64,000 bases of DNA from contig NW_026570235.1 of NCBI RefSeq assembly GCF_019649055.1, forward strand, positions 1,488,001-1,552,000, written 5' to 3'. This document shows positions 1 to 64,000 of the stretch, in pieces; position 1 is the stretch's first letter; every line of letters starts with the position of its first letter. Source of the DNA: Paramacrobiotus metropolitanus. Taxonomy: Eukaryota; Tardigrada; Eutardigrada; Parachela; Macrobiotidae. A program made the position numbers and the translations under genes. Under the pieces are notes generated by a model that was not told the DNA's origin, searched no databases, and saw nothing but the letters and a program-made list of their open reading frames with translations.

Positions 1-20
1 GCCACGGTTAATGTGTTCGG

Positions 21-437
21 TTAACAGGGTAAATGCGTCCAGAGATGTCGCAATAAAACTGTCAGTCCATATTCGGAGCACACCCGCACGTCGACATAAT
101 CTTTGGTATAAAGGCGATATTTACGGAAAAAGTAATGCACATCCGACAACCTCACGTCCAAGTGGTCCACTTTGGTCTCGGATTTCTGGAAGTGTTTCCA
201 GTCCCGTACGAAAATATTCTGACCGGTAACGTAACCGGATGATTGTAGCATGACAGTCTCACAGAAGACACCATCGTGTTGCCCAGTGAACAACACCACT
301 TCCTCACCGGGAATGAAGATATGCCGTCGCCAACCAAATAATCCAAAGCGCAGTCCCAGACCGATAGACAAAGCAATAATTAATCCCGCTACCCAAAGAA
401 AGACAAGGAAGCCCAACAGGTTGCGGCGCACTTCCAT
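21..437 (-). CDS. Partial gene for a signal-anchored membrane protein
   Basis: I do not recognise the family. The reading frame opens at ATG 435-437 and encodes about 138 residues. A short basic N-terminus (MEVRRN) is followed by one long hydrophobic helix at about residues 8-30 and then a flank with two arginines (GWRRH), which suggests a type II or signal-anchored membrane protein. The rest is a soluble beta-like segment with Cys in the contexts VFCETV and RVCSEY. The frame ends at a TAA at 21-23, but GT dinucleotides just before it and the window edge make it likely that the gene continues by splicing to the left. It lies divergently from the secreted-protein gene that starts at 1659, so the gap between them probably holds both promoters. 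The membrane anchor is clear; the function is unknown. Confidence 0.5.
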   Translation of the reverse strand: MEVRRNLLGFLVFLWVAGLIIALSIGLGLRFGLFGWRRHIFIPGEEVVLFTGQHDGVFCETVMLQSSGYVTGQNIFVRDWKHFQKSETKVDHLDVRLSDVHYFFRKYRLYTKDYVDVRVCSEYGLTVLLRHLWTHLPC

Positions 438-1658
438 TCTGCGGGTGACGGCTGCGACAAATCCCGGAAGTTCTTCAAATCATTAATAAACTCGAACACA
501 AATTTTATTGGATTAATGCGCATTGTTTTTCCAGAAGTCAAGCAATTGCTCTCGTACAATAAGTGCAGATTCATAGCTGAAAGGATAATTTTTGCGCGTA
601 GGTCGTACCATTTTTCACATCGGAATTCTAATTTCTAATCGTTTGCACCATACATGTGCGATTTTTGGGGCATGTGTACTGTTGGTGACTGTGTTCCACA
701 CCTGCGTTTCTTTATGCGCTTTCATATTGAGGCAGTCATTCGGAGTTTAATATTCGGCAAGTTTAATACTCGATGCAAACATATCTATCGCCTATAAATA
801 CATAACGCATAATTTCTCTTGTGGTAAAGTCCACGTTATCGCCGAGGCTGTGTGAGCCTGTGTTCCATTTTGTACCGATGGTGTAGTAAATGTGATACGG
901 TATACTTGCAGACTATAGGTGTTGCACAGTAAGTAGGTAAATAATGTAATAAGCTTTAATGCACATGGCGCAAAAATAGTTTCTACAACCAGCTCCCCTG
1001 CACGAAAAGGAGGTGTGTGCATTATATAAATATTCTCGAAAAGTAGTATTTGGTAAACTTTGTGCATGGTCCAAGTCTAAGAACAATTAGGGCATAATTA
1101 TAACAGGTGTGCAGTGTACACGTCAAACGTATCATTCAGTATAATAAGAAATTAGTAGTAGCATGTTTAAAATATGCCGGCAAATTTGGGACAAATAATG
1201 CCACAGCGATTATGTCGGTATTAATACAAAGTAAATGCTGCTTTTAACAAAACTTTGTTGGATATTTACTGCAATATAATAAAACACTTTGTTCTTTTAA
1301 CAATTTTTTACGTGCCATGATTCATCAAATGAACGCCAATGTGGAGCAATTTTATGCATTATACAGTGTGTGATATATAAATGCAGTATTATGGTGCAAA
1401 ATTTACTCACCCTACGGTACACGTTTTCTTAACGATCGACACAGTTAAAAGTGAAAGTAGGTGTCTAGAGTTTTTGACTTGCAATGTTCTTACACACCGT
1501 TCTATACTGTAGACCCAGAAATTTGCTCTGATTAACGCATACGTAACAAATTACCCAATCAACCTTACAGTAAATCATTTCCAAGCACACGCTACCATTT
1601 AGTTGTTAAATTGTAAGGTAAAGTAGTTCACTAATTTAGCTCAAATGTTACAGCCGAG
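438..1658. other. Divergent intergenic region
   Basis: About 1.2 kb of AT-rich sequence between two divergent genes. I see no convincing coding exon. A TATA-like stretch (gatatataaatgc) lies near 1371-1383, about 280 bases upstream of the start codon at 1659, in the orientation of the rightward gene. It may be its core promoter, but nothing else supports that. Confidence 0.35.
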
Positions 1659-3280
1659 ATGGTAAGATTCAAGATTTAACTACAACGTTGCTAATCATGA
1701 TGAATGCAATATACCGCTATATTATGCTACTGTTAACCAGCTGTCCTTAAATTAATTCATATCTATATTTTTTTGTTTAGGTACTTTGTGTCTCAATAAC
1801 CTTTGCTGTAATATCTATCATCATACACATCCGGAAAGAGTGCCATGCTCAGCCATGGATGCCGATGCCGCCATTCTTCCGCCCAGCCTACCAGCAAGAC
1901 GATACCGACGAGCTGGACAATTTCTACCAACCAGCTATGGTAATCCGCAGAAAATCTTTTACTCCCGCACATTCTGCACCGGACCCGGTAATTACATTTC
2001 AGTATAAAACCAACACCGTCCCGTCAACCGGTAGCTATGATGGCGAAGATGAAGCACCGGGTCTGGATATACAAATTGACGCCAGTGCAGCCAGCACGGT
2101 CGTACCACATTATGCGAAAATGCGCTCGAGATACATCCCCAGTATTGCCGGCGGGGCTATACTGACCGATTCTATTCCAGAAAGTGCGAAAAGCACTAAG
2201 AAGAATTTTGCTTGGTCCAGTGATCATGATTTAATCGCGGATGGATCAACATACAGACAGCGACAACCACCGGCACACGAATATCCGCTTCCTTTTCTCA
2301 GCAACGACCTGCAGTATGGGAAAAGCCGTGCGCCGGACAGTGAAATCGCCGATCGGGTTATGTCTATCAACAAGCGGCGTCGTATCAGCACGGGCCGCGA
2401 AGGTCATCCTGGTTTTGTTTCGACCCACGAATTTAACCCAGAACAGCAGTCAAGTATACGCGATTATGTCGTCAATATGGGACAGCGGTTAAACGGTGGA
2501 TGGAGAGCTTATCCCACCAATAAAATGTATTACTCCCCGATGAACGATAACAATAATAACAATAATAATATGAATAATTTTAACGACGCTCCGAATGACC
2601 AAGTCATGGTCCCCAGCCAGCCGCCACGTTTCGCAATGTCCAACATGTTTGATCCGGTCGGCACGCCGTACGATGGAACCGGTTTTATGCGGGAAAACAG
2701 TCAAATGCAGCCGTGGTCACCACCACCACCGCGTCGCATGGACTATGAAGAACAGTTTTATGCTCCTCCACAGCCACCACCACCTAATAATTTTCCGAAT
2801 GAAATGGATGGCCCGCCATTTGATCCATCCAACCAGTTTCCATTCCAACCGCCGATGCAGCGGCCGCGCTTTCCACCCCGACACGGTGGCGGTTTCGCGC
2901 GACGACCTGGACAACCGTTGCGGGTGCTGGAACCGGCTGTGCCGCCCAGCGACTTCAATCGGCGCTTCCCAATTAGGGATACTTTTCGTTCCGGACCAAG
3001 GAGGCGACCGCAGAGAGTTAAGGCAGCGGAGGAAGAGCAGTTTGAGCCGGGTTATGGACCGGTGTCTCGCTTGAGGCAGTGGCTATACGAGACCTCCAAA
3101 TTGGCTGGTAGTTCACATGGTGGCGGTAATACAACAGTGGCTGGCAGCGATACCGCAGCCAGTAGTGAACCAGGCTACGGACCACCTCCATCCACTACGG
3201 ACGCTGGACAGCGAGTGCCACCAAATAACGCCGGTACTGCAAGAAAAAAGCGAACTGTTCTTCGGAGAATACCTGCCTAA
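1659..3280 (+). CDS. Secreted Pro/Asn/Arg-rich low-complexity protein
   Basis: Two-exon model giving about 500 residues. Exon 1 contributes only the ATG (1659-1661), directly followed by the donor GTAAGA. The intron runs 1662-1780 and ends tttgtttag. Exon 2 (1781-3280) opens in frame with a classic signal peptide (VLCVSITFAVISIIIHI, then ECHA-QPW as a plausible cleavage site). Starting at the internal ATG 1859 would discard this signal, so I chose 1659. The mature part is disordered: an Asn tract near 2548-2580, Pro tracts near 2718-2800, Arg/Pro-rich blocks, two copies of EPGYGP near the C-terminus and a basic tail (ARKKRTVLRR). Several dibasic and RRR sites could be cut by furin-like proteases. 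No enzyme domain is visible. It may be an extracellular matrix or cuticle component; the family is not recognised. Confidence 0.7.
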
Positions 3281-3388
3281 CAGCCTGTACATGCAAAAAC
3301 AAAACAAGGTTGTACGCAATTGGCCCCTGCTTATTTTTTAACTTAATTTGAAAGAATTTTAACGAGACAAACCGCTCCTTAAAGTATT

Positions 3389-3394
3389 AATAAA
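3389..3394 (+). terminator. Poly(A) signal AATAAA
   Basis: Canonical AATAAA about 110 bases after the stop codon of the secreted Pro/Asn-rich gene, in an AT-rich 3' region. Its position fits the 3' end of that transcript. Confidence 0.5.
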
Positions 3395-3419
3395 GCATTA
3401 TAAATGTGCATAGGTCCGG

Positions 3420-5932
3420 TTATTGTTTTTAGCTTTCCTCTTTACGGTAAAGTTGGATGCAAATCATGCTGACCATGACTTATTCGGCTGATACTTGGAC
3501 TTATTCGGTTTGTAAGTACCTGGGCGAGCATCAGATAGAGGACGACTTACGAGTATGGACAATAACACATAGAATGATATCTGTACAATTGTACAGTACG
3601 TTGGTCCTCAACCTACGAGTACATCAACTGAACGGCGAAATCGAAAGGCTTAGTTCCGGAACAGATAAAAGAAGATATATAAAAAAATGCATTACTTATA
3701 ATAAATAGTCTGAGTATGGGTGTAGTGATAACAGTACTGCCATTATTTTTTCGTTTACTGTCACAATAATACCATTATATCACATAATCATGCGCGGTAG
3801 ATTTGTAAAAGTATCTATATGGTTGGTTAGAAACTACTGCGATTTTTATATTTTGAAGCCCGAATGTAAAACACTGGCAGCATATCTGTACATAATACTG
3901 TTTATACAAATAATAATGAACAAAAAAGGGCACCAAGCATGATGTTGAAGGCTACCTATATTCTGAATCTGTCATAAAATTGTAAGCTACAGTTGACCAT
4001 ACGTACACTAGCGACAAAGAAACACAATGCAAAAATAAGCATAAAGAGTGCACATCTTTTATAAGTACGAGGCACATAAAAGCGTGTATATTTGTTAACA
4101 CTATCTGTGTCATTACAAGGCGCCATAAAACAACTCTTTGTGTGACTGTTTAAGTAACATCAAACAGGAAACGTATCCTTGGCCATTAAGCGCGTTTGTA
4201 GATGAGATGATTTTTTTGCCCAACTCGAGCCTTATCAGAACAATGTACAGGTCGACGATATTTGTCTACTTGAGATACGCAGTGATCCTGTTATAGTTTC
4301 AAGTGGATTGACAATAAAATAGATTCTGATCTCCAGGATACATCCGACAGCAACAGGTGTCATCAGGAAGGAAACCGGAAGTCATACCGTTCGTTAACTT
4401 TGATCGCGAAGCTGTTTCACAATTCACTGGCCCGACAGAATTCCGCATCGAGCTAGCGATTAGAGTAGAATGTTCGCTTGTGCATGTAAGTACAATATTT
4501 TCCAAAATATCTACAAGCCAAACTAGCAGGTTAAAGTCTACGAATAGTACCAGAATGTATAACGTTACCCACCAAAATATTTTACGGTAACTGATAAAAA
4601 AGATCTGTATACTTTGTATAGATAGGTATCTGCATTTACTAGAGTTTCTGTACGGTCACTTTTGGTCAAAACACAAACTTTAAAATATCTTGTATTTGTT
4701 GATATTTTTGCAAAACCGCAAGGTTCATGTTTCGCTGGCTAATTTTTCGAAACTTATCTTATAAGTGTAAAGTTTCATAACTTGTCTTATCTGATGTTCT
4801 ATAAGTAGCAGCAATTTAAGCCATGCGCGACAAATGAATGACGTGGGAAACCGCAAAAATTGAGAAAAATGTGAAGCCGTTTTAAACTCAGCAAATAACT
4901 AACTCTGAAAATAAGAACCAAGATGTAAGCACAACTACCGTAGCTAATATAACGCGGGAAAATATAAGAAATTTTAATTTTAAACTGTACTGCATGCATA
5001 ACTTAAATTTTGTGATACAAACAATACATGCTTACCTAGGGCGAATAGATATTATTTTTTTGTTCTAACGGCAAGACTATTTGCGGCTCGGTAATTATAA
5101 TTATACAACACAATCTAATGTACAGTTTGTATATAAAATTAGTTCTGTCAAAGGTACCCGGTAAGAAGAACCATCGACAGTTTCGACACTATGCAAAGAG
5201 TAACCTTTATCTGGTAATCCGCATTAGTGCATTGGTGTTGGTATTTGGTTCACGATTTTTGGCGCTTCTGTTAATTTGTTTTGCAATAGATTTTTTCGCC
5301 TTGCAACCTAGGAAGCTAAAAGAAGTACTGTACATTTATATAAATATAATTTGTAAAATTATTGTTGTTTTACTGTAGTTATTCGCACCAGCTTCTGTAC
5401 TTATTGCATAGTCGCTGTTCAAACTGCGACACACCGGTGTCCGTGAATCATTTTGAATCGTCGCATGACTCACGGTCGGTTACGTTTGTACAAAATGTCA
5501 GCAGACTGACCAGCAAATGTTGTTAACATATTGCAGAGGATACCAACGAGCTGAACAACATTGGAAGGATGTCTAATTAAGCGGCGAAATCTGAAGGACT
5601 CCACCCGAACGATGTCTGACAATGGCTGTAACAATTAACTCTTAAGTGAGCTGTCCAACTGTTGTAATCCGTTTTATCCTAGCAGTCCGATCACGGAGCC
5701 CCGAAACCGACAACAGTTGCGTGCATGCACAGCGCCAACATTCGTTCATTCGCTGTGTCGTCTAACAAATATATTTAAATCGAATTTTTCCGTACCATAT
5801 TCCATACGCAGCTTTGGCAGTTGACATTCTTCCGTATTTTGAATTTACTCTGAGACCACAAGACCGTCGATGCTGTTATATCGCTATCTATGCAGCACTT
5901 GTGAGCAGTGACGGAAATCTTTTGCTGTTACA
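3420..5932. other. Intergenic region without a supported gene
   Basis: AT-rich sequence. Open frames of 60-90 codons at 3457-3708 and 5118-5378 have no splice support, no recognisable domain and composition no different from the background, so I do not call them genes. The last 200 bases probably hold the promoter and 5' leader of the gene starting at 5933, but I see no clear core element. Confidence 0.4.
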
Positions 5933-8900
5933 ATGAATTCGCTATGGCTTATATCGCCAGCTGTGATATCCTTCCTGGCCGTGATGCTGCGGGAAGCGAC
6001 ATATGTTTCAGGAGAACTATTTATGGATTCGGATGATTATTTCATGATGGCACAGCTCATGCGATCCGCTGGCTGTAATCACGCCGGTGGGCACGCCCCG
6101 GCGTCCTCTCAGCGGCTGGCGGCTGCCTCGAGTTCCGGAAGCGGAGGCGGTGGATTAATGGGCAACGCCCTGGGCAATGCGTTGTTAGTTGATAAAGTAA
6201 TGGATCTAAAAGCTCTGCCCGCAAGGGAGAATCCTGGTAAGCTAACGCAAATCAAACTTTAAATTATTAACTTTTAATAGTAACGTATCAGAATAGGGAA
6301 AATACACCTTGATGAAATGATCTGGATACTAAACAGTATGTTGTATAAATCCGTTTTGAAACCAGTAATACAGTAACTGCAAACTTGCAATCTTCTCCTT
6401 TTGTAGAATAGATTCAAGAATCATAAAAACTTCCAGCGGATAGAAGCTATTTTTGTAAACCTCTGCATGCAGCGTTTACCGGCCACCTGTAAACGTCCGT
6501 CACTGACTGATTAGGAAAATGCAGTTTCCTTAAGCAATGAATTAGTAAACGACAAGCGCAAACTTTTGATTTACGGATAAAAATGCGCCTCAAGTTTTAT
6601 TTGAATTCTGATTTGCCAATCTTAACTTCTGCAAAATCAAGCTTTCGAAGCTTAATACCTTTTAAATGGCCAAACCGTTATAACCTGTCGAAAGCTATTA
6701 CATATTTTCGTTAAATTTATTGCTGTAAAAAAAGGCTGGGTTATTTCTTGTCGTGTAAAGCGTCTAAACGTTTATTAAATTTTGTATTTTGACAACACCG
6801 TCGCACATTTACAGAAGTTTTACAAGTAAAGAAACAGTAAAAAAATTCATACTTATACTCGTGACGAGACTCTCATGAATAGAGAAACTGGTTTTAACTA
6901 ATCCGAAAATAAGTTACAAAACTGCACTTTCCTGGTTCTCATCTGCGCTTAAGACGGACGCATTATGCTCTGAGATTTGCTATGCCGGACCTTATCAGAA
7001 AACGATTTACTTACTGTAGTATTTTTGTCTTTGTTTTTTATTTGAACCAGTATCTTACTGCGTAAAACTGTTAAATCTGTCTTACTATTTAAACGAAACT
7101 TAAAGCACTAAATTTTGTAAATGCAGATGTGCTGAAAGAAGGAAACGCTGCGTACCGGCAAACCAAAAATGATTACGAATACTAATGCAATTGTAAATAA
7201 AAACTGAATCGTTAATCATCATTAAAAAATCATTATTTTACTATAAAATTGGAGGTGCTAAATTCATGCTGTTTTCTACGGTTATAAACCAAACGCTGAT
7301 ATACAGATTTACTGAGCGTGGTCGATATTGCTACTGGAGTAGCTGGTAATATACGCAGTAATAGCCTTCGGCAAATAAATACAGGTGCCAGTTATTGTAT
7401 TTAGCATAGTTACTAGTCCAGCGTTAGCCCGTCGACCGTATATCTGAAATGTTTAGTCAAAAGGTTAATAATTTCTAGTACTCTGTAGTTTAAGCTTAAT
7501 ATCTGTACAAAAATATTTTAGCACAGTACAAAAATTTAGCACAGTATTTTCTGTATGCCCGCACATAAAATTTATACGAAATTCTTAATTCTTAATAATG
7601 TGGTAAGTTCCGCCCTTCTTACTGAGCTACAATTTCATACAGGTTCTCCAGATTTCGTTAACAGCCCAAACAGCCCCGAAGTCAACATGGGAGCCGCCGG
7701 ACGATCTGAGATCCTTTCGGAACCGTCACACAATGTGGAAATTATTGCCGCCCACTCTTCAAATTCCACCGGCAACGCTACCATTGAATTTTCTCCATTG
7801 CTCCTGGAAAACAGCACCGATGACAATGCCACCACCACCGTGTCACCGGTGACCCCCATGCTGACGACAACTGTAGGACAGAATGTTACCGGCGAAATGG
7901 AGGCTAATGCCAACACCACATTAAGCTCCCTGAGCCCGGCACCAACCTTATCCGAACCGGCAACCATTGACCCATCCGGTCAGCCTAGTCAGCCCATCGA
8001 TTTCGGCGCGAAATCCAGCCGCAAAGCACTGCGACGCATGGGACCGGTGTTTTCCCGGCGGCGACGCTCGCTGTTTAATGCCAGCGGCAATGGAACGGCC
8101 GTGCAGCCGATTATGAACCGCAGTTCCTGGATTAATGGAGAAATTAATAACAATGCTGAAAACAGCCCGAAATCGGGTGACACGCGCCAGTTCGTCATTC
8201 CAGTGCAGCCAGCGGTGTCGGCATTCAATAACGTTGGCGGGTAATTACAAATACTCTCTGGGAAGATGCATACGCTATTACTCTGTACCTGTGAACTGGA
8301 ATGACTACATATGATACAAATACATACATACCACTGAGTTACTATTTTAGATAATTGCAGTTATTTTGATAATTTATTTGTTCTTTACCGGTTATGTGCC
8401 GCCATGGTAATTTGGTAAACATTTTAATTATGTCTTCACAAAACGAACGCTTTTCTGTGCGGTAAGTGTCATGGCTCGAGTAGCGAAAAAGACCTTAAAC
8501 TTCACGATCAATGAGTGGAAGTGTCCTTGACCAGCCTTTAATTGTACTACGTAATTACACATCCAACGCTTTTTCTACATAAATGGGGTGCTCTGAATTT
8601 GGAAAAATTTCTAGTCCTAACGCTGGAGATCATATTATAGCTTAACAGAAATTGTCTACTTTCTTTACTGAATAAAAACAGACAACGGTAATAATTTCGG
8701 AAATGGCAACAAAAAATTTAACAATGGCCATACAAATACTATTTTCCCGGCTTGCTTCCTTACTGCTTGCACCGCAAAAATAAAACAAATTGATCCAGCT
8801 GCCCAACAATAACTTACTACAACAAATAATCGATGCACTTTTAATGACGCGCCGGTTAAATTAGCTCTGCTATGCAAAAACGGTATCGCTATTATGAGGC

Positions 8901-11678
8901 TGTCGCAATACAGACTAGTCTGCAAGATCAGTTTTTAAGAAGTACAAAGAGTGAACGGCTATACTTCAGAACTTTGTTATTTTATATACATTTTCCACAT
9001 TTTGGATGCTGCGGTGCACCAGCATAAATTCTCATACGAGCATAAATGCAGTCAAATCGTTTGTGTCAGTCAGAATTCTGCGGTTTATACTTCTGACATG
9101 ACGAACAGTCTGTTGCTGTAATAAGTCATTTCTGTATTTACGCCCTTACTATTCGTTTATTTGAAGATTTGTCTATCCTAATAAGCGAATTTCCTGCGTT
9201 ATACTTCATAGTAGGTTCTAGGTATGTTGATCATAAGACAGTCCTACAAGAATACTTTTTGACTATTTTTCTTTGGTTTTTTATGAAATATTGATAATTT
9301 TAGGCTCAACAATGCTCAGCAGACAAACAGCAATGCCCCTTTACTGGCTGGCAACGTTCAGGGTTTATTGCAACAAGCGTCCAGTAACGCACAGTACGTG
9401 GCACCCCATACCACCGGTATCGTGGGGATTCCCTTTGGATCCATCAGCATTAACCCTCAGCAGCAACAACTTGGCGCTACCTATTCCGCTGGCCAAAATG
9501 CGGGAGCGTAAGCGAAAGTTTCAAGTGATGAAGTCAGTTACGAGTCTAACAACTAACATCAACTGTTGTATTATACAGAAACGGATTACTCACTAACATT
9601 GTGCATACCGGCATCCCTGGAAACAATTTTAATAACGGATTGCTGGCGGCAGCACAAACCAATCTACCGACAGGAATGGTCGGCATTGGGCGTAAGCTAT
9701 TTTTAAAATTGCTTTCCTCTGGCTAATTTTGAGAATTGTGGTATAAAATTAATATCTTTAGCAATAACTTTTACTGAAGCTCGGATGAAGACTTGCACTT
9801 GCATTAAACAGGGTATGGATCTTCCAGCAATAATAATTATGGTAGCAACCAAGGGAGCAATTATAACAGCGGTAACAGCGGCAACAGCGGCAGCGGAAGC
9901 TACGGAGGCGGCGCTAGTTATGGCATTACTGGGTCGACGTACAGTGGTAGCGGAAGTGGTACCGGTACGAACGCCGCCAATTACGGGCACAGTGGCGGTA
10001 ATTCCGGATACGGCAATATGGGCAGCAGTAACAGCGGAAGTAACTCGGGAAACTATGGCGGCGGAAGTGGTAGCGGCGGGAGTAGCTACGGAAGCGGAAG
10101 TGGTACCGGCACCAGTGGCAACTACGCTAGTGGTACTGGCGGTGGAAGTGGCAGCGGCGGTGGAAATTATAACAGCGGAAATGCGGCGAGTATGTATGGC
10201 CATTCCGGGGGTGGGAATTATGGGGGAGGTGGAAACAATAACTACGGTAATAGCGGGGGAGGTGGCGGCGGAGGCTATGGAAACAGCGGCGGTGGCAACT
10301 ACGGTAACAGCGGCGGTGGAGGGAATTACGGGAATAGCGGCGGTGGCGGTAATTATGGTAACAGTGGAGGTGGAGGAGGCGGTAACTATGGAAACAGCGG
10401 GGGCGGCGGCGGCGGTAACTACGGAAACAGTGGAGGAGGCGGCAATTATGGAAACAACGGCGGTGGCGGTGGTAACTATGGCGGCGGTAATAATGGTGGC
10501 GGCGGCAATTATGGCGGTGGTGGTGGAGGCGGTAACTACGGCGGCGGTGGCAATTTTGGAGGCGGTCTTGGAATGGGCTTCGGTGGTCTGGGCGGATTGG
10601 GTGGACTGGGCGGTCTCGGTGGTTTGGGCGGGTTGGGCCTAGGCGGTTTGGGACTGGGAGGTCTAGGCGGATTAGGTGGTCTAGGCGGCATCGGAAGCCT
10701 CGGGCTACTAGGTATAAATTAAAAAATTATCATACATTGTTAATATCGTAACGTTTTGCTGGTCGGTTTCGAATTTAGTGGATTTTTTTATTGCAATTTG
10801 GCTTTAGGTTTGGGCGGACTGGGTGGACTTGGTGGCATCGGGTCGCTTGGATTGGGCGGACTGGGTCTGGGCGGTCTCGGTGGCCTTGGCGGTCTTGGTG
10901 GCCTCGGAACCCTAGGTAATAACTTTTTCGTATTACATATATGTGTTCATTATGTGTTTATTATAATGATGTGATGAAATATTACGGTTGATGTATTTAT
11001 TATAATCATGATTTCTTAAAGGTCTTGGTGGTCTGGGCGGACTTGGCGGCCTGGGAGGTCTTGGTTTAGGCGGGTAAGCTATCGAGGCGCTAGTCCTCAT
11101 AATCCAGTACTCAGCAGAAAAGATTAGTGTTGTCAATTATAGTTTCCCAACAGCGGGTCTCGGGTCGTATGGAAGTCCCCTGGGAATGGGCGGAACCAGC
11201 CTAGGCGGCTATGGTGCTGGGATGTCCACGTACGGAATGGGAAGCTCAAGTTATCCGAGCGGATCCTACGGCAGCAGTGTTGGTATCAGCCAGTACCCGA
11301 GCACGGGTACCGGAACGTACGGCAGCACCACCGGCACCTACGGGTACGACATCATTTAAACACTTAAAATACAAAAAAAGCGGCATTGTGTAAAGGTCAC
11401 TAGCCTTCAATTAATTTTATGACTTTTCTGTTATTGCGGTTAACTTAACGATTTGATTTTCTCTTATCAGAATGCAGACAATTCCGCAGTACGGTACGAT
11501 CAGTACGTCGTCCGGCACCGGCATTCCTAGCGGAACCATCATAACCGGCATTCCCATTTCCACTACGGGAACGCTGGGAACTGGTACTGCCACAATTATA
11601 CAGGGAGTTCCGGCAACGGCCACGCCGGTCATCTCATTTACCACACCTAATCCATTAGGTACGCCATCTCCTGCCTAA
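5933..11678 (+). CDS. Large secreted glycine-rich modular protein
   Basis: Nine-exon model: 5933-6236, 7643-8240, 9304-9507, 9579-9691, 9812-10711, 10808-10915, 11022-11073, 11143-11343, 11471-11678. The sum is 2688 bases, about 895 residues, with every junction in phase. Order of regions: signal peptide (MNSLWLISPAVISFLAVM); a Ser/Gly-rich stretch; a Ser/Thr/Asn-rich region with many N-glycosylation sequons and a furin-like site (SRRRRSLF); an Asn/Gln-rich region; an Asn-Tyr-Gly repeat domain (GNYGNSGGGG-type units); a Leu-Gly-Gly repeat domain (GLGGLGG units) spread over exons 5-7; a Gly/Ser/Tyr region; and a Thr/Ile/Gly C-terminus. This resembles structural matrix, silk-like or cuticular proteins by composition only. 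Exon 7 to exon 8 requires the acceptor at 11141-11142, since the one at 11152-11153 breaks frame. It could be two genes (5933-8244 and a later one), but phase agreement favours one. Confidence 0.7.
9812..11073 (+). repeat. Coding glycine repeats (NYG then LGG units)
   Basis: Inside the secreted matrix-like gene, about 10018-10560 repeats units built on GNYGNSGGGG, and about 10560-11073 repeats GLGGLGG. The LGG block is interrupted by introns at 10712-10807 and 10916-11021, and the exon pieces on either side are near copies of one another at both DNA and protein level. This suggests unit expansion and exon duplication. Confidence 0.85.
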
Positions 11679-11745
11679 CGAGTATTTAGTCATTAATATT
11701 CACAAAAAGGCAAACAATAATAATGGTTGTCAAAATACAGTCTGT

Positions 11746-11751
11746 AATAAA
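11746..11751 (+). terminator. Poly(A) signal AATAAA
   Basis: AATAAA lies about 70 bases past the stop codon at 11676-11678. It supports that stop as the usual end of the glycine-rich gene. Confidence 0.5.
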
Positions 11752-12016
11752 TAAGACTCTGCATATAATAATAATAAATGGCCACATTGTTCTCGCGGAA
11801 TCTCGCCAGTAATACCGTACATACTGTTGTACTGTATCATTGTCATTACTAGAGATATATGCAGTGCTTTACCTACCGAATAATTTATGGAGTTTTAAAA
11901 ACTGCATTTTGTTCATGCCATGCTTCCGCTTTTTATCGTCAAAAGCAAGCAAGTCAAACTTTAATTGCCATAATTGTGAGCAAATGTTGCGGCTTATTAG
12001 ATTTGAACTTTAACAG

Positions 12017-12294
12017 CGAGCGATTCTTCAAGCCTTCGAATTTTTGCAGTCCCAATATCGCCCATTGGAGGCGGAATCGGATCTGTTGACAGGTCCGGCA
12101 CAGCCCGCATACATGCATTTGGAAATTTCGAAGAAAATCCCAGTGATTTTTTGACACGCCAAAGATCCGTTTTCGGAAATTCAAATCCGGAAAATAGCCA
12201 CGCAGACAATGCTGGTAAACTCGCCATAGCTCGTTGGAGATCTGACCAACTGCAGCAAAATCTCCGCAACCTTCCCCATTTAGCAATAGGCTAA
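12017..12294 (+). CDS. Candidate extra terminal exon, no Met start
   Basis: An open frame with no ATG that begins right after an acceptor (actttaacag) and runs 92 codons to TAA 12292-12294. It reads like real coding sequence, with balanced composition and segments such as SPIGGGIGSVDRSG, NFEENPSDFLTRQRS and RWRSDQLQQNLRNL. It starts two bases into a codon. A potential donor (CCATTAG followed by GTACGC) at about 11659 in the last exon of the glycine-rich gene has the matching phase, so this could be an alternative 3' exon that replaces the last few residues. It could also belong to a separate gene whose first exon I cannot see. The opposite-strand frames here look like shadows. Confidence 0.4.
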
Positions 12295-13184
12295 ATTATT
12301 AATTATTGTCACGATGCTGTTTTTCTTTCCTACGAATTCTTTTTCGTGTATTTTCGTGTATACAAATGTACAGAGTACGGTTCCGTTACTGATCCTGAAT
12401 GTCTTGTTGTCAAGTAAGTATTTCAAATAGGTCATTAGTCATTGTTGCAAATTAAAGGTCTACAAGAAACGTTGTCTTTTTGAAAACAGGCGATAGTAAA
12501 GGCTGTAGAGCTGGGTTCAAATTATCACTCTGCTTTACCAGTTTCTACATGATACATCTTTTACATGTTTTTACATGATGTTTTTACATCAGTATGGCAG
12601 AGTGCATGTGATATCCTTTCCCGACCGGAAACAAAGAATTCTTCGTGCTAAATCTGTACAATCTGTACGCACAGTGAAACATGCTTCTCTTATAATAAAG
12701 CAGCTGCGAGTTGAAATCTAATTTCACACTACTCGTTATGGTGTTATTATGAATTTAAGTAATCCGCTTAATCCGATTGACTTAACTCAAGAGTCGTAAT
12801 TATAAGCAGAACGTCAGCAATAATGCACTGCACCGCTCTTTTTGCATAACTTGTGTACAATGCATGAGTAGTGGGCAAAAGTGTCAGCCATCTATACAAA
12901 TAACTTGTATTCGAACAGTTATCTTGCACAGTGGAAAAATGCTGATGCCAAACCACTGTGGTGCATCTTGTTTGTGCGCGACATTTAGCAGATGTTGGCA
13001 CACGGGTTACGACAATCTGCAAGTTATAGAATTATACTGTCATACAAATTAACTGACCAATCGCATTTTATACTTAATACACGACACTCGATAGTTTGTT
13101 TACCATTTTATTCCGTGTTTGCGGAATTCCTTTACCGGTGCTGATTTACCAAATTAAGATGTGGAAAGCGGTAGTCGGCTGAAC
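12295..13184. other. Intergenic region
   Basis: AT-rich sequence with no supported gene. Short frames near 12768-13052 on both strands lack splice signals and any recognisable domain. Confidence 0.4.
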
Positions 13185-13192
13185 TATAAAAG
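13185..13192 (+). promoter_or_regulatory. TATA box (TATAAAAG)
   Basis: A strong TATA match lies about 30 bases upstream of a pyrimidine-rich initiator-like sequence (cttcattcattt, near 13212) and about 120 bases before the start codon at 13308. Spacing and orientation fit the core promoter of the Gly/Tyr-repeat gene. A focused TATA promoter suggests regulated or tissue-specific, high-level expression. Confidence 0.65.
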
Positions 13193-13307
13193 CGACCTGC
13201 CATCTTGTCCTCTTCATTCATTTAACCATTTTCGCACTCAACACTCTAATAATAACTAATAAGCCACTCATACAAAACTTGTCGTCCTAGTTAATACTGC
13301 AACAAGA

Positions 13308-14016
13308 ATGGTAAGTCTTAATATCAACACTCACATTATTTAAATTTCACGGTGTATATAATCATAACATTGTTTTTCAGATTGTCGCCTACATTTCCCT
13401 CGCCTGCCTGGTGGCCGTCAAAGGTCAAGTACCGCTTGCTTTTGGACAGGATCAAACTCCTGACGTGCTGCAACTTTACCAGCTGTTGGATGACCGTTCG
13501 GACCAAATCATGATGGCCGCCCAGGAACTGGGTGCCGCTATTGATGCGCTGAAAAATGGGCATGCCAGGGATTTTCTGAAGAATGCATTCGGCTCGGGCA
13601 TGGTCCCGGTATCCGGCTCTAGTGACGCTAGTGCGCCCATGCCTCTTCCTCAGTCTGGTATATAACAACCCAAACGTTTACCGAAACAGAAAATCGTTTG
13701 GAGAAAAATTTTTTTGTGCTCTAACGCTACTTGTTTAGGACTGGAGACAGTGTCCTCGGTTGTTCCAACGGCAGAGACGCCTTCCATTGCAAAACCCGCT
13801 GAACTGACAGTGAGCCGTCCAAAGCGCTCATATGGCCGCTATGGTGGTTATGGACGCAGTTATGGAGGTTACGGTGGTCGCCGATATGGCGGATATAGCA
13901 GCGGTTATGGTGGCTACGGAGGATACAATCGTGGATACTACGGCGGTTATGGTGGTTATGGCTACGGAGGCAACCGCGGATATGGATATGGAGGATACGG
14001 TCGCTACTATGGTTAA
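13308..14016 (+). CDS. Small secreted Gly/Tyr-repeat protein (YGGYG type)
   Basis: Three-exon model: ATG alone at 13308-13310 before GTAAGT; exon 13381-13657 after tttttcag; exon 13739-14016 after ttgtttag. The sum is 558 bases, 185 residues, in phase. A signal peptide (MIVAYISLACLVAVKG) is followed by a helical acidic region (about residues 25-75, FGQDQTPDVLQLYQLLDD) and a Pro/Ser linker. A basic cleavage site (RPKR) then precedes a C-terminal domain made of GGYG, YGGY and RGYGGYG repeats ending GRYYG. The layout matches secreted precursors that release Gly/Tyr-rich peptides, such as the nematode NLP/CNC antimicrobial peptides, and also some cuticular or shell Gly/Tyr proteins. Which applies cannot be decided from composition. 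A TATA box lies upstream. Confidence 0.75.
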
Positions 14017-14870
14017 CTTCGAAATTCTGCTCTCGTCAAGCTAGACAAGCTTATATATCAGCAGCGCCGTTCGACATTGTGACTTCGGAAGCTGAGCCAA
14101 AGTTAAAATGGGAATGAAACTCGTAGCTTTATTATCTGGCGTCTTTTTATTTTTTTAAACGGATTAAAAATCATCGACTGTATACCTTTTTCAAAGGTCA
14201 CTTTGCTGTTGTGTCTACCCTAGCGATCTCTTGGCTGCAGTCTAATGAAATGACATTGAACTGCTAAAGTACAAATTAGAAACCGCGTTACTGAACCGGT
14301 ACAGTAAGATTCTTCCACAGAAAGTTAGTTCTGCATTGGTTAAACCAGGTAAACAGTTGTAATACTTTAAGTTTTGAAAGTTTCAAAAAATTAACGCACT
14401 GCTTGGTTGTTGGCACAATATAGTGAGAATATGGTGTTATAACAACTCATTAGCCAGTCTGTCCGGTCCACTGGATTATTAAACTTACATATTGCTTATA
14501 CTATAGAATTATGATTTTTTTCAAAATTTTGGTTGCACGCTTTTTTTCACGTAAAAAAGTGATCTTTTAAGTTGTTCTTTGTCATTATTCTACTCTTAAG
14601 TTCGAAGTCCAAAGCAAAAATTTTAAATACGCGAGTGTCCCGGTGCTCGGCACACACCGTGTGGGTGGCGGCTAGGTGGTAGGAGCTACAAAGACCAACG
14701 CTTAAATACAGATTGGTCAATTTGTATTTTTAATTTTTCGATCGAAGAGCGAACATCTGCAAAGGATTTATTTGTAATCTAATCTAGGATCGGGAAAGAA
14801 TAAGCACTCAGTTCATCACACTGTTGCCTTTTAAATTTCACGGAATATTTAAGTGTTCTCAGCTCTGGGA
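14017..14870. other. Intergenic region
   Basis: 3' region of the Gly/Tyr gene and 5' region of MED8. AT-rich, with no supported exon. Confidence 0.4.
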
Positions 14871-16248
14871 ATGCAGCGGCCTCCGGTACCCATCGCACCC
14901 AGCGCGAATCCTTCCGCGACGCCTGTCGTCCCCGCCACAGCCACAACTGGACCCACACTCAACGGGACATTTCTGCCATCAACCTCGGCCATCAGGCCAC
15001 CGCTGCCGCCTCCCCCTGATCCGGGAATCGATATGGTACTGAATCACATCCAGGACATTCGCAGCAACATTTCGGGTCTTCTCCTGCACATCGAAACCCA
15101 GACGGATTACTTGTCTTGGTATGGAATGTGAAGTCTGCGATAGTCATTTGATCGTGCCAGCACAACACGAAACGTAGTGGGTTTGCTCTTTAACTAGGCC
15201 GAGCATCATGGACCGATTCAGTCTGATCTCCAGTCAGATGGCTAATCTGGCCAAAACGATGAAGAATGAGAAGAGTCCTGATCTGCGTAAAGCTGTCGTG
15301 GTTCCTAATTTCGTCACACAAGAGTCCGATGCAAATGTTGAAGTAAGCAAATCCTTTTCGAAGTCTGGAAATTCTCCCTTAATATCGTGAAATACGACTA
15401 GGAAAGTTCAGAAATACTTTTGTAAATTTTGAAGTTTCGTCTTCGGATTTTGTGTTCTTATACCTTCGTCTCATTATTTATTTTGCAGATTACTTTTTTA
15501 TGTTCCTTTCTTAATTCTTTAGAATTTGTAATTTGTTTTTATCATTTTTCCGGTTTTGATGATTTCGAGTAGGCTGTGGTTTTTTGTGGAACGAGTTTAA
15601 TTTGCACATTTTTAACAATTTCCGTTGAAGTATCCGAAATCTTGTGAAATTTTAATTTCTCCGATTATTCTCATGTTTTTGCAGAAATTGACGGAGGGCA
15701 GAATAACCAGTGTAAATCATGAGAATGTTCCGACGTACCTCCGAACGCGGCTCGATCCTGGATTGGAGGAGCGTTTTGATTTGGCCTTCAACAAAGTTCC
15801 TCCCGGAAATACGGAGATTGCTCAAAAGGCTGACAAGCAGATACAGCAGCTGAACAAAATTGTGTCTTCCTTGATTGATCACGTGGAGCAAAATAGAGCG
15901 GAAGAGACGAAAACAGGTGAAAACGATAATGAAAAAACTGTAAACCGAATTTCGCATTTGGTGTATTATGCACAGTGTTCTAATTATGTTTACTTATTGT
16001 CGAAGGGTATCCTACTGTAGTCGCTGGGCTGCATTGAATAATTTCGTCTATCGACTGTTTTAATATTTTGTGTAGCCGGGAAGTCCGCCATGCCAGTGAC
16101 GTACAATTCGGAAGATACGCGCACTATTTTTGCCTCTGCTTTCACGGGGAAAGGGTTGTCCGCGATTTCCAGTTTTGGTGGTACAGGACGAACACAGCAG
16201 CAGGGACCGACGACAGGACCTGGATCGAAAGCGGTGGGACAGTCGTAA
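14871..16248 (+). CDS. MED8: Mediator complex subunit 8
   Basis: Four exons: 14871-15118, 15198-15342, 15685-15916, 16076-16248. The sum is 798 bases, 265 residues, all phases agreeing. MED8 is a head-module subunit of Mediator, linking transcription activators to RNA polymerase II in the nucleus. The family core is clear: a helical N-terminal segment (HIQDIRSNISGLLLHI), then YLSWPSIMDRFSLISSQM matching the LTWPSVLDSFALLSGQ region of animal MED8, then NEKSPDLRKAVVVPNF, the VPTYLRTRLDPGLEER block, a coiled segment (ADKQIQQLNKIVSSLIDHVEQN) and a C-terminal AFTGKGLSAISS like the AFGKGL motif. The length matches the family (about 260-270). An unusual Pro/Ala/Thr-rich stretch of about 50 residues precedes the core. 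It converges on glutamine synthetase. Confidence 0.9.
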
Positions 16249-17278
16249 TCCAGAGAAGGTGTCTTATTCGATGATCTCATCGCTTTATTTAAATGGGGCT
16301 CTGTGGATGGGTAGGTTCGCAACAGTGAACATGCAGAGTTTCAATTTGTAGTGACACACATCATTTTGCACCGTTCTGTGCGGAGTACATAAACCCGTTT
16401 TGTTTTGGATGAATACACAATCATGTTTTGTTTTGGACCTGCAGTACCAGTGTGTTGCTGGTAAAACGTCGCCTCAGACTTTACTTACACATTTCATGCA
16501 TTTTCGACAAGAATTAAAGTAAGCATCAGGAGAGAAGTATATTTTAATTCTACGGTGGATAGTGGATACTCAGGCCCCGGCAGAATGTACTTGTGTGCAT
16601 TGTAGAACGCTGTTTATGCTATCTTCTGTTTGAGTTTGAGAGGTCTGTAACTTGCTTTGTAATCGGTTAAACAGCAAGATTCACGACCGCGAACAATTAA
16701 GCACCTAGAATACTAGGTGAAACAATGTTACCATAGCCCGCAGCAAATTGGATACATTGTGTCATTTCAAGAATAATTGCTTATTATGTAAGCATGCATG
16801 GCATACTCGCGTGGAAATAATCCCCTCTGCGACCTTCTGATCTTTGCACTGTCCCAGTAAAACGTGAGTTATTATTAATAATTATTACCTTAGGACTGTA
16901 CACACTGATAACATAGCCCACAATGTGTAAGGATAACACCATTGAGAAAACTGGCAAAACTTCATTTCAGGTATTGCAAGACGAAGTCGTGCAACTGACA
17001 TGGCTTATGGCAAGGAATAGGAAACAGCGTAATTCCCCATTAAAACATCTTCCAAAATAAAATGTATACTTCAAGTCTACGCTAAAACTGAAAAATGGAT
17101 GGATTGCAAATCTTTTAAAATAAAAGCGGTAAAAGATTCGGTTCGGCAATGCTGCAAAACGACACATAAACATTGCTATCAGAAAACTGACTAATCTATC
17201 AGACAACAGAAATAAAATATGTCATGTTATCAAAATCGCTAAGAGGCATGCCCTGGTTCCAAGTTGACCTGCTGATTT
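16249..17278. other. Convergent 3' intergenic region
   Basis: Lies between the 3' ends of MED8 (plus) and glutamine synthetase (minus). AT-rich, with no supported coding exon. Confidence 0.4.
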
Positions 17279-20185
17279 CTATTCCACAGTCTGATCCAGG
17301 CAAGTAGTGCGAACGATAATTTCCGTTACAGAGTAAGGGTCACAGTTGGATGCCGGTCGACGATCTTCCAGATAACCGTGCCCATCTTCGGCAACCTGAC
17401 GCGGAATTCGGATGCTAAAAAAGACACCGGTAAATCACCAAGAATTTTTGCCAGTTTAAATACCACTCAATCAATTGCAAAGAAAATAAATGCAAATATA
17501 CTGTAATGAAAAATCTCGTTTTAAATGCTTTATGCAATGGAAACTTGTTGAGTTAATCCATAAATTTCGTGGCCCAACTATCCAGTATCTAACAATACCG
17601 TACCTGCATCCTCTGTTGGCTACACCCGCGGAAAAGTCATGGATGCTGGACGTTTCATGACGTCCAGTCAAGCGACGCTGATTGTCTTGGCCTCCTTTTG
17701 GGTCATAATTACGAATGTGATTAGCGTGGACTTTGCCCATCTTTTCAATGGCATCTTCAATGGCCTGCAAGCCTTTTCCTGGAGTTCGCATGGCTTTCGT
17801 GCTGAAATTCGTGTGAGCACCAGCACCATTCCAGTCGCCCGGCACCGGTTTCGGGTCGAAGGACACTACAACTCCGAAATCTTCCGCCACACGGTGCAAG
17901 ATGTATCGTGACATCCACAATTCATCTCCCTAAATACAACAGCTGGATTGAAACTTCTATCGAAACTATCGAAACTTTTGTGTCTTGGACACCGAAAAAC
18001 TTACCGCCGAAATACCTTCACAAGGTCCAATTTGGAATTCCCACTGAGCCGGCATTACCTCAGCGTTGGTGCCTGCAATTTTGATTCCAGCGTATAAACA
18101 AGCCCGGTAATGGGCTTCCATGATGTCACGGCCGTAGACTTTATCCGTTCCAACTGCGCAGTAGTACGGACCTAAAAATCTTCAAAATTTAATTGGTGCG
18201 CATACTCATAGCACCTGTTGCAGTAAGTACTGCTCTTGAATTGTTTAAACAGATCGCGAAGACGTTGTCCGGTTGGTAAAGTATACCTTGTGGTCCCGGA
18301 AATCCATTTTTGGGCCAACCGAACGGACGACCGTCAACGTCCAGAAGCGAGTATTCCTGCTCAATGCCAAACCATGGCTCAAAATCTTTAGCCTGAGTCA
18401 TCACTTCGGCACATGCTCGGCGCTTATTACTTTCTGTAAAAATAATAAGCTTATAATTTCCAGCTAACTAATTGTTTGTAACAGTTTTACGATCAAGTAT
18501 GTAGTACTAACTACTGCAGTACGTATAAACATTTGCGCACTGGAAGATCTAAGTCCAGTCTCTAGGCTTATCATAACAAAATACAACACATGCGCCAATT
18601 CAGTTTACTTACAAGAAGCAATACCGGCAATTACACAATTATCGTTAGCCAAACAAAGCCGCTTTGACTCTGTTTAACATCCTGCAGGTATTTTCATTAC
18701 ACACAATATTTTATTCTTTAGCGCAAATGGCTCTCCTGGGTCCAACGTCTAAAGTTTACCTGTTGGCTTTTTGTTGTATTTGTACGTTTCGCACAGCACG
18801 AGCTTGTTCTTGCCACCGGTGAATGGATCCGGGTACAATGCTACAGGGTGTAAATAGACGTCGCTGTTGCTTCCTTCGGCCTGGTAAGTACTTGAACCAT
18901 CGTAGTTCCAGATGGGAAGATCTAAACGTAAGATTACAACATGTGACAGACGGCCATAAAAGTCCCCTAAAACACCGCACCGGCACGAGCTCACCAGGGT
19001 AGCTGCACAGTGCACATTTAGCTGTAATAACGAGCATATAAAATACCTATCTAAAACTGATGCCCAGTTTTGCACGTTCACACGGGTTCTCTAATTTTTT
19101 ACAAAAGCTGCATGCAACCATTAATTAGGTACTTAACGATGCGGTTACAACCATTCAACAACACTTGAAGAAGGGCAAAATATGTGATTTACTGTTAAAT
19201 AAAGCAAAAGGCAATGTACACTGTTCGGTATGAGATTAATCAATAGCATTGCTGAATCACAAGGGCTACTAAATGCAGACAATAATTTATTTGGAGTGAG
19301 AATCACAGGCATTTCCCGCAAACATCCATTAGTTGCATGCCAGCATTTACCTTATCTTCTCTACCCTAGTGTTACGTAGTGTACTTGAAAATCCTTCTGC
19401 AGAATAATGAACTTCTTATATAGAATATATTACACTTCCTGTACTGCTTTCCGGAAAATGCACCAGAACCAGTCAAATTTTCAGAAACCACAAAACTCAT
19501 TTCTGCAAATTCCGAAAAACCTCGCCGAAACGGCTGTGATATGCCGTATGTTCTAATGACATTTTTTTACAGAAAAAGCACGCAAAAATCGAAATCCATA
19601 ATTACGTACATCATACCTTAGTAACCTTACTACCTTACCTTACATGTACGCGCATACTTGAATATTCCTTTTAAGTATTCTTTTTAAAAACTATGATCAC
19701 TATCGCTACATCAAACTTGTAATTGATATAGTATGTGAATGGAATTTCGATTATTCAACCAGCAGAAAAACAAATGTTGATTTTGCTCTGATGGTATAAA
19801 TATGATATATATTTATATATGGTGTAAAATTAACCGAATAACCATCGATCAGCTGTTTGTATCACATGCAGCCAAACGGCAGTTTCGTACACATGCACTG
19901 CAGTTGGTCCAATTTTAAACCTTGCTACTTTCAAACTGTTCTGTGTTTGAACCATCTTCAACGACCTTTCACAATTTCAATTTTCCATTCTACTGTCAAC
20001 TTTATTACACTACCTTCTGGGCTTTTCGGCTCTGAGTCCAGCGTCCTGGATTTACACCGCAGATTTTCATGGGTCCCGTCAATCCATATGTAACATGCAG
20101 TAACTTTGTCTCCTTGTGGCAAAGAGAGATAAGTGCTCAAAATAGCCTTATCGGTTTCGGCGGGTAATGAGCGGGAAGACGGCAT
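17279..20185 (-). CDS. GS: Glutamine synthetase
   Basis: Six exons, in gene order 20185-20014, 18921-18760, 18433-18287, 18171-18005, 17929-17604, 17414-17279. The sum is 1110 bases, 369 residues, with every phase matching. The enzyme joins ammonia to glutamate using ATP, usually as a decamer in eukaryotes. Visible family blocks: [19 protein letters not shown] (beta-grasp domain), [43 protein letters not shown] (metal-binding Glu residues), [81 protein letters not shown]-type segment near [17 protein letters not shown], and SIRIPR. The length is normal and no key residue is missing. The start is the ATG at 20183-20185. It is divergent from the melted gene. Confidence 0.95.
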
Positions 20186-21485
20186 TTCCAAAAACAGAAG
20201 CGTTAGGTGTGATAAAAGCAAGATCTAAGCGACTGCCTGCAATAGTTCTGTTTCAGAAAAAGACCTAAAACTTTACATTACACCACAAGACTACTGCAAA
20301 CTGCAGCTGGGTCAGAAAAACTTTTGACAAGTGAAACGTAGCCTATACATGACGTGGTGGGGTATATAAAATTGGCACGGTATCAAAGATTCATTCCAAG
20401 TATTTGTAAGTACTTGTGCCAGCTCTGTGCAGCACGTGAATTATGAACCTGACCAATCAGCTGCTCAATGTGAATTGTTGATTCCAATATTTGTACTACT
20501 TCTAACCTAATTCCACCGAACGTTACCGACTACCGATTCAATTAGCTAATGTTATAATGTTATTAATGCCGGAATATTGTAAAGTTTTATACCTACAGTT
20601 AATAAAAAACTCGATAATCATACTTTATTGTATGTTTGTATTGAAAAATGCTTGAGCTTTGCAGTCGAAGGAAAGTAGGGTAGCCGGTAACGTATGCCGT
20701 TTAAAGGGCGCGATACAGCGTTACCATACCTCTCATAAGCACTCAAAATGCTTAAAGCTTAATTATTTAAAAAATATAAACTCTAGTTCTACAAAACATC
20801 AGAAAATTATTATAATGTGACTTTATTTAACAACGAGTTGGTGGCTTTCTGCGAGCATCGAAAAAGCCATTAATACAAAGCCTCGTAAAATTTGAGAAGT
20901 ACGGACTACGGAGCAACGTTACAATCTTATCATTAGAAAGTCTTCAGGATAAGAATGATGAACAGAAGTGATTCCAGGGAAAATGAAATGGAATCTTGTC
21001 ATCTTCCAAAACTGCGTCAGCTACAGGTGGCCAGTGGACTAGCGCGCTGCCGTCCGTCGTACGCATCTGTTCGTACTGTAAAGTGCTACCGGATACAACA
21101 AAAAGTTTCCAAAATTATCTAACTTCTGTTCCTGTTGGCTGTTGTTGCCATTTATAATTCATTATTGTGTGCTTATTAGGATTAAAAAAACATTATTGTG
21201 TAATTATTATGATTTATTTGTAGAATATAGAGATGCTTGTACTACATCTTTTACGTTTTTCTTGGAGTTGGGATTTGGTAGTGTTATTAGTGGCCCTGTG
21301 TCGAGTGGTTTGGTTGTACATTTACCATCAGGGAGTTAGCTTACCATCAGGGAGTTAGCTTACCATTAGAACTTCAGCCCGTTAAATTCTGCTTTTTCGC
21401 CGTTTCTACCAACAAAAGTACAAAAAACCTGAGTCTGGGTCGATTACATCATTTGGAGACGGTTCATCACTGAACAAACTTTATT
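20186..21485. other. Divergent promoter region of GS and melted
   Basis: About 1.3 kb between the start codons of glutamine synthetase (minus) and melted (plus), so it should contain both promoters. A TATATAAAA stretch at about 20364-20372 is oriented towards melted but lies far from its ATG, so its role is unclear. A 19-base unit (ttaccatcagggagttagc) is tandemly duplicated at 21322-21359. No coding exon is seen. Confidence 0.4.
21322..21359 (+). repeat. Two tandem copies of a 19-base unit
   Basis: Two exact copies of ttaccatcagggagttagc, followed by a truncated third start (ttaccatta). They lie in the 5' flank of melted. Probably a minor tandem duplication; a regulatory role is only possible. 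Confidence 0.8.
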
Positions 21486-24400
21486 ATGAATCCTTTATTT
21501 GCAAGAGTTCTACAATTCTCCGATTTATCGGTTGCTGGCGATTTGTTTTCCATTCCGAATGACGAAGTTTTGAGTAGTTTGAATGAGGTATCGTTGCTGT
21601 CGTAAGGCTAATTTAGATTCGTGACTGGCTCAATGACAAACAAATTATTAAATAGTCAGTTTAGGCTTTTTGAGAGTAGTTTAAATATAGCTCTGTTCTA
21701 GTTTGCTGTTTGCTTAATCATTGTAATGTGAAATCTGGTGACGTTGGTCCTAATAAATTGGTGCAACAGGTGCTCGGTTGTTTTGCTTTGTTTATTACAG
21801 TTTATACTGATATTACGACCGTAATAGATCGAGAGATTATCGAAACTTTCTGAATTGTGCTGCTGTGCATTAATTATTTCTTACAGGTGTTGGCAGAAGT
21901 TGAAGTCATTATTGATAATGCATCGTACGCCACGAATATCAACCATCAGAATGTCGTTGAGATCTGCGTAACGCGAGCCACGGCAGCCGTGCGCGAAACT
22001 GACTCACTCAGCCGCTTTGCTCCGGCTCTTCTGGATCTCCTGCAGAAATGCTTTCAAAAAGATCTCGCATCCGGTGCAACGGGAGTCAGCTCTCCGTATG
22101 CCAAAATTGCGTCGGATTTGATCAATTGTGTTTTTATGGTAAGTCAAGGAAAATAATATTTATTGACAATAATATTTTTTATGGGAATTGCATAAGCTTT
22201 GTCTTAAAAATTTTCGGCGGAATTTTTTAACGCCTCTGAAATAGCTATTCGAATGGTTACTGACGGGGTAAAACTATAATAAAAAAAATTTTAATGTAAA
22301 TATTAATTTACGGACTTCACACCCTATGATGGTATGATTGTTGCATTGCGGTCGGCATGCTTTCAAAAGAAGCAACAGGCGATTATGAGACATATTTTAT
22401 CCAGGGTTACATGAAGCCCGATGTGATGAAGCAAGCGCTTCCGATCGGAATCCGTTTCCTGGTGTGTTCTAGTCCTGAACTGGCACGCAATGTATCGTGC
22501 TATCTTTCACTAATTGCCATACAGCAGCCATTTCTGATTTATCCATACGTGGGCGATTTCATTCACGGTGCTTTGGCAGGTTTGTCAAAATTTGTCTTTT
22601 GTATTAGCGGTTGTTTCATTAGAGCTTTTCTCATAAACTTTATAACCATATGCAGCGTCGGCGGCAATACATACGTTTATACACTTGCATCTGTATATTG
22701 GAGCAGCCTGTAAGTAACTTTATGAAGAATTTTTTTTAGGATACTCGCAGTTGATCAGAATTCTTCCCCAGTTGTATACGGTGAATTCCAAACCGGTGTT
22801 GGAAAATGTTGAGCAACTGGCGAAATTACTTCCTCTCGGTGGTAATCCGGAAAAGGATAGTCTGTTAAGTTTATTTGCTCTGGTGGCTAGAGAACATCCA
22901 CAGGTGCACAATTGTTTAAATTAGTTTGCCTCTGTTGTTTCCGTTTTCGTTTGTGGTACGTATTTTATCACATTTTGCAGGCCTTGTGGTCCGCTGTGAG
23001 CGATATTGCAGCACTTCTAAATGATGGAAAGTTTATGGCATCGACTTTTCGACTGTTCACGCAGATCGCTAAGAAGAATCCTATTCCATTCCTGACCAAT
23101 TTGATCAAATTGAAAAAAGCCGTCGATGCTGATCGTAGCTTATTTCCTGCCGCGATAACGATTTTTGGTGCCATTTCTAGACTGGGCGAGGTATGCAACA
23201 AATCAATTAAAATCAAAATTGACCAGAGTAGGTTTGTAATTGTGATCACTTTGTGAAAATTACACTTTTGTAAAGCTACTCTGTACCAAGTCGAATAAAA
23301 CTTTATTACCAGTTTTTCCTTATTATGTGCTTTTTTTTGCAGAATGTCGCTAGAGATTGTCTACAGTTTTTAATTTCGCGATCCGGTGGAGCGGATCACA
23401 CAAGTCTTTCATATTTAGCCAAAGAAATTAAGGACATACTTGAACTCTACCCGAATTTGGCGTCGGAGACAGATGGATTTTTATCCAAGAACTTTCCTGG
23501 TGGTGCTGCTTCCTTCAGCAGTTTATCCTACTCGGACAATAAGTATGTATACGTGATACTTTCTTATTGGATACTCCATCTTTCCGTTTTTTAGCCATCA
23601 CAATTACGATTCCGACGACCCACTTCCACCGTATCATGCTACAGATTATGGATTATCAGCACAAAAATCACTTGTTTCACAGCAGTCGCTTTATAGTCCA
23701 CATCTTTATGGTATGGGTAAAACGGCTGTCGATGTGCGCCAAATCTCTACTGCTGGCATGAAATTCCCTCCGAATGGCAACATATCGGCCAGTAGTATAC
23801 CGGCCAAGTACGACTAAGTCAAAGAATATGTGGAGTACGATCTGTGCTTAGTTACTGCTGTTACAGGTTATCATTTGACAACCCCATAAAAAGTCTAAAC
23901 GGTAGCCGCGGATCTGTGGTGGCAAATGCGGCGGCTCGAAACAGTCACCAGTCTTTGGCGTCGAAGGGAAACAGTCGCCATTCCCTTGGTAATCTACTGA
24001 TTTTACTGTTTAACTACAGTACGATGTGAAACGTTGTGAACGTGCAGTTTTTTCTAGCGTCTTCGGGATTGATATCCATGACTAATCAGAAAGGAAGCAG
24101 ACAATCTGTTACTGCCAACCGATCCAAGCCGGAGTTGTTATCCAAATCTCATTTACCGTACGTTTAAGCGTAAAGGTAGTTTTGTGAAAATGTAACTTAT
24201 GTCTCATGCTGGTGTACTGCAGTGCTATTTGTGCAGCACAAATTCGGTTTTTGTTAGTATCGTATGATCATTTCATACGTCAGAACGGAAATGAAAGTAG
24301 GTGATTGGTGCTTTTGATTCGCATTACGGATCGCGGCGTTTTAACACCTCTTGATTTTTGGTAGAGTAGGTGAATTGGGCGTGGGGAAGTTTTTATGATA

Positions 24401-27400
24401 AAATGAATCAGCATTTTCACTTCAGAAATTTAAACACTTTAGTTTAACCATTACTTTTACAGTGCTCTTTCTCCAATATATTCTCGCCCTGAGGACCAAA
24501 TGCAGACGGAATCTGACCCAAACACCCTTCCATCCTACTCTTTGTCTACATTTACCGTAGAAAATCCGGTACTTTCAAAGTCAGCGGAAGCGATCAACGT
24601 GCGAGCGCGTCGCAATAGCCGTCACTCGCTGGCACCACGTCCGCGAAGCCGCATCCTGGAGACTACCGATCAGCCGCAAGTGATTCAGGTTGTTCCCATT
24701 CATGACGCTGTGTATCAGTTCTGCGATCGGAATCTGGAGAAGATTCGCAAATACATGGCCAGCGTTTTCGTCAAGTTTCCACTTCCGGCTCGCTGCTCCG
24801 TTGAACGTAATATTGCAGCTGTTTTTTCCAGCAATATGATACGTTCGCGCGAGTACTTATACTTTATCTGGGTTTAATTTTTAGAACATAAGTCGCACAA
24901 ATATTGCAAATTATACTTCTCCTGCCAGTGCAAAGGTGATCAGTGTTTGTATGCATCCCGATACTTTTCGTTCCGCACAAAAATACCAAAGGTCTGGATT
25001 CATCTGATGTTCCTGGCCATCCAGGTAAGGGAATGAATTTGTTCTTTTCGTGCTCTCTTGAGTGTAACGCTGGTTCGTGAAATATTTAGTCTTATTTCAC
25101 TACCCTAGTGTTCCGACCTTTGAAGACAATTACCTACTTTATTTATTGCACATGTGCGAATATTTTCATAGCAGAACAGTGCATGCAATGTTGACATGGT
25201 TTTACGGTTAGAGACTTTTTATTCGTTTTGGTGACTGCGACTATATATTCTTTGGTTTGTTTTTGTAGGCACGAGCAGCAGGAGCTCTAAACCAACAAGA
25301 TTCTGCCGTTCATGCACTAGTAAGAGAGCTTCGACTTTTTTTCCGGTTAGATTTGTTCGTTGTGTTCCTGCAGCATTAGACGATAATTTTGCACTTAGAA
25401 ATTGTGTTGGGACCACTTGGATAAAGGACGAGACTTTTCAACACTTGTTACTTCCGCTTTTCCTTCTTCACGAGAACAGGAGGACTTATTAAAAGAGCTA
25501 TCTTCGTCCAGATATTTTGATGTTTTCGAATACAACGCTACAATTAATCAATGGGGATGCTTCCTTTGTAATTACCCGGAGAAGGTCACGACGCTATTTG
25601 CGAACGGCACTCCCATGATGGAAGTACGTACAGATGAATTACGGCAGTAAATATTATAAGAGTATGTATTCTCGTCCTTTAGAATTTACTGAGTCGGTGA
25701 AACCAAACAAACAAAGTTTCCTGAAAAACGCTAAGCATCTTCGTTACATTAGAGAAGAAGTGTTAGTCAGTCCTGTTGGCATCGGTTTGTTGCTTTGGCG
25801 GTTTATTTCTTTATTTTTAATATTCTGTGTGTGGATAGTGCCTCGTGAAGAAGAGTCACTAGAAAAATCATTGCTAGAGGACAACTAATAGCGGAATAAT
25901 ATAGCGGAATTTTATATTACGTTTTAAATTGAGTTTGCAATATGTCGCTGAAAATGCTCTCGCGTTTTTAATATTTTCTGCTGCGGCGCGTGCAAAAGAT
26001 GAACTTTATGATTTCACTTCACCAGATGTTTTAATTGTAAACTAGTAGACCCCGCGCAAACTGCGCGGAACAAATCAGCTGTAAATAATTTACGTTATTT
26101 GCAGGCTGCTAACCGGTAAGGCTCAAATTATGATAGAGATTCTGATAAGAAGAATACGGATCACAATTACAAATTCTGTATTTTAATTTCGATTACGTGT
26201 TGCAACTTGCAAGTGTCCTGATAAAAATTAATTACCTATGCTTCTAGGGTAGTATGGCTGACACCGCGCAAAGTGCGCAGAAGAAATCGGCTGCTGCCTA
26301 AAGATAAATAAAATTAAAATAAAAATTACCGCATTTACTAATAGAGTTAACTTCGTTAAGGTTACCCCTATTTTGGCTTTTCTCAAAAAGGCCAGTTTCT
26401 CAAAACTTGCAGTCCCACCAACTGAAGTGTGCTCTATCTGATGGGGAAAAGTGTATAGAAATATAGTAACCGGGAGGCGAGATATGAATTTTTAAAGTGC
26501 TCGACCCAGAGCAGCAAGTACTGTAATTAATGACCGGCCCGGCTTACCATTCTGCATGTCTGCGTATATGCAAGCGATCAGATTTGGACATGCAGTCTAA
26601 TGAATGGGGAACACCTGTTTGCGATTGGTATCTTTTGTTTTACTGGGTCATAAAACCGTAGCAAAATGGATGCAAACTCTGAAGACAAAAGACTTTGATC
26701 ACACATGAGTGTAGCTGGGCAGCGCACAATCGGCTGTCTGGTTGGTCTTTCGGGCTATTCCGACGTGGTATATGTGGTGAACTGAGACTGCCAACATCTT
26801 CAAATGAGATTTATCCCTGCATGAACTTTCGAATCCTACAGCTAAAAATCCGGTTAATAGGCTTTGAAAATTAACTAGTCACTAACGGAATAGAGAAGAA
26901 TTTTGAAGTTTTGACAGTGGATGTAAAGATATCGTAAAAGTCTAATTGCGAGGGCGATTTCGAAAAAAGTTGATTTTGCTCAAGTTATTGCCGAATCAAG
27001 CAACCGAAGAAGTGTTTTTTGCAAGTTGCTACTTACTTTAAAATGGACTTTTCTCAAAAAAGCTCTCGCAAGGTGCTGGAAAATCGCGTTTTACATTTTA
27101 TAGGCCTGTAACGAAAAATTTCAGTTCAATCTACTCAGACTAGTTAATTTTTAAGCGGAATTACCGAATGTTGCATTTTAAAGTTTATAACTGAACTCAC
27201 GATGTCGGTTACGGAGGTTGAATTTTTCATGATTTTAACTGAAAAACACTTTACAGCGGTAAAGTCGAAGTTCTAAGTCATTACCGCTGTATCTCTCTAT
27301 TTGCGAACGGTAAAAGCCAAAATAGGGGTAACCTTAACAAAACTAAGTTATTACCGAATTAAGTTATTTTTTCCAGCGGCAAGTGGCAATCCCACACCAA

Positions 27401-28880
27401 CTAACTATTTAATACTTAACTATCTTTAAAAGGGTCAATTATTGCAGTCTTGCAGAGCTGGCTGATAAACTGTAAGAAAAAAACTCACAAACGATGTCTC
27501 ACTTGATTGCTGCTCCTCCTGTTTTTAGCGAGCTCCGCTCGCGCACCAGCTCCGCTTCGCCTTCTGTAAATATCCGTTTTTTATTACTAATTTTAAAAAT
27601 ACCGTTTTTCATCGGTATAATAAGAAACTATTGAAACAGTGACATGGGAGAAAGTGTTAATTTAAAACTACCGCAAAACATACCTTTTACCTAAACAAGT
27701 ATCAAGCAACCACCGTTATCCCGCAGCTACTTGATAATTGGTACTGCCAGGCTGCCAGCAAGATTGAAGCTTGAAGATTCGCGACACATGCAGCTCTCAC
27801 TTGGGACACTTGAACACTTCCCCCCTCACTTGGGACACTTCCCTGGGTCGTTTGTGAGTTCGGTTGTCAAAATGACTTAAACCTTTCTTGAGTCTAAATT
27901 TTTATGATCTTTAATAATCTATTAAAAAAAGATTTCTTAAAACCATTGCAGACCGAAAACATCACAACAAACAAAATTTTTCAAATTTTGTTTCACGATA
28001 TAACCATATAACCCGCGCAAGCTCTGCAGCAAGGCAGTTACTTTAAGTCTTCACTGATTGGTTGTGTTGGGGTTCCGTAGACTTTGTATGATAGGGTTTT
28101 TTAAAGTTTTCTCTCGAAGGATGTTTGTTTTTTGAAATCCGAAAGCTGCGGGCTCATCTTCGAATTCAGCGCTATCGAATGATCCGTAAACGTTGAATAT
28201 TGATCCATCCTCCGATTCTGGGGGATTTGCCAGACACACTGGTCACGCCCCCTCTTAATCTTTTATTATAAAGGATGTGTCTGTTTCGTACTTCACAGTT
28301 TTTTAAGTTGGCCGTCTATTTGTATCGTTGCTACTCATAAAGGAAATGTATGTAGTGATTATAATTAAGTACATTAATGATTATAATGTATGTAATGATT
28401 ATAATTATAGTCTCATAAAGTTTGCTTTTAGGGCGTTCTAAAGGAAAAGAAGGGTCGGTGGACATTTTTGAGACGCTGGCGCTCAAGATATTTTACACTC
28501 TCCGGACCATTTCTGTCTTATAAATCTGTAAATATCACCATTCTTTTACACTTCGGTATAATAAAGATCTAGTACTGATGTATTGTACAGAACATTATTG
28601 ATAGTTTCCTGCTTCTTCTTTTGTTGTTGACGGACTTGCTTTTTACGTTTAGAGCACCGACAAAGTTGTTCCTATTGATATGCGAAGAATTCGCAGTGTG
28701 AAACCCATCAATGCTCGCGGGATTAGGTCCATCCCCACTGTGTTTGAACTATTTACCAACGATAATAAAGTTTTCCTGCTCAAAGCCAAAGATCCTAGCA
28801 ATGCTGAACAGTGGATGCAGTGTCTTCAGATTGCCATGGCCCAATCACAGTCTGCAGAAGAATATGGACATATCTTCTGA
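21486..28880 (+). CDS. VEPH1: Melted / VEPH1, PH-domain signalling protein
   Basis: Fifteen exons: 21486-21587, 21887-22138, 22405-22579, 22740-22903, 22981-23190, 23343-23542, 23595-23807, 23867-23988, 24058-24157, 24463-24806, 24885-25024, 25269-25319, 25399-25623, 28432-28527, 28653-28880. The sum is 2622 bases, 873 residues. Drosophila Melted acts at the plasma membrane and links TSC, FOXO and TOR insulin signalling and Hippo/Warts; vertebrate VEPH1 is the orthologue. Family signatures: N-terminal [19 protein letters not shown], the [17 protein letters not shown] block, armadillo-like helices through about residue 370, a disordered Ser/Asn/Arg-rich middle, a conserved Cys-rich segment ([16 protein letters not shown]), [11 protein letters not shown] and [15 protein letters not shown], then a C-terminal PH domain from about residue 767 ([20 protein letters not shown] to [14 protein letters not shown]). 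Exon 10 must end at the donor GAAC-GTAATA near 24806 to keep the Cys spacing. The 2.8 kb intron before the PH exons carries inserted repeats. Confidence 0.92.
26045..26304 (+). repeat. Diverged direct repeat with a GCGC hairpin
   Basis: Two related segments inside the last large melted intron: one near 26045-26083 with the perfect inverted repeat ccgcgca-aac-tgcgcgg, the other near 26268-26304 with ccgcgcaaagtgcgcag. In both, a similar tail (aaatcagctg or aaatcggctg) follows. They look like two aged copies of one repeat. Confidence 0.5.
26355..27338. mobile_element. Non-autonomous DNA transposon-like element with 27-base TIRs
   Basis: The 27 bases at 26355-26381 (starting gttaaggttacccc and ending ttttggctttt) occur as an exact reverse complement at 27312-27338. 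The 984-base interval between the outer ends has no long open frame. Imperfect inverted similarity continues outside the exact arms (ttaacttc on the left; taacttagtttt on the right strand). This is the structure of a terminal-inverted-repeat element without a transposase, lying in an intron of melted. I could not fix the target-site duplication. Confidence 0.65.
28051..28239 (-). other. Short open frame in melted intron, possible element relic
   Basis: Antisense open frame of about 62 codons after an acceptor-like gaccag. It encodes an acidic, fairly complex peptide (for example [15 protein letters not shown] and [13 protein letters not shown]). No family is recognised. It sits inside an intron full of repeats, so a fragment of a mobile element is as likely as a real exon. 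Confidence 0.2.
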
Positions 28881-29095
28881 TTGTTAACAAAATATATTTG
28901 GAGAATTTTGTTAAGAGGTAGAAAAACTGTTTTAGAACTTGATGCATAAATAAAACACAATGATAACTTACACCTGGAGAATTAAGATCTGTCGCATTTA
29001 TTTTGTTGTTCGCGAATGACGGTCTCCTATGTTAATACCCAGATGAATTCGGTGATAATGAACGTTATGATCGTTCCTGAGTTGTTCTAAACAGG

Positions 29096-29290
29096 ATGTG
29101 GTCGGCACCTTTTCTATATTTTTCAACCAAATTATTTTTGCCATTAATTTTAACGATTTCAGCTAAATGCGAAAAAAATATTGTAACAAACAGCATCTTT
29201 GGCAATATTTGTCAAACCATGGAATACACTTTTAAAATCGGAAAGGTGTGCTACCAAACAGCTGCTGCAGGCACCAACCACAGCACATAA
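29096..29290 (+). CDS. Candidate small secreted cysteine-containing peptide
   Basis: A 64-codon frame just after melted. It starts with MWSAPFLYFSTKLFLPLILT, a good signal peptide with likely cleavage at ISA-KC. The mature part is about 41 residues with three Cys (KCEK, NICQ, KVCYQ), and the frame stops at TAA 29288-29290. The ATG lies directly after an acceptor-like ttctaaacag, so an upstream noncoding exon is possible. No homologue is recognised. Such short frames arise by chance, so support is limited to the signal-peptide pattern. Confidence 0.3.
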   Translation: MWSAPFLYFSTKLFLPLILTISAKCEKNIVTNSIFGNICQTMEYTFKIGKVCYQTAAAGTNHST

Positions 29291-29306
29291 ACTGTTCTGA
29301 AGAAAA

Positions 29307-29576
29307 TTAGAAGCCGCACGAAAATCTGGAAGGATCAGGGTCAAGTGGTGACGAGCATTCGTTGTCTGGTTTGCATGGATCAGGTGGATCGTACATCTCG
29401 TCACAGTACACAGCGAACCATGGCCGCCGTAACTCAGACACCGGCTTTGACAAAACAGGTTGCAAATTCTGGCCCTTTCTCGAATCCTTAACCGAAACGC
29501 TAGGGCATCCTTTCTGCGATTTTTCGTTCCCGTTGGTAGCGTAGAATTCCAACCACCGGTCATCGAAAAAATCCAT
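29307..29576 (-). other. Open frame of 89 codons, uncertain
   Basis: Runs convergently into the small secreted frame. It has an acidic, Pro/Cys-rich C-terminus (CDEMYDPPDPCKPDNE) and no recognised domain. A second, longer frame (29159-29623) overlaps on the same strand, and I cannot decide between them. Either may be a short orphan gene or neither may be real. Confidence 0.2.
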
Positions 29577-29747
29577 AAGTGTTTGACCACTTTTCCGGGG
29601 CTAGAAGCACCAATCTCGGTCAAACACTATACGCAGAAAACATAACTGGGAAATACAAGGAAACGGAAAAGCCGTAAAAGTGCAAATGAAATGCAAGATA
29701 TGCGGCATATACTCGTAGGAACCCAATAAATTTGGCAAGTGTTCGTA

Positions 29748-29909
29748 TCTAATTTATTTTCTAACAATGTAAATGCCGGACAGGTTTATTTAATTACCTA
29801 ATTAATTATCTAATTAACATACTTAATTTATTTAATTAACTTAATTATTTACGTACTTAATTTACAGTACGTACTTAATTTATTTTCTAATAATGTAAAT
29901 GCCGGAAAT
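29748..29909 (+). repeat. Direct repeat of about 30 bases at a 124-base distance
   Basis: The segment taatttattttctaa-aatgtaaatgccgga appears near 29751 and again near 29878 with one mismatch, separated by an AT-rich ttaatta-type stretch. It marks the left border of the repeat block. Confidence 0.6.
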
Positions 29910-30041
29910 ATACCGGAAAATTAAAGATAGAATTACAAATATTTTTACTTCTATACCTTTAACACCACAATGTTCAATAATGTATAATATTAAAAACATA
30001 ATTCTTTCCCAATGAACGAGTACGAACAGGGGCGTCCTATT

Positions 30042-30147
30042 ATTTTGTCCACCATTCATTTTGTCCACCGTTCATTTTGTCGCACATTCATTTTGTCCAC
30101 CAATCATTTTGTCCACCAATCATTTTGTCCACCATTCATTTGGTCTA
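30042..30147 (+). repeat. 16-base tandem array, left copy
   Basis: About seven units of attttgtccaccattc with small changes. The same unit occurs in reverse orientation at 36640-36735. The sequence next to the two arrays also shows imperfect inverted similarity: gtac...cgt.ctatt outside, and tacgatac followed by aattc inside. Together they may be subterminal repeats of one large element. Confidence 0.85.
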
Positions 30148-30214
30148 CGATACTTAATTCAATATACTATAAATACAATATTACCGCTTAATTTAATATT
30201 AATTTAACGAAAGT

Positions 30215-30246
30215 GCTATGCGCCAGGAATTTTCCTGGCGCATAGC
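30215..30246. repeat. Perfect hairpin, 15-base arms
   Basis: Arms gctatgcgccaggaa and ttcctggcgcatagc are exact reverse complements with a 2-base loop. The hairpin is bracketed by direct copies of cttaatttaatatt on each side (near 30187 and 30252), which could be a target duplication around a small inserted foldback. Confidence 0.85.
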
Positions 30247-30299
30247 AGTGACCTTAATTTAATATTAAGTACGGTAGTTAAAATAAAAAAAACACGCAG

Positions 30300-32800
30300 T
30301 AGACACGGTCTGGGCGTAAGATGGAAGCAGGTAGATGCGCGCTGTATTATGTGCATAAATCTAACTCATCCGTATTGCTTGTTTACCGTTTGCTTATTAG
30401 TTGTAACGCATACAGCTGCGCAGAACTAGTATAAAGGTCGTAACCGCCCTTAGTGCAAGCGAGCAAGCGTGTAAATTTTTCTTGTTGTAAAAAACTCGGT
30501 TGGGTAAGACTGCGTCACTGAAACAGGAGTAGTTGAGTTTACTCGTTTTTTGTAGCTGTTGCATATGCTGTGGAAGGCTTATCACCAGAGCTGCTCAGAT
30601 ATCAGTTTTTGCCACCGCTACGATGCCGATATGATATCATTATTTTTATGCCGTTTGCGGAATTATGCCAATACAATATGTTATTTTTGAATTTTTTTCA
30701 TTTTTGATTCCGTTAAAAAAATATAATATTCTTTGAGCTTCGTACTGATGCATGCGTTCCAAGAAACTAAATTCCGAATTTCGTAAGATGAAATGGTTTC
30801 TGGTTGGCTGAAAATTGCGTGTAAAAAGATAAAAGATGTATTTTTATAACGCGTAAATTTCTTCTAATTAACTTTTCTCGTAAAACTTAATTCTAAAAAT
30901 TAAAAATTTAAATTTTTTGGGCACTACGCAGGAGGGGGGGGGAGGTTGAGACGATTGAGCTAACCAAGCCAAAGGCATTTCAGATTTGTGTGTTGGCCGA
31001 AATATTTTTTGCGGTTACGCTCGAGCCGATTTAATGGGTACGTTCAACTTTTACGCTTATATTGGACCGAAGGACTTAGAGCCTGTTCAACAAGCGCAAC
31101 CCAGGCCGTTACCCGTCAAGTACAATCGTTTGCACAGGCTGAATTTCCAAAACTACCGCTTGCAGAGAAAAAACGAAACATAACCTGCTAATTGAAGAGA
31201 TTTCCCAACGCAACCGCAATTAAGAGCGAACTATGCAAAACCGTTTGGCAGCAAAATTCACTAAACAGACGGCTGTACTAAACATGGTCCACGTCACTAC
31301 ACTTCTGGCGGCCTTGATTCGCCATTCACGCTGCACCGCAGTCGATGACTAACCGTAAATCAGTGATTCTCTGCAAAATACTCTAACAGTTCGTGACGGT
31401 CTATCAAACCAATTTTTGTTGGTAAATTTTGGTGGTAAACTTAGAAATATTACTTTTCGTGCTGGTGGTCCATGGAAAAGCAGAAAATATGTTCCACTTC
31501 AGATTTTTAAATTTTTGCTAGATTGGCAGTTGGCCAGAACTCGATTGCATTGCTTACCTGGAAAGCTGCCGCATCGTTTCGTCTATTGGCAGAAAAGCCC
31601 GTTTTAGCGCAAATATCTGACTATGCAGTCACTATTCCGCAACTTCTCGCCTTCTGTTTCTGAACTGAATTAACGATTCTCCGCCGGTAGTCAACAACCC
31701 AAAAAACTCTTTGTTTTAATTTTTTCATTTGGTTGCTAGAAGCATAGAAATTTTAGCCATTTAAATCCTAGTATTTACAAATTCACGGAAAGATTGTTTT
31801 GCTGCAGATGAATTAACACATTGACTTATACAAATCGCGTATGCCGATTTAATCACACAGGATCCGAGAAGCGCCGGCACACATTTCTGTTTAAGAGATC
31901 AATGTTTTCGCAAAGCGTGGTTTGGCTTAATTTATTGCGCAAACGATTTATCGGTTCAACACCTTATTCGATGTCTGTTGGCAGCGGCAACGTAACAATA
32001 ACGCAGTAGCGGTTACTAAATGGATAACTTTTTTGGGTAAAGGATACCATGTTTTTCCATGGTTTTTAGTTTTATTCGGTTGAATTTATTCTAAAGCAAA
32101 ACAGCAGTCGAGTAACTCATACTTACCATGGTTTTGAACACCAAGTGCCCGTTTCCCGCACATGACTATGGCTGGTAATCCACGGTCGTTTTTGGTCTCA
32201 TCGTACTAACTCAACTTGACCTGGCGCGAAAAAGTTTTAGTGTTTTGGTATTGATTTGACTAAGAATCTTCGGTTTATAATAAAGTTCATGGATCGCGTG
32301 ATTATCTTCAAAAAATTTCTACAACATTTTCTTTGAAAGTCTTTAAAAATTTAAGAATTTTGTTAAAAGTTGTTTCAGAATCAGGAAATTTCACCATTTT
32401 ACTTACTTCGTTGAACCTTGTCCAATATACGCAATGCTCGTGAGGGCAAGGCCACGTGATTAAATTTCTGTGAACAGTGGTGTATGTAATTGTAAAGACC
32501 TTTGAGGTAGAACTCCTTTCTTTTTCTCCGCAAAAAAACATGAACGTTAAACGCTGAGGTTCATTGTTTTTGTTCTTTTGTTTTCAGATTTATATAAACC
32601 TTCAGAAATGAGCCTGTTTTTAAGTTTGAAATAGGGAGTTGCAGCCCAGGGCGAGAAACTTTTTTCCAGCAATCAAATAATTTCTTTTTCATTTGCAAAA
32701 CTGATATCTGAAATTTCATGCAGAATTTATTAAGATTTTGTAATATTTATTGAAAAAGGTTTGAAGTGAAAAAAGTAAATGTTTCGTTCTACTTGATAGC
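30300..32800. other. Gene-poor stretch in the repeat block
   Basis: No exon, RNA gene or strong repeat is visible. Small frames near 30986-31191 and 31821-32009 have no splice or domain support. Confidence 0.35.
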
Positions 32801-32804
32801 ACGC

Positions 32805-33485
32805 TGCAGTATCATCACAATAACGAAAAGTTCAAGCGGAACTGTAAGAAGAAAATTTAAAAGTTTTAAAAATTTTAAGAATTTTGTTAAAAGTCGTTTC
32901 AAAATCAAGTTCAAGCGGAACTGTAAGAAAAATCTTTTGAGAATAATAGGACAATAGAATCCTCTCGTTTTGCCTGCTGCTCCGCTCGCTGCGCTGCGCT
33001 TGCTCGCACCGCAGCTCGGCGTCGCGTTTGGCTCCGCCTTCGGTTTCCGCTGCCGTATCAACACCGTAACGAAAAGTTTAAGCGGAACTGTAAGAGTTTC
33101 TTTAGAACAAAAGAGCAATAGAATACCCTTGTTTTACTTGCTGCGCTGCGCTCGCTTGCTCCGCAGCTTGGCGTCGGCTTTGGCTCCGCCTTCGGTTTCC
33201 GCTACCGTATCAACACGTTAACGAAAAGTTCAAACGGAACTGTAAGAATTTCTTTAGAATAAAAGAGCAATAGAATTTTCTTGTTTTACTTGCTGCTCCG
33301 CTTGCTGCGCTGCGCTTGCTCGCGCCGCAGCTCGGCGTCGCCTTTGGCTCCGCCTTCGGTTTCCGCTGCCGTATCAACACGGTAACGAAAAGTTCAAGCG
33401 GAACTGTAAGAATTTTTACAGAATAAAATGGCAATAGAATCAACTCGTTTTGCTTGCTGCTCGCATGCTGCACTGCGCTTGCATA
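32805..33485 (+). repeat. Dispersed tandem repeat, about 150-165 bases per unit
   Basis: Five starts of the box aacgaaaagttcaagcggaa/ctgtaag occur near 32837, 32916, 33083, 33235 and 33399. The later units carry a GC-rich arm (gctgctccgcttgctgcgc, then cggcgtcgcctttggc and tccgccttcggtttccgctg). A short related piece (gctccgctcgcgcaccagctc) lies in the melted intron near 27530, so the family is dispersed. No transposase is visible. Confidence 0.75.
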
Positions 33486-33839
33486 ATGCTGACGTTATTA
33501 AAGAAATGTTTTGCTATGGTAACGTTTTAAAACATATTTCCAACAACTGCACAAAAGCCTCAAAATCCTTTGGATTTTGTTTAAAAATTTACAAATTCTT
33601 GAATGTGCGCTTTTTAAGCGTACCCCTTCAAATAAAGTTATAACTCACAACCTTCGTGATCGCGAATTTCCGTAGTTACTCCTTGATTAATAGGATAACC
33701 GGTGTTAGTAATTCTAAATCCAATTCAGGTAAGCTTTTTTTAAGATTTTTACATCTTTTTTTTGGAGCAATAATCATTTGGTTGTTCGCGGTGCAGCCTG
33801 GCGTCGCCCTCATCTTTCTTATCAAAACAATCAAGTATT

Positions 33840-34140
33840 AAAGTAACAGCAACCCATTGGGACAACTGGCGATGCTAAAAGTAAGCAGTAACGGTTACGG
33901 TGACCCGAAACGATGAACAAAATACGCACGGTAATCTATTACGGTAACGGTAGCAGTAACAGTATCCCGCCATAGTAATCCGTTAAAGAACAGTTTGTGG
34001 TAACGGTAACCCGTTACGCTAAGGTTTAATTATTACAGAAATTCAGTAATAATCATCCGTTGCTTAAAAAGTAATTTGTTATGGTAACAGTAATCCCCTG
34101 CTAAAGTAACGTATTGCGGGTACGGTAATTTTATTGATAG
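33840..34140 (+). repeat. Degenerate gtaacggt-rich stretch
   Basis: Many variants of ggtaacggtaac and cccgttacg occur in both orientations over about 300 bases, without a stable period. Low-complexity DNA next to the minisatellite. Confidence 0.55.
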
Positions 34141-34388
34141 TATTTAGAAATGGTTGCAGGGACTTTCACGATAAAAGTAACCTGTTACGGGCAAACATAA
34201 AAATTCCACCACCAACACCGGGTAAAATGATCGGACAGGGTTCATAAATCGGGCTACTTAGACAATTGCACGGCGGAATCCTGAAAAGTGAAAAAATATT
34301 TCCTAAAACGTCAGTTCCCAAAACGCCAACCAAACAATGTCGCAAAAAAATTATTCTCGGGTACAAATTTTACCACCAGTATATCACT

Positions 34389-35371
34389 GGGTTCGTCAAT
34401 ACTGACCCAGTTACATTTAACGTTGCGGTTCCCGAAAACTGTTCCTAGCCTAAAAGAATTCGGACCGGGTCCAAATTTCCGGACCGCCCGTATATTACTA
34501 CGGCGGGTTCGTCAATAATGACCCGGTTATGATTTACGTTACGGTTCCCCAAAACTGCTCCACCCGGGGCCGCTAAAAAACCGGGTCCAAATTTCCGGAC
34601 CCCCCGTATATTACTACGGCGGGTTCGTCAGTAATAACCTGGTTATAATTTACGGGTTCCCCAAAACTGCACCACCCCGGGCAGCTAAAAAAATCCGGAC
34701 CGGGTCCAAATTTCCGGACCCCCCGTATATTTCTACGGCGGGTTCGTCAAAATTGACCCGGTCATAATTTACGTTACGGTTCCCCAAAACAGCTCCACCC
34801 GGGGGCGCAAAAAAAATCCGGACCGGGTCCAAATTTCCGGACCGCCCGTATATTACTACGGCGGGTTCGTCAATAATGACCGGGTTATAATTTACGTTAC
34901 GGTTTCTCAAAACAGCTCCACCCGGGGGCGCAAAAAAAATCCGGACCGGGTTCAATTTTCCGGACCGCCCGTATATTACTACGGCGGGTTCGTCAATAAT
35001 GACCCGGTTATGATTTACGTTACGGTTCCCCAAAACTGCACCACCCGGGGCCGCTGAAAAAATCCGGACCGAGTCCAAATTTTCGGACCGCCCGTATATT
35101 ACTACGGCGGGTTCGTCAAAATTGACCCGGTTATAATTTACGTTACGGTTCCCCAAAACTGCTCCACCCGGGGCCGCTAAAAAAATCCAGACCGGGTCCA
35201 AATTTCCGGACCCCCGTATATTACTACGGCGGGTTCGTCAATAATGACCCGGTTATAGTTTACGTTACGGTTCCCCAAAATGCCACCACCCGACCCGGTC
35301 TACGCGTTTGCACTGGGTCCAAATTTACGGCCGAACAGACATTTCCCCATTGGGTCCGTCAATTATAACCC
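34389..35371 (+). repeat. Minisatellite, about 122-base unit, eight copies plus a decayed one
   Basis: The box gggttcgtca recurs at 34389, 34505, 34621, 34740, 34863, 34986, 35109 and 35231, with a variant at 35351. The spacing tightens from 116 to 123 bases. Each unit also holds tttacgttacggttcccc, a GC-rich cacccgggg segment and ccggaccgggtccaaattt. On the minus strand the 122-123-base units leave an open frame (34650-35201), but it has no splice or domain support and reads as translated repeat. Confidence 0.9.
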
Positions 35372-35412
35372 GGTTAGGTTCACGATTTTAAACTACCTTC
35401 TTAATTGCTTCA

Positions 35413-35500
35413 GCGGGGGGCTGCGCCCCCCGCACCCCCTGCTTATTGGGGCTCCGCACCAAACCCCGGCCAGGGGCTTCGCCCCTGGACCCCGGGAACT
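35413..35500. repeat. Cluster of GC-rich palindromes
   Basis: Two strong hairpins: gcgggggg-ctgcg-ccccccgc at 35413-35433 and ccaggggc-ttc-gcccctgg at 35470-35488, with further accccgg/ccccggg pairs. They sit abruptly in AT-rich DNA. Such double hairpins are typical of selfish GC-cluster sequences, but no family can be named. Confidence 0.75.
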
Positions 35501-35614
35501 CGGTTCTCCGGTTCGCCCCGTTACACACTTTAAATTAAAAACGCTTCGCTCGCTTCACTAGGTATAGCAGCAGTATTACGTACAAATTACCTCACTCAAT
35601 ATTGCTGCGGCAAG

Positions 35615-35740
35615 TGTGCAGAATTTTGCAATAAAAGATTGTAATATCTGCCATATTGTGCAGAATTTTGCAATAAAAGATTGTAATATCTGCCATATTG
35701 TGCAGAATTTTGCAATAAAAGATTGTAATATCTGCCATAT
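35615..35740 (+). repeat. Three exact copies of a 42-base unit
   Basis: Unit tgtgcagaattttgcaataa followed by aagattgtaatatctgccatat, repeated three times end to end with no visible mismatch (126 bases). The identity indicates a recent duplication. Confidence 0.9.
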
Positions 35741-35791
35741 AAAATGAAACCATAGATATGAATATCTGTAAATGTTCTCATAGTACGTACT

Positions 35792-36530
35792 TAATAGATT
35801 GTAGTCGCTACACAGTCACGGTATACGGTCCGGTAAACGATACGGTGGGACACCGTATCGTTAGCACTTCAGAGCTGTCGCACTCATCGCAAACGGTGTA
35901 CGATACATACAGCCGAGTCATGCTTTCGTGAAAGAAACGTGAAAAGTTTCAATCAGCCTTGGCACTTTTGTATGAGATAAACCGCGTCCAGCTGTAAGTC
36001 ATATTAAAACTAAAATTCCAGATTATTTTTCGATATCAGAACATCGAAATTTGAGCGCCAGTGAACGTGTCTAGGAGCATTTTTAATTAACACAGAAGTC
36101 TACGGAGTCTGAGTCAACAGCTTGCGCAGAGTACTCCAACTGCTCCGTAAGCTTAGCATGGTAAACGCAAATGGCTGTAGAATCGTGAATTTTTGGATAA
36201 ACCGCTCCCACTTGGTATCAAAAAACTTCAAATAATTTCATCCTTCTTTTGATTTACTTTGCTGGTTAATCAAGAATACTTAAAGCTTACTCTACCAATT
36301 CAAAACTTTCGTGTTTTGGCAAGTGCAGCCGTTGTTATGGAGGCCACCGCCACCGCGAGTGGTTGCTATATCGCTGAGCACAACGGTATGCTCGACGATA
36401 TCTGAGCCTTTTACCGTCAATCCTATCGTCAAACGGTCCGGTAAGGGTACGCTGTGATGACGTGCAAGAGCCTATCGTATATCGTACCGTCTATCGTAAG
36501 CCTTTTTGTGCGTGCGACTACAATCTAATA
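35792..36530. mobile_element. Small inverted-repeat element, about 740 bases
   Basis: The left end taatagattgtagtcgc (35792-35808) matches the reverse complement of the right end (36514-36530, tattagattgtagtcgc) with two differences. Inside, both ends carry cgatac/ggtccggtaa motifs in inverted order. The interval has no long open frame, so it would be a non-autonomous terminal-inverted-repeat element. Confidence 0.5.
35836..35862. repeat. Perfect hairpin, 12-base arms
   Basis: aacgatacggtg and caccgtatcgtt are exact reverse complements with loop gga. It lies just inside the left end of the 740-base inverted-repeat element and is probably part of its subterminal structure. Confidence 0.8.
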
Positions 36531-36639
36531 CTTATCGGACTACTATAGATATGCGAGTTTATTAAATTCATACTAGCGTTGTCACAGAAAAAATAGAAAT
36601 ACCGTACTTTTCGAATTGTATCGTAAACAAAGTGTACGG

Positions 36640-36735
36640 TCGACAAAATGAATGGTGGACAAAATGAATGGTGGACAAAATGATTGGTGGACAAAATGAA
36701 TGGTGGACAAAATGATAGGTGGACAAAATGAATAG
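36640..36735 (-). repeat. 16-base tandem array, right copy
   Basis: Six units of gacaaaatgaatggtg, the reverse complement of the left array at 30042-30147. Orientation and flanking similarity suggest that the two arrays are the ends of one element or duplication about 6.7 kb long. Confidence 0.85.
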
Positions 36736-38266
36736 ACACGCGAACAAGTACCTCCTCGATTCCAAATGCACGTTTCAAGCTAACCGACGACGGCCGTCCA
36801 GAGAATCTAGGCGGAGATACTGATTCCTCTTCGTCATCCGAAACGTTGATGTCGACCAGATTGTGAAACTGTTTACCCCTCACGTTCAGAACTTTTCCCG
36901 CCTGTAAGATAACTCTCAAGGTTCTCGCAGGAAACCAAATACTAAAGAAAGCAAAAGTCTGGTCAAGTAGTACAGTAAAGGCTGTAAAGCAACTGCTCTG
37001 TACAGTGGTACACAGTAAGCACCATTGCACTGCATACCTGACGTAAAATACTGCGAACAGGTTCTTGAGTCAAGTTGTTGTTTTCCAAATTTTTTGCGAA
37101 TGTTGTTCGGAGATTACCGCAGTCCCTGAAATGCAGAGTTCACTTTGAAAACAGACTAATGCCACTCCGTAATAATTTCTCACAAAAAGTGCGTGGCCGA
37201 CATTACGAATTTATCTTGCTTTTTTGCCTATATTGTGAGTTACTCTTATGAGATTTATAACAACTAAAAACGTTTAAAATAAAACCTGACCTGTTTCCAT
37301 TGATATGTCGTTCGGAGTTTGATGACATGCTGCGTGCAACGAGAAAAGAGGGATCGAATTATTACTAAAGCAGCAGATGCAAATGAGAACCGACTCATAA
37401 ACCAATACAAATCACGTCATGCAGTGATATCCTGCTCCGTGGAGAAAAGAAACAAAGAAAATATGACTGGCATAAAACCATATTTCAGATGGCGTTTTAA
37501 AAAAACGATAAAAACGATTGTTCAACATGTAAATTATTTTTAAAATTTTTGCAAATGTTGCAAGATCGTGATCAGGACTAAAATTCAAAGCGCTGAGTCC
37601 AGAACAGACAACAGCTGCTACAGTCCAAAACCGACACAGTTTGGCTGGTCTTCGGGTATTAAAATTGGTCGGCTACAAAGTCTAAACTGCAGGCGACGGT
37701 CGACGGTTGTTACTTATTAATGTTTAGATTTTATTTGGATAATAATAATAATACAACTTACATTAACTACTTTATTACTAGATTAATTTATTTCTAAATA
37801 TTATTACGGACGCCGAATGTTAACCTTCAATGGACGTATAATAAGAAAAATAACTGAACTGGCCTTTTAGAAACCCTCTTCGTAACATAACTATAAACTT
37901 GCGAGCCGCAAAATGACCGGGCCAAGAACCAGCTGCGAATGATCTGACACCCGCCAGAACGGACACAAAAAATTCTGCAGTAGGTGTATGGACGTACGGT
38001 ATAAATTTGCAAACAGCACTCGCACTTGTCGAAACATGCAGTTGTCACTTGTGGCTGCAGTTTGACTCAGGTGATTTTCCTAAGTATTTTATGTTTTCTT
38101 TGTTATATGTACATGTATGGAAGTACCTCCAAGCAGAGTCGTTCTTGGTTGTGGGGTGGCTTCTGGCGTAGTGTTGCACATACGGTCATACCTGTCAAGT
38201 GTCAAGTGTCAACAGAGATTGCTGAAAACTGTGGTTCTGCTCAGTCGCTGAGGGACATCTGCAAAA
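36736..38266. other. Intergenic region upstream of SMC6
   Basis: No supported exon. Several 60-100 codon frames on both strands overlap one another and lack splice or domain support. The SMC6 promoter should lie in the right part. Confidence 0.35.
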
Positions 38267-41200
38267 ATGTCGGAAAACACCAACCTGTGTGCCGGAAGCA
38301 TCAAACGTGTGAAGCTGATTAATTTTATGTGCCACTCGGAGCTTACTGTTGATTTTGGATCACAAGTGTCGTTTGTCACGGGGCATAATGGCAGCGGGAA
38401 GAGTGCGGTTCTCGCTGGAATCGTCGCTGGTTTCGGAGCGCGCGCAGGTTAGTTGGAGCTCTGCGGATTTCAGTTACTTAGTATTTACGTGTTGTCAGTT
38501 TGTTTATTATGTTTTATAAACGCATTGCACATTATTCTTTTTTTATAATAAAGTATTTTAAAGAAAATTTTGGCATAGAATTTATCAACATTTTCTTTGC
38601 TAGTTAAAAATTCAGAATGCCGTAGACAGTCAGATGTCTACTTCCCTAACGAAAATTATCACCTTCGAATTAACGATTTAATTTTCGAAGGATAATTTAC
38701 CGTCTACGGCATGGATAATATACGGCTGCTTAAGTTAATATACTTCTATGGTTGTTTAATATCCCTATGTATTGTTTAAGTTCGTGTTTTAAAACAGGAG
38801 CGACGGCCAGAGGAACCAAACTGGGGGATCTGATTAAACACGGACAACGGTTCGTGATTGAGCAATCTGGAACTTTTTTGCTTCCTTGGGCTTTCGCTGC
38901 CAGTTTTTTTTATTTTTAAACATTTCTGTAGCTCTGCTTCTGTAATAATTCACCTGCAAAATGCTGGAGCCGGACCGAAGCCCTTCGCACCAGACATTTA
39001 TGGGCATACTATTATTATCGAAAGAACCTTTCATTTGGATAAAAGTGGAGCGTATAAAATATGTTCGGCCTCAGGTATTCATGAGAAGTCTGTTATAAAT
39101 ATCTGCGAAAGGTGGCTCAGGATTCACACGTAGTGTTGCTTGAAAGTCGTTTGTTATTATCGACACTCGGCGTGATTCCTGTGTGTTTTATCGCATTTGT
39201 AGGAAAAGTGATATCCAAGAAGCGAGCAGATTTGGATGCCATACTCCAGCATTACAACATTCAGGTTGTATTTCGTTTTTGTGGAGGTAAACCAGATCGA
39301 GAACTTGTACCTTTTTCAGGTGAACAATCCTGTCTTCCTTATGAATCAAGACACCTGTCGAAGCTTCTTGAATTCCAAAACCGGGAAAGAATTGTATTCG
39401 GTACGATGGCTTTCACGCTCAGTTTTTGCTGTATGTGAAACACTACGTAAAATTTTTTTAGTTCTTCTACAAAGCGCCTTTGTTGGATGAAATGGAGGAA
39501 TCCGTACAAACCGTAGAAAGACAAGCCAGTGAAACAAAAATCACCGTAACTCAGAAAGAACAGGTGATGGTGGCTTTAAATTCGCTTTTGCCCAGGATCA
39601 TGTTTTTTTTATTTGACTCTTTTAGGAAATGGAGCCGATTCGAGCCGCTATTACGGAGTGGGAGGGAAAGTTGTCAAAATGCCATCGCCCTGAAGACCTG
39701 CAAACCAACATAAAAAAAGTGAAGGCGAAAATCAAAATCGGCCAGTATCAGATTTTGGAAAAACAGACTGCCAGTGCGAAATCATTACTGGCCACTGCTC
39801 AGTCGAACTTACAAACTCACGAAGCTTCTTTGCAAAAATCCCGGGATAGAATTCCGGAATTCAAAAACCAACTGGAAGAATTGAAAACTCGTCGGGAAGA
39901 GTTAACGCCCGCTATGCAGGAGTCACAGCAGATTTTGGATACCAATAAACCGCAAATGAAGCAGCTGAAAGAAACAACGCAGACCGCAAAGGTAATTCTT
40001 TTTTAATTTCCACAAAGCCCTTTTTTTCGTTTCTCTTTGTGGCTTTTGGCAGTTTGATGTATGTGCTTAACTTCAGTATTTATTGCCAGACTAAACTGGA
40101 AGATGCAAAGGCTGAACTGGCGGAAAAGAAGCGTAATTTGCGTACTTTTGAGACTGAGCTTCAGCGATCTAAACAGCGGTGCGTTGTATTCGTGTTTGCA
40201 AACTGCTTACGTTTTTGGTTTTCTGCCGGGCTTGATTTCGATTGCATCTATGTTTAGACAAGATCTGGACGATTTTGATCAAAAGAAGGCGGACCTGGAA
40301 TCCGAAATCAAACAGTTGAATGATAACTTAGGACAAGGACAATCTGAGCGGAAAACGATTTTCGATGAACGAATCGCGATTAATACCGAAGTGGGAAGAG
40401 CAAAAAATGCGCTGGATGAAAATACGTAAGTCGTAACAAAGTTTGAAATTGGAATGAAATCTGAAGTTTTACAATGTCACGTTTTAGGTCAGCACTGACA
40501 GCGCTGCAACGGCACGTTAGCGAGTTGGACCGTGAAATACAAAGTTTCACCACCACCGCTAATGACAGCTGGGGAATTCTGAAGAGAATGGATCCACGGA
40601 ATGATTTTGCTACAAAACAGAAGCAGTTGATGGACGGCCTTATGAAGCAGCCTGGGGTGTTGAAGGGAAAAATAATCGGGCCGTGTGGTACGTAAGCGAT
40701 GCAGTACTTCTGTATCTTCTGTAAATTTTTAGTTGGTGTTAATTGTATTACCATGAATTCTCCCCAGTGCTGGAATTGAATCTAAAGGACGATATATATG
40801 GCAAAGTGGTGGAGAAGGTCGTAGGACCTTATTTTCGTACATACTTAATTGAAGACGAAAGAGATCGGCAGCGTATCACTGAGGAATTCCGAAAAGTGCG
40901 TTTACCGGCGCCGCCGCTGGACTGCGTTGGCGGCGCATTTATGGTGAGAATTCCGGTTACGGCATGTGGTTTCCGATTTTAATCTTGTCTGTACATGTTT
41001 TCCGTTTGCAGACTTCAGAGATGCCTTTCGACGACGTAAGTTCCTGTTGGAATAATGAATAAATTACCTTTTATTTTTGTTTGGTTGAATTTCAGCAGCG
41101 TAAATCTAGAGTAGAGCTTGTGGCGTCTTTATTTTGGGGTTAAGTTTATGGGCTCTTATCGAAATGTTTTCTTTCAGGCTTGCCGTTCTGCGCATCCAAC

Positions 41201-43323
41201 CGTAGCGGATGTCGTTTCTTTCAAGCATCCTCACGTTAGAAACGTTATCCTTGACGCGTTAGGATTGCATCAGATTCTGGTAATGCCCACCACCGAGCTG
41301 GCTCGTCAGTATTACCGCAGTGGCCCGCGTGTGGCGGGATGTAGAATGGTAAGTTTGGATTAAAAAATAATAACTACACAAATGAGATCATCGCAAGGCG
41401 GTAAAATTTCGCTTTCAGGTTTACGATCTCCAGGCCAATCAGCACAGCGATCAAGATGGATACATGTTTGTTCCCAGTTCGGATTACGAAAATCGACTGC
41501 TCTGCAAGGATGTTGGTACCGAAATTGAGTAAGAATGTGGATATTTTACCGTTGGCACCTCTTAGTGACAGTGTTGATTTGATGGATAGTTCAAAAACTA
41601 TGCTGCGAAATCAGAAAAGTGCAGAACTGGAGGAAAGGAAGCGCAGACAGGCCGAATTGAGCGCAGAAGTGAAAAAGCGTGAGCGGGAATTAATGAATAA
41701 GACGCGTCAACTGAAGGAATATGATGACAACGATGCACGAAACCAGAACCGTTTAACAGCGTTGACGTAAGCGTTCTCACCAACAAAACCACCGGTTTTT
41801 AGCGTCATGGGGTTTTTGTAACAGCGTCGAATTGGAAGCGGTCAAAATCGCTCAGCCTACGGATATCCAAGTGATGTTGGATGAAGTGGAGGAACTGAAA
41901 CTCGCTGCTGAAGAAGCCGAAACACGTGTGACACAGCTCGAAGTCGAGCTGGAAACGGCCAAAGCCAGGGAGAACAAGGCCTCCGAGCGATTTCGAGAAA
42001 TGAAAAATACGGCGGAAGAAGAAGTTAAAGAACTTGATGAAATTGTGGTAAGAAACTGTTTTTAGGCATAAGCTGTAATCTCTCGAGACAGGATTTTGTT
42101 GCGGTAAAGGTCATGTTCACTGTATATACTCGTAGGGAAAGTATGAGAGGTTAGAGCGAAAGATTGAAGGCATGGAATCGGATATCAGAACTTCTCAAAG
42201 ACAATCAGCCAGCTTGGAAAAGATAATTGAAGAGAAAAAGCAACAAGTTGCTGCTGCTCTGCAGCTTCAAGAGGTATTGCTGTTCTACTTCAATGCATGT
42301 TGTAATTGTTATTTCAGTTTTTCGCTCTGCTTTCCCTGCGACCAACGCTAAGCATGTGGCAAAATCTGTCGAATAGTGAGTTTTTGTCTGCAGGATAAGA
42401 AACGGGAAACTCTGGAGTTTGGCATTCATGAACGGTACTTAAGCAAACAAGTGTCCAGTGAAGAAGAATTGGAAGGGGAACTGGCCAATCTGGAACAACT
42501 GCTGCGCAATGTGGACTCTAACGTCGAAAATTCCTACGATTATTGTGCTCAGAAACTGAAGGAGTTGAATGACAGTAAAGAAATTGTAGACCATCAGTTG
42601 CGTACTGCCACTAAAGCCGTTATTGTGAGTGGCGCTTTGTTATAAAAAAAGATTTCTGCACCCGCATTTGAGTTATCACGGTGTGTTTGTTCCACTAGTT
42701 GATGATGAAAAATGCCACACAGCGTCAGAAGAACTATGTTCTCGCAAGGCACAAAGCCAGTGGAGTCATCAAAGAGCTTTTTGCGAAAATAATGAGCGAA
42801 CGCGGTTTTGAAGGGGACATTGAACTCGATCACGAAGCAAGAAACCTGAAATTTCTGGTTAAACCGCACCCGGAATCTCAGTGTGTGGAATCTAATGTGA
42901 AATCTCTGTCCGGTGGTGAACGCTCCTTCACTATGGTCTCGTTTCTACTGGCGTTGTGGCAGTTAATTGAGATTCCTTTTCGAGTATTGGATGAATTCGA
43001 TGTTTTCATGGTACGTGGTCGGGTGGTACGGACCGTACGGTCATCACGCTTCGGTGATTACACGAGAAGTATATTTTAGGATATGCTCAACAGAGATTAT
43101 GCGATGCTTCGGCTTATTGATGCTGCAGTTAATTCCGGTCGGCAGTTTATTTTCCTGACTCCGCTTTCCTTTAGTCAAAGGTATGGAAGTTGATAGCGGT
43201 ATGAGGTACCCGTCTTAAATGCATGTATTTTGCAGTGTACTGGACACTTTCAAGGAGTCTAGCCAAGTTGAAGTTATTCGCATGCCAACCGTTGCGCGAC
43301 CGCCCGTCGGAGCTGGCGAATAG
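38267..43323 (+). CDS. SMC6: Structural maintenance of chromosomes protein 6
   Basis: Twenty-one exons: 38267-38447, 38798-38849, 38932-39074, 39203-39264, 39320-39400, 39462-39563, 39626-39991, 40090-40178, 40258-40425, 40488-40687, 40768-40943, 41012-41035, 41178-41348, 41419-41528, 41566-41766, 41825-42047, 42136-42273, 42394-42624, 42699-43010, 43080-43180, 43236-43323. The sum is 3219 bases, 1072 residues, all phases consistent. SMC6 pairs with SMC5 in the nuclear complex that handles recombination intermediates and stalled forks. Visible parts: KRVKLINFMCHSELTVDFG with Walker A GHNGSGKS (residues 39-46), NIQVNNPVFLMNQD, a long coiled coil, a hinge (HPTVADVVSF to HQILVM), a second coiled coil, the signature LSGGERSFTMVSF, Walker B VLDEFDVFMD and QFIFLTPLSF. 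The length is close to the usual 1090. Exon 12 has only 24 bases and the intron 41529-41565 only 37. Confidence 0.93.
38617..38712. mobile_element. Foldback (MITE-like) sequence in SMC6 intron 1
   Basis: Outer arms atgccgtagac and gtctacggcat are exact reverse complements at the two ends of a 96-base segment. Inner arms (aaattatcaccttcgaa and ttcgaaggataattt) also pair. There is no coding capacity. Confidence 0.6.
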
Positions 43324-44284
43324 TAGTTTCCTTTATTTCCGGTCTGATTGCGTTGGTCTCTGCGTTGGCCTTATTCACATTCGTGTTCCTTATTTGTGAC
43401 ATTTATTGTAGATGGATTTTCGGAAAGCCAGTAAAATTTTTAGACCTTTTTTGTAAATCGGAAAAGCGATGCGCTTATAAATTCAGTACATGATTAATGA
43501 TTTATAATTTAATGGAGTTACGAAGATCGGTGTGTCTGGTGAAAGTAATTTTATCGTAGTCAACAAAATGAGAAAAGATTGATATGAAAATTCTGTTTAA
43601 ATTGCTGCGCGCAGCAATGACCACTTCGGATTTCGTACACTGTTTGAATGCTGTAATAATATGAAATGTTGCATACCTATTTTGTTCGCCAATTGCAGGT
43701 GAAATTTGCAGTTCAAGTTAAAACGCACGTTTACAATATGCAGTGAACTGACCATGGTGAGTGAGGCATTGTTTGGTTTGCGTTGTGTGTTATGCATGTG
43801 CATTTAAAGTATTATTTTAAATTTATCGCGTGCGTTTACGCAGAGCTTTTGTTTACTTTGGTTCCAACCAGGACTAACCTTCTAGTTTTTCTAAATAAAG
43901 AAAAAAACCAAGGAAAACAACGAAGAACAATGCAACCAAAGCATTAATTTTAATTTACAGTTGTGCTCACAGAGTCACGGTATAACCAGATAGGCCGATA
44001 TACTAAATTCCCTGTACCAAACGCTAGTCGAAACGAAACTGGACCGGCCATTTTGCGTTAGCCTTCAGCGTTTATCGATCGACCATGGCATCGCTTTGCC
44101 TTTGTGCATTGAACACTGCATTCCTGTTTGATTTTTGAGCAAGCTGCAACGGTGGTTGTTTTTGTAATCTAAAATTTCGTCCCCTATCGAGAGGACGAGA
44201 TATTCTCTATGATCGTAGCCGCCGAATTACAGATCGTCTTCGGGTTTTAATTTGAATTAGAGGAGGTGGAGACGCTGAAAGGAA
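43324..44284. other. Intergenic region between SMC6 and the MRE11-like gene
   Basis: AT-rich, with no supported exon. It holds the 3' end of SMC6 and the promoter of the next gene. The short distance (under 1 kb) and shared orientation are noted. Confidence 0.4.
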
Positions 44285-47210
44285 ATGTTTCAACCTGAGA
44301 ACACGTTCAGGATTCTGGTCACATCGAACCTGCATATTGGGTACGCTGAGAGGGAACCCGAGCGTATGCAGGATGCAGTTAACACCCTACAGGAAATTTT
44401 ACGGACTGCCAAATCGCAGTCGGTGGATTTGATCCTCATAACTGGTGCGTGGCAAATAGCTGTAAAAGTGATGATTTCGTATTTCAGCTTCGGTGAACTC
44501 GGAGCAGATTGAATTGAATATTTTCGTTTTTTAACTTAAAATTGGTTTTTTGCAGGGGATTTGTTTAATGAATCAAACCCATCCAGATGGGCCGTGCACG
44601 CGACCATGAATGCGCTGCGCAACAACTGTTGGGGCAACGCACCCGTCAGTGTGGAGTGCCTGAACGACTGGTCTAAGCCCCAGAAAGACGGCAGTGTACT
44701 GTTGCACGCGCCCAACTTTCTCGATCCCAACATCAACGTGGAGATGCCTGTGCTGGCCATTAATGGGTTCAGCGATGATCTGTCGGGATTAGGGAATCTG
44801 TCGGAATTGGATGTTCTGGATCGAGCGGGCTTGATTGATTTCTGTGGAAAAGTCACGAGCTCTGGTAAATCGTGTTTCGCGAGAAGTAGAAATCAAAAAA
44901 TCAAAACGTTATAAATCAAAGCGTGTATTGTTGTAAACTAAAAGCAGGATAAACTTTATTTTATATTTAATGATATATTGTTTTATAATATTCCGTGTCG
45001 AATACTTGAGAACAAAATCTTCTAAGTTTTTTCTTTTACTGTACTATTTTTCTGTTTTCGCTCAGAATTTTATGTTGCGGACTTATTGTTTTTGTTAGTT
45101 GCTGAAGCCTTACAATTAGCAAGCGCACTTTGAAATTCAAAATGATTTTGCTGCAATTTTCAGTTGACTTAGTAAACACTTTGCGACTTGCGTTAACCTG
45201 TTCTTGACAAATATATCAACGGCTCTTTCGAACTCTAGAATTCTGATAATTGCTTATGGTTTATTGGAAATTAGATACATAATGCCGCGCATAAGTATCT
45301 GCGTGTACAAACTTTCTTTCTACAACAGTCTTCATTTTTGAAACTACTATTTGCTTTGTGATTACTGTTTTTGACTTCGCATTATTAACCTTGCTTCCTG
45401 GTGCCTCTAGACTCCGTGCACATTCCACCGCTTTTGCTGCGCAAGGGAGAATCTCTGCTCTGTTTGTACACTCTGGGGGCCGTTCGAGAGGAACTGTTGG
45501 AACGACTGATCAAGGAGAAAAACATCAGCTTCTCTCGACCGCTGGACAATGTCGAGGAGACGTGGTTTAATTTGTTTGCCGTACATCAGGATCGCGCCAT
45601 GAAGCGCAGCCAGAAGCCCACGGAACCCATTACCCGCATTATCGAACCCTGGATGGATCTGGTGATCTGTGGGCGGGAGCACGAAAGCCTGACGGAAATC
45701 CAACAGCATCCGCTCGGATTCCGCTATATCCAGCCGGGCAGTACCGTCCGGGTTAATCTCTCACCGGATGAAGTGCCGACCAAGCACGCACTCATTGTGG
45801 AGATCTGCGGGAAGCAGTCGCGTTTACAGGCTGTACCGTTGAAAACCGTTCGACCGATGATTCTGGAGCATTTGAGCTGGGAAGTGCCAGCCGCTGCTGG
45901 CGATCAGGAAGCAGGCACCTCGGAAAAAAGTTTAATTGAGACCGTAAAAACCGCGGTTAATACAGCCTTGGAGAAAGCTGGATTGGAGCGCGAAGGAAAT
46001 CCGCAGATGCCGTGGCCACCGGTTATGCAGATGAACGTGGAGATTACCGGAGAGTATTTTGTTAATCCCATCAAACTGGGTCAGGAATTTGCGGGAGTGG
46101 TGGCCAACCCGAAAAATATGTTCAAGATTGTGTTCAAAAAGGCGAAACATGTGAATGGATTGACAAATGGCACCACGGAACTGAATGGGACAGCGGAATT
46201 GAATGGTACACGCCATGGTGTATTGGAATCATTGCTTGATGTCGGGCCGCCGACAATTGATGGTGGGTGCTCTGCGAAGAAGCCTTTACTGCGGAATCGA
46301 AAATAATGTTTTTGTTGTAGATTTCTTTCTGCAAAATTTGCAACAGCAGGAAAAAGAGGGAGAATTTGGTGTTTTACACCCGAAAATCATGATGAAAGCT
46401 ATTGAGTTTCTTCTGGACAAAGTAAGTGTCTCTGTAATTATATTATTTTATTTCTAACGACTGGTGACAGCGAGCGATGCATATGTTGAGCAGAATTTGG
46501 ACGTTTAATGAAATCTCGTTGTATAGGACGACAAGCAAGCCATTCCTGATGCTTACGACTGGGAGAAAGGTCGCGTGCGCGAGTTTATCGTCGGAAAGGA
46601 AGGTATTAATCCCGATGAAGCCGCCGGCGATATGGCCCTCTACCATATCGAGCATCGATCTCAGGAGGAAGAGGATCAGTTTGTCTCCCATCATGCGGAA
46701 GTTCTTGCCCGCCCGCCGATCAAAATGACGGTAAAGAATACCAAGACATCTGGAAACGGCGCTATCCCAGCCATCAAACAAGAGCCTGTCTCACCCACTA
46801 TGCCAGGTCCTCTACCGACAGCCACGGCGGTACGCGGCCGCGGTCGTCCCAGGGGCCGTGGTGGTGTCGCGGCTGCCCCACCGGCGCGCGCGATTAAAGT
46901 AGAAAGTGACGATTCTATGGAAGCCGAGGTTGTGGAGATTCCTAGCACTCCGCTCCGCCGCAGTGGCCGTAGTTCAACCGCCCGCGGTCAGCCCATGTAC
47001 GACGGGATCGATGGGGAGGAGGATAATGCTTCGGATGGATCGGAGGAATTCCTGCCCAACAAATCCGCACGTACCAGCCGGAACCAGACGGCTGGAGGCA
47101 AGCCTGGTTTTGCCATCCGCGGAGGACGGGGAGGAGTGCCGGAAGAAATACCACAGCTGGCACCGGCGCCGCGGTGGTGTATGCGACATCTTACAATCCG
47201 CAGCCCGTGA
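44285..47210 (+). CDS. MRE11-like protein with degenerate nuclease site
   Basis: Five exons: 44285-44444, 44556-44864, 45411-46262, 46321-46421, 46527-47210, giving 701 residues. MRE11 is the nuclease subunit of the MRE11-RAD50-NBS1 break-repair complex. Homology runs through ENTFRILVTSNLHIGYAERE, LILITGDLFNESNPSR, the loop near residues 118-135, ETWFNLFAVHQDR, DLVICGREHES, YIQPGSTVRVNLSPDE (like FYISQPGSSVVTSLSPGEA) and FAGVVANPKNMFKIVF. But metal-site residues differ: the Asp of D-x-H is Asn15, the His after DLF is Asn58, the Asn-His pair of GNHDD is Phe125-Ser126, and the first His of HEH is Arg245. Retained are His17, Asp55, His215 and His247. The C-terminus is disordered with an AT-hook (RGRGRPRGRGG). 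It is probably not an active nuclease, though it could still bind partners. Coding potential seems to continue past this stop after frame changes. Likely a paralogue, not the sole MRE11. Confidence 0.82.
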
Positions 47211-47523
47211 AGACCGTCGTCTCGCCGTCGATCCGGGGCGGCCGGCGACCGTAGCGCCACCGCGGGCCATTGCGGTGGCGCCGCCGGCAATTCGTACGAT
47301 CAGTCCGCGTGGACGTGTAGCACCGCGCCCCGCCGTGCCCGTTACGGCGCCACCGGTCGCCGCGGCACCAAACAATGGCGTAGTATGGAGAATCGTCAGC
47401 ACCACGAATGTGCCCACGGCGACGGCGCAGACACCATCCACGAGGCCGATTATCGTGCAGGGTGTGAATACGATGACGAGTAGTCGAGGTCGCGGTCGTC
47501 CGCGAAAATCACTGGGATACTAG
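47160..47523 (+). other. Out-of-frame continuation of the MRE11-like C-terminus
   Basis: Past the in-frame stop at 47210 the sequence keeps coding character in other frames. About 47162-47250 reads as VVYATSYNPQPVKTVV in the second frame. About 47254-47523 then reads in the third frame and ends with a second AT-hook and a stop (SSRGRGRPRKSLGY). Each change equals the loss of one base. No intron of normal size fits. Either these are assembly errors in GC-rich DNA, or the gene truly ends at 47210 and this is decayed sequence. Confidence 0.5.
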
Positions 47524-48808
47524 GGCGTTGTTTGTTTTTTCCTTGTTTTTGTTAAGCACCACTATTGTTCATTACCATTTGCAACTTCAGAATGATGTTT
47601 TTTTTCTTCGGATCTTCAGTTACATTAACTTGAATGGGAATTTATCTGCCGTTACCAGAAATTTTTTTGGTTGCAGAGTTTCTGAAGCGCAGTAGCAAAT
47701 TTTTCACTGCAGTTGGTGGGTCATGGAATGGGCGTTTTCACATGTTGAATATTGGTGTGGTTTAGTGTTTGTAATACATGTGTAATTAAATACGTTGACA
47801 ATTTGCGCCAGTTACATAAATCCAGCGAATTCTGACGAAGAATGACGTAGTTGTAGAAAAACGGTATGGATTGTCTGTGTAAACACAAGTGGTCGGGACT
47901 TTGCGATCGTTGATATTGTTGACTAAATCTTTTCCGATGGCAGACAGAATACCGCAACTGGACTGTGTCAGTTATATCGCAGAGAAAGATCAGGGCATTA
48001 TTATCTCGAGGGATTTAACTGGGAGAGAGAACTTTATTACGGCGCCACGGCCACTTGTCAGACTGACCACTGAGATAATGGACCTCTCAGGAATTCATTC
48101 TTCCCTTCATTGATTAATCATTCTTAACAACGTGTAACATTTAGCTTACTGCCGGTCCGGTCTCTTTGCTCCCTGCTTCAAACAATACACAAAGCGAAAG
48201 AATTTCTTGATTTCATGGGAAAACGCACAAGAAAATATCACAAAGGGCTGGCTAATAAGCTTGCGCTTCTGTCGCCAGCCTAATGGTACATAAGCGTCAT
48301 GAATCGTATTTGTACAATAGATACGAAAGCGTCACGATAAAATGTTTTTCGGATAAGCTTGATGAAAATGCGTGATTTAGCGTATCACCGACGTTGCCCT
48401 TTATACCGGATCACCGGTTGAAAAAAGTGCATATATGAAAATTGTATAAGGTTTTCATTGTGAGGGCCTATCGCTTGCCGCTGACTAAAAACGGAAGAAT
48501 TTCCTATTATGTGTCGAAATGCCTGCGAAATTTGTTAATCATTAAGCGAAATTCCGTGCACTTTTTGTTGTTTTAATGGTCAAATGGCGGGATAAATTAG
48601 ATTAACAGCTGCATCAAATTACAGCACTGAGCCAAGAGGCAAAGAATATTTTCTTGGTTGGAACACGCTATCTGCTGCTATCTGTACATTAGCAAAAAAA
48701 GCAGGTAAACGAAAATGCGATTATCACAAAAATTGATACTACTGTACTTAAGTGCGTAGAAAATCAGAGCAAAGCGCCAGCTGAAATCTACATTTGCAAA
48801 ATACTGAG
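47524..48808. other. Convergent 3' intergenic region
   Basis: Between the 3' ends of the MRE11-like gene (plus) and a membrane protein gene (minus). One 58-codon frame from ATG 47940 (MADRIPQLDCVSYIAEKD) looks mildly protein-like but has no further support. Nothing else is seen. Confidence 0.35.
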
Positions 48809-49852
48809 TTAAACAATAACAACACTGGCTGGGTCATTAAATAACCCGTTTCGCACCGTGCAAATTTCATTTGTTGACCTGGACGCCGGACAGTAGTGAT
48901 GTTGCTGCCGCTGCAGAAATAAATCATACACCTGATTATTCAAACAGCGCGCGTAGGTGTACTCGTTTCCGATGGCGCACGTGCCGATCGGCATAACCGG
49001 TCCGGAGACCGTGGAGATGGCCAGCCGTGAATGACTGATACTGGGACTGGCGGGAACGGATATGCCGTTATTCAACGAACCGGCCGACAGTCCGCTCGGT
49101 CGCCGCTGCGATGTGGACATGGTCAAGCGGCTTTCCAGTGACGCGCGGGATGGTTGCGATTGAAGAATTTCCGACACGTCATGCCACCATTTTTTCATAG
49201 TGAAACTGGACGTACGGCGTCGACGCTTGATGATAATCAAGACCACCGCACCCAGCAACAGCACCGCATTCACTCCCAAAACGATGCCAAACACAATCAG
49301 CACCGTATTATCGCCCTTCTCCACCACCACTGCACGTGTTTTAACACAGTCTTCATCCAGTTTCCGTTCTTTCCCGGCAAAACGATGCCACAAGCGGACG
49401 CAGATCATGTACTCTTGGACCTGCAGTTCTTTGCGGATATGCGAGATGTTCACGGGATACTCGGTGACGTTGGGCTTTAGGAGAACGATACTTTCACCGG
49501 GAATTTTTCGTCCGGCCGCGTTTAGCGGATACACTTCCAACAGTGTAAAGGGACAACAGGGAAATCCGTCAACCGACAACGGTGTCATGTTCCAGTAAAC
49601 GAAAATGTTCTGCTGCGTGGACATTGTCCGCAGATCACTGATTTGGCGTGTGTTACGGGTGATGGCTTGACCGGTACCGATTAATAATCTCGGAGAATCT
49701 TCATCTGCATTATCAGTCTGATCCGCTTCGATGGCGCTGTACATATTCGCCTTGTACACTGGACGATCGGTGGACAGTTTTGTGCAGTGAATTCCGCAAC
49801 ATTGTAATCCCATTATAATCGCAAGAACCATCACAATTTTGATGACATCCAT
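48809..49852 (-). CDS. Single-pass type I membrane protein, unknown family
   Basis: Uninterrupted frame of 347 residues from ATG 49850-49852. An upstream in-frame GTG gives no better start. Signal peptide: MDVIKIVMVLAIIMGLQCCG. The ectodomain, about residues 27-190, contains a beta-sandwich-like stretch (NIFVYWNMTPLSVDGFPCCP, then PNVTEYPVNISHI and YMICVRLWHRF) with N-glycosylation sites and paired Cys, reminiscent of a fibronectin III fold though I cannot prove it. One transmembrane helix follows (VLIVFGIVLGVNAVLLLG...VLIII) with a KRRRR stop-transfer anchor. The Ser-rich cytoplasmic tail ends SVVIV, a possible class II PDZ ligand. The layout suits an adhesion or receptor-like protein. Intronless coding in an intron-rich region is notable. 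A broken partial copy lies 0.7 kb upstream. Confidence 0.75.
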   Translation of the reverse strand: MDVIKIVMVLAIIMGLQCCGIHCTKLSTDRPVYKANMYSAIEADQTDNADEDSPRLLIGTGQAITRNTRQISDLRTMSTQQNIFVYWNMTPLSVDGFPCCPFTLLEVYPLNAAGRKIPGESIVLLKPNVTEYPVNISHIRKELQVQEYMICVRLWHRFAGKERKLDEDCVKTRAVVVEKGDNTVLIVFGIVLGVNAVLLLGAVVLIIIKRRRRTSSFTMKKWWHDVSEILQSQPSRASLESRLTMSTSQRRPSGLSAGSLNNGISVPASPSISHSRLAISTVSGPVMPIGTCAIGNEYTYARCLNNQVYDLFLQRQQHHYCPASRSTNEICTVRNGLFNDPASVVIV

Positions 49853-50560
49853 TTTAAAAATGGTTAGCAACTTCACATAAATAAAGGAATACTTGTGCTA
49901 AAAACACAACCAAAAGCCAGGGCAGCTGTAACAATTTAACGCTTCTTCTGTCACTGGGAATGGTCACTTCCCGCTGAGCGCATGAACTGCATCGGGCGTT
50001 TACTCTGACAGACTGCGATCGGCGATGATGCCAAAGCACGACAAAGCGTTCAGTTTGCTGCTTCTCTTGTAAGAAGTTTGCACTCTGTTTCTCTTTTGGC
50101 CGGCAGAAATTCCTTCCATTATTATCCGGACGACAAGTGGGAGGAGTGTAAAACCCTGTGATAAGTGGGCGTCGTGAGATAGGGAATCAGACCGGTCTTT
50201 AATATTGCCTGCAAACGGTGTGGACATTGGATACTCCTACAGCCTAATTGCCCATAGGCCATAACCATTTACCGGAAGCACCGCATTCTTCCAGTGTAGA
50301 TACCGCTTGAATCGTAGTATGATTAACCGATGGTAAAAACATACAAAAAATTGCAGAAACGTACGAACATGGTTGGTTTGCTTGAAAATAAAAAAAATGA
50401 GGAAGTGGGAGAATTCTTACGAATGTGCCCCTACAAATGCTATAGTTGTAAGAAAATTTGGTAAGTACTGTACACAAACGCATCGCCCAGCAATAATCGA
50501 GAAATGTCTTTCGTAGAGCGATAGCAAACTACTGAATTGACTCGTAAATTTTCATAATAC

Positions 50561-50795
50561 TCCTGGACATACATTTCTTTGCGGATATGAATTATGTTCA
50601 CGACATTGCGGGATATTCGGTGACGTTGGGTTTTAGAAGAACGTTAACGATACTTTCTTCCACCGAGAATTTTCGTTCGGCCGTGTTCAGTGGATAACTT
50701 CCAGCAGAGTGAAGGGACAACACGGAATCCGTCAACCGAGAACGATGTCTGCTGCGTGGACATTGTCCGCAGATTACTAATTCGGCGTATGTTTA
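50561..50795 (-). pseudogene. Partial broken copy of the neighbouring membrane protein gene
   Basis: The segment aligns with about 49411-49650 of the intact gene in the same orientation: for example ttctttgcggatatg, cggtgacgttggg, gggacaacac/aggga, and gcgtggacattgtccgcaga. It carries substitutions, small insertions and a deletion of about 22 bases, so the frame is lost. It covers only part of the ectodomain and is not expected to make a protein. Confidence 0.8.
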
Positions 50796-51413
50796 GTTTT
50801 GTTCATAACATAATTATACAGTACTTATGATTACCGACTTTTACAGTTGAAACAGATTGTATATATTCAGATAAGCACTGTACTGCATTGTAATCGTACC
50901 CATACTCACTGGTCAGGCCATACTGTAATCTCACTGGTTCTCACTGTTATAACAAAATACGGTACTTCATTTGTCAGCTGAAAGTTCGTACACGCGAACG
51001 AAAGATTTGATCTGCGTCTCATTTTAATACTTTCGACTGTAACAGTATACATCTCAACAATACCAATCCGGTCCAATCGGCACACGATAGGCCAAAAACA
51101 AAATATAAAGTACTGCTAACAATAATAGTGCCTCATGCTGAAAAATATCGATAGAGGAAGTAAAATGCTGAAATTACGAGCTGACAAAATAACCATCAAC
51201 TGCATTTTAAAGTACATACATGTCAAAAATCCTGCGAATTTTCTTCACCGTGCAAGACAATAAACGACTGCACAAAATGTGTTCGACAAGTTTTAAACGA
51301 AATATAGAAATATATGAATGACTACACGCACATATACATAACAAAAAGTAGACAAGGTAGATAATAATACTAGGATTTGGTTCCCCAAAGGCAGCTGCAT
51401 AGGCCAAATGTTT
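50796..51413. other. Intergenic region
   Basis: AT-rich, with no supported exon. It contains the 3' end of the next minus-strand gene. Confidence 0.4.
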
Positions 51414-53678
51414 TCACTTTCCTCCACGCGTACGCTTTGTCGGAGCACCGTCTCCCAACACGGCATTTCCCTCCTGCAAAAAAAACAATTTCAGAAAACG
51501 AAGGCACACAACAGTTATTACGCTAACTACAAAGTAGTATGGTGATTGATCATGTTTTAAGTTCTTACTAAATCAGCAGCATCATCATTAGTGCACAAGC
51601 GTATACCTTTGCTGTTCGCTTCATCGTGTTATCTCGAGTCGGTTTAGGTGGCTCTTCAGCTTTTCGCTTCTCAGACCTCAAAGTCCGTTTTTCCGACACA
51701 TCAATTGGTGCCCCAGTAATGACCTCCGCTGCAGAAAGAAATTAATATCAATAATTCGCTAAAAACCTACTTACTGTATAGGCACCCCAACACGTTCGAA
51801 AGTCGACTTACCTATATGGAGCAAGTACATTACATGATACATCACAAACTAACCATGGACTATAGAGAAAAAATCGAAGTTTGTGTTTTTACCTTCCGAA
51901 GCAGTAGCCTTCATGCTGTGGTCCTTTCTGACTGGAGCCTTCTTGGGTAAGCTTTCCGCGGAAGTATCAGTTGCCTGCTTCATTTGTTTCGTGTCGGAAC
52001 GCGAGTTGCCCAAGCGCTTATTATTCAAAAAAGCTTCACCTTCCTAATAACACAAGCAGATTAGCGAAATGTCAACAGTTCTAACTAAAATAAAAAATGT
52101 TATAGAAGAGAAGTACGACTCAGTCTGCACGATTACAAGGTTAAACATATGTTCGTTGTGGAAAAAATTAACAAATAGGAGTATGCAAACAATAAGGTTA
52201 GCATTTAGCGAAGTAACAGTTACAATGTACCTTAGCAGTGGCGATCATCGTACCGCTCTTAACTGGGGGAGCCGGTTTGTCGCCAACAGACGAGTTTTGA
52301 TCTTTCGACGAACCCATGTTATCGCTCTAGAAGGTAAAAGGAAAAACGATTTAAAAGAGGTGAATTTACTGTAGAGTAGCTACAAAGCGACAAAAGCCGC
52401 TTACGCTTTCACTGATATCGTTTCCGGTAGAACTTGCAGGCTCCCTATCCACACTCTTGCTTCCCTTCACGTCCTTTTCGTTTCTCGTTGGTGAAGCGGA
52501 CTTACGATTCGATCCAGCGGAATGCGTCGGACTTGGAGATTTGCCCTTCTGAGCGACGTGCTCCGCGGTGGAACTGACGGCGCTGCCGGACTCAAGCGGA
52601 ACGTCAGTAGTCACAGGCTTCTCGCTTTCGGGAGCACCGGGATTGGGCGCATTCAGACTGCTCTTCGTGACGGGCTGCTATCAAACAAAATTCGAAGAAC
52701 AGTGCAGCAGACCCTCAACCCAAATCAGTTTAGCGTCAGCTGATAAGAAAAGCGTGGTAAATTTGCACACCACCTACGGGTAAGCTTTATGTAATTGTTG
52801 TTAAACGCTTCGCTACTGTATGTCGCGCTTATCAATACAGTACTCGTAAATTCGTAATACGATCGAAATTCGCAGCACCTTCGACTATACTGAACTTCAA
52901 CTTTGATGGGTACTATATATATGTATCAGCCTAAATTTCTGCTGCTAACGCAACATCACAAAAGCGGTACGCACTAACCAAAAGCAGTACGCGTAATAAC
53001 TCGCAATAAACGGCAATGCTAAATATCTGAGCGGCATTCAGCAACACCAAACACGACATAACATGTTTCAACCAGTCAAACAGAAATCCAAGTACTTACA
53101 AGTTACAACTTTAACTCGTGCAGTCGTACTGAATTTTGCATCAGTCGAAACCCGAGAAGTCGCGATAACTTCATAATTATGGAAAAGGAAGTTCAGATTT
53201 TAAAGAACTTTCAGACAGATTTTCTATTGCCCTACTATTATAACATATTTTTTATTATGCGTAGTATAATAATAATTAAAACCAAAATTAAGGTAATAAT
53301 AATAAAACCAAAATTAAGGTGAATGTGAATATAACTGATTTGGTGCAAAATGAATAGGCAATACCTATAAAAATCGATGAACTCAAGTTATTACAGTACC
53401 AGAACCAGCTAAAACAACCTCAAAATAAAAAGCGATTTCTTTAATCAGAAGAAGCTTTTGATATCACACAACACGCTAAAAATATACTTATCTAAATTCC
53501 TTCTACACGCTCATGCATAATTTAGATTTCAGAATAAAATCTCGCAAAATTCTAAGTAAAACTTACTAAAAGTACGGTTAAACTCTCTGAACAGCGCCCG
53601 TACACCGCCACCAAAATCTGCCATTTACTGATTTACCTCATCCGTACTGGAAGCAATTTCCGGAGCTTTGTCGGCCAT
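51414..53678 (-). CDS. Disordered Lys/Ser-rich, probably nuclear protein
   Basis: Six exons in gene order: 53678-53637, 52677-52405, 52326-52231, 52043-51893, 51728-51607, 51473-51414. The sum is 744 bases, 247 residues, all phases agreeing and all introns GT-AG. It starts MADKAPEIASSTDE. The whole chain is rich in Ser, Lys, Thr, Ala, Pro and Glu with almost no large hydrophobics, so it should be disordered. Repeated SPxx sites (KSPSPTHS, SASPTRN) could be phosphorylated. The C-terminal third is basic, with a likely bipartite nuclear signal (SEKRTLRSEKRKAEEPPK) and a tail KRTRGGK. Composition and tail resemble HMGN-like or tardigrade Dsup-like chromatin proteins, but I see no exact nucleosome-binding motif, so this is only a resemblance. 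Two exons near 55.2-55.4 kb may be an alternative 5' end. Confidence 0.68.
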
Positions 53679-55140
53679 TTTTTGAAACTTGAACAACTCA
53701 AATCAGAAACACGCACTGAGAACTTCAGAACATCCCGCGACCGTTTACGTTTTCCTGTCGCTGTACAGCAAAAACCAAACTCGGCGAACTGGAAAGAGTG
53801 CTTTCTTTAAAGAAACTTCAGATAATCAATCAAATGGGAGCTGCTGCATAAAGACTGAAGCATCGATTTACAGATCTTCGGGACACGGGGCACAAAACCT
53901 TAGCGTCGACCAGTCTTACCACAGAACACCATTATAAACATACGACTGTTATGCGCAAAAATCTGTGGCTCACTCCGCACTCGTACAGTGAGTGGTGGTC
54001 CTTTTTCACGAACAGCGAAGTTATGCGGTGGCTCGACAATACCACCGTAACAGGTTCAACGTGCTGTTTAGTGTTTACTACCACGTTATTGGAGTACTAC
54101 GATATGCAGAGTCCTGAAACACTTTCTACTCTAGCAAACGAACGTAAATTACAGCTGCCTACGATACAGATCGACTGAATGAAAGCATACTTTACGCTAC
54201 TTGTTAGCTTTGAGCATACCGACTTGCTCTATGCGGGCTATCCCATTTCGGCATTTTCCATACGACTACGATTACTTCGTACGGATCTCAACTAATGGTC
54301 TAATGCTGATGCCTCCATCCGCCGTATGCGGCAGTCATATTCTATTCGATTCGCCAGTTCAAAATACTATAAATTTAGTACTGTATTTTAAAAATTAACG
54401 TATGATATTTAATTAATAAAGTTTAACGCATTCCAAGACAAACAGCGATCTTTTTTTCTTCGGTTATATAATATTTAATTGGTTACAAATAAGTACGACA
54501 GAAAGAAATTACTTAACACATATTTCAAAAATTCAACTGCGCTTTATAGAAAAATAATTCGAATTCACGTTCAATTTTTATCGAGTTTACCATGCACATG
54601 CACGCCAAGTTTATAAAAGGTCACTGCATGGGCGAAATTATTCCATTAACAGCAGTACTTATTCTATTTACAAAGTAGTACTAGCCACTAAATCACACAA
54701 GCTTTCTACTGTGCTTCAGAAAACAATAAGTATCCAGTTTTAAAGAGTATACCACGCACTTCAATCTGCTAAAGGTCACTACATGATCGAAATTATTCTG
54801 TGCCGTTAAGATTTACTTACTGCTGTAGCTTCCAGCCTTCCACTACTGACAACTTCGAAAATGAGTTGCAAAAAGCAAGTACCAGAGACATTCGCGACAG
54901 CGTAAATTCAGCATCGTCCAGCATATAACAGGAACGTAAATACAGTACGAAGTATACTTAATTTAGTTCAAAACTTCAAGCTTTTACTTATAATGCTAAA
55001 CGTTTTAAATGCTTTTTCATTTTGACATTGTTTTCACGTTGCAAAATTAAAGAACTGATCCGAAAAGGTCAAGCTATACAAATGCTGCAGTTTTAAACCA
55101 GAAATGTTTAAAAATCAGGCGATCTGTGCATTGCGCTTAC
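53679..55140. other. Upstream or intronic region of the disordered nuclear gene
   Basis: AT-rich. Plus-strand frames at 53689-53937 and 53951-54178 have no splice or domain support. If the alternative 5' exons are real, this is part of a long first intron. Confidence 0.3.
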
Positions 55141-55433
55141 CTGCATACGCGTGGTACTGGCGTCTTTCCGTTTGCCTTTGCTTCGCAGCTCCTTCTCGCT
55201 CTGGATAATTTCTAAACAGATAATTCCGTTAGACTGGTATGTAAGTACGTATTCAAATTACAAATCAAGAAATTCGATCTGGTACAGTCGTAAACAATCC
55301 TATGTCTTTATGATTCTGAGAAACCTAATTTACCAAAAAAATAACAAGCAAAGATGACGTTTCCGTAATACGGCATAATTCCATCACTCGTCGGTTGCTT
55401 ACCTGTACGCGCTGTACTGGCTTGACAAACCAT
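55141..55433 (-). CDS. Candidate alternative 5' exons of the disordered nuclear gene
   Basis: Exon 55433-55403 starts at an ATG (MVCQASTART) and ends at GTAAGC. Exon 55211-55141 (EIIQSEKELRSKGKRKDAS) follows tttag and ends at CAG-GTAAGC in phase 0. That phase fits the second exon of the downstream gene at 52677, so the pair could replace its first exon through an upstream promoter. The peptide SEKELRSKGKRKD also resembles SEKRTLRSEKRKAEE of that gene's fifth exon, so it may instead be a duplicated, diverged copy. Confidence 0.45.
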
Positions 55434-55800
55434 TTTATAATGACAAGTGTCGAAATTTTGAAGTCAAAAGTTGACCACTGAACACTGCTAACTGTAAGGT
55501 CAAACAAAATAATATCTCAAATTCAAACCAAAAGGAAACAACGTAATTTACGAAAGACCGAGAAAACAGAAAGCCCAACGAATCTAAACGCGACTGAAAT
55601 TCACCCACCTAACATCTGCAAAACTCGTTGAATTTGGACCAGAGAACCGACGGGCTTGACTTCTGAGTAGTAAATGGTAATGGGTGTGTCTGGTTCATCC
55701 AAGTGCTAATTTTCGGCACCCGTATTGGTTGTCGGCTTGTCGCTGCACCGCCGCTTTCGCGAAGCTTTTCCGAAGGACGTAGCGCTGCATACGTCCACGG

Positions 55801-55830
55801 GTATATATATATATGTATGTATATATATAC
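55801..55830. repeat. TA-rich simple repeat hairpin
   Basis: A run of ta and gtat dinucleotides that is nearly self-complementary (gtatatatatatat against atatatatac). Simple sequence with no evident role. Confidence 0.8.
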
Positions 55831-56191
55831 CTGTAGGTATGGATCCATGTCGAATCCTATTGTAACTTGTAAGTTTGTAACACAGGATAGGGAAAAACTG
55901 AGCTTGTAACTGAGGACAGACAGAACGTTTACTGACAATAGAGAGAAATTTACTGTAAACTCAAGAGACAGAAATGCTGTAACTCAGGATGGGCAGAGAT
56001 GCAGAGGCAGAGGTGGAGCATGTATGTGAACAGTGAAAGAACGCACTGAATGTCATCGTCAGTTGATCCAAAGTTTCAAGCACTAGTTTTTCGTTTACCT
56101 TTCCATAAAACTTCCTAACCAACATCTCAGAAGATAGAAAGAAAAATTTGACGCTTTTTTGATCTCTGATAAGTGTTTTTTTGTGGTGGGG

Positions 56192-56314
56192 AACCAAGAA
56201 AGTTATGCTTGTTTTGGTTTCTCGTAGATATAGCATAGGGTGCAAGCAACGCCTCCAACGGACGGACCTATGCTAAGTCTACGAGAAACCAAAACAAAAT
56301 TAACTTTCTTGGTT
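56192..56314. mobile_element. Foldback element with about 45-base arms
   Basis: The left arm (aaccaagaaagttatgcttg, then ttttggtttctcgtaga and tatagcatagg) pairs with the right arm with only a few mismatches, leaving a loop of about 30 bases. Together they form a 123-base hairpin. This fits a MITE-like foldback, or a transcribed hairpin precursor. Confidence 0.75.
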
Positions 56315-56736
56315 CTCCATAAAAACCTACTTTCAAAATATCAAAAAATTCTAAAATTTTATTCTCTATTCTGAAACATTAACTGGGAAGGTTCGTTAAA
56401 GTGACAACGAAAAACTGATGCTGCAAGTTTTGGAGATAGTGGCAGTCGGAATCAGGTACCCAAAGTCGAGACTAATACTGTACACGTATGCGCGTACGCG
56501 AGGTGGTTGCACTTGCCGCAGACTATTTCGCTAAAATAGCCGTCCAGCTTGCACTCAGGCAATCTTCCCAGTAAACAACTCCACAACAGAAGTTTTTTGC
56601 AGTTATTATGTAATAAAACCCGTCCTTCGGAACAGTCCCCACGGGGACGCCCCGCTAGGGTTTTCTTTTAAACTGCCGGTGTGAGTTTATTGTACGTACA
56701 TTTGTACGTAGTACTAAAACTTAAAAATTTAATTTC

Positions 56737-56791
56737 ACGGGTACTTTAACTGAAACGGGTGCTTTAATTAAACTTTAATTAAAGTACCCGT
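56737..56791. repeat. Hairpin, 13-base exact arms
   Basis: acgggtactttaa and ttaaagtacccgt are exact reverse complements 55 bases apart end to end. The interior repeats a variant (acgggtgctttaatt). Confidence 0.75.
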
Positions 56792-57070
56792 ACTTATACC
56801 GTAGTCGCTGCACTACTGGGCACTTGCTACGTATACCTCCTCTACAGTATGCATATTTCGTATAGACCAGAATTTAAATACTTATTAAATTCTATAAGTT
56901 AGTAAATAAACCGACGTACGCCGTACGGCCGGTCTAAATATTATACAGAGTAATGCATAATGCAGCATACTTATTAAACAGATGCCTATTAAATTATTAA
57001 TGTGATACTTATGCCACTAACCAGGTAAGTAGACTTGACTGTTTTCGCATCTCTGGTCTGGTCTGGTGTG

Positions 57071-57100
57071 ATATTACTAAACCTTAAGGTTTAGTAATAT
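57071..57100. repeat. Perfect 30-base palindrome
   Basis: atattactaaacctt followed directly by aaggtttagtaatat: the two 15-base halves are exact reverse complements with no loop. It is not part of any gene. Confidence 0.85.
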
Positions 57101-57220
57101 TATGGTAGCGCGCAACCCCTGCAGGTTCCGTGTTATACGAGCGTGTTCGATTTCATCCAGTCCGCTTATGCGATAACTCAAAAAATACAGAAAAAAAATC
57201 AAAGAATAAAAATAAAGAGT

Positions 57221-57475
57221 TTACAAGTAAAATTGTTTCACGGAAACGAGATGTTGACGATTTAAGCTTTTTGCGTTCCAAGGATACTCGTACTTCTCCA
57301 GATGCCGCATTGCCTCGTTGGGTCTCGATGCGGATCCGCTGACGGAGATATTCCGTAATCTTCGTGGCTCATTCTTCGCCGGTTTCCTGTCGAGTCTTTT
57401 GTTTAACACCGTTACAATGCGGGTTCGAGAAACTTTCACTTTATGCTCATATAACCAATTCTTCTTGTTCAGATC
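57221..57475 (-). other. Isolated candidate exon
   Basis: After an acceptor (gtttctag) the minus strand is open for about 84 codons (DLNKKNWLYEHKVKVSRTR..., LDRKPAKNEPRRLRN). Composition is basic and protein-like. I cannot find neighbouring exons with certainty. It could be part of a minus-strand gene running towards 55 kb, or a relic. Confidence 0.25.
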
Positions 57476-57895
57476 CTAGAAACAGTGACCGGAAACGGGA
57501 AATCATTGACTGAGAATCGAAAAAGCTAGCAAGTAACTACCCACCCAGGGATGTCAGTTTCATTGCTCTAAGCTTTTACTGAAACTGGATTCACAAGTTG
57601 TTTAGCTTTTTCATCCCAAGAAGAGTTCAATATAAAATGCCTGCCTATGGCCCTATTGATAAAAATGATGCGATTGTAATTTTCCACCAAAAGTCCAAAG
57701 CTTGGAAATAATGACTGAAGTTTTATCGAAGTACTGTACTGATTTGCAAGGAATGCGCCAGGGGGTGGCCGGGACTTACAGACGTTTAGTGGTTTTACTG
57801 GTTTTGAATTCTAACGCAACCATTAGTGATTAGTAAATAACTTCCGTTACTCGCTGATTGCTTTATACTGTATTCTTCAATCTTCATCCGTCGCC

Positions 57896-60510
57896 ATGCA
57901 GCATCTGGGCTCAGAAATTGTGGATGCGCTGAGAGGCAAGTTGGACATCTCTTATCTGGACTGCGTAAAAGCTGCGACCTGTGTTATGGAAAGCCTCTCT
58001 GATTTCCTCGCGAAAACTCAAGGCATCATCGACATGGGAATTCTTCGGGTATGTGAAATTTGCTGTAACTGCGGACAAAAGATGCCAAATCCATATTAAA
58101 ATTTCATGATTTTTTTATGCTGCAGCAACTTCAGATGGACGTTAAAGATGGTCAAAAAGCTTTAGTGAGTTGCACATGATCACATCTACTCAAAAACGTG
58201 AACAGTTTTGTCTCGTTTTTAGTGGTTGATAATCATTATTGTGGTTTTGGCAGGATGCGAAAAGAGCGAAAGAATGTATCGACTACCGGACATCGGTGAA
58301 AATGATAGATCGGCTTGTGGGTTTTCGTCAGGGTTCCGATAATTTCGAGCGAATGTGGCCGGGTGGAAAATATTCCGCGGAGGAAAATGTCGAGCTTCAT
58401 GAGAATGCCGCCAGTTTGCTGCAGCGACTCAGGACAATTTTGTAAGTGCGAGGTATGCATCACATTCTCAAAATTCACAATCAGATACTAGGTGATCCAT
58501 TTAACAGGTTTTTACTGTCATAATAAGGTACATACTGCATAGTGCATGGTACATACTTGAAATTCGCAGATTTTGTTGGTGCTTGTTCGTATCGATTTTT
58601 CCCGAGCATGTGCACCGTTTTATTTTTACTGTGGAGCACACTGAGGTTTTCAAAATTTTATGTTTGGTTTTTTTTTGCATTTTGTTTGGGGTGTGTGTTT
58701 GTGTGGATTTTACGTTTGTGCGTGTTTATGGAATTTTTTTAGTGTTTTCGTAATTACATTTTTACGTGGAATTTTATCGCTGCTATTCGTCCATTGGTAT
58801 TATCATGCAGAACCTGGGAAATCCTCGGATTCTCCATGAAGTCATAGAATATCCCGGCTCTGGTTATGCGGATGAATTCAAAGTCATCACCGTTTTAGCG
58901 GATGAATTGTTATGGTTGCTGCAGGTTTGAATGACCATTACAAGGTGACCACGGTTGACGGCTGTATAACGAAGTGCATTCGGCTTTTTTTCCAGAACAA
59001 TGAATACTCTCACACCACTTCCTACTTGGCCTCATTTGACGACATCTGTGATATCTTATTGCATTCCATTTCAATACACACTTATGCACTGGATGTAATC
59101 TGCACAAATGAAGTGATTCGTTCTTGTTTATTTCGAATTTGCAAGAAAGTGTTGACATCTGGGACGTCGAACGTTGTCCATGATGTGGAGTGTTGGAGAC
59201 TGTTGGGAAATGGATGAAACTGACAACTTATGTCGTCTCTCATCTGACAAAGGATCCCACTTTCAGACCCGAATTCCCTGATGACCGTACGTTCAATGTC
59301 AGATAACTAGGGCGAAAAGTTCAGGGTTCCGTGTAAAGCAGAGGAATACGTCGACGATATGGGACGTCGTGAATCTATCGCAGAAATGATTAGTAATGCT
59401 GATGTTATTTACCAGAGCAACAATATGTTTGAGTCTTGGAGATATTTTTCTCTGAAAGTGTCCAACTTTCGATTTCATGATTTTCCCCGATCCGCTTCCA
59501 GTCTTTTTTTGTTGAATTAAGTCTCTTACTTCAGTGTGGATTTTTATCTAATTCAGCATTAAATTGTTACTTTATTTTAATTCAACATAATTTTTGAAAA
59601 GTGAAATTTACGATTAACTGCAGTAATTTTGTTTTGCACTTCAGGATGGACAGATGAAGTATTCCCAGATAGCAGTGCGTTTTTCGAACAGTTCGTGCCA
59701 AAGTTGGAGTGTCTAAAAACTGCAGCGTTTTCCCGGCTCAAGGAGCAGTTTATCGCCTTGATTGTCGCCTTTTCTTGCCTTCACTCGGATTCCGCTCGTG
59801 ACTGCAACGAGGGAATCTTGAAATATTTAAATAGATTTTTGTCTTTCGCAAAAACGGATGATGAATTATTGGAATTAATCGTGTACGTCGTTGTTGGATG
59901 GTGGAATCATGATGGCGTTGGATCTGTTTTGGACGGTGAGTGGTCAGCTATGTTTTGTTTTGTTGTATGGATTTCCGCGTTTTCTGGTTAGGAATTCCCG
60001 TCGTTAATGTGGTGGAAATTTCACAATCAGCGCTGTTTTGAATGCTTTTAGGTACGAATGTTGCGGATGATTTTGGTCTGCAAAGTTCCATGAAACTTAT
60101 TTCCCGGTTTCTCGTTAGTCTCCTTGATGTTAAAATTATTTCCGTTGACTCTGGCGTCAAGTTCTTTTGCGCATCTGACACAGACCTGAAGGAATGGGAG
60201 GACGGATTTTATCTGATTCGAGATAGCGATGTTGTCTTGCTTAAAGAAGTGTGCTCTCGTATTATGGCCGACTGCAGCGAGGATGAACCGGTAAGGTTTC
60301 TTACAAATTAGATCAACCCCTAATAACTAACAACATTTTGAAGTGTCAGTGGTCGACCCAGAACGCACATTGCCACACATATTTGATTATCTCTTATATG
60401 TTGTTAGCAGATTGCAAGGACAGACATTTAATGGTGTCGGTTTTTCTCCATAGGTCTACCAGGAAGCGTACTTGATGGAAAAGCATATTACGCAAAGCGC
60501 CAGATGTTGA
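57896..60510 (+). CDS. Unrecognised mostly helical protein, with one frame break
   Basis: Exons seen: 57896-58048, 58126-58164, 58254-58441, 58811-58924, 58996-59286, 59645-59935, 60052-60290, 60454-60510, roughly 460 residues. The sequence is rich in Leu, Ile and Val with Asp and Cys, in short helix-like blocks (ILRQLQMDVKDGQKAL, LADELLWLLQ, LASFDDICDILLHSI, LEQFVPKLE-type), which suggests an alpha-helical repeat protein. I do not recognise a family. Two problems: phase does not match between exons 3 and 4, so a further exon (perhaps starting near 58571) is missing from my model; and in the fifth listed exon near 59204-59210 the frame moves as if one base were lost (RLLGN, then WMKLTTYVVSHL). 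The later exon phases fit only if that base is restored. Either an assembly error or a recent lesion. Confidence 0.55.
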
Positions 60511-61221
60511 AGCATATATTGTTTGTTGAATGGACGTGGCGATGTGATGTTTAGTTTCCGTTTGAAAAGTTTTATTTCGATGTGATGTTGATGTTTTACT
60601 TTGATTGTTTGGCGGTATCTCAGTGTACATTAAGGCCTTGTCGGTTAAGCGAATCTCTATGGTACGGTTGCTCAACCACGAGGTGGCTGTATGCAGTGGC
60701 CGCGCCTACAGATACGGTGCGAAGCCACCTCACGAGTGGAGTTGCTGTATCGCAACGAGATTCGCTTTGAATTCGGGACGAGGTCTAAATTACTGGAGAG
60801 GATTACGGAAGAGAGTGTGATTTGAAGCCCTGAGTGACTGCAGTTTTTTCAGGATATTTTGGACATTATTAAAAATAGTACGCTCATATGGTCAGGGTCA
60901 GCGGTGTAGATATGTTCATAAATTTGTGAGATATTATACATTTTGTACATAAAGCTGCATATTCAGGCCACAGTACAATGAACTCCCAACAGCTCATGAA
61001 AAAATCATATAAACGACGAGGAGCAAAAGCAAAGAATGCAAGACAAACGCTCGTCCGCTATACACCATAACGTATGACAAATCTATCTAACACAAATTTC
61101 CACACAAAGTAAGAAAGCGTACAGGAGTATTCGACAAAATAAACGGGAAGAACTTTTACCAGCGTGTTTCCGTATTAGTTCCGACAATTCATCCATAAAT
61201 ACGCCTACCCTTTATTTTCCG
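60511..61221. other. Convergent 3' intergenic region
   Basis: Lies between the helical-protein gene (plus) and RCAN (minus). Frames at 60582-60820 overlap each other and lack support. Confidence 0.4.
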
Positions 61222-63978
61222 TTACTGTAGCGGAGGCCGGCGCGTTTGTGTTATACGTGGCTTAAATTTCTTTTGATGCACAGGTTGGTTTTCTCCGTCA
61301 TCATCATCCTCATCACTCAGATCCATCGGGGAAAATGATGCGGTCTTCAAATCGTCTTCAATCTCGTCACACGGCTGCAAGATAATGGCTGGTATGTTGC
61401 GTTCCTGGGCGCCCGGATGCAGCTCATGACTTTCGCCTAATAATGAAATTGCTTTCATTAGATAACCGAGTTAGCTCTGCCGTAATAATATCCTCGCATG
61501 CCTCCGATTAAAGCTACTCTAGCTCAATCAATTCCATAGTGCGCATACAGAAATGAAATCACGCTGCGCTGGTTGAAAAGAATTTACGTCAGGATAATTA
61601 GTAATCGCTCAAACGAGGCCACGAAACCGGTCACTCACACGCACGGCAGCAAAATTAACATAATAACGCAATTGAAAAACAAAAACTCAATCGACACCGA
61701 CTCTGACGGAAACATAACGCAGCAAAGAACGCATCAGTCCAATATTATACCCTGTCAGAATTGAGAATGTTCCAGAAAAACAGCGTTAAATGTGTCAAGT
61801 TTATTGGATACATCCTACATTAAGCAACCTGTTCAGAGCTTCAGTGTTAAATAATAAACTGGCCGGTAATCGGAAACGAACAAACTTTTCGGTATACGAA
61901 ATGAAAATGTTGTGCAAATGCTCTATCAGCCTCTATGTTATCGTCCTAGAAATCCTCATGGATTTTCAGTTTCGAAGTCGCAAAATAATTAAGAGAACTG
62001 AAAACATTTAATTAGTTTATCTAACCTGGTTGCAACGATGCCAAGGCTGCCAACAAATCATAGTCAATAATTGGTTCGCCTTCATGGACAGGCTCCCATC
62101 CAACCGGCGGTGAAGCAGGTGGACTAATTAGAAACTGTTTGTCTAGTGGTGGCAACTCGAGGTGGTCAGAGTTACGACGGCCAAGTAACAAATCCTGGAA
62201 AACACATCAACACGTTATGCATACGATCACAACGTTCAGTCTAGACATGTCACCTCTTACCCTGAAATAATAGCATTTCAAAGTTCGGCTTCCAAAGTGA
62301 CGATCATGAAGTTCTTGTTTTGCTACGCAGGCAGTAGCAACAGAATCCATGTCGATTCGCGCTCGGCAGAAGTTTTTGAAATAATAAATTTTGGCTTCCG
62401 GGTCATATTTTCGAATTTCGTTCTCAAACAGATCCTACAAATAATACTCATTAAATAGACACCAAGAAAGGCACATTATAAAACTATTAACTAAACAACA
62501 TTTCCCTTTTATAATATGATTAAGCATACCCAGAATTTTCAATGTTTAACCGCTCAAACTACCACCCTACTAATAGTAATTACGGCAGGAACAATTCAGT
62601 ATGAGCCACCAAATACAACATGAGAATTTTAATTCTGATCAACCAGTCCTACTTTTTTACGCTGTTAGTGTTTACATCAGCGGTATTTTCAGCGTTGCTA
62701 GCAAGGGAATAACGGTCTGAAAACAGTTAATTCCCTACGCAGAATCTTAAACTCTTCTACGCAAAACTGGTCACACGGCCAAAATTAATTGACCGCACCT
62801 TAAGCAATTCATTTACACCATTTAATTATGCCCAACCGGATGTTGTTTCGTCCCGTACATGAAGGGATTAATCGAATTTCACCCCAGGGAACAGGAAGAG
62901 CGCAGACACATCTACTGGGACATGTAACCGTAAACGCTGCCAATCGCCCACAACACATGTAACGATGCCTACATGTGCATCAGTGTGACGACAAAACACC
63001 AGTAAGTGCGCTTCTTGTGACGCCGCACTGTTTACGTTCTTCTGTAAACGGAAACCAGGCTCGTTATCGGTTCACGTCCCAAACTTCCGCTAAACGACAA
63101 TTTTATACGCATATTTTCTCACGATGAGCCTCAGTGATGGGAAGGGCAAGCTGATACCAGACGCTCCCCATGATGGAAGGTTACAGTGGTAACTCCTTGT
63201 AATTTTGTGTAAAGACTATGGAACAATTAAAAAGCTAACACGTCGCCCGGAAAAAAAAAACATTCTATCTTAACAATATGTTACAATAACCCAAAATTGA
63301 TTTCGTCCTAAATGTTTCGTGTTGAATTTTTGACCGACACTTGTTTCATTGTCAACAATTCGTAATATGATTGCAGACAGAAAGATATCATTCTAAACAA
63401 CTAGCCGAATAAAGCAATCGCAAAGTACGGCTGTGTTTGTGGAAAACCATTACCGTCAAACTTTCACTGCACACTGTGCAGTATAGATAAATTTAAAAAA
63501 ATATAGACAAACCTCTTGTTATTGAAGTTATTCTGAACCATAATGACAAATTCTGCCGTTACTTACATTTATTATTACCAATTAACGATCGTTACAATTT
63601 CAGTAAAACAGATTAGAGTCGACTTTGTCACTTGTATACGAAATTACTACGAGTCTACGACTGTACGATACGGGCTCCGAAACTATGCTCGATTTCCAAA
63701 AATTGACGGAAGTCGACATTAGCTGATTAGCAGAAACGTACCATCAAATCGCGATCACAGAAGATAGCGGGATCCATGTGGGCAACCAACAGCTGGCTGG
63801 TGGGATCACCAGAATCACCCGACCATGAGTTGCTGGACGCTGAAGAATCTTCAGAAATGTCAGAATCCATGGAGCCCGTTGAGCCCTGTTTACTCAGTTC
63901 CTTCCTCTTCGTCCCCTTCGATATGCGCGCATTTTCCATCATCTCGTCTAAAGTGCTTTCTGTGCCTGCCATTACCAT
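61222..63978 (-). CDS. RCAN: Calcipressin, regulator of calcineurin
   Basis: Four exons in gene order: 63978-63742, 62434-62261, 62194-62026, 61436-61222. The sum is 795 bases, 264 residues, in phase. RCAN (Drosophila sarah/nebula) binds and modulates the phosphatase calcineurin in the cytoplasm. Order: a Ser/Asp-rich N-terminus ([13 protein letters not shown], about residues 35-50), an RRM-like domain ([41 protein letters not shown]), the hallmark [13 protein letters not shown] with phosphorylatable SP sites, [25 protein letters not shown], an acidic stretch ([10 protein letters not shown]) and a C-terminal calcineurin-binding segment [10 protein letters not shown] like PKIIQTRRP. The length is slightly above the usual 200-250 because of the N-terminus. 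A start at ATG 63976-63978 is preferred; the one two codons later is also possible. The promoter lies beyond the window. Confidence 0.9.
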
Positions 63979-64000
63979 TCCGTCGTATAACAGAACGGTT

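What the first reader, a model, noticed from the sequence alone, without database searches (positions are those of the whole stretch)
44285..46262. MRE11 homologue that has lost most of its nuclease metal site
Seen: the overall MRE11 phosphodiesterase fold is kept in order, yet five family metal or catalytic positions are changed (Asn15 for Asp, Asn58 for His, Phe125 and Ser126 for Asn-His, Arg245 for His), while His17, Asp55, His215 and His247 remain. Known: human residues D20, H63, N128, H129 and H245 are needed for nuclease activity, and extra MRE11 copies are reported in tardigrades. Inferred: a catalytically dead paralogue that may scaffold RAD50/NBS1 or bind DNA ends, possibly with a stress-tolerance role.
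Basis: partly seen in the sequence, partly recalled or inferred. Interest (0 to 1): 0.85.

Follow-up and report, generated by a model that had tools for sequence, protein, structure and literature searches.

The report
Tardigrade MRE11 copy without nuclease site
Beside a normal copy of the DNA-break repair nuclease MRE11, this (probably tardigrade) genome carries a second, very diverged copy that has lost most of its cutting site but still looks able to fold and hold on to its partner RAD50, so it may bind or tether broken DNA without cutting it.

Summary
The gene at 44285 encodes an MRE11 homologue (TIGR00583 325 bits; best PDB hit E 4.7e-74). It keeps four of nine metal/catalytic residues; human, S. 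pombe, Chaetomium and this genome's canonical MRE11 on contig C28 keep nine. The genome has RAD50 exons; the MRE11 model finds only this gene and two near-identical canonical copies. Two of its four introns share column and phase with canonical introns, so it is no retrocopy. Synonymous sites are saturated against the canonical gene, yet amino acids are constrained and five exons read without a stop: a pseudogene is unlikely unless recent. Best reading: a nuclease-dead paralogue, a non-cutting RAD50-binding subunit. Extra tardigrade MRE11 copies are in print; I saw no mention of a lost active site. Against a neat story: active-site loss is not statistically selective (p=0.29), the duplication is undated, NBS1 was not found (weak searches), and expression and stress roles are untested.

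The parts
44285..44444 (+). exon 1 (residues 1-53 plus first base of codon 54); Asn15 codon 44327-44329 in place of Asp, His17 kept
   Evidence: open frame, GT donor; alignment
44556..44864 (+). exon 2; Asp55 kept, Asn58 (44567-44569) for His, Asn-Gly-Phe125-Ser126 (Phe-Ser 44768-44773) for His-Gly-Asn-His; human D130 equivalent Asp127 kept
45411..46262 (+). exon 3; His215 kept, Arg245 (45674-45676) for His, His247 kept; most of the capping/DNA-binding domain PF04152 (protein residues 294-468, running on into exon 4)
   Evidence: in-frame splice; aligned to human chains and to the canonical paralogue
44865..45410 (+). intron 2, phase 1, same alignment column as the first intron of canonical MRE11
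46422..46526 (+). intron 4, phase 0, same alignment column as the second intron of canonical MRE11
46903..47523 (+). alternative GC-rich open frame that could hold the true 3' end (ends SSRGRGRPRKSLGY) if a frame change or an unseen intron occurs near 47130; unresolved
   Evidence: open frame; codon score slightly better than the exon-5 frame beyond 47127, but negative in each frame

Best explanation
The gene is a protein-coding, strongly diverged MRE11 paralogue whose two-manganese phosphodiesterase site is inactivated. Shown: homology over the nuclease, capping and RAD50-binding regions; replacement of five of nine metal/catalytic residues; a canonical MRE11 and RAD50 exons in the same genome; an open frame at saturated synonymous distance from the canonical copy. 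Recalled: N128 and H245 are two of the four ligands of one metal, D20 is a ligand of the other, and H63 and H129 are the catalytic histidines. Inferred: it still folds, dimerises (with itself or with canonical MRE11) and docks on the RAD50 coiled coils through its helix-loop-helix, giving a RAD50 complex that binds, tethers or signals at DNA ends while cutting little or not at all. A role in desiccation or radiation tolerance is speculation.
For: Residue map: 4 of 9 kept against 9 of 9 in each of the four reference MRE11s. TIGR00583 matched over model positions 1-404 of 405. RAD50-binding region: window-canonical identity 19/62 against canonical-human 20/64, while the nuclease domain is 107/282 against 141/281 and capping 27/95 against 42/98, so the excess divergence lies in the nuclease and capping parts (region limits set by me, small numbers, no test made). 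Asp127, equivalent of human D130, is kept; in human MRN, D130V abolishes ATM activation while H129N abolishes nuclease but activates ATM and binds DNA like wild type (PMC3642328 passages). RAD50 exons collinear on C11. Against the canonical gene pS=0.779 (random pairing 0.758) but pN=0.466 (random pairing 0.732, sd 0.012), 592 codon pairs; no stop. A DNA-sensing state of human MRN with auto-inhibited nuclease is described (PMC12446458 abstract and passages).
Against: Loss at the active site is not significantly greater than at other invariant columns (kept 4/9 against 68/106, Fisher p=0.29): the whole protein diverged fast (branch 1.44 against 0.83 substitutions per site for the canonical copy). 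RAD50 binding, dimerisation and DNA binding rest on sequence similarity alone; I made no model of the complex. No transcript evidence. No orthologue from another species, so constraint on the window lineage alone is not measured. The C-terminal frame is uncertain. The nuclease is essential in mouse (H129N embryos die early; PMC3642328), so a dead copy could not stand in for the canonical one.
Confidence: 0.55

Rival explanations
1. It is a nuclease-dead MRE11-derived protein that no longer works with RAD50: a neofunctionalised DNA- or protein-binding factor using the old fold and the basic GRG tail.
For: Capping domain strongly diverged (27/95 identity to canonical); the position of human F233, the NBS1 C-helix contact named in PMC12446458, is Ile here and Phe in canonical; tail carries an RGRGRPRGRGG stretch.
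Against: The RAD50-binding helices are as similar to the canonical gene's as those are to human (19/62 and 20/64).
Confidence: 0.2
2. It is a pseudogene, lately released from selection.
For: No expression data; active-site and other invariant residues are both lost; possible frame break in the tail near 47130.
Against: Five exons with GT/AG splice sites and no stop over 701 codons; under neutral substitution the first stop is expected after a median of 20 changes (0.0095 per site; 95th percentile 0.043), whereas the gene is at saturated synonymous distance from its paralogue. GC at third positions 0.58 against 0.34 in its introns.
Confidence: 0.12
3. It keeps some metal-dependent phosphoesterase activity, with one metal bound by His17, Asp55, His247 and possibly Asn15, and Arg245 in place of the second metal.
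For: Three of four ligands of one site are kept and the fourth is the conservative Asn (residues; the assignment of ligands to the two metals is recalled from P. furiosus Mre11).
Against: Both histidines recalled as catalytic (H63, H129) are gone; human MRN with H129N alone appeared completely nuclease-deficient in vitro (PMC3642328).
Confidence: 0.1
4. Sequencing or assembly artefact.
For: If the genome is the Paramacrobiotus TYO assembly, it was built from nanopore reads (PMC8277472 passages).
Against: The five changes amount to at least 8 substitutions without an indel, inside otherwise conserved, open exons; that assembly was polished with Illumina reads at 62x mean coverage.
Confidence: 0.02

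Closest known systems
Canonical eukaryotic MRE11 (human MRE11 9q9h/8bah, S. pombe Rad32 4fbw, Chaetomium Mre11 4yke/7zr1; TIGR00583)
   Same: Same order of phosphodiesterase and capping domains, RAD50-binding helices and GRG-rich tail; 129 (human), 142 (S. pombe) and 134 (Chaetomium) of 374 core columns identical
   Different: Five of nine metal/catalytic residues replaced; capping domain diverged; fast branch
Extra MRE11 copies in tardigrades (Ramazzottius four copies, PMC6797769; Macrobiotidae/Murrayidae duplication, PMC10799326 section 16)
   Same: Duplicated MRE11 in what is probably a macrobiotid tardigrade
   Different: The passages I read count copies and describe trees; none mentions MRE11 catalytic residues or loss of activity (12 of 18 places shown)
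Engineered nuclease-dead MRE11 (human/mouse H129N, yeast H125N)
   Same: Loss at the same histidine; nuclease dead in vitro while DNA binding and ATM activation remain (human H129N, PMC3642328 passages)
   Different: A single laboratory mutation, not a natural paralogue
Other natural pseudonucleases, such as inactive Dis3/RNase II family members in fungi (PMC8097288, start of abstract in the listing)
   Same: A nuclease family member turned non-catalytic
   Different: RNA-binding; a different enzyme family

Membership tests
MRE11 (eukaryotic) | Full-length similarity to the MRE11 family model | tested here: met
   TIGR00583 324.9 bits over model 1-404 of 405, below its equivalog cut-off 434.6 (canonical tardigrade copy 427.0, also below); PF04152 53.5 bits, cut-off 25
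MRE11 (eukaryotic) | Complete two-metal phosphodiesterase site (nine metal/catalytic residues) | tested here: not met
   4 of 9 kept
MRE11 (eukaryotic) | RAD50-binding helix-loop-helix after the capping domain | tested here: met
   by sequence only: exons 4-5 aligned to human and canonical copies, 19/62 identical to canonical, 14/64 to human; binding itself not tested
MRE11 (eukaryotic) | Dimerisation through the helices after motif II and after HGNHD | tested here: inconclusive
   8/20 and 8/17 identical to canonical (helix limits recalled); no dimer model was made
MRE11 (eukaryotic) | Mn-dependent nuclease activity | not testable with these tools
   needs purified protein
Tardigrade-lineage duplicate of canonical MRE11 | Sister to the canonical tardigrade copy in a tree | tested here: inconclusive
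   five taxa: AU p 0.41 for sister placement, 0.77 for a deeper placement; support 64 in the best tree
Tardigrade-lineage duplicate of canonical MRE11 | Shared intron positions | tested here: met
   2 of 4 window introns, matching both introns of the canonical gene, share column and phase; could also be an older shared inheritance
Pseudogene | Stops or frameshifts in the reading frame | tested here: not met
   none in 701 codons over five exons; the very tail is uncertain

The most novel reading that the evidence does not exclude
The animal makes two kinds of MRE11-RAD50 complex: one that cuts and a second, built with the pseudonuclease (alone or as a half-active heterodimer with canonical MRE11), that captures, holds and signals DNA ends without resecting them, a genetic separation of tethering from cutting that could help repair the many breaks left by drying or radiation.
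Probability: 0.25. Interest if true: 0.8.

Novelty: new variant of a known kind. Interest (0 to 1): 0.52.

Why it matters
Tardigrade MRE11 expansion has been read as a gain of repair ability (PMC6797769). If one of the copies cannot cut, copy counting misleads, and nature would have made the separation-of-function allele (end binding and signalling without nuclease) that laboratories built as H129N. It would give a direct test of whether non-cutting MRE11-RAD50 complexes protect broken chromosomes in a desiccation-tolerant animal.

Tried and rejected
Tested and not upheld: that the active site was lost selectively while the rest was kept. Other columns invariant in the four references are lost at 38/106 and the nine active-site columns at 5/9, Fisher p=0.29.

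Tried without result: placing the duplication (five-taxon tree, two placements not rejected); NBS1 in this genome (PF16508 and PF08599, no hit at E 1; nothing rang in the 14 controls, one archaeon below cut-off, so neither is informative); the RAD50 zinc hook (PF04423, no hit, rings in 3 of 14 controls; RAD50 exons are found with TIGR00606); relatives in viral contigs (none confirmed of 42 pattern matches) and in prokaryote genome contigs (none of 13). The collections on hand do not hold other tardigrade genomes that I know of, so dN/dS between species was not possible. The whole-genome searches score only the best candidates and stretches may read N, so absence of a fourth MRE11 is not proved.

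Papers: tardigrade+MRE11 listed 22 of 22; MRE11+pseudoenzyme 4 of 4; MRE11+paralog+inactive and similar 25 of 337; MRE11+nuclease-dead+heterodimer and similar 12 of 23; tardigrade+Mre11+active site and similar 2 of 2; pseudonuclease+DNA repair+paralog 1 of 1. No listed title or abstract start describes a natural pseudonuclease MRE11. Two further searches were for structures and for H129N. I saw passages found by term, not whole texts, of PMC6797769, PMC10799326 (plus its section 16), PMC6652013, PMC8277472, PMC12446458, PMC7407228, PMC11233135, PMC5531438, PMC13389832, PMC7260605 and PMC3642328. An identifier that I took for the 2016 Ramazzottius genome paper is not held.

Considered and rejected: retrocopy (shared introns); contaminant (the gene has introns and lies on a 1.76-Mb contig, downstream of SMC6 pieces; not tested further).

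Full report
WHAT IS THERE. The window is G000:C15:1488001-1552000 of a 169.8-Mb, 533-contig genome. Its size fits the Paramacrobiotus sp. TYO assembly (170.48 Mb, 684 scaffolds; PMC8277472 passages), so a macrobiotid tardigrade is likely, but this is inference from size, not an identification. On the + strand at 44285 lies a five-exon gene: 44285-44444, 44556-44864, 45411-46262, 46321-46421 and 46527-47210, with GT/AG at the four introns, reading 701 codons to the first stop.

IDENTITY. The spliced protein matches Mre11_DNA_bind (53.5 bits, residues 294-468) and Metallophos (25.5 bits, residues 8-76, cut-off 21.5) in Pfam. Its first 510 residues match TIGR00583 over model positions 1-404 of 405 (324.9 bits, cut-off 434.6; the canonical copy scores 427.0). 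It matches solved MRE11 chains from S. pombe (E 4.7e-74) and human (E 2.3e-73), the human alignment running to residue 588 and so through the RAD50-binding helices. A whole-genome PF00149 search at E 0.001 lists the canonical copies but not the window gene (exon by exon, 50 candidates scored), in keeping with a decayed metal site.

ACTIVE SITE. Against human numbering: D20->N15, H22=H17, D60=D55, H63->N58, N128->F125, H129->S126, H217=H215, H245->R245, H247=H247: 4 of 9 kept. Human (9q9h), S. pombe, Chaetomium and the canonical copy of this genome keep 9 of 9 each. The HGNHDD motif reads NGFSDD; the aspartate equal to human D130 is kept. Of the literature on these positions I read passages saying that H129N abolishes nuclease activity but leaves DNA binding and ATM activation, and that D130V abolishes exonuclease and ATM activation (PMC3642328). 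That MRE11 coordinates two manganese ions by seven conserved residues is in PMC7407228 (passages); the assignment of ligands to metal 1 and metal 2, and of H63 as catalytic, is recalled. The five codons differ from codons of the family residue by at least 8 substitutions in all.

THE REST OF THE GENOME. The MRE11 model (TIGR00583, E up to 0.1) gives eight matches at three loci: the window gene and two copies of a canonical MRE11 on C28 (PF04152 gives the same three). The two C28 copies are 97.9% identical over 5.85 kb, in opposite orientation about 97 kb apart; their exons differ by 12 synonymous and 2 non-synonymous changes and one single-base gap, so they may be a recent duplication or unmerged haplotypes. 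RAD50 matches lie in order on C11:514589-522440 (six matches, each alone below the whole-protein cut-off). Searches for NBS1 domains found nothing but had no informative positive control; PMC6652013 reports no NBS1 homologues in the tardigrades it examined (passages).

ORIGIN. Over 374 core columns the window protein shares 135 with the canonical copy, 129 with human and 142 with S. pombe, while canonical and human share 182. The tree gives the window gene a branch of 1.44 substitutions per site against 0.83 for the canonical copy; placement as sister of the canonical copy (AU p 0.41) and below human plus canonical (AU p 0.77) are both allowed; three other placements have AU p 0.019, 0.034 and 0.006, although the SH test rejects none of them. 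Both introns of the canonical gene share column and phase with introns 2 and 4 of the window gene. So the copy was not made from mRNA and is old or very fast; a long-branch effect is likely, and the date is open.

IS IT ALIVE? Synonymous differences against the canonical gene are at the level of random pairing (pS 0.779 against 0.758), non-synonymous ones are far below it (pN 0.466 against 0.732, sd 0.012; 592 aligned codon pairs, poorly aligned tails included), and under simulated neutral substitution a first stop comes after a median of 20 changes (95th percentile 90, i.e. 0.043 per site). The frame has thus been under selection for most of its history; a very recent death cannot be excluded. 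pS and pN sum over both lineages, so constraint on the window lineage alone is inferred from its open frame and its kept residues. The tail is the weak spot: beyond about 47127 no frame scores as clearly coding and another open frame runs to 47523.

WHAT IT MAY DO. The RAD50-binding helices are as close to the canonical ones as those are to human (19/62 and 20/64), while the nuclease (107/282 against 141/281) and capping domains (27/95 against 42/98) are relatively more diverged (region limits set by me from recalled domain borders). The numbers are small and were not tested, but they agree with a subunit that kept its RAD50 contact and lost its enzyme. Human MRN has a DNA-sensing state in which the nuclease is shielded (PMC12446458 abstract and passages), and nuclease-dead MRE11 still serves ATM activation (PMC3642328), so a non-cutting MRE11-RAD50 complex is mechanistically reasonable. 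Homodimer or heterodimer with canonical MRE11 is not decided. Against a tidy picture: the active site was not lost significantly more than other invariant columns (4/9 kept against 68/106, p=0.29).

NOVELTY. Extra MRE11 copies in tardigrades are known: four in Ramazzottius (PMC6797769; PMC5531438), and a shared macrobiotid/murrayid duplication with either a further Macrobiotidae-specific one or separate ones in Paramacrobiotus and Macrobiotus (PMC10799326 section 16). In the passages I saw none mentions MRE11 catalytic residues; the searches listed no title or abstract start on a natural pseudonuclease MRE11. Most subscription papers are not in the library, and supplements were not searched. 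I rate it a new variant of a known kind.

Noticed in passing
window 38306-43079: Pieces of an SMC6 gene (AAA_23 match at 38306-38440; an exon inside the open frame 42699-43079 best matches an SMC6 chain, E 5e-17) lie on the same strand; the last piece seen ends about 1.2 kb upstream of the MRE11 paralogue, and SMC6's own last exon may lie between.
   Followed up: partly
L005 and L006 (G000:C28:1281500-1287500 and 1184500-1190500): Two 97.9% identical copies of canonical MRE11 in opposite orientation, about 97 kb apart, one about 27 kb from the contig end; one carries a single-base gap in an exon. Recent duplication or unmerged haplotype.
   Followed up: partly
window 47127-47523: GC-rich open frame in another register from exon 5, ending in RGRGRPRK (AT-hook-like, by recall): possible true C-terminus, hidden intron or assembly indel.
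   Followed up: partly
window 15616-16017 (+) and 17474-17929 (-): Mediator subunit 8 exon (PF10232, 56 bits) and a glutamine synthetase match just below cut-off (23 bits, cut-off 24).
   Followed up: no
window 34650-35237 (-): Open frame made of a tandemly repeated unit of about 40 residues, with an open frame on the other strand too: probably a DNA tandem repeat rather than a gene.
   Followed up: no
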